Positions 1 to 36,111 of a DNA stretch of 36,111 nucleotides are shown here, one piece after another. Source of the DNA: a virus. The stretch is from the IMG/VR virus record IMGVR_UViG_3300004369_000056, positions 1 to 36,111 of that record. One strand, 5' to 3'. Under the pieces are notes generated by a model. The model searched no databases. It was given only the letters and a program-made list of their open reading frames with translations, and was not told the origin of the DNA. How positions within the stretch are numbered: position 1 is the first letter of the stretch; every line of letters begins with the position of its first letter. Both the position numbers and the translations under genes were made by a program.

Positions 1-1
1 G

Positions 2-133
2 CACGAGGCTGACCCCGAACCGATTGCCATAATTTTCGGGGGATTTGCCAACATGCGGAATTGGCGTGTGATTTTCGCAAGGCATTATGCACGCAAAACA
101 GGGGTGAAAATTCGGTGTATGATTGGTGGTTGA
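2..133 (+). CDS. Possible C-terminal part of a small hypothetical protein, cut by the window edge
   Basis: An open frame enters from the left edge and stops with TGA at 131-133, giving about 43 residues (it contains GGFANMRNWRVIFARHYARK). I do not recognise a family. The window ends in AT and begins with G, so if the two ends were joined this frame would start with ATG exactly at the junction (see findings). An internal ATG at 53 could also start a shorter product. There is no supporting neighbour upstream, so this may be a chance open frame. Confidence 0.35.
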   Translation, partial: HEADPEPIAIIFGGFANMRNWRVIFARHYARKTGVKIRCMIGG

Positions 134-740
134 CAAATGGTTCGGCATCGGCTTATTGTGATTGGCATCGGAATCGGCAACGGTAACCGCTGAGGGTAGC
201 GTCTCATCGGTAGGGTCACCACAACCGAACGAAGCACTGAGCAATACGAATCGGTGCACCACACAGCGACACCCCATGGCTATGGTCATGGGTTATGGAT
301 GGCTGTTGGAGTCACAGGGCAACCTATTCTCCCTCAATGAAATGAGGGACGGCGTAAAGTGACACGAACAAGGGTTACCTTGTTCAAATTGGTTGGTAGC
401 ATGGACAATCTGTAGATTGTCGTTGACACTGAAAATTGCTGTGAAAGTAAAGGCTTAGACGCAATTCATCGTAGATGGTTATGATGGATGGGGCAGATTT
501 ACGGAGTAACTGGCATGAAGTTGGCGACAGTCGGAATTACTTGCACTAACATGAAATGTTATTCGGAGCGACAATAACTCACGAATATCACGGGAGGTTC
601 GCAGGCAGTGAAAATCCTTGCGATGATGGACGCATTATGCTAGAGTCATCGTGGGGATTAGCGAGGTTCAATTCCTTGCCTTTCCGCTATGTCTTACGAC
701 ATAAACATAATCACCTATTACAACTGGAGGTTGTAACATT
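134..740 (+). other. Gene-poor, hairpin-rich leader region upstream of the early genes
   Basis: About 600 nt with no convincing protein gene. Short candidates exist: a TTG frame at 162-362; ATG 515-577 (20 aa) with CGGAG 8 nt upstream; and 556-744, which ends in an ATGA overlap with the next gene but lacks a ribosome site. None has family support. The region contains perfect inverted repeats: CCCATG/CATGGG (273-292), TCCCTCA/TGAGGGA (330-349), GAACAAGG/CCTTGTTC (366-385), GACAATC/GATTGTC (404-421), TAACAT/ATGTTA (547-561) and TATGTC/GACATA (688-703). TTGACA occurs at 130-135 and 423-428 and could be the -35 of an early promoter, but the -10 matches are weak. It could be an untranslated leader, a small RNA locus or an origin. 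Confidence 0.5.
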
Positions 741-743
741 ATG
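718..743 (+). promoter_or_regulatory. Ribosome site in a hairpin loop, gene at 741
   Basis: A perfect 7-bp stem TTACAAC (718-724) / GTTGTAA (730-736) encloses the five-base loop TGGAG (725-729). This is the Shine-Dalgarno core. The ATG follows at 741. The stem should hold the ribosome site exposed in the loop. Same layout as at 2479, 3435, 4185 and 7038, with different arms. Confidence 0.6.
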
Positions 744-1061
744 AAACTTGAAGCGATATCGGTTACACAGACACCATTTAAGAATGGTGTCCGCAAGAAT
801 GTCGGAAATTGGAGTTTCGTGGACAATGTTGACGGGAACTTTAGTTACCGTCAAGTGTTGCATCATGGAACTCTCATGGGAGAGTTTTACACGGACCGTC
901 TGAATTTGAATTGGGGCTTTGCCCCGTTGTCAACTGGATGGGGTTCGGCATCGGACCAGCAGGGCATGAATAAAATCCTGAAGGATTTCGGTTGGACATT
1001 CCGTAGGAATGGTGGAACGCCTCGCTATGAGCATGTTTCGGGGAGAGTGTTCCCCAACTGA
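741..1061 (+). CDS. Hypothetical early protein (106 aa)
   Basis: Complete 106-residue frame starting at ATG 741 behind a strong GGAGG displayed in a hairpin loop. I do not recognise the family. It is rich in aromatic residues and glycine (GNWSFVDNVDGNFSYRQVLHHG, then a segment around LNWGFAPLSTGWGSASDQQG), has no cysteine pairs and no membrane segment, and looks like a small soluble, mostly beta protein. It is the first convincing gene of the rightward early cluster. It is followed by a 152-nt spacer of hairpins before the AAA+ ATPase. The last codons also fold: GGGGA/TCCCC at 1040-1055, and the stop codon begins a GAACCC/GGGTTC stem at 1060-1076. Confidence 0.75.
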   Translation: MKLEAISVTQTPFKNGVRKNVGNWSFVDNVDGNFSYRQVLHHGTLMGEFYTDRLNLNWGFAPLSTGWGSASDQQGMNKILKDFGWTFRRNGGTPRYEHVSGRVFPN

Positions 1062-1213
1062 ACCCTGAAGGGGTTCGGGACCAAATAGCAACACTTACAG
1101 TGTTGGGCAGTGCAATTCTGTCATGGTCCGCTATGGTGGTCATAACCAATGGGGTTATGACATTAGATGTCCGTGAACGGACAGCCATTATTACATAATG
1201 GGAGGATAACATT
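1060..1213 (+). promoter_or_regulatory. Hairpin train between the first early gene and the AAA+ ATPase gene
   Basis: The spacer is nearly tiled with perfect stems: GAACCC/GGGTTC (1060-1076), CAACACT/AGTGTTG with loop TAC (1089-1105), GTCATAACC/GGTTATGAC (1139-1161), TGTCCG/CGGACA with loop TGAA (1168-1183) and CATTAT/ATAATG with loop TAC (1186-1200). GGACCA (1078-1083) and TGGTCC (1124-1129) can close an outer stem around the second one. No U-tract follows, so these are not ordinary terminators. RNA-level control of the next gene is the likeliest role. Confidence 0.6.
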
Positions 1214-1216
1214 ATG
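1186..1216 (+). promoter_or_regulatory. Two mutually exclusive hairpins around a ribosome site
   Basis: ATAATG at 1195-1200 can pair backward with CATTAT at 1186-1191 (loop TAC). It can also pair forward with a second CATTAT at 1210-1215, which contains the first two bases of the ATG at 1214. The forward pairing puts the Shine-Dalgarno GGGAGG in the loop but buries the start codon; the backward pairing frees both. This is the geometry of a translational switch. The function is inferred. Confidence 0.45.
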
Positions 1217-2470
1217 GCTACAGCATCACAAACAGTCTTGTCTGTTGACAAGCAAACTAAACGAGTCCAACTTGCCGATGGGCATTGGCGACCTATTAAC
1301 AACCTTTCCAAGGTTGAACTAATCAAGGTTGGCTCGTTTCTCAATGTGTCGTGGGGTGGAACCCCGATGCACAAAACAGTGTCGGAGATTCTTGCCATCG
1401 TAGATGGTGCTATGGGAGTCACTGAACCTACGGTTGTTGAGCCGATTGTTCGGACTACGGAGCCTGTCCCTGCTAAAGCAGTTGTTCCAACTGGTTCATC
1501 GTTGGATGCTGTGATTGCAACTATGGTTGCAAACATTATGGCAACAATCCCTGTGGGGATTGACGAGGACAAGGTTCGTAACATCGTTTCCGATGTTGTT
1601 GACCCAATCGCCATGGACAATGCTGTGGCATTGTCACGACTCAACGAAAAAATTGAGGCGATGCAACCGAAGGTTACCCAAATCATCGTCAAGGACCGCC
1701 CAGCAGTCACCCTAAAGGGTGTACAACATCAGGCTTTCGGTGACATCATGATGTCAATTTCGGCTCGTTGCAACACCTTCCTTGTGGGTCCTGCTGGTAC
1801 TGGCAAGACCACGATGGTGTCACAAGTTGCTGATGCTTTGGGTTTAGGTTTTCATGCTGAAAACTTAACTGCCGCAACAACGGAATATGCCCTAAAGGGC
1901 TTCAAGGATGCCAATAGCAATTATGTCCCTACGAAACTTCGTGAGTTCTTTCAGAACGGTGGGGTTTACTTGTTGGATGAGATTGACAATGCGAATCCGA
2001 ATGTTCTCGGAGTTCTTAACTCCGCTTTGAGCAACGGCTTTATGGCTTTCCCTGACGGGATGGTTGCGAAGCATCCTGACTTCATCGCAGTTGCCGCAGG
2101 AAATACCTACGGTAATGGTGCTACTGCCGAGTATGTGGGTCGTAACCCGATTGACGGTGCAACCTTGGACCGCTTTGCGTTCTTCAATGTGGACATTGAT
2201 GAACTGGTTGAGGATGCCATGTTGGCTGGTTATGGTTTGCCTACGGCAACCGCTACGGTTTGGTTGGAGGCTGTACGGCGTAGCCGAATCAATGTTGCCA
2301 CTAGCGGACTCCGTGTTATCGTGTCACCACGAGCCACGGCGAACGGTGCAGGGTTGCTTGCACAGGGCATGGACATGGACAAGGTGTACCAAGCCACGGT
2401 GTTGAAAGGTGCAAAGCAGGACCAAGTTGAGAAAATTCGTCAAGGTGTAACCTTGTCGGTATCGGCTTAA
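1214..2470 (+). CDS. MoxR-type AAA+ ATPase (CobS/GvpN/NorQ-like)
   Basis: A 418-residue protein with a helical, low-complexity N-terminal part (about 1-165) and one AAA+ domain (about 170-400). Visible motifs are Walker A GPAGTGKT (192-199), Walker B VYLLDEID (251-258), sensor 1 AAGNT (294-298) and GATLDRF (315-321), which carries the likely arginine finger. This belongs to the MoxR branch; phage relatives are often annotated CobS-like. MoxR ATPases remodel partner complexes, usually together with a VWA-domain protein, and the next gene encodes a VWA-like protein. Metal chelation is therefore not implied; a remodelling role on host or phage complexes is more likely. ATG 1214 follows GGGAGG at 1200-1205. 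The coding sequence is unusually rich in perfect hairpins, with four at 1515-1635. Confidence 0.9.
   Translation: MATASQTVLSVDKQTKRVQLADGHWRPINNLSKVELIKVGSFLNVSWGGTPMHKTVSEILAIVDGAMGVTEPTVVEPIVRTTEPVPAKAVVPTGSSLDAVIATMVANIMATIPVGIDEDKVRNIVSDVVDPIAMDNAVALSRLNEKIEAMQPKVTQIIVKDRPAVTLKGVQHQAFGDIMMSISARCNTFLVGPAGTGKTTMVSQVADALGLGFHAENLTAATTEYALKGFKDANSNYVPTKLREFFQNGGVYLLDEIDNANPNVLGVLNSALSNGFMAFPDGMVAKHPDFIAVAAGNTYGNGATAEYVGRNPIDGATLDRFAFFNVDIDELVEDAMLAGYGLPTATATVWLEAVRRSRINVATSGLRVIVSPRATANGAGLLAQGMDMDKVYQATVLKGAKQDQVEKIRQGVTLSVSA
1515..1635 (+). repeat. Run of four perfect 7-8 bp inverted repeats inside the ATPase gene
   Basis: TTGCAAC/GTTGCAA (1515-1532), CAATCCC/GGGATTG (1545-1562), AACATCG/CGATGTT (1580-1597) and GACAATGC/GCATTGTC (1616-1635). 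Each has a four-base loop and they lie 30-36 nt apart. They are in coding sequence, so synonymous codon choice must contribute. With random sequence such a stem-loop is expected about once per 16 kb for a given loop length. Confidence 0.8.
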
Positions 2471-2478
2471 CTACTAGA

Positions 2479-2499
2479 TTCAACTGGAGGTTGAACATG
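2479..2499 (+). promoter_or_regulatory. Ribosome site in a hairpin loop, gene at 2497
   Basis: TTCAAC (2479-2484) / GTTGAA (2490-2495) with loop TGGAG (2485-2489), one base before ATG 2497. This spacing decides the start: the in-frame TTG at 2491 lies inside the stem, directly against the Shine-Dalgarno sequence, and is not a plausible start. Confidence 0.6.
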
Positions 2500-3345
2500 G
2501 AAAGCAACACGAAAATTATGAACCTTAACGGTTCCAATGTCCATGTGGACTATTTTGACTCGTTCGGCGAGATGCTCAACTATGTTGAGAAGAATCCGAA
2601 TGTTGGCTCATCCGATAAGGATGGGACCGATGGCTGGGATGGGATGCGTAACTTCGCCGAGGCGAAGGAACTTGCCCGTCACGGTTGGCATGATGTTCGT
2701 CCACAAGTTGAGGAACTCCTCAACCAAATGTCGGATGTGATTGCGGACCGTTTGGAAATTGCCCCAAGTATGACTTGGAATGTCGCTGGTGGGGTTGTGG
2801 ATGTCGGTCGTTACTGTGGTAACGAACCGATGTGCATGTTGGATTTCCCTATGGAGCCTGCCGAACGGATGGGCAAGGTTGTCAAGTTGTTCATTGACTA
2901 CGGTGCATCATCGGGGTTCAGTGGCGACTTCATTATGAAACGGGGCATCGTGTTGCTCGCTTTGGTTGACACTTTACAGAAACTCGGTGTTTCTGTAGAA
3001 ATCTTTGGCGAGACTGCGATTACCTCTAAAGGTAATACGACACATACCACGGTGACGAAGTTGCATGACCCAACCGATAGGCTGGACATTGACGAACTGA
3101 TGTTCACTTTGGCTCATCCTGCGATGCTCCGCCGTATGGCGTTCGCTGTCCGTGAAATGTCAACTTGTCGCAGGGAAATTGATGCTGTACCTAACGGTGG
3201 TTATGGCAGAACGATTCACACGGTTTATGCTCCTACGGTTGGTGCAGATATTCGGATGGAGCGTTTGGAATCCCGTGCAACGATGTGCATGGAGAATCCT
3301 GTGGAATGGGTTATGCAAACCATCACTGGTTTGAACCTAATCTAG
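2497..3345 (+). CDS. VWA-like partner of the MoxR ATPase (DUF7192/CobT-like)
   Basis: A 282-residue protein starting at ATG 2497, since the TTG at 2491 is too close to GGAGG. The middle part has the pattern of phage proteins I know as DUF7192: the VGRYCGNEPMCMLDF segment (about 103-117), a hydrophobic strand ending in IDYGASSGFS (133-142), a long helix (IMKRGIVLLALVDTLQKLG) and a VSVEIFG strand. This is a VWA-type Rossmann order. The metal site would be degenerate: D134 and the S138/S139 region replace the classic DxSxS. It lies directly downstream of the ATPase, as MoxR and VWA genes commonly do, so the two probably form one complex. The family call is from memory of sequence patterns; the fold is inferred. 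Confidence 0.65.
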   Translation: MESNTKIMNLNGSNVHVDYFDSFGEMLNYVEKNPNVGSSDKDGTDGWDGMRNFAEAKELARHGWHDVRPQVEELLNQMSDVIADRLEIAPSMTWNVAGGVVDVGRYCGNEPMCMLDFPMEPAERMGKVVKLFIDYGASSGFSGDFIMKRGIVLLALVDTLQKLGVSVEIFGETAITSKGNTTHTTVTKLHDPTDRLDIDELMFTLAHPAMLRRMAFAVREMSTCRREIDAVPNGGYGRTIHTVYAPTVGADIRMERLESRATMCMENPVEWVMQTITGLNLI

Positions 3346-3363
3346 TGAGTGACCTTCGGTGTG

Positions 3364-3456
3364 ACAGGGTGGTGATATTATCCTCCGCCACCTTGTTACA
3401 CCTTTGGTGTAAGATGTCATTATAAACAACAACACAACCTTGGAGGTTGAGAAATG
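3364..3456 (+). promoter_or_regulatory. Hairpin train and looped ribosome site before the gene at 3454
   Basis: CAGGGTGG (3365-3372) pairs with CCACCTTG (3388-3395) through one G-U pair; its 15-nt loop contains TATCCTCC (3379-3386), an anti-Shine-Dalgarno sequence. TTACACC/GGTGTAA with loop TTT follows at 3396-3412. CAACC (3435-3439) / GGTTG (3445-3449) encloses loop TTGGA, so the GGAGG is partly in the loop and partly in the stem, five bases before ATG 3454. Confidence 0.55.
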
Positions 3457-3906
3457 AAAAAGCAATTAGCACGGACAATGGTTATGTGGGTCCTGTATGG
3501 GTTCACATTATGGTTTGGTTTTGTACGGTTCGGTTTACCGACAGCGTTCACACCAATGTTTATGACCTTTATTGGCACCTCGGTGTTTTTGGGGTTTGCA
3601 TTATGGGAAACATTCATCTTTATAGGGATGAATGACCTTAGGAAAGACGCTCGTGATGCGGAGTTGGAGGAATGGGGTCGTGAGTTTTTCGCCCCGTTGC
3701 TGACAACCCATTCGGGTTTGTCGTTGACTGCTGACAACGGATTTCAGTTTGAAATCTTTTTCAATCAGGCGATTAACATGTGGCAAGCGGAACTGTGGGA
3801 CATGACTGTTGTCCCTGCTGGTATTTGTGACCGTGAGGTGTTTGCTTACCGTAGTGAAGCCCTTGATTGGTATGTCATCCGAAATGCTCATATCAACACC
3901 TTCTAG
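3454..3906 (+). CDS. Membrane protein with two N-terminal helices (150 aa)
   Basis: ATG 3454 lies 8 nt after GGAGG. Residues about 6-27 (ARTMVMWVLYGFTLWFGFV) and 34-58 (TPMFMTFIGTSVFLGFALWE) are hydrophobic and form two likely membrane helices joined by a short loop. They are followed by a charged linker (MNDLRKDARDAELEEWGREF) and a soluble C-terminal domain of about 80 residues. I do not recognise the family. The position in the early cluster argues against a holin, since lysis genes lie in the leftward unit. A role at the host membrane, such as exclusion or takeover, is possible but only a guess. Confidence 0.75.
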   Translation: MKKQLARTMVMWVLYGFTLWFGFVRFGLPTAFTPMFMTFIGTSVFLGFALWETFIFIGMNDLRKDARDAELEEWGREFFAPLLTTHSGLSLTADNGFQFEIFFNQAINMWQAELWDMTVVPAGICDREVFAYRSEALDWYVIRNAHINTF

Positions 3907-3913
3907 GTGGAGG

Positions 3914-3964
3914 ATGTCTGACACACTGTTCTATATGCTGATTAGACCGATTGGAGGTGAATAA
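3914..3964 (+). CDS. Possible 16-residue leader peptide
   Basis: ATG 3914 opens MSDTLFYMLIRPIGGE and stops at TAA 3962-3964, which overlaps the ATG of the next gene by one base. This coupling is the main support. The GGAGG directly abuts the ATG, which is poor spacing, so translation is uncertain. The frame also covers the Shine-Dalgarno sequence of the next gene. Confidence 0.3.
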   Translation: MSDTLFYMLIRPIGGE

Positions 3965-4122
3965 TGCTTACGAACCTGAACACTTGGACGACAAGCGAAT
4001 TGACGGACCAACTGCTAAAGAATCGCAACGACATTAAAGTTGTTGAAATTGAAAACGCACAGATTGTTGAAATTCTAGAATCTAGAATTAAAGAAATCAA
4101 AGGCGTGATGTACAACGGTTAG
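3964..4122 (+). CDS. Small hypothetical protein (52 aa)
   Basis: ATG 3964 follows GGAGGTG with good spacing; TAG at 4120-4122. The product (MLTNLNTWTTSELTDQLLKN...) has an N-terminal helix and a Glu/Ile/Lys-rich C-terminal helix around VVEIENAQIVEILESRIKEIK with heptad-like spacing, which suggests a short coiled coil and oligomer formation. No known family. It lies between the membrane protein and a hairpin train leading to the DUF3846-like gene. Confidence 0.65.
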   Translation: MLTNLNTWTTSELTDQLLKNRNDIKVVEIENAQIVEILESRIKEIKGVMYNG

Positions 4123-4128
4123 GATGAA

Positions 4129-4206
4129 ATCCCCTTCGGGGGATACACGAATATGTTTTCGTGCTGATGATTCCAGTCCGAATCATACACTTGGAGGTGT
4201 ATCATG
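4129..4206 (+). promoter_or_regulatory. Train of four contiguous hairpins ending in a looped ribosome site
   Basis: Four perfect stems follow almost without gaps: ATCCCC/GGGGAT with a TTCG tetraloop (4129-4144), CACGAA/TTCGTG (4146-4163), ATGATTC/GAATCAT (4167-4186) and ATACAC/GTGTAT (4185-4202). The last one has loop TTGGAG, the Shine-Dalgarno sequence, one base before ATG 4204. Stems three and four share two bases, so they compete slightly. The first is not followed by a U-tract. Confidence 0.65.
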
Positions 4207-4821
4207 GGTGATAAACCCGTTTCAGGAGCGTTGTTGCCAAGTGGCATTAACGCAGAGATAGAACCAGTAATGGTTGGTGAATATACTCATATTCAATCGT
4301 TGGTTGGTGGTCCATTTGATTGTGTCACAACCAAGGTTGGTGGGAACATAATCGTTGGTTATGTTCACGATGAGGGATTGCTACTTGGTTTGGAACAAAA
4401 CTGGTTCGCTAGTGCATTGTTCTCACGGAACCTTGTGGGTCCTTGCGTTATCGTTAGCGGTGAATCTGCTGACGGTGAATATGATGGTGATAACCATGAC
4501 CTATCGGATGATTTTTTCCGTTTCTTAACCACGAAGTTCACAACACATGTTGCTGAAACCTACAACGAAGCCACGAGTGCTACGATTGCGTTTGAGTTGG
4601 CTAAGGCGTTGGGTATTTGCACTGACGAGGAGTTGGATGCACTTGTGGACAAGATGGCTGAAGAAATGAACACTGGCATAAAGAATGGTGCTTTGCAGGA
4701 AGTGGAAGCCTTGATGGAAACGGTGCAAGAACGCATCCAAGATTTCGCCAAGATGGCTCACGACATGCAAGGTGCGGAACTTGTTGGCGAAGTTGAACAG
4801 TTCCTAAAGGAAAATTCATAA
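4204..4821 (+). CDS. DUF3846-like early protein (205 aa)
   Basis: The N-terminal half (about 18-110: VGGPFDCV, VGGNIIVGYVHDEGLLLGLEQNWFASALFSRNLVGPCVIV) follows the pattern of DUF3846, a small alpha/beta domain of unknown function common in phages and plasmids. The C-terminal half is an acidic helical region (about 125-205; ELDALVDKMAEEMNTG, then VEALMETVQERIQDF) that is likely a coiled coil. ATG 4204 has its ribosome site in a hairpin loop. The next gene starts in a TAATG overlap at 4821, so the two are translationally coupled. Perfect stems TGAATAT/ATATTCA (4278-4295) and GAACATAA/TTATGTTC (4344-4366) lie near the start of the coding sequence. Confidence 0.75.
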   Translation: MGDKPVSGALLPSGINAEIEPVMVGEYTHIQSLVGGPFDCVTTKVGGNIIVGYVHDEGLLLGLEQNWFASALFSRNLVGPCVIVSGESADGEYDGDNHDLSDDFFRFLTTKFTTHVAETYNEATSATIAFELAKALGICTDEELDALVDKMAEEMNTGIKNGALQEVEALMETVQERIQDFAKMAHDMQGAELVGEVEQFLKENS

Positions 4822-5012
4822 TGTCAGATAATCCGTCAACAGTGGTTGCCCCGAAAGGGGCAGCCACACGGCGAACCGAGTTGGTTCCGTCAGGTAAATA
4901 TGTGTGCGAAAAATGTGCTAATGTCATTCAAGTGTTAGTGCGTATGTCAGAACTTCCAGTGTGTACAAAACATGCTGGCACAAGGGTCACTATGAAGAAA
5001 GCAGGTAAGTAA
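4821..5012 (+). CDS. Small zinc-ribbon-like protein (63 aa)
   Basis: Starts in a TAATG overlap with the preceding gene. The C-terminal half carries CEKC (about 29-32) and a second pair from VCTKH (about 47-51), so it can bind one zinc as a treble-clef or ribbon-like knuckle. It is basic at the C-terminus (VTMKKAGK). Function unknown. It is coupled to the DUF3846-like gene upstream and to a second zinc-ribbon gene 2 nt downstream. Confidence 0.7.
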   Translation: MSDNPSTVVAPKGAATRRTELVPSGKYVCEKCANVIQVLVRMSELPVCTKHAGTRVTMKKAGK

Positions 5013-5013
5013 T

Positions 5014-5199
5014 ATGTCATGTCCAATATGCAACGGTCCAATTCCGAACGCCCTTGACGAGGGGAAATATGCTGGTGCGTTATCTCGGAGAGATAACAAA
5101 ACCGAAATTTGTTCGTCATGTGGTGTTATGGAAGCCATTGAGGACTATAACCGTAGGTCGGTTATTGTTGAACGACCAAGTTTGACGGAGGGAATATAA
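5014..5199 (+). CDS. Small zinc-ribbon protein (61 aa)
   Basis: CPIC (3-6) and CSSCG (about 33-37) form a classic four-cysteine zinc ribbon, with the tail EAIEDYNRRSV as a probable helix. Such short ribbons in phages often bind nucleic acid or proteins; the role here is not known. ATG 5014 comes 1 nt after the upstream stop, and the TAATG at 5197-5201 couples it to the next gene. Confidence 0.75.
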   Translation: MSCPICNGPIPNALDEGKYAGALSRRDNKTEICSSCGVMEAIEDYNRRSVIVERPSLTEGI

Positions 5200-5369
5200 T
5201 GAAAAACCAAGACGATTTGCAACAAGTGGAACGCAACCTGCTTGCAACTTTCGGCGCAGAACTGAGTGTAGTTGTGTGCTTAAAGTTGATTTATGATTTG
5301 ACCACAGAAGAACAGTGGCAAAACCTAGTGGATACAACGCTACAAGCAAGAAGGTTACAGAATGTGTGA
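5199..5369 (+). CDS. Small hypothetical protein (56 aa)
   Basis: ATG 5199 overlaps the upstream stop (TAATG) and TGA at 5367-5369 overlaps the next gene by 8 nt. GGAGGGAATATA precedes the start. The product (MKNQDDLQQVERNLLATFGAEL...) looks fully helical, with a hydrophobic centre (LSVVVCLKLIYDL) and a Gln/Arg-rich end. No family recognised. Its place in a chain of overlapping genes supports translation. Confidence 0.65.
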   Translation: MKNQDDLQQVERNLLATFGAELSVVVCLKLIYDLTTEEQWQNLVDTTLQARRLQNV

Positions 5370-6060
5370 ACATGAGTGGTTGGGTGACATTATACCCATC
5401 GGTGTTGAACTCAACTCCGATGCGATTAATGGGATGTGGATGGGTGACCGTATCGCAGAACTGAAAGGTTATGACCTAAGCGACAAGAACGATTTGTTGA
5501 ACTGGTTGCAAGCGGTAACAGAAATTCACGACTTGTTTGTGGAGGAATTTATTGCCCCGAACTTTGATTCCATTGACCAGTTGGAACTTCCCACTAATCC
5601 GTTGGTTCGTTGGCGTATCATTCGTGAATCAGTTGCGATTACAGTTGCACAATTCCCTGTCACCAGCATCATTGATGTCATCACAAAGTTTGGTTTAACT
5701 TTGGATGAGTTTATGACTGCGATGAGTACCGACAAATTTGGGCGCACTATCACGGTTGACGAGTTCATGGCGTTTGAGGCTGACATGTTGAAGTTGCGTC
5801 CGAACTACATGAGTGTCGTCCGCAAACACAAGATGAGCCGTAACATGGTTGGTTCGTTTAAGAAACTTTATGAACCTATGGTAATACGGCAGCATGGACA
5901 AGGAAACAGTATGGGATTCGTGAAAAAAGAATTCCATGACATGATTCTTTCCCGTGAACTATCGGATAAAGAAATCCTGAAAACCATAAAGGATAAATAC
6001 AACATTGAATACACACAAGATGCAATTTACTATTACAGGAGAACACATGGAAATGTGTAA
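5362..6060 (+). CDS. Hypothetical early protein with possible C-terminal helix-turn-helix (232 aa)
   Basis: Starts at ATG 5362 inside the end of the preceding gene. The N-terminal part is acidic and helical (GMWMGDRIAELKGYDL, then NDLLNWLQAVTEIHDLFVEEF). Residues about 95-140 (FPVTSIIDVITKFGLTLDEFMTAM) resemble a helical DNA-binding-type segment. The last 45 residues (FHDMILSRELSDKEILKTIKDKYN) read like a helix-turn-helix of the kind that follows a conserved ELSDKEI turn. No full-length family match comes to mind. A nested stem lies just after the start at 5397-5422: CATCGG, T, GTTG / CAAC, T, CCGATG. Confidence 0.7.
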   Translation: MCEHEWLGDIIPIGVELNSDAINGMWMGDRIAELKGYDLSDKNDLLNWLQAVTEIHDLFVEEFIAPNFDSIDQLELPTNPLVRWRIIRESVAITVAQFPVTSIIDVITKFGLTLDEFMTAMSTDKFGRTITVDEFMAFEADMLKLRPNYMSVVRKHKMSRNMVGSFKKLYEPMVIRQHGQGNSMGFVKKEFHDMILSRELSDKEILKTIKDKYNIEYTQDAIYYYRRTHGNV

Positions 6061-6106
6061 CACCCATAAGTTATTATCTGTCCATGCTAATTATCGGAGG
6101 TCTTAA

Positions 6107-6943
6107 ATGAGAATTGATAGAGTTAATCAAAAGATTTATATTCGCCAGTCATGGTTAGGTGACATGACGATATGCCCTGAGCGTGCTAGGCTCGGTCAGG
6201 TGCGACCTGAATTCAGGACGGGTTCCGATGCGACAATCATCGGGACCTCGCTCCATGCTGGCATTGAGTCGGTGTTAGATGGTCGGTCATCGGAGTTCGG
6301 TGACATGCTTGAAGTTGTTGCCAACGAATATGAAACGCTGGAAACAACGAATTATAAAAGGACGAACATTGACCCAGACAAAATCCCTGCCTATCTGGAA
6401 TCTATGTCGCTGGCGTTTTATGATGGCATATTGCCTCATGTGGAGCAAGGCGGTGAAGTTGAACGCAAGTTCTCGTCCAGTCTCGGTTTCACCATTAACG
6501 GTTATGCCGTTTATGTTGAGGGAACCATGGACTATTTGACTCCTAGTGGTGTTATTTGGGATTGGAAAACTGCTGGTCGCCAGTACAACATTAAGGAAAA
6601 ACAGAAGTCCAACATCCAAGCCAGCGTTTATGCTGATGCTTGCGTCAACCTTGGGTTGTCGCCTAGTTATCCCGTGGATTTTCGTTTCGGGATTATGGTC
6701 CGTCAAGAGAAACCGAAGTCACAAATTGTGTCTATCGTGAGAACCGAAGCGCATGGACAATGGTTGCGTCAATATATCCGTGGTGCTGTAAACACAGCCA
6801 TGAACAGCGGTTATGAGAACAACTGGATGATGAACGACTCGTCTGCGCTGTGTTCGGAATCATGGTGCGGATTTTGGTCCATCTGCAAAGGTGCGTTTAT
6901 TCGTGAAGCGGACAACGCTTTCCCTGAGCAGTTGGATGTCTGA
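6107..6943 (+). CDS. PD-(D/E)XK nuclease, Cas4/RecB/AddB-like, with Fe-S type cysteines
   Basis: A 278-residue protein. Motifs in order: C23 (ICPERARLG); GTSLHAGIE (46-54); EGTMDYL with D142; IWDWKTA with D152 and K154 (the D-X-K core); QASVYADA (171-178), the QxxxY motif; then C249, C254 and C260 in CSESWCGFWSIC. One N-terminal and three C-terminal cysteines are the arrangement that binds a 4Fe-4S cluster in Cas4 and AddB. It is probably the phage recombination or end-processing exonuclease. CGGAGG lies 8 nt before ATG 6107. No cas1 or CRISPR array is present, so a CRISPR role is not suggested. Confidence 0.88.
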   Translation: MRIDRVNQKIYIRQSWLGDMTICPERARLGQVRPEFRTGSDATIIGTSLHAGIESVLDGRSSEFGDMLEVVANEYETLETTNYKRTNIDPDKIPAYLESMSLAFYDGILPHVEQGGEVERKFSSSLGFTINGYAVYVEGTMDYLTPSGVIWDWKTAGRQYNIKEKQKSNIQASVYADACVNLGLSPSYPVDFRFGIMVRQEKPKSQIVSIVRTEAHGQWLRQYIRGAVNTAMNSGYENNWMMNDSSALCSESWCGFWSICKGAFIREADNAFPEQLDV

Positions 6944-6974
6944 CATGTGTGTGCTACACTTTTTAACAGTTCAC

Positions 6975-7016
6975 GAACGACACGGCTCGGTCACCTCCAG
7001 TCAAGTCGTGTCGTTC
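6975..7016 (+). promoter_or_regulatory. Long hairpin with an anti-Shine-Dalgarno loop
   Basis: A 13-bp stem with one G-U pair (6975-6987 with 7004-7016) holds a 16-nt loop containing CACCTCCA (6993-6999 and adjacent base). That is complementary to Shine-Dalgarno sequences of this phage: the AGGAGG at 7043-7048 just downstream, and TGGAGGTG before the genes at 3964 and 4204. No U-tract follows the stem. A weak GTGT/ACAC stem with TTTTT lies upstream at 6949-6964. Regulation by pairing is inferred. Confidence 0.5.
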
Positions 7017-7037
7017 ACTAATGTAATACCAAACCAA

Positions 7038-7057
7038 CAAGCAGGAGGCTTGAAATG
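7038..7057 (+). promoter_or_regulatory. Ribosome site in a hairpin loop, gene at 7055
   Basis: CAAGC (7038-7042) / GCTTG (7048-7052) with loop AGGAG (7043-7047), two bases before ATG 7055. Same layout as the other looped ribosome sites, with different arm sequences. Confidence 0.55.
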
Positions 7058-7504
7058 AATACCATAAGCAAAGACCAATCCATCATCACACAGGTGGCTG
7101 CAAAAATTGCGGCTGACCTGACACCGAAAACGGATGACATTATGACAAACATCGCTAATTGGGCGATTGCGTTTGATGCCACCACCGAAGCCTTGCTGGA
7201 GAAGCATGGCATGACCACAATGACAGAACCACAGGCAACTCAGGCAATCACTGAGGCGTTCAACGCAACACCTGTACAGGAAACACCAGCCCCAGCCCCA
7301 CAGGCATCAACTGGCGGTTTTCAGGTTCGCATTAAGGGACAGCAACACGGACCAGTTCCAGCATGGTTGCACACAGAGTGCGCCAAGGTTGGTGTGACAG
7401 AAGTGTGGGACAACCGTGATGGCTTGTCAGCAAACCCTAAGCGTCCTTGGTTCAAAGCCGTTTCAGGCGACAAGGCGTTTTGGGAACCACGAGCAAAGCG
7501 TTAA
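7055..7504 (+). CDS. Hypothetical replication-associated protein (149 aa)
   Basis: N-terminal helical region (1-80), a Pro/Ala/Gln-rich linker (TPVQETPAPAPQAST) and a basic C-terminal domain ending in VWDNRDGLSANPKRPWFKAVSGDKAFWEP. The C-terminal pattern (DNR, NPK, PWFK, W) recalls the zinc-knuckle tail of phage SSB or RecA-like proteins (DNR...NPKAPDFKC) but with the cysteines lost. Its position 6 nt before the helicase gene suggests a helicase loader, single-strand binding or accessory role. This is an inference from the motif and neighbours; the full-length family is unknown to me. Confidence 0.7.
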   Translation: MNTISKDQSIITQVAAKIAADLTPKTDDIMTNIANWAIAFDATTEALLEKHGMTTMTEPQATQAITEAFNATPVQETPAPAPQASTGGFQVRIKGQQHGPVPAWLHTECAKVGVTEVWDNRDGLSANPKRPWFKAVSGDKAFWEPRAKR

Positions 7505-7510
7505 ACCATA

Positions 7511-8587
7511 ATGGCTCCTGATTACACGGAGCGATGGGCAAAGATTGGGCGGGGAGAAATTATCTCCCCGCCTGATTCTTTATCTACGCCAAAATATAAC
7601 TATTATGCGCCATTGGTTAAAGCCGCCGATGATTATGTTCATTGGGCGCAAACACCAAACGAGCGTGTCTATTTAGGTTTCGCAGACATTGACGAACAGA
7701 TGCGTGGTATCGCCCCAAGCGAACTGTGCATGATTAACGGCTACTCGCATAGCGGTAAAACGCTTGCGTTGCTACAAATCCTGAGTGCGAACCGCAACAA
7801 GCGTGTCGTATATTTCTGTCCCGATGAGCCACGAACATTAACGCTGATTAAGTTGGCGTGTGTTGTCCATGGTGTTGATGCGAACCAGTTAGAGCAACAG
7901 GTCGCAGACAATGACCGTGACGCAATCAACCTGCTTAAAGCAACAGCGACAGAACATTTCCCGAACCTAGCGGTCTTTGACCAAACGGTTTCGTTGTTGG
8001 ATATGGAACGCTCGCTTGCTGAGGTGTCTGATGTTATGGGTGAACCACAACTAATCGTTGTGGACTATTTGGAACTCATAACAGGTGCAGGTGAAGATGT
8101 TCCGTCCAAGGCTAACGCAATCAAAGCGTTCGGTAAACGCCATAATAAACCTTTGCTGGTGTTGCATCAGTCGTCACGCACCGCTGGTGCTGACGGACGA
8201 AAAATGACTATCAGTTCAGGTGCATATGGTGGTGAGCAACAAGCCACACACATCATTGGTGTACGCCGTAAACGGTTTGAAATTGAAGGTCATATTCGTG
8301 ACTTGCAAGAGAAACTGGAACGGGCATCTAACACTGAAAAGATTATGGAAAAGATTGAATCTTTGCAGTATGAGTTGCGTATCCACATGGATACTTTGAC
8401 CTTGAACCTTGTGAAGTGTAAGCGTCCTGCATCCGCATTGTTAGATGACATGGACTTTACGATTGAATACGGCACAGGTCGTTTGCACAGGTTGGACACT
8501 GGTGTGTTACCGTGGAAAGAACAACGACCTAGCGTGGACAATCCACTAGAACAATTAACTATCGCTGAAGCATTGGAGGACTGGTGA
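7511..8587 (+). CDS. DnaB-like replicative helicase (RecA-fold, SF4)
   Basis: A 358-residue protein. RecA-type ATPase with Walker A GYSHSGKT (77-84), a strand ending in CPDEP (103-107) that carries the acidic catalytic residue, Walker B LIVVDYLELI (181-190), and LLVLHQSSRTAG (about 216-227), matching the motif 3 / sensor Gln region of DnaB. A long charged helix follows (about 265-300). It lacks the large N-terminal domain of bacterial DnaB, as do other short phage helicases. It should unwind DNA at the fork together with the AEP primase encoded next, whose GTG start overlaps its stop codon. Confidence 0.88.
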   Translation: MAPDYTERWAKIGRGEIISPPDSLSTPKYNYYAPLVKAADDYVHWAQTPNERVYLGFADIDEQMRGIAPSELCMINGYSHSGKTLALLQILSANRNKRVVYFCPDEPRTLTLIKLACVVHGVDANQLEQQVADNDRDAINLLKATATEHFPNLAVFDQTVSLLDMERSLAEVSDVMGEPQLIVVDYLELITGAGEDVPSKANAIKAFGKRHNKPLLVLHQSSRTAGADGRKMTISSGAYGGEQQATHIIGVRRKRFEIEGHIRDLQEKLERASNTEKIMEKIESLQYELRIHMDTLTLNLVKCKRPASALLDDMDFTIEYGTGRLHRLDTGVLPWKEQRPSVDNPLEQLTIAEALEDW

Positions 8588-9501
8588 TAACTGACATACG
8601 AGATTTCATAACCTTGTTTCGTGGCAGGGGTGATGTCTATGGACATAATGAAGGTAAATGTGTTAAAGAACCATTGACCGAACTTGTGTTCCAACAACAT
8701 CTTGACGGGTCTGCACCTATCGGTGTGTACCCTTTGGTCCCACACATTGACAACCATTATGTTGCATGGGGTTGCGTTGACTATGACACATCCGATGCAC
8801 AGGAACATGCGGTTCGTCTGCACGATGCCCTGTTGGAAGCAGGCGTTGTGTCATGGATAGAGAAATCTCGTTCCAAAGGATTTCATGTTTGGGTATTTGC
8901 CGAGCATGCTGTCCTCGCTGAAGATATGCGTAACATGTTGATGGTCGCATCACAGGTTGCGGAAACACCAACCACAGAAGTTAACCCTAAGCAGATTACT
9001 TTGAAAGCAGGTCAATATGGCAACTATGTACGGCTACCGTATCCGAATGTTGGTGATTACCAAACTGACAAGCAACGCATCTTTCATGCGAAAGATGTTG
9101 CGTGGGGCAGTTTCACCAATCCGTATAGTTTCAACGACTTCGTTGAGAGTGCTATGTCTCTCAGGACTCCTCAGGAAACCATCCAGCGCATCGCATCCAT
9201 GTATCAGCCACCCAAGCAAACGGCAGTCGTAAACAATGATTATGTTTATGATGCAACTCTTGATGAGGCTATGCAAATACTTAGCCCGTTGGGTAAAGTC
9301 ATTTGGCGTGACGGACCGTTAGCAGGAAAAGACCGTTCATCCACACTGGCGAAACTAGGTCACGAAACTGTTCGCAGTGGACTGAACCCTAGTCAGACGA
9401 AGATTGTGTTGATGACAGCGGATAAGCGTTGGGGCAAATATCATTTGCGTCACGATGGTGAAATGGAAATAGACAAACTCGTGGTCAGGGTACATTCATA
9501 A
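8584..9501 (+). CDS. AEP-family primase (TOTE type)
   Basis: GTG 8584 overlaps the helicase stop (GTGA), a typical coupled start. The 305-residue product carries the archaeo-eukaryotic primase motifs: CVDYD with D66 and D68 (metal-binding DxD), SKGFHVWVF with H101 (the sxH motif), and YGNYVRLPY downstream (about 139-147), in the order seen in TOTE-conflict-system primases. A C-terminal helical domain (about 225-305; GKVIWRDGPLAGKDRSSTLA) resembles PriCT-type domains that touch the template or helicase. It probably primes replication with the adjacent helicase. No DNA polymerase gene is visible, so elongation presumably uses the host enzyme. Confidence 0.82.
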   Translation: MITDIRDFITLFRGRGDVYGHNEGKCVKEPLTELVFQQHLDGSAPIGVYPLVPHIDNHYVAWGCVDYDTSDAQEHAVRLHDALLEAGVVSWIEKSRSKGFHVWVFAEHAVLAEDMRNMLMVASQVAETPTTEVNPKQITLKAGQYGNYVRLPYPNVGDYQTDKQRIFHAKDVAWGSFTNPYSFNDFVESAMSLRTPQETIQRIASMYQPPKQTAVVNNDYVYDATLDEAMQILSPLGKVIWRDGPLAGKDRSSTLAKLGHETVRSGLNPSQTKIVLMTADKRWGKYHLRHDGEMEIDKLVVRVHS

Positions 9502-10052
9502 TGTCATTTGATTACAAACTCAGTTTTATTCAGGGCGGTCATTGGGCAGAAAAAGTTGCTCAACGGTTGCGTGATTCAGGTGTTGAATGTTATGCACCTG
9601 AAATACAAATAGCGCAAAACGCAGAAGAACGAGACTATATGACAAAACACGAAAAAGATATTGTGTTTAACTGGACTGACTCCACCATAGAAGTCAAATC
9701 ATCCACACGGAACTTTACCGACTTCGTGGAAGCATACCCATACGATTCCCTGTTCGTAGATACCGTGTCGGGATATGAAAGCAAAGCGATGAAGCCGATG
9801 GCTTACGCCATCATCTCCCAACAAGAACAAGGCATCGTGTGTATTCCACCAAGCAGTTACTCAACATGGACAAAAGTACGAGCATACGACAAACACAGGG
9901 AAATTTGGGAAACCTTTTACAGCGCACCAAAAGAAGCCTTAATTTCATTCAGTGCTTTAGTTGACTATCTGAAAGAACACGAAAACACTAACCTGATGTC
10001 CCGTGTTTTGGACACCGTTCATCCAATACCAGTAAACATTGAGGATTTATAA
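9501..10052 (+). CDS. PD-(D/E)XK endonuclease-like protein (183 aa)
   Basis: Starts in a TAATG overlap with the primase. The catalytic core is visible as WTDSTIEVKSS (about 57-67): an acidic residue, then E-V-K on the next strand, followed by DSLFVDTVSGYESK. This is the fold of restriction-type and Holliday-junction-type nucleases. The rest (KPMAYAIISQQEQGIVCIPPS) fits the core beta sheet. The substrate cannot be told; DNA recombination or repair is likely from the neighbours. The base composition of the coding strand changes inside this gene, near 9600, from G/T-rich to A/C-rich. Confidence 0.7.
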   Translation: MSFDYKLSFIQGGHWAEKVAQRLRDSGVECYAPEIQIAQNAEERDYMTKHEKDIVFNWTDSTIEVKSSTRNFTDFVEAYPYDSLFVDTVSGYESKAMKPMAYAIISQQEQGIVCIPPSSYSTWTKVRAYDKHREIWETFYSAPKEALISFSALVDYLKEHENTNLMSRVLDTVHPIPVNIEDL

Positions 10053-10636
10053 TGACAACCATACTTGCTATTCAAGGTGACGATTATTGTGCAATCGGTT
10101 CCGATTCACAATGGACAGATGAATACAACCGTGTCGGCAAAATGAACCAACCCAAAGTAGTCACCGTAGGACGATACCTAATAGGTGTAGCAGGTGATAC
10201 CCGTGGAGCAAATGTTATCCAACATGCGTTCACACCCCCCGTACTTCCACCCAAACTGGTTGGCGCACGACTGGTCAAGTTCATCGTGTCACAGTTCGTC
10301 CCCGCCTATAAAGAATGTTTGGAATCACATGGCGCAGGCAGACCACAATATGATGACCAGCCAGCACAATCAGCAAACGAGATACTCGTTTGCGCTAATG
10401 GTGTCATATTTCAAATAGATACCGATTATGGAACCGAAACCGATACATGCAACCTGTATGCCATCGGTTCAGGCGCACACTACGGCTTAGGAGCATTACA
10501 GGCGTACACATCAGGCAAGCGTGTCTTACAGGCAAATGCTAAACAGGTGTTGCTGAAATCATTAACGGTAGCCGTAAAGTTTGATAACGGCAGCGGCTCA
10601 CCGTTCCACACCTTTATACAGACAGCGAAACCATAA
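10052..10636 (+). CDS. Ntn-hydrolase protease, HslV / proteasome beta-like
   Basis: A 194-residue protein beginning MTTILAI, so removal of Met would expose the N-terminal Thr nucleophile, as in HslV (which starts TTI). Counting the Met as 1, the set is T2, D18 (AIGSDSQ), K35 (NQPKVVTVGRYLIGVAGDTRGA) and S140 in AIGSG (137-141). These fall at almost the same spacing as T1, D17, K33 and the GSG serine of HslV. No HslU-like unfoldase lies beside it. It may be a phage protease for host or capsid proteins, or another Ntn hydrolase. Start TAATG with the upstream gene; stop TAATG with rusA. Confidence 0.78.
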   Translation: MTTILAIQGDDYCAIGSDSQWTDEYNRVGKMNQPKVVTVGRYLIGVAGDTRGANVIQHAFTPPVLPPKLVGARLVKFIVSQFVPAYKECLESHGAGRPQYDDQPAQSANEILVCANGVIFQIDTDYGTETDTCNLYAIGSGAHYGLGALQAYTSGKRVLQANAKQVLLKSLTVAVKFDNGSGSPFHTFIQTAKP

Positions 10637-10995
10637 TGGCAGCGAAGCGTAAAAACAAAAAGAAACCATACACGGTTTCCTTTCCAATTAAACCTATCCC
10701 AAAAGGGCGACCAAGAATGACTCGTTATGGTCGTGTTTTTACGCCTAAAACCACATTGGAAGCAGAAGCATACATCGCACAAATATATGACGGTCCACAA
10801 TATGAAGGCACAGTAAAAGTTGAATGTGTATTCACACCAACAGGAACAACCGTCACTCTAACCCCCATTGATGGTGAGCAATCAAAACTACGAGGCGACC
10901 TAGACAACTATGTGAAACTGTTAATGGATGGTTTGAACGGTGTTGCATGGTTGGATGACAAACAGGTAACTGTTATTCAGGCGGAAAAACAGTGA
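10636..10995 (+). CDS. rusA: RusA-like Holliday junction resolvase
   Basis: A 119-residue protein with the RusA pattern: FPIKPIPKGRPRMTRYG at the N-terminus (about 15-31) and the metal-binding core GDLDNYVKLLMDGLNGVAWLDD (about 85-106), with the conserved acidic residues in D-x-D-N and D-D. It resolves branched DNA formed in replication or recombination, often before packaging. It starts in a TAATG overlap and its stop overlaps the GTG of the next gene. The length is close to that of typical RusA. Confidence 0.9.
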   Translation: MAAKRKNKKKPYTVSFPIKPIPKGRPRMTRYGRVFTPKTTLEAEAYIAQIYDGPQYEGTVKVECVFTPTGTTVTLTPIDGEQSKLRGDLDNYVKLLMDGLNGVAWLDDKQVTVIQAEKQ

Positions 10996-11468
10996 GCAAA
11001 AACCAATCAGATTATGACATCCCCGCCCGCAAATTTGACTTCCACACCGACCTAAAGTTCGGCAAAAAAGGTGAAAAACTTGTAGAAGAATTCCTTGATG
11101 CGATGTCCGATGGTGCGTTTGAAGTCAAAACAGACCGCTACCGTAACGGGCGCATGGTCCTAGAGATGACTCACAACCCACGCAAGAAGGTTGATGAGGA
11201 AGGTAAACCTTTATGGAAGCCCTCAGGGCTTGCCATAACGAAAGCAAAATGGTGGGTATATGTTTATACCTTGGATGGCTCCTTTGTAATCGTCAGCACA
11301 GACAGAATCAAACGATACCTAAAGGTAAACAAGGAGCGATTTAATCCCAAAAAATATCATGGCTTCGCTATGGCATCCAGCAACCCATCCAAGGGATACT
11401 TGCTACAGCCCGAAGATGTGATGGACCTGATGATTAACACTGCATATGATGAAGTACGAACCGACTAG
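10992..11468 (+). CDS. PD-(D/E)XK nuclease-like protein (158 aa)
   Basis: GTG 10992 overlaps the rusA stop (GTGA). The sequence FGKKGEKLVEEFL (about 23-35), then GAFEVKTDRYRNGRMVLEM (about 41-59), has the helix-strand pattern and E-V-K of the PD-(D/E)XK fold. AITKAKWWVYVYTLDGSFVIVSTDRIKRYL follows, as in small phage nucleases that recognise DNA ends or junctions. This is the third nuclease of this fold in the early cluster besides RusA. The substrate is unknown. It overlaps the sigma-like gene by 23 nt. Confidence 0.72.
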   Translation: MSKNQSDYDIPARKFDFHTDLKFGKKGEKLVEEFLDAMSDGAFEVKTDRYRNGRMVLEMTHNPRKKVDEEGKPLWKPSGLAITKAKWWVYVYTLDGSFVIVSTDRIKRYLKVNKERFNPKKYHGFAMASSNPSKGYLLQPEDVMDLMINTAYDEVRTD

Positions 11469-11772
11469 CAAAACAGGAATAACCGAAATAGAGTTGCTAA
11501 TGCAACCATTCTCGGTGAAACACAACGAAACAGATTGGGAACTAATTGAACTTGTTCAGGAGATTCTGTCCACGCTGAGCGAAGCAGACCAAGAGGCATT
11601 ACATGGAATATTTTATCAACGAAATACTTATCAGGAGTTGGCAAGCGAACTTGGCATCAAAGCCAAGTCACATGCGTGGAGAAAGGTGGACTCGGCTTTG
11701 GCTAATCTAAAGAAAGCATTAGTCAAAGACGAAAGATTTATTGAAATGATGGGAGAAAAATATGAACTATAA
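11446..11772 (+). CDS. Sigma-70 region 4-like helix-turn-helix protein (108 aa)
   Basis: Residues about 35-95 (LIELVQEILSTLSEADQEALHG, then YQRNTYQELASELGIK, then WRKVDSALANLKKAL) have the layout of sigma-70 region 4: a helix with the L-x-x-x-D/E-Q-E-A-L motif, then the turn helices TYQELASELG and a recognition helix. There is no region 2, so it is not a complete sigma factor. It could tether host RNA polymerase to late promoters, as other region 4-only phage proteins do. ATG 11446 or 11449 lies inside the upstream gene; it overlaps the next gene by 11 nt. Confidence 0.7.
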   Translation: MMKYEPTSKTGITEIELLMQPFSVKHNETDWELIELVQEILSTLSEADQEALHGIFYQRNTYQELASELGIKAKSHAWRKVDSALANLKKALVKDERFIEMMGEKYEL

Positions 11773-12259
11773 AACTTGGGATTCTGCTGCCGATTATGTT
11801 TTAGACATAATGGAAGAAGCAGCACGGACAACAATGCCCGACCCGAAAGACTTTGACTCACACGAAACATTCCTAAGTAGATGGGTGCTGAAACTACAAG
11901 CAGGCGATTATGACAGGGACGACATTGAACTGGTGGTACAAGTCTTGAAGTCCGCTGGCGAACAATCATTACAACACATGACATCAATGGGTATTCCATA
12001 CAACCATGATGACATGCTGGAACTGTTGTGTCTCAAACAACATGATTACGGTCACGAGAACATCAACAACTTTGGTATTCTCGGTTTGGCTGTTCGCATG
12101 TGTGACAAGATTGCTAGAATCAAAAACCTGATTGGTCGTGGCTCCGAAGGAGTCAACGAACCTTTAGAGGACTCGTATCGTGACATTGTTGGCTACGCTA
12201 CAATCGCAATCATGTATCATGCTGGAACTTTTCAATACAAACTAGAAAGGGACATTTAA
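11762..12259 (+). CDS. DUF1599 / Nmad1-like protein (165 aa)
   Basis: The C-terminal half reads LELLCLKQHDYGHENINNFGILGLAVRMCDKIARIKNL, then EPLEDSYRDIVGYATIAIM. This is the DUF1599 pattern (also called nucleotide modification associated domain 1), with metal-binding-type E/D/H residues in helices as in MazG-like all-alpha NTP pyrophosphatases. A role in nucleotide metabolism or modified-nucleotide supply is plausible. The N-terminal 75 residues are helical and not recognised. GGGAGAAA precedes ATG 11762; the end overlaps the next gene (TAATG). Confidence 0.75.
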   Translation: MNYKTWDSAADYVLDIMEEAARTTMPDPKDFDSHETFLSRWVLKLQAGDYDRDDIELVVQVLKSAGEQSLQHMTSMGIPYNHDDMLELLCLKQHDYGHENINNFGILGLAVRMCDKIARIKNLIGRGSEGVNEPLEDSYRDIVGYATIAIMYHAGTFQYKLERDI

Positions 12260-12489
12260 TGCCTTACGGAGAAACTGGAAAACCATACAGCATTGAGGGA
12301 ACAGAATTCAATGTTGATGACAAGTTTGTTATTTCAACACTTTTGGCTATCATCTATGCGTTGAAAGAAATGAACAAACAATACCCATCCATTGATGCGG
12401 CAATAGAAAATTTGGCAGGAGAAATTTATGAGCAAATCAAAGAAGTTGAATCTAGTGGTGTTGAACGAACAACTGACCCATCTGCATGA
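12259..12489 (+). CDS. Small hypothetical protein (76 aa)
   Basis: TAATG start coupled to the DUF1599 gene. MPYGETGKPYSIEGTEFNVDDKFVIS is followed by a hydrophobic then acidic helix (LLAIIYALKEMNKQYPSIDAAIENLAGEIYEQIKEV). No family recognised. Its last 62 nt are shared with another gene in a different frame. Confidence 0.65.
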   Translation: MPYGETGKPYSIEGTEFNVDDKFVISTLLAIIYALKEMNKQYPSIDAAIENLAGEIYEQIKEVESSGVERTTDPSA

Positions 12490-12589
12490 AGTTTTGGTTG
12501 CGATGGGCGCACCAAAAACCGCTATCAGGCGTGTAGAAGATGTAGCCGTATCCGTAGCATGGTTAGAAAAACTAGGAACCTATGACTGA
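12428..12589 (+). CDS. Small overlapping gene (53 aa)
   Basis: ATG 12428 behind GGAGAAATTT; TGA at 12587-12589 overlaps the next start by 8 nt. The product (MSKSKKLNLVVLNEQLTHLH...) is a basic N-terminus followed by an amphipathic helix and VEDVAVSVAWLEKLGTYD. It overlaps the preceding gene by 62 nt in another frame and bridges what would otherwise be a 92-nt gap. Unknown family; good ribosome site and coupling at both ends support it. Confidence 0.55.
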   Translation: MSKSKKLNLVVLNEQLTHLHEVLVAMGAPKTAIRRVEDVAVSVAWLEKLGTYD

Positions 12590-12824
12590 TGGATTGAATC
12601 CTGATGACATGTCCGAACTAGAAGGCATCTTCGCTCAAATGATTGAAGATAACGAAACAGGTTTCGTTATGGAATTTATAATTAGTAAACTTTCCGCCAA
12701 AGAACTGCTGGGACATTGGGGATTAGCATGCCAAGGTGACTCCGTTGCCTTGGCGTTATGCCTACATGAGTTCGGAAAAATTATGGCAGAATTAACGGCG
12801 GCGTTATCTTCGGAGCCTTGGTAG
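12582..12824 (+). CDS. Small acidic hypothetical protein (80 aa)
   Basis: Last gene of the rightward early cluster. MTDGLNPDDMSELEGIFAQMIEDNETG, then helices LSAKELLGHWGLAC and VALALCLHEFGKIMAELTAAL. No known family. Its 3' end overlaps the 3' end of the opposing leftward virion gene by 44 nt, so the two transcription units meet tail to tail with no room for a terminator. Confidence 0.65.
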   Translation: MTDGLNPDDMSELEGIFAQMIEDNETGFVMEFIISKLSAKELLGHWGLACQGDSVALALCLHEFGKIMAELTAALSSEPW

Positions 12825-15800
12825 ATTTCTTTTCAATCTTAGGCAAATCCTTAGTTGGTGTCATACGACCCTTGTCCACTTCGTTCGCCAACCAATCACG
12901 AATGGTAACAGAGTTACCAACTGCCTGCGCTTCTTGTTGGTCAGGACCAACATAACGAATTGGGATACCGAACCAGTTAGCGATGTTGCCCAACATGCGC
13001 TCCTTGTATGAACCTTTACCGCCAGTGAAACCACCAGTAACACGGTTAACTTGACCCAATGTTGGAAAAGCGTTCTGTGCCAAATACGGAACCCTTTCAT
13101 TGATAACAAGACCACCAGTTTTAGGGTCAATGCTAACAAGTGCGTCACCGCCAACAATTTTGGCGATAGTCGCCAAAACATATTGGTCAACAACACCTTC
13201 AGCAGGAGTCTTCTTGTCTTTAAACGGTCCAACATCAATACCCAACTGTCGTCCAGCAATAAATTCAATAGGCAACTTAATTATAGGTGCAAGTTGACCA
13301 ACCAACTTTTCAGGGTTAGCAAACTGTTCCAACTGTTGTTGCAAACGAACCATAGGCAAATCAGGTGTCGCAACCCACTGACCACCCTTCTTCGTCATCG
13401 GAACATCAAACGGCAAGAACGGAACATTACGGTCCTCCGTGTCAACACCAGCAAACGCAATCGGATTATAGTCATCCAACCATGTTGGCATCAAAATATC
13501 TGCACCAACAGGTGAAGCATTAACAATACGATTATATGTGTTATATGATGATGGATGAACTAACTGTTCAACCATCTGCAACGGCACATTACGACTCGCC
13601 CAAATCCAAAACGGAACAAGCCTACGAGCAGTTTCATCCAAAGTACTAAGGTCACTGTAATCAAACTGGTAGCGAACAATACGAGCCACACCCTCGTCAA
13701 AGGTTTGTCCACGCTTCAACGAATCAATCGCCATAGGCAAACGAACAGCCCGTTCAACGAAATCGTTCTTACGAGCAATAAACTGTGTAGCCTTATTGTT
13801 AACAACCTTTTCGCTTAACTTGCCACGCATTGTCAAACTCGCCAAGTCATCAGAAATACCACGACCCGAAGATTCAGTCATCCTCCATGCCTGCTGATAC
13901 AGTTCACGCTGACTAGGGTCCATCTTGGACAAGAAACGCATCCAAGCCTCCTCGCCCTTGCCGATGGCACGGGCGGCACGGAAACCCAAAATAATATCTT
14001 CGCTGCTGACACCAGCAATATGATTCATAAAGGTCGCTGACATACCGTTACGAACAAAGAACCCGATAGTACCAGTCGCATAAGTTTTAAAGAACTGCAC
14101 ACTGTAATCGTATGCGTCCAACAACTTGCCCTGATTAGCCTTGGAACGCAACTTCTCCAAGTTTGGTTTCCAAACACTCATAATCTCATCAGGCATCATT
14201 ACACCAAGATTCGTAATCTCAGTCCAACCATCCAAAGTGTCATCAACCAAACGACCAACCAAACCACTTTTCATCAACTTCAGTTGATTCTCAATGTTCG
14301 GAATAGTTACACCCTCCAGCAACGCTAGTTGCGCCTCATCAGCATGCAAGATGTTTGTTACACGCTCATACGCTTGACGAACACTAGGGTCAACAATCGT
14401 GTCAATAGAGTCCAAAGACCTAGAAACCTTCCTAGCCCAAGCCGCAGACTGCATACCCGCCGCACCCTTAGGTGGGCGAGCAGTAACCAACAAATGCAAA
14501 TCCTGAATATCTTTAGCAAGGACAGTACCAACAGTATTGTTCCAATTCTTCAGAACCCGTGCCTGATTCAACAACATCGGCAAACGCTCTTTATAATCCG
14601 CTACAGCATCAACCTTGGGACCACCAGCAGAACCAATCCGAGGAACACCCTCAGAACGATACACAGCCTCAATTTCTTTTTCCAAAGAAGCCAACTTCTT
14701 TTCCAGTTGACCTTCCATCTTCACCAACTGTTTTTGCGCCTGCTCACGAGTAATGGTTTGCTTAACGCCACCAATCTCAATCTCAACCTTACCTGTCCGT
14801 GCTAATACTTCCTTAGCCTTCTCGGTTTTGGTCAGACGCTTAGAAGCGGCTGACTTTAAGCCACCCTTCTTCTTCCCCAAAGAAGCCAACTCTGCTCGTG
14901 CATCAGCACTAGTGAGTGCGGCTTTTTCAAGTTGAACAATTTCTTCTTCCTTAGCGGCTTTAGCCAAACTTGTTTGCAAACTTGCCTGCTCATAATCCCC
15001 ATCAAGAATACTGTTAACAAACTTGTTGCCTTTAACGGTCTGAACAGTATCACTAGCGTTGCCTGTTGCTCTTGGAAAACTATGATTATGTGGAAGAATG
15101 ACAGCAAAACTGTCATCCATCGCACCAGTGTCATCAATCAACCTAGATGGAAGCAATATGCCTTGTCGTGGGTCCTGTGGGTCAATGCTACGGCGAAAAG
15201 CACCAGCACTAAACAGTTCTTCCATAATTTCTCTAGCAAAAATGTCAACATCTTCAGGGTCAACCAAATCAGGTATCTGACGAATAGCATCATCAATCGC
15301 TTCAAATACTTCAACAATTTGTGCATCAGATATAATATCGTTAGGGTCTAATCCCATCGTGTTAAAACGAATTGTGTCAACCAATCCAGCAATAGCAGGA
15401 TAAAACTCCTCTAGTTGTGGGTCGTATGCGCCAGTTTCAATCAACTGGCGATACGCAACAGAAAACTCCTCACCCTCTAGTTGCAGACCTTTTCGTGCTA
15501 AAGCGAAACTCAAATCCTCACCAAAGTTATCAGGTGAAAAATAATCCAAGAAATCTGCTGGTTGACGCAAATCAACCAATTCTTTTTCAGGGATAGCATG
15601 GACAGCAACCGAGTCATCACCGTTAGCGAAACCAGCATCTCGTGGGCGGGTACGGAAAGCCTTGTAACCAGCCTCCTCAGGTAAAGCAATCAGGTCACCT
15701 GCTGAACCATAAAGCAAACCCTCATCAGCGTATGTAGCCTCAGCCTTGACGCTGGCAATCTGACTGTAACCACGCTCAACATTTTCCAAATCATAATAAT

Positions 15801-18189
15801 CTGATTCCAGATTGGCTCGCATCTGGGTAAACTCTGGTCCGTCTGGAAGTGCATCCATTTGCGCCCGCAACTGTCGCATCCGTGCGTTAACTTCCCGCAA
15901 CTCACGAGTAGCAGGAATACCTTTGGAGTTCATAATCTTTTCAGCCAACCATTCTGGGCTGCGACCCGCCAGAGCCGTAGGATTATGATTAGGGTAAATG
16001 GTTGCATAAATGTTACGCAACTCAATAGTTGCGGCATAACGCTCAGGGTTGTTAATCGCTGCCCGCAGGTTTGTCAACTCGTCCAAGAACACCGCATGCA
16101 AAGTTGGGAACTCTCCACGCTTAGCCGCCTCAATGGATGCCGCACGAACATTAGCCGCAGTCAAATCAGCAATAGCCGAATCCAACCTGCGAGTCAAACT
16201 AGCAATCTGCTGTGTTGTCAACGCCTTAGTTGCCAGTTCACCATTCAAAAACCTAGTTGCATAACGAACACCATACTTACCCATGTCCTGCAAACGAATA
16301 ACATTTTCTCGCACACGGCTACGCAACTGTGTTTGTGTCTTTATAATCGTTCCATGAACACGCTCCAAGCGTGTCACAAGGTCAGCATCAGGGACAACCT
16401 TCTTAATCAAAGGACGAATAATATCAGGGTCACCGAAATCAAAAGCCCGTCTAGCATAAGCGACCTTGCCCTTAACCTTTGAAATAGAAAACGCATAACT
16501 ATCCAAAATAGAAACCATATCGGTTTCAAACCACTGCAACCGACCCAAACCCTGTGCCTCTGTGGCATCACCAAAAATCTTGTTAATCTCATCAACCGTA
16601 CCAAAGCGAACAGGTTGACCTAAAAAGGTTTCAAAAATAACTTCACCAGTATCAGGGTCAACGGTTTCCCCACGCAACTTGCGATACATCAAGGGACCCG
16701 TGTTGCTGGTCAACTCCTTTAAAGAGATGTCAACACCTTTCCATTCACCTCGCTCCAAACTGCGCTGTCCTTGCACGGACATCATCCATTTTCTAGCCTC
16801 AGGTGTAACCTTGTGATGCAAATAATCGTCAATGAAACCAATCTCGGTAACATTGGTTCCGAAGTCATCACCGAACTGGCGTATTTCCGCATTAGCGGAA
16901 TTACGCAACTTGTTTTGCCATGCACGAATATCCAAAACTAACTGTTTGGTTTCTGTTGAAATAGCCGTACTAGCCATCATCTCCGACTCAGGCATTTCAA
17001 TATAACGATAAATGTTTACCGCCTCAGCGTCTTTAGCACCGATACCAACAGCCTTAGCGGCTTTGTTCCGTAAACCTTTACCAACTAAAGCCCTTTGCCG
17101 TTGAGCCAACTCAACAAGTTCTTGTTGTGCCTTACGATATGCCACTGAAGTAGTACCCTTGTAGTGTTTACTTGCAGTGAACTGCACCAAACTAGGGCGA
17201 ATATCATTATAATCTGTTCCCTGTCCTGCACGGCGACCAAGGTTTAAACCCGTAACACCCTTTAAACTCTTTGGTGTAGTAGCCGTAACCAGCCCACGAA
17301 TCGGATTATATTTACCAGCCTGAAGAACATCACCAACAGCGGCACGACCATAAGCAAAAGCGGTTTCAGCACCACCCGTCTTAGGAATAATTTTTCCAGC
17401 ATAGCGAACACCCATGCTTAGCCCTTCGGCTTCACGCAAAGCCTTGGGCACACCAGCAACACCGTACCTAGTGATACGGGCAACATCCACAGCATCATCA
17501 CCATACTTTTCAATCATGCGTATCGCCAATGCAACACGCCCTGCACGACCAGCATGATTCAATGCACCGAAACCAGCATAAGTTAAAGGGTCTGCCATAC
17601 CCGCAACAAAAACAGTTGAAATTAACTTTCCTGCGGTTGACTTATCAGCAAACTTTTCTTCAGTGAAAAACGGATTATAATGGTCCTCACGACCAGCGTT
17701 TTTAACAAACCTGTCCCAACTAGGAGCATACTGGTCAGGGTCAGAAAGAATTTTTGCTTCCTTAGCCTTGTCACCATCAAATTTTGCGGCAGTTAACTGT
17801 ATGGCACCTTCAATTTCGTTAGCCGCAGACATAGTGGTGTTGGTTAAAGGTTTAACCAAATCAGCCCACTGGTTCAGAGCATAGACAGGACCGCCAATAA
17901 CTCGTTTAGCCGCACCAATAGTACCACCAATAACACCACCCCAAATACTAGGGGACTTCTCTCCTTCAGCCTGTTTCTGTACCGTTATAACAGCCTGAAT
18001 TTTTTGGTCCTCAGACAACTTTGGGTCCCGTGCAATACGGTCAATAGCGGTCTGCAAAGTTGCATCCAACTTTTGACGGTTAGTACTTTCATCGGTTTCA
18101 GTTGCTTTTGGTTTAATAACATTACCAATAGCAATACCTTTACCAACATACGGTTTAGGAACATTTAACGGACCACGAGTTACAGCCAT
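12781..18189 (-). CDS. Very large internal virion / ejection protein (1802 aa)
   Basis: The last gene of the leftward virion unit and the longest in the window. It is mostly helical, with long coiled-coil stretches (for example around SLAKAAKEEEIVQLEKAALTS, about 1075-1200, very Lys/Glu-rich). The C-terminal third has the segment ETARRLVPFWIWASRNVPLQMVEQL followed by VHPSSYN. I associate that pattern (PFW/YxWxRNxLPLQ...PxxY) with giant internal or polyvalent phage proteins. By size and position after the tail genes it resembles the ejected core proteins of short-tailed phages (T7 gp15/gp16 type). No transglycosylase motif was found. Start at ATG 18189 behind AAGGAA. Confidence 0.7.
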   Translation of the reverse strand: MAVTRGPLNVPKPYVGKGIAIGNVIKPKATETDESTNRQKLDATLQTAIDRIARDPKLSEDQKIQAVITVQKQAEGEKSPSIWGGVIGGTIGAAKRVIGGPVYALNQWADLVKPLTNTTMSAANEIEGAIQLTAAKFDGDKAKEAKILSDPDQYAPSWDRFVKNAGREDHYNPFFTEEKFADKSTAGKLISTVFVAGMADPLTYAGFGALNHAGRAGRVALAIRMIEKYGDDAVDVARITRYGVAGVPKALREAEGLSMGVRYAGKIIPKTGGAETAFAYGRAAVGDVLQAGKYNPIRGLVTATTPKSLKGVTGLNLGRRAGQGTDYNDIRPSLVQFTASKHYKGTTSVAYRKAQQELVELAQRQRALVGKGLRNKAAKAVGIGAKDAEAVNIYRYIEMPESEMMASTAISTETKQLVLDIRAWQNKLRNSANAEIRQFGDDFGTNVTEIGFIDDYLHHKVTPEARKWMMSVQGQRSLERGEWKGVDISLKELTSNTGPLMYRKLRGETVDPDTGEVIFETFLGQPVRFGTVDEINKIFGDATEAQGLGRLQWFETDMVSILDSYAFSISKVKGKVAYARRAFDFGDPDIIRPLIKKVVPDADLVTRLERVHGTIIKTQTQLRSRVRENVIRLQDMGKYGVRYATRFLNGELATKALTTQQIASLTRRLDSAIADLTAANVRAASIEAAKRGEFPTLHAVFLDELTNLRAAINNPERYAATIELRNIYATIYPNHNPTALAGRSPEWLAEKIMNSKGIPATRELREVNARMRQLRAQMDALPDGPEFTQMRANLESDYYDLENVERGYSQIASVKAEATYADEGLLYGSAGDLIALPEEAGYKAFRTRPRDAGFANGDDSVAVHAIPEKELVDLRQPADFLDYFSPDNFGEDLSFALARKGLQLEGEEFSVAYRQLIETGAYDPQLEEFYPAIAGLVDTIRFNTMGLDPNDIISDAQIVEVFEAIDDAIRQIPDLVDPEDVDIFAREIMEELFSAGAFRRSIDPQDPRQGILLPSRLIDDTGAMDDSFAVILPHNHSFPRATGNASDTVQTVKGNKFVNSILDGDYEQASLQTSLAKAAKEEEIVQLEKAALTSADARAELASLGKKKGGLKSAASKRLTKTEKAKEVLARTGKVEIEIGGVKQTITREQAQKQLVKMEGQLEKKLASLEKEIEAVYRSEGVPRIGSAGGPKVDAVADYKERLPMLLNQARVLKNWNNTVGTVLAKDIQDLHLLVTARPPKGAAGMQSAAWARKVSRSLDSIDTIVDPSVRQAYERVTNILHADEAQLALLEGVTIPNIENQLKLMKSGLVGRLVDDTLDGWTEITNLGVMMPDEIMSVWKPNLEKLRSKANQGKLLDAYDYSVQFFKTYATGTIGFFVRNGMSATFMNHIAGVSSEDIILGFRAARAIGKGEEAWMRFLSKMDPSQRELYQQAWRMTESSGRGISDDLASLTMRGKLSEKVVNNKATQFIARKNDFVERAVRLPMAIDSLKRGQTFDEGVARIVRYQFDYSDLSTLDETARRLVPFWIWASRNVPLQMVEQLVHPSSYNTYNRIVNASPVGADILMPTWLDDYNPIAFAGVDTEDRNVPFLPFDVPMTKKGGQWVATPDLPMVRLQQQLEQFANPEKLVGQLAPIIKLPIEFIAGRQLGIDVGPFKDKKTPAEGVVDQYVLATIAKIVGGDALVSIDPKTGGLVINERVPYLAQNAFPTLGQVNRVTGGFTGGKGSYKERMLGNIANWFGIPIRYVGPDQQEAQAVGNSVTIRDWLANEVDKGRMTPTKDLPKIEKKSTKAPKITPPLILP

Positions 18190-18197
18190 GATTTCCT

Positions 18198-19397
18198 TTA
18201 CTTCTTATTGGGTACTGGAACCCATTTCTTTCCATTCCATTCCCAATGCAAACCAGCACCAGCACGAGTACTCGGCTTAGGAGGTGCAGAAGCGGCTGTC
18301 TTTTTAGCACCAGCCTTAGCAGAACCAAGATTAGCAACAACATTACCTGACTTATCATAACGATAACCAGCGGGAGCAGGACCCTTAACATCTTTTGTTG
18401 AACCATACTCCTTTGTAGTATCAGCCTTCATTTCAATAATCTTGGACAAAGCATCATTAAACTGGTCCTCAACACTAGCCTCACTACCAGCCCGTGCAGT
18501 CGCCAACTCATTCAACATCCTAGAGTAATCGGATTCTACACCAGCACCAATTTCTGCTTGACGCTGACCCAAATATGTGCGACCAGCCGCACTGGCACCA
18601 CGACTAGCGTTCCTCAAAGCCTCCAAATAGTTCTGTTGAACATCACCATACCTAGTGGCAGACTGTGATTGTAACTGGTTCATAAAGTCACCTAAAGATT
18701 TGTCCATCGCTGACTGTGACTGAACAGATTCTTCGCTTGCCCCTGCTTGACGCAAAGCCGCTAACAAAGGATTCTGAATAGCCTCCATGTTCACCATCGG
18801 CATATTAGAATATGCTGATGTTGGTTGAACAGCGTTCATAAAGTCCATCTCAGCGGAAGAAATATCTGTTTGACCTTGACCAATCAAACTTTCCAACATC
18901 TTCAACTGTCTCGCTCGTTCATTAGCAATTTGTTCTTCTTGCGGGTTATAAACATCCGACAAACGACCAAGAGCAGCCTCTTTGGCTGCGTTTGCTTGTT
19001 CTTCATATTCTGATACTGCTTGCATTCCTGAAGCGTAAGCCAACGCACGGTCCTGAGCGTCTTTCAAAGCCTTGTCGGTTGCGGCTGCACCGCCACCTCC
19101 GCCACCTCCGCCACCGCCACCCGTTCGGATTGCTTTAACAGGTTTGCCAGTAGTCAAACTAACACGATTACCAACACCATCATTAGCATCAGGATTATAT
19201 GCGCCAACCGTTGCGGTTGGTTCCTCTAACGCACGACCAGCCTTGATAAGATTCTTTTGTGCAGCAGAACCAAACATGCGTTGCTTATCAAACTGTTCCT
19301 GAATAGCGGCATTATCAGAAGCAGCCAACGCCAAACGGGCTGCCCGTTCCTCATCTGATTCACGAACCAAACGACCATTCTTATAAACAATACTCAT
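18198..19397 (-). CDS. Putative internal virion protein with poly-glycine hinge (399 aa)
   Basis: An N-terminal charged helix (about 12-60), a linker, a run of 11 glycines (coded at 19089-19121), then a long Ala/Glu/Gln-rich helical region (TDKALKDAQDRALAYASG ... NQLQSQSATRYGDVQQNY) and a basic C-terminus ending WEWNGKKWVPVPNKK. The composition is like ejection proteins of podoviruses. It is 8 nt from the next gene and has AGGAG before its ATG. It is probably part of the internal core with its two neighbours. Confidence 0.6.
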   Translation of the reverse strand: MSIVYKNGRLVRESDEERAARLALAASDNAAIQEQFDKQRMFGSAAQKNLIKAGRALEEPTATVGAYNPDANDGVGNRVSLTTGKPVKAIRTGGGGGGGGGGGAAATDKALKDAQDRALAYASGMQAVSEYEEQANAAKEAALGRLSDVYNPQEEQIANERARQLKMLESLIGQGQTDISSAEMDFMNAVQPTSAYSNMPMVNMEAIQNPLLAALRQAGASEESVQSQSAMDKSLGDFMNQLQSQSATRYGDVQQNYLEALRNASRGASAAGRTYLGQRQAEIGAGVESDYSRMLNELATARAGSEASVEDQFNDALSKIIEMKADTTKEYGSTKDVKGPAPAGYRYDKSGNVVANLGSAKAGAKKTAASAPPKPSTRAGAGLHWEWNGKKWVPVPNKK

Positions 19398-19405
19398 AAT
19401 AACTC

Positions 19406-19843
19406 CTAGTAACTAGAGAACTGACGCAACTGTGTTGCGGCATTTATAATGTCACGCTGCTTCTGTAAACGCTGCTCAGCCAAATATGATTCCAAATCCG
19501 CCTGCTGCATAGACTCATCCATAGCAATACGATTCAACTCATCCTGAATACCAGTCTGCTCTGCACCCAACTGTGCCTGCAAACCAGCGGCATAATCCGC
19601 CAAACCCTTACGAGTAATACCAGACTGAACATTAGGACCCGACAAACCACGGCGACCGTACCGTGAAACCAAAGGATTATAACCCTGAATACCAGCCTTA
19701 GTGATGTCGGCTATACGGCGTGAGCCACGCTGCTGTCCAAGCAAAGCAGCCTGCTGGTTGGCAATAGAACGCTTCTGCCTTCTAGCAATCTGAGCAGAAT
19801 CATTCTGTCCAAAGTCCTTATAATATGCCTCGGTCATGCTCAT
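19406..19843 (-). CDS. Putative internal virion protein (145 aa)
   Basis: Gln/Ala/Arg-rich helical protein. MSMTEAYYKDFGQNDSAQIARRQKRS, then QQAALLGQQRG, NPLVSRYGRRGLSG and a long helix (GLQAQLGAEQTGIQDELNRIAMDE, LAEQRLQKQRDIINAATQL). This resembles small internal core or ejection proteins that accompany the giant protein in short-tailed phages. GAGG precedes ATG 19843. The function is inferred from location and composition. Confidence 0.6.
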   Translation of the reverse strand: MSMTEAYYKDFGQNDSAQIARRQKRSIANQQAALLGQQRGSRRIADITKAGIQGYNPLVSRYGRRGLSGPNVQSGITRKGLADYAAGLQAQLGAEQTGIQDELNRIAMDESMQQADLESYLAEQRLQKQRDIINAATQLRQFSSY

Positions 19844-19844
19844 A

Positions 19845-20015
19845 TTAATACCTCGTTTGTTCCTTGAATTTAAAGGTGTTTCGTTCTTTAAGGATGTCTA
19901 TTTCGGTTTGCATCCGAGCCAACTCAGATTGAAGTGAAGCAAAGATACGCTGAAGCGCATCTTTATCCGAACCTGACAGCACGGACAGAAAGGGGGTTTG
20001 CCAGCCGTTATTCAT
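19845..20015 (-). CDS. Small coiled-coil protein (56 aa)
   Basis: ATG at 20013-20015 overlaps the stop of the upstream fibre gene (ATGA); TAA at 19845-19847 lies just before the next start. The product (MNNGWQTPFLSVLSGSDKDA...) continues as one amphipathic helix LQRIFASLQSELARMQTEIDILKERN. It is probably a small virion or assembly protein that oligomerises; no family is known to me. Confidence 0.65.
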   Translation of the reverse strand: MNNGWQTPFLSVLSGSDKDALQRIFASLQSELARMQTEIDILKERNTFKFKEQTRY

Positions 20016-20242
20016 CCGAAAATCTGTACACCCAAAACAACCTGAGCATTGTCGCCCGCAGTCGTTAAAGCCGAAACTGTTGCTGCCGCCAACTTGCTAT
20101 AAACAATAGACCCATCATCTAGTTCTGTCCCCGCTGCTATCCCTTCGGTAAAGGTTTTTACTGCTTGAAAGTTTGCGTTAACTTCTGTAGCAACGGCAGG
20201 TGTGCCGTTGGTGAAGTTGTTTGGAATATTAAGAGTTGCCAT
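20012..20242 (-). CDS. Short fibre-base-like protein (76 aa)
   Basis: NIPNNFTNGTPAVATEVNANFQAVK is the motif that opens many phage fibre proteins (NxFxNGTxAxAxxVNANF), followed by DDGSIVYSKLAAATVSAL. The protein is only 76 residues, so it is either a short connector or the N-terminal part of a split fibre. It lies 3 nt after the tail stabilisation protein gene. AAAGGA precedes ATG 20242. Confidence 0.65.
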   Translation of the reverse strand: MATLNIPNNFTNGTPAVATEVNANFQAVKTFTEGIAAGTELDDGSIVYSKLAAATVSALTTAGDNAQVVLGVQIFG

Positions 20243-20245
20243 AAA

Positions 20246-21856
20246 TTATCCTTTAATTCTCCGTGCCTGATATTTGTAACCGATACTGTTTACACCCCAT
20301 CGTTGTTGTGAAGGACCAATAAATTCTAATTGAATACATCTAGCCAAACCAAGGTTGCGACCAGCCAAAACTTTAGAACTTGCTGCACCACTAGCCCAAT
20401 CCTCACCCCATAAACCTGAACCCCACAACAAAGCGGTGGCAGGTGGCGACTGAGAAATATCAAAAATCTTTCTCTCGTTTCCTTCACCTTCAGTAAAATC
20501 ATGGTAAACCTTAACGGTAATAGATTGTGTCAAATCGGATTCCTTAACAACAAAATCGGGGCGGCGAAACATTTTCTTTTGCATATAAGAACCACCATCA
20601 AACCAGCGTGTCTTATAATAACTAGAGAAAGCAACATCACTTCCAGTGATGTTGTCCGATTGTTCGTTGTACATGTCAACCTTAATTACATACGGTTCAA
20701 ACGGATGACACATCAAACGATAATCAATTTCGTTAGAGTCCGTCCAGTTGCAACCACCAACCAAACCATAGTTATCATGTGTGGAAAACATTGTGTACAC
20801 CCCACCACGAATAGTTGGGTCCAAAACAAAATTTACTGTCGCATTAGTAGCGGTACTATCAACAGAATACGGTGCGGAAACCCACACACGGCGACCAACC
20901 CAAGAAACACTAACAGACTCAGGTTCAGCAGAGTTAATATAATTCAAGTCAATGGCTGTGCGAAGGTTATCAAACATGTCCCTGATACCAGAACCATTAT
21001 AAAAATATAGTCCCTGATTATGACTAAACCAGTAAACACCATCATCTGCTTGTGCAATAGAATGAGGATTCAAACAACCCAAACGGTTTGTTAACTCAAC
21101 AACTTGAAAGTTGTCACTAGCGTAACCAAACACAACATAAACAGCATTGGGTTTAAAAACAACTAACTGACCTGAAACAACAGCCATACCTGTAATACCG
21201 TTGCCTCCGCCAACGATATCAAAATAGTCATTTTCATCCCAGTTTTCGGGAGCGTTTTCCAAAGACCAATGAATACGATTAGGAAAATCAACACCATTAA
21301 TATCAACATGTGCAGCCCACATTTTATTAGCATGTACAATAAGATGTTCACATGTTGGCATTTTCCGTTGAGCAGCATCCTGAGTTGCCTGCCAGTCATG
21401 CGGATTAGTACCCGATGCTGTTAAAGCAAACGCATAAGTGTCAGTTGTTTTCCAAGCATATCCACCACTACCCGAATTGCCAGTAGAAATATACAAAGTG
21501 TCAGCCCACTGTGCCATACCAGCACCATGCGGACTAGAGGATATAATGTCCACGCCAGCAGATGCTTCTAAAGTCGTAAAGTTGCCACCAGTTGACTTAT
21601 AAACCTTTGTGCTATTAGCCAACATTACTGTTGGCGTAGCACCACTAAACGGAAACAACTTTTGTGGATTCCAAGTACCAGCAACCGCTGTCGTATTAAA
21701 CTGACGATAACCACCACGACTAAAGACACCACCACGAGGGTCAATTTCAACATTCAACATGTCAGGTGACTCAAAAGTTGACAACTGAAACTGGTCTGCA
21801 CGAAAGTTCAACCCACCAGTAAAATCACTCACTTCTGTAATATTTAAGCCAGCCAT
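20246..21856 (-). CDS. Tail stabilisation / tail hub protein (P22 gp10, T7 gp12-like)
   Basis: A 536-residue protein. The N-terminus NITEVSDFTGGLNFRADQFQL, then FESPDMLNVEIDPRGGVFSRGGY, is characteristic of podovirus tail stabilisation proteins, with beta-propeller-like repeats in the middle (TLYISTGNSGSGGYAW, IVHANKMWAAHVDINGVDFPN, LVVFKPNAVYVVFG, GVYWFSHNQGLYFYNG). It closes the end of the tail tube beneath the adaptor and supports the fibres. It is coupled to the adaptor gene through a TAATG overlap, which fits the adaptor-nozzle order of T7-like and P22-like tails. Confidence 0.82.
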   Translation of the reverse strand: MAGLNITEVSDFTGGLNFRADQFQLSTFESPDMLNVEIDPRGGVFSRGGYRQFNTTAVAGTWNPQKLFPFSGATPTVMLANSTKVYKSTGGNFTTLEASAGVDIISSSPHGAGMAQWADTLYISTGNSGSGGYAWKTTDTYAFALTASGTNPHDWQATQDAAQRKMPTCEHLIVHANKMWAAHVDINGVDFPNRIHWSLENAPENWDENDYFDIVGGGNGITGMAVVSGQLVVFKPNAVYVVFGYASDNFQVVELTNRLGCLNPHSIAQADDGVYWFSHNQGLYFYNGSGIRDMFDNLRTAIDLNYINSAEPESVSVSWVGRRVWVSAPYSVDSTATNATVNFVLDPTIRGGVYTMFSTHDNYGLVGGCNWTDSNEIDYRLMCHPFEPYVIKVDMYNEQSDNITGSDVAFSSYYKTRWFDGGSYMQKKMFRRPDFVVKESDLTQSITVKVYHDFTEGEGNERKIFDISQSPPATALLWGSGLWGEDWASGAASSKVLAGRNLGLARCIQLEFIGPSQQRWGVNSIGYKYQARRIKG

Positions 21857-22566
21857 TACTGTCCTAAAGTTTTACCGAGATTTTGCATCCATCCGTTAAA
21901 GGTTGGACGACCAGTGGTTCGTCCAGCCGACAACACCAAATGAGCATGACTATTAGGAGTCATAATAGACTTAACAGCCAACATAACACCCTCATCAAAC
22001 GAACGCTTATAGGCATCAGCCATCGCCACATCCTCTAAGCGTTGATACACCCGACTACAAGCATAATACGCTAAAGCAAAATGCAAATTAGCACTAGCAT
22101 CAACAAAACCACCAGTAGTAACCCAATCAACAGGTTCACGATAACCACGAACCGTCAAAGTACGAACATTGTTCGGCTTAGGAAACAAATGAATCTTTCC
22201 CTCCCAAATGCTGTAAAACAATGGGTCGCCGCTAGTGTCATACGACCCAATATAGGTGTTTTCAGCCTCATCATGGGCAACCATATCCAAACGCAAACCA
22301 ACACCAGTATTGTCCACAATAGAAACAATCTGTGCCATAGGGTCAGCAGTAAAAGTATCAATTTCGTAAGCCCGCTGCTCGGCAACCGTGTTAAAGGTAA
22401 ACGATTTTTCTAAAAAGTTCCAACGCTTCTCAATATCCAAAATACGATAATACCCGTCACGCAAATACAGGTTCAACAACGAATCAGGCAAATCCGTAGC
22501 ATCAAGGTCCGTGATATCACGAACTACCTGCCTCAACGCACTAGCAGTCATCTCGGTATAAGCCAT
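21856..22566 (-). CDS. Tail adaptor / head-to-tail connector (P22 gp4, T7 gp11-like)
   Basis: A 236-residue protein starting MAYTEMTASALRQVVRDITDLDATDLPDSLLNLYLRDGYYRIL, then EKRWNFLEKSF. This is the familiar start of tail tubular A/adaptor proteins, with the helical repeat RDG...RILDIEKRW and a later VDASANLHFALAYYACSRVYQRLED helix. It would bind below the portal and carry the tail nozzle. TAATG overlaps join it to genes on both sides. This family is the main sequence evidence that the phage has a short tail. Confidence 0.82.
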   Translation of the reverse strand: MAYTEMTASALRQVVRDITDLDATDLPDSLLNLYLRDGYYRILDIEKRWNFLEKSFTFNTVAEQRAYEIDTFTADPMAQIVSIVDNTGVGLRLDMVAHDEAENTYIGSYDTSGDPLFYSIWEGKIHLFPKPNNVRTLTVRGYREPVDWVTTGGFVDASANLHFALAYYACSRVYQRLEDVAMADAYKRSFDEGVMLAVKSIMTPNSHAHLVLSAGRTTGRPTFNGWMQNLGKTLGQ

Positions 22567-22790
22567 TATACCCCCCGTTCAGACTTAATCTTCTTCAAAT
22601 GCCCCACACAAAAATCCTGTCCACGCACCTTGTTAGCGTTACAGGTATCATCGTTTCCAGTGCATTTGTCCCCACGACCAAGATACGGTCCGCTAGGGGC
22701 AGCAATACGGGACTCGGCTACGCCTGCAAGGCGGTAGCCAGTCTGAGGAGTGCCATAATAGGCGTGGGCGGGGACAGAGTTGTTGTTCAT
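22566..22790 (-). CDS. Small cysteine-containing protein (74 aa)
   Basis: ATG at 22788-22790 (a GTG at 22793 would add one residue). MNNNSVPAHAYYGTPQTGY... is followed by LGRGDKCTGNDDTCNANKVRGQDFCVGHLKK. The three cysteines and one histidine (about C42, C48, C61, H64) form a probable zinc knuckle, a pattern I have seen in small phage head-proximal proteins. Role unknown. The end is coupled to the adaptor gene (TAATG). Confidence 0.65.
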   Translation of the reverse strand: MNNNSVPAHAYYGTPQTGYRLAGVAESRIAAPSGPYLGRGDKCTGNDDTCNANKVRGQDFCVGHLKKIKSERGV

Positions 22791-22798
22791 CACTCTTA

Positions 22799-22814
22799 GG
22801 GGGATTGTTCCCCC
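22799..22814 (-). terminator. Perfect G5A/TC5 hairpin between virion genes
   Basis: GGGGGA (22799-22804) / TCCCCC (22809-22814) with a 4-nt loop, in the 31-nt gap between the genes at 22822 and 22790. On the coding (minus) strand it is followed by TAAGAG, not a U-tract. It may attenuate transcription or stabilise the 3' end of the upstream message rather than terminate. Confidence 0.35.
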
Positions 22815-22821
22815 AAACCCT

Positions 22822-23313
22822 TTATTCGCCTGCTAATTGCATCAAGAACAGGTCAAGCGGAGAGTACTGTGTATCCGTAGAACCGCTGTTCATACTATTT
22901 AAACTGGAACGCATAGGCTTGGACGACCTGAGGGAGTTTAACAAATCCTTAATGCCACGGTCAGCCCCCTTGACTTTCTTGGCGGCTTTACCAAACGGTA
23001 TAAACGCCATAGAAGCCCATAATGGGTCCAACTTTTCAGACTTACCCTGAGCCAGTCGTTGACCTTCCGAAATCGGCAAATAGAAATCAGCCAAAAACTT
23101 TGTCATATCAAAATCGTTATTAACTTTCTGATTAGTAGCCTTAGCCAACACATCAGAATACGGTGCAGCCTTGGACTGCCCGCCACCAAGCAAACGCATA
23201 ACATCCGAAGATGTCAACTTGCCCTGAGTCAAATTAGTTGCAGCCTTAACCTTGGGTTTATTTAAGAACCCCAACAGTTCGCTGATATCTAACTGTGGTT
23301 TCTTACCAGCCAT
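22822..23313 (-). CDS. Hypothetical virion-region protein (163 aa)
   Basis: MAGKKPQLDISELLGFLNKPKVKAATN opens the protein, followed by helical segments (SDVMRLLGG, FDMTKFLADFYLPI) and a short basic region (GKAAKKVKGADRGIKDLLNSLRSS). It lies in the cluster of Lys-rich proteins between capsid and tail genes. No family recognised. It could be an internal or head-completion protein. The ribosome site is weak; it follows the upstream stop by 3 nt. Confidence 0.6.
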   Translation of the reverse strand: MAGKKPQLDISELLGFLNKPKVKAATNLTQGKLTSSDVMRLLGGGQSKAAPYSDVLAKATNQKVNNDFDMTKFLADFYLPISEGQRLAQGKSEKLDPLWASMAFIPFGKAAKKVKGADRGIKDLLNSLRSSKPMRSSLNSMNSGSTDTQYSPLDLFLMQLAGE

Positions 23314-23316
23314 AAT

Positions 23317-23883
23317 CTATTTCTTGTTATCCCGTGGCTTCTTCGGACCCTTAGGTGCTGAAGCAGTACCAGTTTTCTTTGGAGGCTTAGGACCCTTACC
23401 TGCACCACCAGCAGCAGGCTTTGGACGAGCGTTCTTTGCACGGTTTTGAGCAGCCTTCTTACGGGCTTCAACACGGTCAGGGGCATTACGACCACCCGAC
23501 TCACGGAAATTCTTTTTCTTTTCAGCCCGTAGCCGTGCGCTGGTCATAGCACCAGTTTCATCAGCAGACTGCTTTTTGCCTTGACCCTTGAACTTGGAGT
23601 CCATGCCACGCAAAGCCTTTTCCTCACGCAAACGCTGAGACACACTCTTTGCGTTACCAGCCCGTTCTTTGGCGTAACGCTCAGCACCAAGTTTCTTGCT
23701 CCACTCAATACTAAGAGCATCCCTACCAGCCTTAGACTTTGCTGCTGAATCCATATACTGATTCATAACACCTTTAAGTCGTGCGGCTTCCTTCTTTGAA
23801 GCAGGAGTACCCTTTTTCAACAGTTTTGCAATTTGCTTACCAAGGTCATCAATAATGCCTTTTGGTTTCTTGGCTGATGCCAT
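23317..23883 (-). CDS. Very basic Lys/Ala-rich protein (188 aa)
   Basis: Histone H1-like composition: MASAKKPKGIIDDLGKQIAKLLKKG at the start and a C-terminal tail of Lys, Ala, Pro and Gly (AKNARPKPAAGGAGKGPK...KPRDNKK). The N-terminal KPKGIIDDLG resembles the KPAITGLxRPxG-x-DD tag of the three genes upstream. It probably binds and condenses DNA inside the head or in the infected cell. AAAGGAAAG precedes ATG 23883. Function inferred from composition. Confidence 0.65.
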   Translation of the reverse strand: MASAKKPKGIIDDLGKQIAKLLKKGTPASKKEAARLKGVMNQYMDSAAKSKAGRDALSIEWSKKLGAERYAKERAGNAKSVSQRLREEKALRGMDSKFKGQGKKQSADETGAMTSARLRAEKKKNFRESGGRNAPDRVEARKKAAQNRAKNARPKPAAGGAGKGPKPPKKTGTASAPKGPKKPRDNKK

Positions 23884-23885
23884 GA

Positions 23886-24305
23886 TTATCTTTCCTTTTT
23901 CTTAGTGTTTTTTGCTGTTTTGCGAGCAGCAGTCTTTTTAGCCAATGCGGCTCGTTCTTCTTTCATAGCCTGCTGAGAACTCTTATAGGCACTATTTACA
24001 ACTCTCTTTTTTCCACTAGGGGCTTTTCTCGCAAGATTTCTTGCTTCCTTCAAAGAAATACCTTGATTTTTAGCAATAAATTCTTCAACAACTAATTGCT
24101 GTTTACCTAATGCTCTGCCGTTATCAGAAGGTCCACGACCAATGGACTTAATCCATCTATCTTCTTCTTTTGCAGCATTTTGAGCAAGTTTCCTTACACG
24201 CTTTACTGCTGCTTCACCCAAAGGGGCAAAGACATCATCAATAAGTCCTTCAGGACGACCCAAACCAGTAATAGCAGGTTTCCTAGCCTTCTTTTTTGCA
24301 GCCAT
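23886..24305 (-). CDS. Basic protein with repeated N-terminal tag (139 aa)
   Basis: I take ATG 24305 (MAAKKKARKPAITGLGRPEG) with GGAG in front; a longer frame upstream (11 more residues) lacks support. After the tag LIDDVFAPLGEAAVKRVRKLA the protein is helical and Lys/Ala-rich to the end (KKTAARKTAKNTKKKER). The tag is shared with the genes at 24307 and 24525. It is probably packaged in the head; this is inferred from the repeat, charge and position beside capsid genes. Confidence 0.65.
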   Translation of the reverse strand: MAAKKKARKPAITGLGRPEGLIDDVFAPLGEAAVKRVRKLAQNAAKEEDRWIKSIGRGPSDNGRALGKQQLVVEEFIAKNQGISLKEARNLARKAPSGKKRVVNSAYKSSQQAMKEERAALAKKTAARKTAKNTKKKER

Positions 24306-24306
24306 T

Positions 24307-24525
24307 TTAGTAATCTCCTCTGCTGTTACGCAAAACATAATCCTTGTAGTCTTTGGTCATTCCACCTTTTTTGTTATAAGGATTCTTCTTATACTTCGGG
24401 TCACGGACATCGTTCTTAACAGGCTTCTTTTTCTTTGCAGCCTTCTTCAGACCCTTTGCCAAAGGTTTGATGACATCATCAATACCTGACGGGCGAGCCA
24501 ATCCAGTGATAGCAGGTTTGTGCAT
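24307..24525 (-). CDS. Small basic protein with repeated N-terminal tag (72 aa)
   Basis: MHKPAITGLARPSGIDDVIKPLAKGLKKAAKKKKPV, then a Lys/Tyr/Asn-rich tail (DPKYKKNPYNKKGGMTKDYKDYV). Residues 3-17 match the neighbours upstream and downstream, and the DNA coding the tag is a direct repeat with 24765-24792. TAATG overlap with the upstream gene; GAGGAGC precedes the start. Confidence 0.7.
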   Translation of the reverse strand: MHKPAITGLARPSGIDDVIKPLAKGLKKAAKKKKPVKNDVRDPKYKKNPYNKKGGMTKDYKDYVLRNSRGDY

Positions 24526-24797
24526 TAGTATGCTCCTCGTTTAACTTTTTTTACTCTTTTCCCCTTATAAGGGTTTCCTTTGCCAGCAGTTCTAGTGGCT
24601 TCATCGGACTTAGCCATATGATGCAACTGGTCAAAAACATTATTGATACCCTTTTTGCCCATAACATTACGAACATTCTTTAGGTCAGAAGAATTACCAG
24701 CATACTTTTTCATCATCTTCTTTGCTGATTCAGGGTTTGACCAAGTATCATCAACGCCTGAAGGGCGAGCCAATCCAGTAATAGCAGGTTTACGCAT
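24525..24797 (-). CDS. Small basic protein with repeated N-terminal tag (90 aa)
   Basis: MRKPAITGLARPSGVDDTWSNPESAKKMMKKYAG, then NVMGKKGINNVFDQLHHMAKS and a basic tail (KGNPYKGKRVKKVKRGAY). It is the first gene after the capsid gene and its terminator-like hairpin. It carries the clearest copy of the shared tag. AGGAG precedes ATG 24797. The family is unknown to me; a role as an internal head protein is the best guess. Confidence 0.7.
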   Translation of the reverse strand: MRKPAITGLARPSGVDDTWSNPESAKKMMKKYAGNSSDLKNVRNVMGKKGINNVFDQLHHMAKSDEATRTAGKGNPYKGKRVKKVKRGAY

Positions 24798-24819
24798 TGT
24801 TTTTCTCCTAAATATGGAA

Positions 24820-24847
24820 AATGGTGGGGGATTTCTCCCCCACCATT
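24820..24847 (-). terminator. Strong 12-bp hairpin after the capsid gene
   Basis: A perfect 12-bp GC-rich stem (24820-24831 with 24836-24847), whose loop reads GAAA on the minus strand, lies 21 nt downstream of the major capsid stop codon. The bases after the stem are TTCCATATT, a weak U-tract. Such hairpins commonly end or attenuate capsid messages and protect their 3' ends. Confidence 0.65.
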
Positions 24848-24868
24848 AATTCAGTTGTTCCCCAAAAC

Positions 24869-25801
24869 CTAAGCGGTCTTAGCGGTCAACTTTCCTTGCT
24901 TCGCTGCGTTACGGCAGGTCAAGTTACCGTAGCACATGATGAGTGCATAACGGGCATCCAAGTTCTCTGGGCGGACAAACTCTGTCTGCGAGAACCACTT
25001 GCCTGAGTGACCAACCAAGGTCAGGTACTTGCTGTTCAAGAAGAACATTACACCAGCGGTGCAACCCTCGTCATAAACAACAGGAGCAGCCTTGAACAAC
25101 AGGTTTTGGAAACCAGCATCCGCTGTCTTGGTGTCTGTGTAACGAAGTTGTGGCTGAAGTAGTGCCTCATACTTTTCAAACAATGTTTGGGTGGTGAGAA
25201 CCATGTCAGGATGGTCGTTACCAACAGAAACGCTGTTGTATGCTGTTGCCATCTTGGCGAGCGACAACGCTTCCGAGGTGTTCTCCTCGTATGAACGCCA
25301 GTATGCCTCTGTTGAACGGTCAATACCGCCAACGGTTCCTGATGCTTCAACGATATTTCCAAGACCGTTCCAGTCCTTGCCGCTGTTGCCAGTTCCGTCT
25401 GCGTAGAACATCGTGTTGAAACCTTCACGCATTGACTCTTCAGCCTGCATGATTTTGGCTTCCAACAAGTTGATGATTTCTTGTTCACCGTTGTTCTTGG
25501 CTTCTTCAATACCGCTGATTGCGATGGATGCAGCATACTGCTTCCAGTCGTATTCAGCAGCCGTGATACCACTTTGCGCTGTAAGCGAAATGGTGTCATA
25601 ACCTGAGTACGATGCTACAGTTGAGTTCTGACCGTAGATGAGTGGTTCAACAATCTTTGTACCGCCGTTAAGCATGCGGATACGACCCTTATCCTGAAGG
25701 AAGTAGGTCAACGGACGAGCCGTAAAGATGTTGTCCGTGAGTTGGTCACGGTAGTTTGCGAGCGTTGTTGACAACAACGCATCAAAGTTTGGGTTTGACA
25801 T
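24869..25801 (-). CDS. Major capsid protein (HK97 fold)
   Basis: A 310-residue protein. FDALLSTTLANYRDQLTDNIFTARPLTYFLQDKG is the N-terminal arm and first helix. YDTISLTAQSGITAAEYDWKQYA, then NNGEQEIINLLEAKIMQAEESMREGFNTMFYADGTG, forms the E-loop to spine-helix region. GIDRSTEAYWRS (about 158-169) is a motif common to capsid proteins of this type. The A-domain part runs to VYDEGCTAGVMFFLNSKYLTLVGH. It assembles the icosahedral head around the scaffold encoded upstream. AAGGAG lies 6 nt before ATG 25801. Portal, scaffold and capsid are in the canonical order. Confidence 0.92.
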   Translation of the reverse strand: MSNPNFDALLSTTLANYRDQLTDNIFTARPLTYFLQDKGRIRMLNGGTKIVEPLIYGQNSTVASYSGYDTISLTAQSGITAAEYDWKQYAASIAISGIEEAKNNGEQEIINLLEAKIMQAEESMREGFNTMFYADGTGNSGKDWNGLGNIVEASGTVGGIDRSTEAYWRSYEENTSEALSLAKMATAYNSVSVGNDHPDMVLTTQTLFEKYEALLQPQLRYTDTKTADAGFQNLLFKAAPVVYDEGCTAGVMFFLNSKYLTLVGHSGKWFSQTEFVRPENLDARYALIMCYGNLTCRNAAKQGKLTAKTA

Positions 25802-25818
25802 TATGTCTCCTTAAAAGA

Positions 25819-26616
25819 TTATGAATTTAGTGTGCGTTTAGCAGCAGCCCAAGCCTCAGCGATTGATGTGATTGGCTCAAAGGTTTCACTGGTAGTGGAA
25901 GCCGTAGCGGAAGAACCGCCCGACACCACACTGGCTTGCCTTTTAGCATCCAACAGGTTAGATTCCTTTTCCTGTTGATGTTCACGGGCTTGCCGTTCCA
26001 GTTCTGCTTTTGCCATCATTTTATCAAACGCAATCTGCTTGTATGTGCCTTCCAAATCCGTTGAACCCAACCGCAAAGCGGTTGTGACAACTTCATTGAT
26101 ATTAAAATCCTGATACTTAGACTGCAAAAGTTTTACCTCTTGCTCAATCTGCTGTTTAGTTTGATAGTCCTCAAACGAAGCAATCCGTTGGTCAAGTTCC
26201 CGATACTTTTGTTCCACAGGGTCCAAACTATCAAAATCTTCACCATCAGAAATCATTTCAGTAACAGCCTGACGGCTGATACCATAATGTTGACTCAACA
26301 AGTTAATTGTGGCAGCGGGGTCATTATCTAAAGCCGCTTGAAGTGCGGTAGCAAATTGAAACTGTTCTTTTTGCTGTGCAAGTTCTTGCGTCTTACGAGT
26401 ATAATCCGATTGCCTTTGATAACCAGCGAGTGCCTCACTCAGGGGTACTTCTAACTGCTCACCATCCAACTTGACTGGAACTCTATGATTAGAATATTCC
26501 TCTACAGATAAAATGGGTGTATCTTGGGTTTCTATAACACCTTCTGTAACGGGTGACCCTGTATCTTCTAATACGGGTTCCACAGACGGTGTTGGGTTTG
26601 CGATTTCATCGCTCAT
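25819..26616 (-). CDS. Head scaffold protein (265 aa)
   Basis: Acidic N-terminus (NPTPSVEPVLEDTGSPVTEG), a short folded motif (EEYSNHRVPVKLDGEQLEVPLSEALAGYQRQSDYTRKTQELAQQ, about 37-80) that is typical of phage scaffold proteins, and then long Gln/Glu/Lys helices with a coiled coil (VEQKYRELDQRIASFEDY, QIEQEVKLLQSKYQDF). It lies between portal and capsid, the usual scaffold position. It organises capsid assembly and leaves or is degraded afterwards. AGGAG is 10 nt from ATG 26616. Confidence 0.85.
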   Translation of the reverse strand: MSDEIANPTPSVEPVLEDTGSPVTEGVIETQDTPILSVEEYSNHRVPVKLDGEQLEVPLSEALAGYQRQSDYTRKTQELAQQKEQFQFATALQAALDNDPAATINLLSQHYGISRQAVTEMISDGEDFDSLDPVEQKYRELDQRIASFEDYQTKQQIEQEVKLLQSKYQDFNINEVVTTALRLGSTDLEGTYKQIAFDKMMAKAELERQAREHQQEKESNLLDAKRQASVVSGGSSATASTTSETFEPITSIAEAWAAAKRTLNS

Positions 26617-26674
26617 TATGTTTTATCTCCTAGAGTCCTAGTTGGTTGCTCTATATATAGAATAGGTCGTTCCT

Positions 26675-28438
26675 TTATGCCATTGGAGGCATCTGTCCCT
26701 GCTGTCCAAGCATCGCTTGAAGCATCGCAGGGTCACCAGTTAAAGGACCCATTGGCTGTTCAGCGGGGACAGGAGGTTGCTCAACGGGCATAGGTGGTGC
26801 GCCAGCACCAGCCATCTCAGGACCCATAGGGGGTTGCTGTTGCATCAAGAACTCGTCAGGGTTCTTAACACCAAAACCTTGCTGTAGCACATATGCCGCA
26901 AGTTTGCCCATGTCAATGATTCCTGAACCAGCGAACGGTGCCATGGCGTCAACCATTTGTAATGCCATCTGTCGGCGGAAAGACTCGTTATGTGGCTGTG
27001 TTGAACCAGCAACCACTTCAAAGTCAAAGTCACCTTCCAAATAGTCACGGTCAAACTGAACCCACACAGGTTCACCATCTCTGCCTGTTACACGGGCAAC
27101 CTGTTCACCTGACATGTATTGTCGTGCCAAAGCAACCATACGGCGACCCACTTCGCTGATGGCTTGCTCAACCATAGCCAGTTTGTCTGCTGTACGGGCG
27201 TTGCTTGCATCCTGAACCAAAGCGGACTCGGTTGCAGTACGGCGAATTTCGGTTGTTCCGCCACGCTGAATTTCTGATACACCCGAAACACGGTCAATGT
27301 CACCAATGATAGTTGCGGTTTGGTCATAAAAATCTGGTGGGTTAATCAACGCAGGGAAGTTAGCCACCACACCACTAAGGGTATCATCGCTGATTACGGG
27401 AACCATAACATTGTCGTCATCTGACTCCAATGCTGCACGACCCATACCATCAAACGCTGACTCTTTATATAGATATTTGCGTGAATACTTTTTACGGTGA
27501 TTCATCATTTGTGTACGAGTTTCATTCAACTCTTTTTGTAGCGGTTCAATAGATTCCAAGTCACCAATCGGATAGAAATGGTCAGGGACATCATAATTAC
27601 GCAACATCACAAAAGGCTGACCAAACGAATAAGGCATCGCTGTTGGTTTTACCAAAAAGTTCTCTGCACCCTCACAAAACACAGACATTGACTTGTGGGC
27701 AACATCATAAAACTCAAAAATTTCGGCATACCCCTCATTTTTGTCGTTAATTTTCTTGCGTGACGGGTCATCAGCGTAACGGCTAACAGCCATAACCTGA
27801 ACTTCGTCCCGTGCAACCTTCGCATAACGCTTGTCGTTTTTAACATCACGGATTGGTCGGCGGATACGCTGAGCAATCCACTTAATGTCACGCATGCTGG
27901 TAGCATCAGGGTCCACAAACACATCCATAGGGCTAACACGCTCAGCAAACGGGCTGTCCTCTAGGATTACCGTTGTGGAAGTCATTTCACCACCCTCAAC
28001 AGGGTCAGAAACTTCTGTGTCTTGCCCAACTACTTCTTCTTCAACAAAACGGTAACCACTCTTAATCCAACCATGACCACAAATCAAAGAGTCTTTTACC
28101 GCACGGCGGAACTCGGTACGAATATCACGATGCTTCCACCAATAGTTCACAACCGCTTCAGCAATAACCGCATTAGGGGCATTTTCAGGTTTAACAGCAT
28201 TAACAGCAATCTTAGGGAAGTTTACCGAAATGTTTGGTGCAATAATGTTGATAGTTGAGAAAGCAATATTAACGAGCAGTCTGTCCTCGTCACGATAATC
28301 CTCATATTGATGACCTTTATACAGGTCTATTAGCCTGCGCCAAATTTCATCATAACCTTCGTCTTTACGCCAACGCTTAGATGCTTCTAAGCGTTGCTTG
28401 TACATTTTGAGTTGGTCTGCTGCTGATTTCTTAGCCAT
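26675..28438 (-). CDS. Portal protein (587 aa)
   Basis: Long portal of the P22 gp1-like type. N-terminal MYKQRLEASKRWRKDEGYDEIWRRLIDLYKGHQYEDY, INIIAPNISVNFPKIAVNAV, VNYWWKHRDIRTEFRRAVKDSLICGHGWIKSGY (wing and clip region), VSPMDVFVDPDATSMRDIKWIAQ, and the stem LESIEPLQKELNETRTQMMNHRKKYSRKYL. RGGTTEIRRTATESALVQDASNAR is also typical of this family. The C-terminal Pro/Met/Gln-rich tail (from about 525) resembles the barrel tail but is low-complexity. It forms the 12-mer gate for DNA. AAGGAAAC precedes ATG 28438. Confidence 0.9.
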   Translation of the reverse strand: MAKKSAADQLKMYKQRLEASKRWRKDEGYDEIWRRLIDLYKGHQYEDYRDEDRLLVNIAFSTINIIAPNISVNFPKIAVNAVKPENAPNAVIAEAVVNYWWKHRDIRTEFRRAVKDSLICGHGWIKSGYRFVEEEVVGQDTEVSDPVEGGEMTSTTVILEDSPFAERVSPMDVFVDPDATSMRDIKWIAQRIRRPIRDVKNDKRYAKVARDEVQVMAVSRYADDPSRKKINDKNEGYAEIFEFYDVAHKSMSVFCEGAENFLVKPTAMPYSFGQPFVMLRNYDVPDHFYPIGDLESIEPLQKELNETRTQMMNHRKKYSRKYLYKESAFDGMGRAALESDDDNVMVPVISDDTLSGVVANFPALINPPDFYDQTATIIGDIDRVSGVSEIQRGGTTEIRRTATESALVQDASNARTADKLAMVEQAISEVGRRMVALARQYMSGEQVARVTGRDGEPVWVQFDRDYLEGDFDFEVVAGSTQPHNESFRRQMALQMVDAMAPFAGSGIIDMGKLAAYVLQQGFGVKNPDEFLMQQQPPMGPEMAGAGAPPMPVEQPPVPAEQPMGPLTGDPAMLQAMLGQQGQMPPMA

Positions 28439-28645
28439 TTATTTTGTTTCCTTTTGACCTTCATGCCAACCAATATGATTGTCTAGTTTGCTACCTATTT
28501 TGTCAACCTTAGTCCCGATAACCCGAAGAAGGATTTGCCCTTGGTTGTGTTGCTCGGTATTTTCTTTACGAAGCCTTTGCAAAACAACCACGACTGGTCC
28601 CATGATGATTGCGACAATGATTGGGACCCATACGGATGAAAGCAT
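28439..28645 (-). CDS. Small membrane protein, DUF2746/holin-like (68 aa)
   Basis: One N-terminal membrane helix (SSVWVPIIVAIIMGPVVVVL, 3-22), then a polar helix (RLRKENTEQHNQGQILLRVIGTKVDKIGSKLDNHIGWHEGQ). The layout and IGWH motif recall DUF2746, found beside lysis genes in actinophages and considered a second holin or lysis-accessory protein. It lies between portal and terminase here. Membrane anchoring is clear; the lysis role is a guess. Confidence 0.65.
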   Translation of the reverse strand: MLSSVWVPIIVAIIMGPVVVVLQRLRKENTEQHNQGQILLRVIGTKVDKIGSKLDNHIGWHEGQKETK

Positions 28646-28651
28646 GACTCA

Positions 28652-28873
28652 TTACATCCAGTTCGTAACAGGTTCAGCGTTATAACCGTTAATTTTAGCC
28701 TGTTCCACAGTTTGACGCTGACGCTCAGCAATAGTAGGACCATGAAAATCTTCTTGACCATAAGTAAACCCTAATCTGACGGTTTTAATGTGACATGCAA
28801 AGCAAACCTCGCCTCGGCGGGGAAGTTCATCGGCAGCAAAGGCTTTGTCACAGTTTGAGCATTTAAATATCAT
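28652..28873 (-). CDS. Zinc-ribbon protein (73 aa)
   Basis: I choose ATG 28873 (MIFKCSNCDKAFAADELPRRGEVCFACH); a longer frame upstream would run into the terminase end and lacks support. CSNC (5-8) and CFAC (24-27) form a zinc ribbon. The C-terminal half GPTIAERQRQTVEQAKINGYNAEPV is a helix-turn seen in small actinophage proteins. Role unknown. It lies between terminase and a small membrane protein. Confidence 0.65.
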   Translation of the reverse strand: MIFKCSNCDKAFAADELPRRGEVCFACHIKTVRLGFTYGQEDFHGPTIAERQRQTVEQAKINGYNAEPVTNWM

Positions 28874-28898
28874 AATAGTGCAACATCTGTTCCTAATG

Positions 28899-30497
28899 TT
28901 AAAAAGGTGTGCGCTTTCTAACATTATGGGAGCCAATAAACATCCGATTTTCACCTTGGGGGCTAAAAAGATGCTGTTCCCACCACATTAAACTGTTTTT
29001 TGGCAAAGAAACATCACCCCGATATTCAGGCAACCAAACATACTTCAACATCTGATTGCAAATAGCCATACTGATAACCCTGTCATCATGTGGGCTACCC
29101 GTCATGCGACCATTTTCCTTGCGAACAAATGTTCGCATCTCTGCCAAGGTTTTACCACACAACACAGTTACACCACCATCACGGATGGCGGCGTTCAACT
29201 CATCAATAGCCAACGGCTTACTGGAGGATGTGGTACGCCAACCCAAAACATCGCTAACATCAGCGTGGACAGAGTTAAGGCGGCGTTGCTTATAAAGATT
29301 TTTATAACCATGCTTCTGTGCTGCCTTCAGAGTGGTCAAACCATGGTTGTTGCTTTCAATACCCAACAAGGCTGTGTTATACCACCAGCCAATTTCAGCC
29401 AACAGTTCACCAAACAAGTCAGGTTCCATATGTCCATGCCAATGAGCAACGACCAAACCCGATGACGCTTCAACAATATGTGCAGAACTGTAGTCACCAT
29501 GCGTCAAGCCTTCAGCAACATCGGCTCCAATCACATAAACCCCACCATTTTCAGGATAAGCCCAAACCTCTAGTTCACCATTTTCCTGTAAGCGGAACTC
29601 ACCATTACCATCAGAATACAAATGCAAATAACCAACATCACCATCATCAGGTTCCATGCTGTTCAACAGGTCAACATCAAATACAGGGTTACCTGACTTG
29701 ATGAACGCTTCCTCAGGGAAGCGTGGATATTCTTGGTGCATCTGCCAAGACTGCATGTTACGGCTTTTAGCCTCATACCAATCTTCGTTACGCTCACCAT
29801 CAGCATCCCACGGATAAAAAATACCTTTAAACTTATTAGACTTCGTTTGTGACCCAACCCACAACTGGTGGAAAAAGTTTCCCGAACCATTAGCCGTTGA
29901 CAAACCAACAACCCGTCCACCGACATCCGTAATAGGCTCAATAGAAGCCCATGCTTCTTCAGGGTTGGGCAAAAACGCCCACTCGTCCACAATAACCAAA
30001 TACACAGACTCACCACGAGCAGGGTCACTACCTGACGGTAACGACTCAATAGCAGACTCATTATCAAACATCATTTTCAACTGATGGTCAGTAGTTTGGC
30101 GTGGACCACGCTCTTTCATCCACTGAGGAATAAACCGATAACCATACTTGCTTTTAGCAAGCAACTTCACCGATTCACGCTCAGTGCGGGACAACATAAC
30201 AACAAACCTATCGGAAGCAAAAAACACCAGCCAAAAAGCGTATGCAGCCGCTAATGTAGAAAACCCAATCTGACGGGCTTTCAACACAATCGTATAACGC
30301 TCCGACATCCAAGTTTTAACTGTTTCAATTTGCGAATCACGCAAATTAAACTTTATACGACCCTTTTCAGGATGTTTAATACACCAAAAAGTTTCACAAA
30401 AATATGTGAACGCCTCCAGTTGTTGCTCAATCGTAGCGTTCTCAGGACCACGACACTTACGCCACTCTTTTTCATTTAGTAAAGCGTTTAAGTCCAC
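28899..30497 (-). CDS. terL: Terminase large subunit
   Basis: A 532-residue packaging motor. ATPase: Walker A variant LKARQIGFST (72-81), Walker B VYLVIVDEWAF (165-175) with D171/E172, and the coupling motif LSTANGSGNFFHQ (199-210). RNase H-type nuclease: GADVAEGLTHGDYSS (324-338, first Asp D326), LLGIESNNHG with the middle acid, and GSPHDDRVISMAI with the last Asp pair. It starts at GTG 30497, overlapping the transglycosylase stop by 10 nt; no good ATG exists upstream or soon downstream. It is separated from the small subunit by fibre and lysis genes, an uncommon order. Confidence 0.93.
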   Translation of the reverse strand: MDLNALLNEKEWRKCRGPENATIEQQLEAFTYFCETFWCIKHPEKGRIKFNLRDSQIETVKTWMSERYTIVLKARQIGFSTLAAAYAFWLVFFASDRFVVMLSRTERESVKLLAKSKYGYRFIPQWMKERGPRQTTDHQLKMMFDNESAIESLPSGSDPARGESVYLVIVDEWAFLPNPEEAWASIEPITDVGGRVVGLSTANGSGNFFHQLWVGSQTKSNKFKGIFYPWDADGERNEDWYEAKSRNMQSWQMHQEYPRFPEEAFIKSGNPVFDVDLLNSMEPDDGDVGYLHLYSDGNGEFRLQENGELEVWAYPENGGVYVIGADVAEGLTHGDYSSAHIVEASSGLVVAHWHGHMEPDLFGELLAEIGWWYNTALLGIESNNHGLTTLKAAQKHGYKNLYKQRRLNSVHADVSDVLGWRTTSSSKPLAIDELNAAIRDGGVTVLCGKTLAEMRTFVRKENGRMTGSPHDDRVISMAICNQMLKYVWLPEYRGDVSLPKNSLMWWEQHLFSPQGENRMFIGSHNVRKRTPF

Positions 30498-30919
30498 CTA
30501 GGTTTGCCTCCCCACGGACCAAAACCATCACCATAACGATTATGAGCATAATCATAAATAGCCATAAAAGCCTTCGCTGCCACCACAGGATTATAAAGTT
30601 CCTTGCATTTGGTTAATACACCAGCATCTTGAAGGAAACCCTTTTTGGTGTAACGGTTTGGTTTACACCAAAACTTGTTAATCTGAAACAATCCAAGCGA
30701 ACCACCATTAGGGTCTTTTCGGTTAATCACCGATGTTATACATCGGGATTCCCGCCACATAATATAATCCACCTGATACACCATTTCCTTAGATGTGGCA
30801 ATCATAGTAATAATGTCATAATGGTTCCTACATTTAATACTAGGATAATTCTTAGCGTGGACAAGACTGGGGAAACCCAAAACAGATATGGCAATAGCCA
30901 AAATTAGAATCTTTTTCAT
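30488..30919 (-). CDS. Secreted lytic transglycosylase / lysozyme-like endolysin (143 aa)
   Basis: A signal peptide (KKILILAIAISVLGFPSLVHA, cleavage after VHA at about 22) precedes a lysozyme-fold domain. Catalytic E57 is in YIMWRESRC (52-60), GGSLGLFQINKFWC (72-85) is the substrate-cleft motif, and LYNPVVAAKAFMAIYDYA and GFGPWG close the fold. It cuts the glycan strands of peptidoglycan. The signal peptide would let it leave the cell by the Sec route, without needing the holin. Four cysteines could form disulfides outside the cell (C30, C60, C85 and one near 105). Confidence 0.85.
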   Translation of the reverse strand: MKKILILAIAISVLGFPSLVHAKNYPSIKCRNHYDIITMIATSKEMVYQVDYIMWRESRCITSVINRKDPNGGSLGLFQINKFWCKPNRYTKKGFLQDAGVLTKCKELYNPVVAAKAFMAIYDYAHNRYGDGFGPWGGKPRWT

Positions 30920-30958
30920 AACACCATCCTATACGGCTAAAGCCGATAATCGGAAATA

Positions 30959-31414
30959 TTACTTGAACAAAGCCTTAAATGCTTTGTGGACCTTCTTCGG
31001 GTCATCGGCAAACTCTGGACTGATTTCTATGTGATACCAGTCACCCCTAGGAGCACCCCCAAGGGTATGTTTTGTGTATTTCATCCATCGCTTACGGGTA
31101 CACTTGTAACCACGCCCATAGGGCTTAGGGAAATAGTCTAGGACCATTTCTACGCCGAGTTTGTCGGCGTTGGCAACAATCATTTCAATAACCTTGTTAG
31201 CCTCTTTACGGGACTTACCACGCCAACTAAGGTCCATAGCCCTACCCGTTGAGTGAACACTAATGTATTGTGATTTCCCCTTGATGGGACGAACCACCCA
31301 AGTCCCATTATTCCACAGGTTGCGCTTAGATAGCAGTGAGACATGTTTCACAAAGGCTTCTGTGCCTTTGCGTTTACCTTTGGCTATCCCATCGGATGTG
31401 CCAGTATATTTCAA
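30959..31414 (-). CDS. M15-family peptidase endolysin (151 aa)
   Basis: Zinc peptidase motifs: SVHSTGRAMDLSW with H54 and D61 (SxHxxGxAxD) and GDWYHIEISP with H128. These give the H-D-H set of VanY/L-Ala-D-Glu peptidases. It cuts the peptide stem of peptidoglycan and complements the transglycosylase downstream. It starts at TTG 31414, inside the TTGA overlap with the holin stop, with GAGGA in front. A TTG start is unusual for this phage, but MKYTG fits the family start. Confidence 0.85.
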   Translation of the reverse strand: MKYTGTSDGIAKGKRKGTEAFVKHVSLLSKRNLWNNGTWVVRPIKGKSQYISVHSTGRAMDLSWRGKSRKEANKVIEMIVANADKLGVEMVLDYFPKPYGRGYKCTRKRWMKYTKHTLGGAPRGDWYHIEISPEFADDPKKVHKAFKALFK

Positions 31415-31641
31415 ACTAAGTCGTCCTCGCTAGGGATTTCGCTAAACAGGGCTTCATCTGTTTTCTTGTTTTCGGCTCGTTGTGCAAACTCACCTAAGCC
31501 AAGTGCTGAAAGCACGAAGGCAACCGCTGGTTCAACAGGTGCTTCAGGGACCACAAAAGCAACAACTAATGCAACCGTTGAGGAAACAAACGCTGCAACA
31601 CGGACAGGGTTGTTATAGATGAACGCTTTAATCTTTTCCAT
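31411..31641 (-). CDS. Holin-like membrane protein (76 aa)
   Basis: Two hydrophobic helices (NPVRVAAFVSSTVALVVAFVV, about 10-30, and EPAVAFVLSALGLGEFAQRA, about 36-55), then an acidic polar tail (ENKKTDEALFSEIPSEDDLV). The pattern and the NPVRVAAxVSS start match actinophage-type class II holins. It would open the membrane for endolysin release; the stop codon overlaps the M15 start. Confidence 0.78.
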   Translation of the reverse strand: MEKIKAFIYNNPVRVAAFVSSTVALVVAFVVPEAPVEPAVAFVLSALGLGEFAQRAENKKTDEALFSEIPSEDDLV

Positions 31642-31676
31642 ACTATAGAGTTATTGTTCCCTAGTGATATATTAGA

Positions 31677-32021
31677 TTATTCTGCGTCTGGAACTAGAAT
31701 CCATGACAATGATTCTTCATCCCAGTAAACAAGACCTTCTGGTGCAGGAACTGGCGGTTGCCAATCATGGTTACTATCTAAAGACCAAGATGGATAAGGC
31801 TGTGGGCGAACAAAAACATCCGATTCTTCATTGTATGTGTAACCAATACCAGCATATTGTTTTCTGATGTTGTTGTTATATGAAGTACGAACACAACGCT
31901 GTCCACGGAAGTTTCCATACCATTGTTCAGGGGTTAAACCATTAAGTAATTCGTTTTCATCTTTACCAACAATTACTTCTGTAACAATGTTGTTATCGTC
32001 AAGAAATGCGTAGTGTGCCAT
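31677..32021 (-). CDS. Virion-associated fibre-like protein (114 aa)
   Basis: MAHYAFLDDNNIVTEVIVGKDE opens the protein; KQYAGIGYTYNEESDVFVRPQPYPSWSLD and PVPAPEGLVYWDEESLSWIL follow. This matches a family common in cyanophages and other marine phages (AGIGYTYDxxxDAFxxPxPYPSW), annotated as structural or tail-fibre associated. It is coupled to the glycine-rich fibre gene upstream through an overlap at 32021. Likely part of the receptor-binding apparatus. Confidence 0.8.
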   Translation of the reverse strand: MAHYAFLDDNNIVTEVIVGKDENELLNGLTPEQWYGNFRGQRCVRTSYNNNIRKQYAGIGYTYNEESDVFVRPQPYPSWSLDSNHDWQPPVPAPEGLVYWDEESLSWILVPDAE

Positions 32022-32941
32022 CAGAATGTTACCGTACCAGTTCCAGCAGTAAACACATAAATCTTGTAACCACCAGTTATCGTAGTTGGTATTAAACCAC
32101 CACCAGTTTTTGTAAGACCAGCATCAATAGCAGTCAAGTTATCAAACGAATCTGGATAACGAATAATTACTACTCCAGATGCACCATTTGAACCAGGAGG
32201 GCTATTTCCACCTCCACCTCCACCACCACCACGGTTTACTGTTGCTCCGCTTGCACCACCAAAGTAACTTCCACCAGAGCCACCTACACCAGAACCGCCA
32301 CCATAACTTCCGTTGAATCCAGCACCGCCTCCACCTCCAGCATATGCAAGAGAAGAACCACTATAAGAGTTTGTGCTTCCAGAACCACCAGCACCACCGA
32401 TTGCGTTTGTACTGTCTCCGTTTCCACCACCGCCACCAGAACCACCACCGCCGCCTGCTTGGTTGTTTCCAGTTGCTGCTCCACCGCCATTGCTTGTCGG
32501 TGAACCAGATGAACCGCCACCCTTGGTAGAGCCAGGATATGCACCTGCACCACCGCCACCATTGCCACCATTAGATGTCAAAGTTGAAAACACAGAGTTG
32601 TTTCCAACAATTCCATTGTTTCCACCAACTGCGTTTGCACCGCCAGCACCACCACCACCAACAGTTAGCGTTATTGCGGAACCTGCTGAAACAGCAAAAG
32701 CGGTTGATGACCTAAATCCACCACCACCACCTCCACCGCCGTACCAAGGACCAGCGTTGTTTCCACCGCCACCACCACCGCCACCAGCAACTACCAAGTA
32801 GTCAACTGTTGCAGTTGGGTTTCCACCACCACCAGACCAATAAGCAGCAACCTGAGCCGTGTTACCACGGCGACCTCTAGGTTGCAAGGCTCCGCCACTA
32901 ATGGCTTTACCACCTGCTGTATTCTTCAGAAAACTAGGCAC
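32021..32941 (-). CDS. Glycine-rich tail fibre protein (306 aa)
   Basis: A short N-terminus (KNTAGGKAISGGALQPRGRRGN), then VDYLVVAGGGGGGGG, repeated Gly-Ser-Asn runs, and GASGVVIIRYP with a C-terminal KIYVFTAGTGTVTF strand pair. This is the well-known glycine-rich (polyglycine II sandwich-like) tip domain of phage fibres, related in layout to T2-like gp38 adhesins. It probably binds the host surface, with loops between Gly runs varying rapidly. GTG start at 32941. On the opposite strand the same sequence reads as a Pro-rich open frame, which is an artefact. Confidence 0.85.
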   Translation of the reverse strand: MPSFLKNTAGGKAISGGALQPRGRRGNTAQVAAYWSGGGGNPTATVDYLVVAGGGGGGGGNNAGPWYGGGGGGGGFRSSTAFAVSAGSAITLTVGGGGAGGANAVGGNNGIVGNNSVFSTLTSNGGNGGGGAGAYPGSTKGGGSSGSPTSNGGGAATGNNQAGGGGGSGGGGGNGDSTNAIGGAGGSGSTNSYSGSSLAYAGGGGGAGFNGSYGGGSGVGGSGGSYFGGASGATVNRGGGGGGGGNSPPGSNGASGVVIIRYPDSFDNLTAIDAGLTKTGGGLIPTTITGGYKIYVFTAGTGTVTF

Positions 32942-32951
32942 TATGACCCCG

Positions 32952-33314
32952 TTACGCTGTGATGCGGTTTACATACCCGTGAACTACGATAACATTCGCT
33001 GAAGCAGCAAACGCACGAACAACCAACGGAGTAGCATTACCCTTGATTAAACCGCCAGCCACAATAAGATACAAACCATTCTCAGCCTTAACCGTATATT
33101 CAATCAAGTCGTCAGGTGCAGCAACACCACCCCATTCAATAGTCAACTTCACATCAGAAGCCGAAGTGTTAACCGCATACAACCAAATCTCATCCAAAGT
33201 CGTTGCCGTGGATGAACCAGTATGAATAGTGGTTCCAGCAGTAGCAGTCTGAGCAACCTTAATGCCCTTGCCATCTGTTGAACCACTGAGAATTGTTTTG
33301 CTAAAAGTTGCCAT
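32952..33314 (-). CDS. Small structural beta-rich protein (120 aa)
   Basis: MATFSKTILSGSTDGKGIKVAQTATAGTTIHTGS, then DEIWLYAVNTSASDVKLTIEWGG and GLYLIVAGGLIKGNATPLVVRAFA. It is all-beta and resembles small structural proteins found next to fibre genes in aquatic phages (head decoration or fibre connector). AAGGAA is 9 nt from ATG 33314. The family function is unproven. Confidence 0.7.
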   Translation of the reverse strand: MATFSKTILSGSTDGKGIKVAQTATAGTTIHTGSSTATTLDEIWLYAVNTSASDVKLTIEWGGVAAPDDLIEYTVKAENGLYLIVAGGLIKGNATPLVVRAFAASANVIVVHGYVNRITA

Positions 33315-33334
33315 ATATTATATTCCTTTGTTCC

Positions 33335-33556
33335 TTATGAGGTAAATAGTGCTGCTGACAGCACAAACTGGTCATCCTGAGACTTAGCCAAAATAGCGTT
33401 AGAAACCGCTGAACTAGCAGAAACATACTCGGCAACATCCGCAGCCGACACCTTCTTAGTGGTAGTTGCACTGGTGTCCACAATAGGCAAAACATCGCTA
33501 CCAGCAACATCAATCGCCGTCAACGCCGTTAACTGTGAAATCTTAAGGTCAGCCAT
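33335..33556 (-). CDS. Fibre N-terminal-like protein (73 aa)
   Basis: MADLKISQLTALTAIDVAGSDVLPIVDTSATTTKKVSAADVAEYV is the widespread start of phage fibre proteins (KISQLPALT...LPIVD...TKKVTxxxL), but here it is not fused to a fibre shaft. It may form a small base into which the glycine-rich protein inserts. It is coupled by TAATG to the upstream gene. Confidence 0.75.
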   Translation of the reverse strand: MADLKISQLTALTAIDVAGSDVLPIVDTSATTTKKVSAADVAEYVSASSAVSNAILAKSQDDQFVLSAALFTS

Positions 33557-33852
33557 TACCCATTACCTACTTCCAACAACATAAAAGACCCGTCCTCTAA
33601 GAGTAAATCGTTCCCTGACTCCAACTCCAAGTTAGAAACCACAAAATCGGGGTCAGACCAAAAGTTGTTTGCTAGGTCACCCCAAGTTGTCCCTGCCGCA
33701 CCCTGAGCAACATAATACTCAAACTGGAGACTACCACGATACTGCAAACCAACAGCCGACCAATGAGCATGCAACAAGTCCCCCAAAGTGGTACCAGCAG
33801 ACGGATACAACGCCCTGAGGGCGGTGTACATCGCATCGTTAGTTGTTGTCAT
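33556..33852 (-). CDS. Fibre-associated protein with internal duplication (98 aa)
   Basis: Two copies of one motif: YPSAGTTLGDLLHAHWSA (about 15-32) and QGAAGTTWGDLANNFWSD (about 50-67). An acidic strand-rich end follows (LELESGNDLLLEDGSFMLLEV). The duplication suggests a two-lobed or pseudo-symmetric structural protein. It lies among fibre genes, so a virion role is likely. The start overlaps the zinc-ribbon gene by 14 nt. Confidence 0.65.
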   Translation of the reverse strand: MTTTNDAMYTALRALYPSAGTTLGDLLHAHWSAVGLQYRGSLQFEYYVAQGAAGTTWGDLANNFWSDPDFVVSNLELESGNDLLLEDGSFMLLEVGNG

Positions 33853-33979
33853 AATCTCTCATCTTCCTAGGTTCACCCTCGCAACAAGAATCCTTAAAGC
33901 CACATTCAGGGCAACGCCATCTTGTAGCAACAGGAGGATACTCGCATCCACAAGTCGGACATTCAATAGTAGAACCCAT
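33839..33979 (-). CDS. Small zinc-ribbon protein (46 aa)
   Basis: ATG 33979 overlaps the stop of the terminase small subunit gene (TAATG); TAA at 33839-33841. MGSTIECPTCGCEYPPVATRWRCPECG, then KDSCCEGEPRKMRDYDNN. CPTC and CPEC form a rubredoxin-like zinc ribbon, with extra cysteines (C12, C32, C33). It may assist the terminase or act on transcription; nothing in the sequence decides. Confidence 0.65.
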   Translation of the reverse strand: MGSTIECPTCGCEYPPVATRWRCPECGFKDSCCEGEPRKMRDYDNN

Positions 33980-34401
33980 TAATGTTCTTTTAGTTCCCTA
34001 CGGGACTCAATTTCCGACTGAGCGACTGACGCTATGAGACTATCTAGTTCTGCGTCAGATATTTCTGATGGTTTGGTGGAGTGTTCTACTTGGACTTGGG
34101 TTGGGGCTAAACGGTTCGTTGCCTGTAGGTATAGTTTGGCGGAGTTGTTGTCGCCTTCTAAGGCTCGTTGGTATAGGTTGTCTAGTAGTTTTTGGGTTCG
34201 TTCGGGGGATTGTTGTTGTTCGGATACCCGTTTTTCCCATTCCATTTTGAAGGCAGGCTTTTTTTTCCATCGGCGTAATGTGGTTTCATCTACGCCTTCC
34301 ATAATAGCATATTTTTCTTGGGAGGATGGGTCACGGTGTGGTGGTGGGACCATAAGCCAGTTTAAAAACTTTTCTTGCCGTGGGTCTAAGATGTTGTCCA
34401 T
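33979..34401 (-). CDS. Probable terminase small subunit (140 aa)
   Basis: First gene of the leftward unit. The N-terminal half NILDPRQEKFLNWLMVPPPHRDPSSQEKYAIMEGVDETTLRRWKKKPAFKMEWEKRV is a phBC6A51-like homeodomain/helix-turn-helix, as in many small terminases. RTQKLLDNLYQRALEGDNNSAKLYLQATNRLAP follows as the oligomerisation helices. It would recognise the packaging site and load the large subunit. Its sense strand is A/C-rich, opposite to every other gene of the unit, which suggests a different mutational history or recent transfer. Ribosome site weak. Confidence 0.75.
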   Translation of the reverse strand: MDNILDPRQEKFLNWLMVPPPHRDPSSQEKYAIMEGVDETTLRRWKKKPAFKMEWEKRVSEQQQSPERTQKLLDNLYQRALEGDNNSAKLYLQATNRLAPTQVQVEHSTKPSEISDAELDSLIASVAQSEIESRRELKEH

Positions 34402-34423
34402 GCCAATATGGTTTTTGTTCCAT

Positions 34424-34439
34424 GTTAGGTGTACCTAAC
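34424..34439. promoter_or_regulatory. Candidate operator (7-bp inverted repeat)
   Basis: GTTAGGT (34424-34430), spacer GT, ACCTAAC (34433-34439). It has operator-like symmetry and lies in the only divergent region of the window. The binder is unknown. Confidence 0.4.
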
Positions 34440-34562
34440 TTGTATTGAACTTGTCTAGGGAACAGAGGGAACATGGATGGGGGGAACCTACGGAGGGGGG
34501 AAGGATAACTGTGTACATTGAGCGACTAGCGAAATGTACAATAACAGTACAAGAAAGGATAC

Positions 34563-34584
34563 AACCATCCCGATTGGGATGGTT
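34563..34584 (+). terminator. 9-bp hairpin, possible terminator or leader structure
   Basis: AACCATCCC (34563-34571) / GGGATGGTT (34576-34584) with loop GATT, followed by GATTTATTTA. The moderately U-rich tail suits termination on the plus strand. It lies 20 nt upstream of the small membrane protein gene, so it could be an attenuator of the rightward operon. Confidence 0.5.
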
Positions 34585-34604
34585 GATTTATTTACTGGTA
34601 CAGC

Positions 34605-34757
34605 ATGGACAGAAAGAATGTTATGGGAATTTGGGGAACATTACTGGTAATAGTAGGAACAGCCGTTGCCACCATCGGTGGCATCTTAGTGTTTCTGCGT
34701 ATGCTTTTCTCTGTTTTAGAGAAAATAGATTATGATGTTGAAATGGATGCAAAATGA
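34605..34757 (+). CDS. Small single-helix membrane protein (50 aa)
   Basis: ATG 34605 (or ATG 34623, which has GAAAG at suitable spacing) to TGA 34755-34757, overlapping the next ATG (ATGA). Residues about 7-32 (MGIWGTLLVIVGTAVATIGGIL) form one membrane helix with glycine contacts; the tail LEKIDYDVEMDAK is acidic. First gene of the rightward operon. It may be a small membrane effector; no family recognised. Confidence 0.6.
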   Translation: MDRKNVMGIWGTLLVIVGTAVATIGGILVFLRMLFSVLEKIDYDVEMDAK

Positions 34758-35029
34758 AACTGAAGGATGCCAGCCCCCCAACAAATGACCCTGAGGTGAT
34801 TCAGGGTGCACGATGGTATTTGCGTGATGGTGACATCAAAAAGATTCGTAAACAAGGTATTGCCCGTGAATATAAGAATCCGAAGCGGTTTGTTAAGGCT
34901 ATGATGGACACCCTGACAGAGGGTGATATATCAGAAAAGTTCTCTGATGGTGACTGGCAGCCTGTAGCAGAAAAAATGTTAATGCAACTATGGAAAAACC
35001 AAAACAAAATGAAAGTAGCAAGAAAATAA
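34754..35029 (+). CDS. Hypothetical basic protein (91 aa)
   Basis: Coupled to the membrane protein (ATGA) and to the next gene (TAATG). MKLKDASPPTNDPEVIQGARWYLRDGDIKKIRKQGIAREY, then NPKRFVKAMMDTLTEGDISEKFSDGDWQPVAEKMLMQLW. It is helical, with no cysteines. Residues 18-45 look like a small DNA-binding or protein-binding helical pair. No known family. Confidence 0.7.
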   Translation: MKLKDASPPTNDPEVIQGARWYLRDGDIKKIRKQGIAREYKNPKRFVKAMMDTLTEGDISEKFSDGDWQPVAEKMLMQLWKNQNKMKVARK

Positions 35030-35115
35030 TGGCTGCTAAAAAGAAAAAGAAAGTACCCGCAGGATACCATATGATGCCAAATGGTAAACTGATGAAGGGC
35101 AAGAAGCATAAGTAA
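35029..35115 (+). CDS. Tiny Lys-rich protein (28 aa)
   Basis: TAATG overlaps at both ends fix its limits: ATG 35029, TAA 35113-35115. MAAKKKKKVPAGYHMMPNGKLMKGKKHK: half the residues are basic. The central P-x-G-Y-H-x-M-P-x-G-x-x-M-K pattern occurs in tiny proteins of other aquatic phages, usually near head genes. It probably binds nucleic acid or acidic capsid surfaces. Confidence 0.65.
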   Translation: MAAKKKKKVPAGYHMMPNGKLMKGKKHK

Positions 35116-35510
35116 TGGGTTACACCAAACCACAACTCAGGGCAAGAATTGTCTCCGCTGTAAAAGCGGGGACATCAGGAGGCAAGGCTGGTCAATGGTC
35201 TGCTCGTAAAGCCCAAATCGTAGCGCAACGCTACGAAAAGGCTGGTGGTGGTTACACTGGTGCAAAAACTAAGGCTCAGTCCAACCTGAGTAAATGGACC
35301 TCAGAGAAATGGACAACATCAGATGGAAAACCTGCTAGTAGAAGCACTGGTACAACAAGATACCTTCCGAAAAAAGCATGGGAAAATCTTTCACCAGCAC
35401 AAAAAGCCGCAACAAACAAAAAGAAAGTTGCTGGCTCTAAGAAGGGTAAACAGTTTGTGGCAAACACCCCAGCCGCCAAAAAGGCTGGAAGAAAAGCAAG
35501 GACAGCATAA
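35115..35510 (+). CDS. Basic DUF5872-like protein (131 aa)
   Basis: GYTKPQLRARIVSAVKAGTSGGKAGQWSARKAQIVAQRYEKAGGGYTG, then SNLSKWTSEKWTTSDGKPASR, RYLPKKAWENLSPAQKAATNKKK and GKQFVANTPAAKKAGRKAR. This matches a family seen in phages and giant viruses, with a conserved (G)KPxxxxGxxRYLPxxAW segment. It is very basic and presumably interacts with DNA in the particle. The name is from memory. TAATG coupling on both sides. Confidence 0.78.
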   Translation: MGYTKPQLRARIVSAVKAGTSGGKAGQWSARKAQIVAQRYEKAGGGYTGAKTKAQSNLSKWTSEKWTTSDGKPASRSTGTTRYLPKKAWENLSPAQKAATNKKKVAGSKKGKQFVANTPAAKKAGRKARTA

Positions 35511-35713
35511 TGGCAACCCAAAAAAGAAAACCAGCAATACAACTCTCCAACGATGACACAATGATGGAAGCAGACCCATACCCGCAAGACAGAATTAAAG
35601 CAAAAAAAGGTTCAGGTTCAAGAACCATTTACCGTAAACCCAAAAAGAAAAAAATCATGCAAGCAAGACCACATACAAAATATAAAATAGAAGGACAAAT
35701 CTGGGAAGCATAA
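35510..35713 (+). CDS. Basic hypothetical protein (67 aa)
   Basis: MATQKRKPAIQLSNDDTMMEADPYPQDRIKAKKG, then RTIYRKPKKKKIMQARPHTKY. The N-terminal KPAIxLxxDD resembles the repeated tag of the leftward basic proteins (KPAITGLxRPxG-x-DD), though on the other strand and only in part. It is Lys-rich, disordered in appearance, and coupled by TAATG on both sides. Confidence 0.65.
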   Translation: MATQKRKPAIQLSNDDTMMEADPYPQDRIKAKKGSGSRTIYRKPKKKKIMQARPHTKYKIEGQIWEA

Positions 35714-36036
35714 TGGCAACCGCAAAACCATCACGAGACCCACGACTAGCACGAGCAGGCGTATCAGGCTACAACCAGCCAAAACGCACACCCAACCACC
35801 CAACCAAATCCCACATCGTAGTAGCCAAATCAGGTGGACAAATCAAAACCCTAAGGTTCGGTCAACAAGGCGTCAAAACCAACCTAACAGCAGGACAAAA
35901 CACAATGTTTAAAAAGCGTCACGCCAAAAACATCGCCAAAGGACCAATGTCACCCGCATGGTGGGCAGACAAAGTAAAATGGGACAAATCAAAAACAACC
36001 CAACCCAACAACAAAAAATGGGTCAAAGGTTCCTGA
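35713..36036 (+). CDS. Conserved aquatic-phage protein of unknown function (107 aa)
   Basis: RLARAGVSGYNQPKRTPNHPTKSHIVVAKSGGQIKTLRFGQQGVKTN, then FKKRHAKNIAKGPMSPAWWADKVKW. This is a very conserved pattern (RLxRxGxxGxNxPKRTPxHPxKSHxVxA ... FKxRHxxNIxKGxMSxAYWAxxVKW) in cyanophages and other marine phages; its function is unknown to me. The RHAKNIAKGPMSPAWWA part is similar to DUF6321-type regions. Last gene of the operon. Confidence 0.8.
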   Translation: MATAKPSRDPRLARAGVSGYNQPKRTPNHPTKSHIVVAKSGGQIKTLRFGQQGVKTNLTAGQNTMFKKRHAKNIAKGPMSPAWWADKVKWDKSKTTQPNNKKWVKGS

Positions 36037-36051
36037 GCCTCATATAAAATT

Positions 36052-36086
36052 TTCACAAATCGGCTCTACCTCCTTGTATATATAAA
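36052..36086 (+). promoter_or_regulatory. Possible promoter near the window end
   Basis: TTCACA (36052-36057, 5/6 to TTGACA), then TATATA at 36077-36082 and TATAAA at 36081-36086, in a gene-free AT-rich stretch. Spacings are 19 and 23 nt, longer than ideal. If the ends join, it would point toward the early region. GGGG/CCCC flanking CGTA follows. Confidence 0.3.
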
Positions 36087-36111
36087 TACACATAGGGGCG
36101 TACCCCCCCAT

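Follow-up and report, generated by a model that had tools for sequence, protein, structure and literature searches.

Short, perfect inverted repeats that lie within genes and exceed expectation are known from prokaryotes, and the survey PMC4060949 describes an excess that is small but significant. For this mild bacterial excess two established alternatives are cited there, namely a general excess of mRNA structure in bacterial coding regions (Katz and Burge) and a copying mechanism proposed for the small inverted-repeat excess of prokaryotic coding DNA (Ladoukakis and Eyre-Walker). Hairpins created and maintained by template switching likewise have stems that are perfect at the DNA level and show compensatory changes of several bases (PMC8794818), and the mitochondria of Nematomorpha, which are animals, also carry many perfect inverted repeats within functional genes, with palindromes of up to 284 bp (PMC6649704). 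Here we analysed a viral DNA of 36,111 nt from IMG/VR (the window) together with its relatives. Unlike in these systems, a tight-hairpin excess of 5-20 times chance, made of 6-12-bp stems with tight loops only and with suppressed stem substitution, is a property of a common uncultivated clade of tailed dsDNA phages. Because the effect is several-fold stronger than in bacteria and spans GC contents and many relatives, the possible causes can be separated in this clade. The statement of the earlier note that no dsDNA phage is described this way agrees with our literature searches, which covered open-licence papers and found no earlier description of a comparable dsDNA phage there.

The earlier note had listed 14 hairpins read by eye in positions 1-5000, and every one of them is a perfect stem of 7-8 bp. 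The count itself was too low, since a systematic search of the same interval for perfect stems of at least 7 bp with loops of 3-4 nt returned 21, among them the unlisted stems 770-791 (9 bp), 869-886, 1185-1201, 3316-3333, 3740-3756 and 4071-4089. Some details also needed correction: 404-421 and 2707-2724 are 8-bp stems with 2-nt loops, equivalent to 7 bp with 4-nt loops, and of two cases listed at 5-6 bp, 2652-2667 has 7 bp and a 2-nt loop, while 2809-2824 belongs to a 7-bp stem at 2808-2825. The interval also holds two 9-bp stems with 5-nt loops, at 1139-1161 and 2975-2997. Individual features are collected in Table 1.

Table 1 Genes and perfect hairpins of the window, by position.
Feature	Position	Strand	Remark
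Non-coding region, three perfect hairpins	330-349, 366-385, 404-421		7 bp, loop 6; 8 bp, loop 4; 8 bp, loop 2
TTACAAC(tggag)GTTGTAA hairpin	718-736	+	Loop holds the Shine-Dalgarno of gene 741-1061
9-bp hairpin, loop 4	770-791		Within gene 741-1061; overlooked in the earlier note
Intergenic cluster 1089-1201	1089-1105, 1139-1161, 1168-1183, 1185-1201		1139-1161: 9 bp, loop 5
AAA ATPase gene (PHROG 249)	1214-2470	+	
ATPase-gene hairpin near gene start			CTTGTC..GACAAG, 6 bp
Other ATPase-gene hairpins	1300-1316, 1515-1532, 1545-1562, 1580-1597, 1616-1635, 1741-1756, 1848-1864, 2008-2024, 2184-2199		
DUF7192 gene	2497-3345	+	
DUF7192-gene hairpins	2575-2589, 2652-2667, 2707-2724, 2764-2778, 2808-2825, 2975-2997, 3019-3036, 3316-3333		
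Intergenic hairpin	3396-3412		7 bp, loop 3
Hairpins in 4071-4295	4071-4089, 4167-4186, 4278-4295		4071-4089: 8 bp, loop 3
ATACAC(ttggag)GTGTAT hairpin	~4186-4203 (approximate)	+	Loop holds the Shine-Dalgarno of gene 4204-4821
DnaB-like helicase gene	7511-8587	+	
10-bp hairpin, loop 5	7548-7572		Within the DnaB-like helicase gene
Archaeo-eukaryotic primase gene	8584-9501	+	AEP-TOTE/LigD PrimPol type
RusA-like Holliday-junction resolvase gene	10636-10995	+	
12-bp hairpin, loop 4	24820-24847		Directly downstream of the major capsid gene, ahead of the next gene
Major capsid gene	24869-25801	minus	

Over the whole window, 83 perfect tight hairpins (stem at least 7 bp, loop 2-8 nt, counted by innermost loop) were found against about 15 expected, and they are located in both gene arms as well as between genes. 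Relative to dinucleotide shuffles, stems of at least 7 bp were in excess about 9-fold with loops of 2 nt, 8-fold with loops of 3-5 nt and 1.9-fold with loops of 6-8 nt, and stayed at about 1-fold with loops of 0-1 and 16-40 nt; the excess is thus confined to loops of about 2-8 nt, with its maximum at 4. Shuffles preserving both the proteins and codon usage yielded 0.9 hairpins against 16 observed in the genes of the first 5 kb (maximum 3 in 100 shuffles) and 4.4 against 39 in all genes (maximum 12). When codons and dinucleotides were both preserved, the expectation rose to 3.0 and 9.9, respectively, still below the observed counts; this control is conservative owing to poor mixing in short genes. 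An Rfam search of the window gave no match.

The window encodes a terminase, portal, capsid, AAA ATPase, DUF7192 protein, DnaB-like helicase, AEP-type primase, RusA and a PD-(D/E)XK nuclease. The helicase and primase genes together (7511-9501) form a candidate replication module, and none of the scanned proteins was assigned to a DNA polymerase family. Structure models of genes 7055 and 10992 supplied no hairpin-binding protein: the former has a low pTM of 0.39, and the latter, in which a PD-(D/E)XK-like motif can be seen by eye, gave a poor model (pLDDT 63) with weak best PDB matches (E 0.04 or worse).

To retrieve relatives from IMG/VR we used the ATPase, the helicase and the capsid protein, the last with at least 597 in that collection. 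The related loci exceeded z = 4 in 114 of 143 cases, with a total ratio of 5.9, as compared with 1 of 85 random viral contigs (ratio 1.15), although the relatives are not independent and simple significance figures therefore overstate the evidence. Those with homologous capsid and DnaB/AEP primase genes show the same excess, and the trait is maintained across a wide clade with GC contents of 40-55%; the most extreme relative, L178, carries 74 hairpins in 17.5 kb. With loops of 3-5 nt, T7, lambda, Mx8 and a TM7 phage gave ratios of 0.4-1.5 and T4 of 2.2. Hairpin density in the clade is highest, at about 20-fold, 5-7 kb upstream of the helicase, that is, in the ATPase gene and the DNA preceding it, which explains why the hairpins were first noticed in positions 1-5000. 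Megablast of the window against known phages returned no match. The podovirus ct52p938 (MW202803, Manatee Spring) is distantly related and encodes homologues of the major capsid, DUF7192, DnaB and AEP primase proteins, and it shares the tight-hairpin excess (4.5-6-fold), which its annotation does not mention. It differs in its GC content of 56%, in some excess of longer-loop stems and in its two tRNA genes.

Two links to gene content were rejected. The primase type alone is insufficient, since the AEP-primase phages DSL-LC04 (1.7-fold), JeffCo (1.0-fold) and HTVC027P (1.6-fold) lie outside the clade and lack the trait; the pair of ATPase and DUF7192 was likewise insufficient, with UPIE, Tunturi_4 and Kudefre, also outside the clade, at only 0.8-1.4-fold. 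The single genome match to the capsid, a contig in an archaeal MAG, is too weak to assign a host; the other contigs of this MAG, the one cellular genome sampled, have a hairpin ratio of 2.0.

We characterized the evolution of the stems in orthologous pairs, with orthology based on blastn alignments and deduplication rules that differ between analyses. In pairs of at least 93% identity, tight stems were substituted at only 0.36-0.38 of the flank rate and one-mismatch stems at 0.79-0.91, while loops evolved like the flanks. At third codon positions the stem rate was 0.53 for tight hairpins versus 0.95 for long-loop controls, which, together with the codon-preserving shuffles, confirms that most hairpins lie in coding sequence and that codon choice is bent to fit them, as had been supposed. 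In non-coding DNA the rate fell to 0.26 for tight stems; long-loop stems were also low there, at 0.57. Polarised with outgroups, the stem-to-flank ratio was 0.39 versus 1.17 in long-loop controls, and hairpin gains per loop length ran at 1.95 times the control. Loss and gain rates combined predict a 5.8-fold excess (5.3-fold at 86-93% identity), against 5-6-fold observed. Such a rate pattern would be given by a weak selective advantage or by an equivalent biased repair. Over long divergence the stems hold their position and are retained through compensatory changes. The stem at the start of the ATPase gene appears in the same place as CTTGTC/GACAAG, CTTATC/GATAAG, CAAGTC/GACTTG or TTGTATC/GATACAA, variants that alter the encoded residues; stem 366-385 covaries among relatives (GAACAAGG.. 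/ GAACATCG.. / GAACAATG..), as does stem 7548-7572 (GGCGGGGAGA / GACGGGGCGA / GGAGAGGCGA).

These data bear directly on quasi-palindrome correction, in which a strand growing during replication folds back on itself and one arm is copied, making an imperfect inverted repeat perfect, so that the excess would be mutational. Tight loops, Watson-Crick-only stems and the dependence on DNA hairpin stability are all compatible with such copying, and the observed preference for perfect over one-mismatch stems is what this suggestion of the earlier note expects. That template switching can create hairpins and maintain them is documented (PMC8794818), the process has been proposed for prokaryotic coding DNA, and there are a few one-arm gains with 3-4 changes. 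Unbiased copying, however, should carry changes over to the opposite arm and restore the original with about equal frequency, and among 640 ancestral tight stems (93-99.9% identity) we counted 59 losses and 1 compensated stem; in non-coding stems, 4 compensated pairs stood against 41 single changes. Clusters of several substitutions in one arm were not clearly enriched (two changes, 7 vs 5.0; three changes, 4 vs 1.1). Moreover, losses are suppressed, which mutational gain alone would not achieve. The short-term pattern of the clade is thus conservation of stems and not propagation from arm to arm, unlike that of the template-switch hairpins. Simple, unbiased copying is disfavoured, and we regard quasi-palindrome correction as unlikely overall. 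Copying or repair biased to return always to the old sequence would look the same as selection.

The second alternative, selection for folded mRNA acting through stability, translation control or nuclease protection, makes predictions about G.U pairs and strand, which we examined in sense orientation with long-loop stems as controls. In an equilibrium census, perfect stems were 3.9-11-fold enriched over these controls, and among one-mismatch stems G.U was about as frequent as A.C (odds ratios 1.09, 0.97 and 0.93 for stems of 7, 8 and 9 bp), indicative of no preference for G.U. The local folding excess was equal on the two strands, at -0.70 (sense) and -0.65 (antisense) kcal/mol per 40 nt. The loops were strand-symmetric as well: GNA triloops were enriched 1.8-fold and their reverse complement TNC 1.6-fold on both strands, and C-G-closed GNNA/TNNC loops 4.2-fold. 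Many of the compensatory changes were transversions (29-47% in those divergence classes whose counts were adequate), which also speaks against this reading. What remains in its favour, beside the general mRNA-structure excess of bacteria, is a weak asymmetry and a few hairpins around Shine-Dalgarno sites, where TGGAG beside ATG lies in a hairpin loop in 8.6% of cases versus 1.1% elsewhere (8-fold). The asymmetry is seen in recent changes on the sense strand of both arms, which are oppositely oriented: perfect-to-G.U changes outnumber perfect-to-A.C changes by 178 to 106 (controls, 192 to 185), with ratios of 1.6-1.9 where controls give about 1.0. Because it is absent at equilibrium, we read this surplus as mutational, though not fully explained; it hints at some transcript-linked component. 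Folded mRNA, the first cause offered in the earlier note, is thus mostly unsupported, and we consider it quite improbable.

That the excess is an artefact of coding, composition, sequencing or assembly is refuted to the point of being hardly credible, for although codon periodicity does enrich in-phase direct repeats in every phage set tested, neither kind of codon-preserving shuffle reproduces the hairpins, off-phase direct repeats (50 vs 52.7 expected) are not enriched and mirror repeats (14 vs 9.3) barely and not comparably so, and the excess recurs in more than 100 loci from many metagenomes and is missing from random viral contigs.

Hairpins serving single-stranded stages of replication had been the remaining suggestion, and they give the best fit of the three, since the stems are strand-symmetric and Watson-Crick-only, with a preference for DNA-stable loops and a reduced rate of loss. 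GNA and GNNA are stable DNA loop motifs. A C-G closing pair (5'-C...G-3') is used in 0.36-0.41 of the loops versus 0.20 in the background, and stem GC is 0.51 versus 0.42 in chance hairpins. We therefore lean towards a weak, genome-wide, selection-like pressure for stem-loops that can form in either strand once the DNA is single-stranded, a reading we hold to be somewhat probable. The pressure would have a scaled strength of about 2 and would favour Watson-Crick-perfect stems of 6-12 bp with loops of 2-6 nt, preferably C-G-closed GNA or GNNA; the force is probably selection rather than restoring-biased repair. The single-strand stage itself is more conjectural. The DnaB-like helicase and AEP primase may drive a replication stage in which the DNA is single-stranded and which the hairpins would serve; there they could, for example, act as priming sites or loading sites, or keep displaced strands folded and protected. 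That the clade maintains hairpins readable on both strands within its genes, through selection on codons and amino acids, for the sake of such a single-stranded DNA stage is a proposal we make tentatively, with a little less confidence than in the pressure itself. If DNA-level selection is the true cause, a dense structural code would overlie the genes of these phages, and it would suggest that a common kind of phage has a single-stranded step so far unrecognised.

Among the tight hairpins, that is, perfect short stems with short loops, recent changes from a perfect pair to G.U were 1.6-1.9 fold those to A.C when the hairpins were read family-wide in sense orientation, whereas the long-loop controls showed no such G.U-over-A.C excess among recent changes. 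Despite this excess, G.U and A.C are equally common in tight hairpins at equilibrium. In close pairs, ancestral tight hairpins family-wide gave 0.031 per site in the loops versus 0.025 in flanking DNA; the loops may thus evolve somewhat quicker than their flanks.

In L112, a capsid-locus relative, stems with 9-30 nt loops are doubled too (64 versus 29.7), unlike in the other clade members. L194 (PAYF01000019), a contig of a Euryarchaeota MAG with an encoded capsid at 57% identity, has a hairpin excess of 3.1x, compared with 2.0x in the other contigs of that MAG, and is probably a phage contig binned together with an archaeon.

The 158-aa protein encoded at 10992-11468 of the window is kept in 58 left-arm loci, with 64-71% identity among aligned loci. 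Judging from its FEVKTDRYRNG motif, it looks like a putative PD-(D/E)XK nuclease, and its structure model was of poor quality, too weak to confirm this assignment. The protein at 10052-10636, located in the phage replication arm, is kin to the HslV/proteasome peptidase family.

For several left-arm genes, the Shine-Dalgarno sequence (TGGAG or GGAGG) lies within the loop of a perfect hairpin directly 5' of the start codon, with stem sequences differing among these hairpins.

Hairpins holding a Shine-Dalgarno sequence in the loop
Source	Position
Window	718-736
Window	1190-1216
Window	2484-2500
Window	4186-4203
Window	7030-7054
L178 (hairpin-rich relative)	2071, 2395, 4214, 5915, 6255

Hairpins with stems of at least 6 bp around TGGAG are 8x commoner near ATG than at other TGGAG sites. 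The Shine-Dalgarno hairpins may represent a separate, RNA-level feature of translation.
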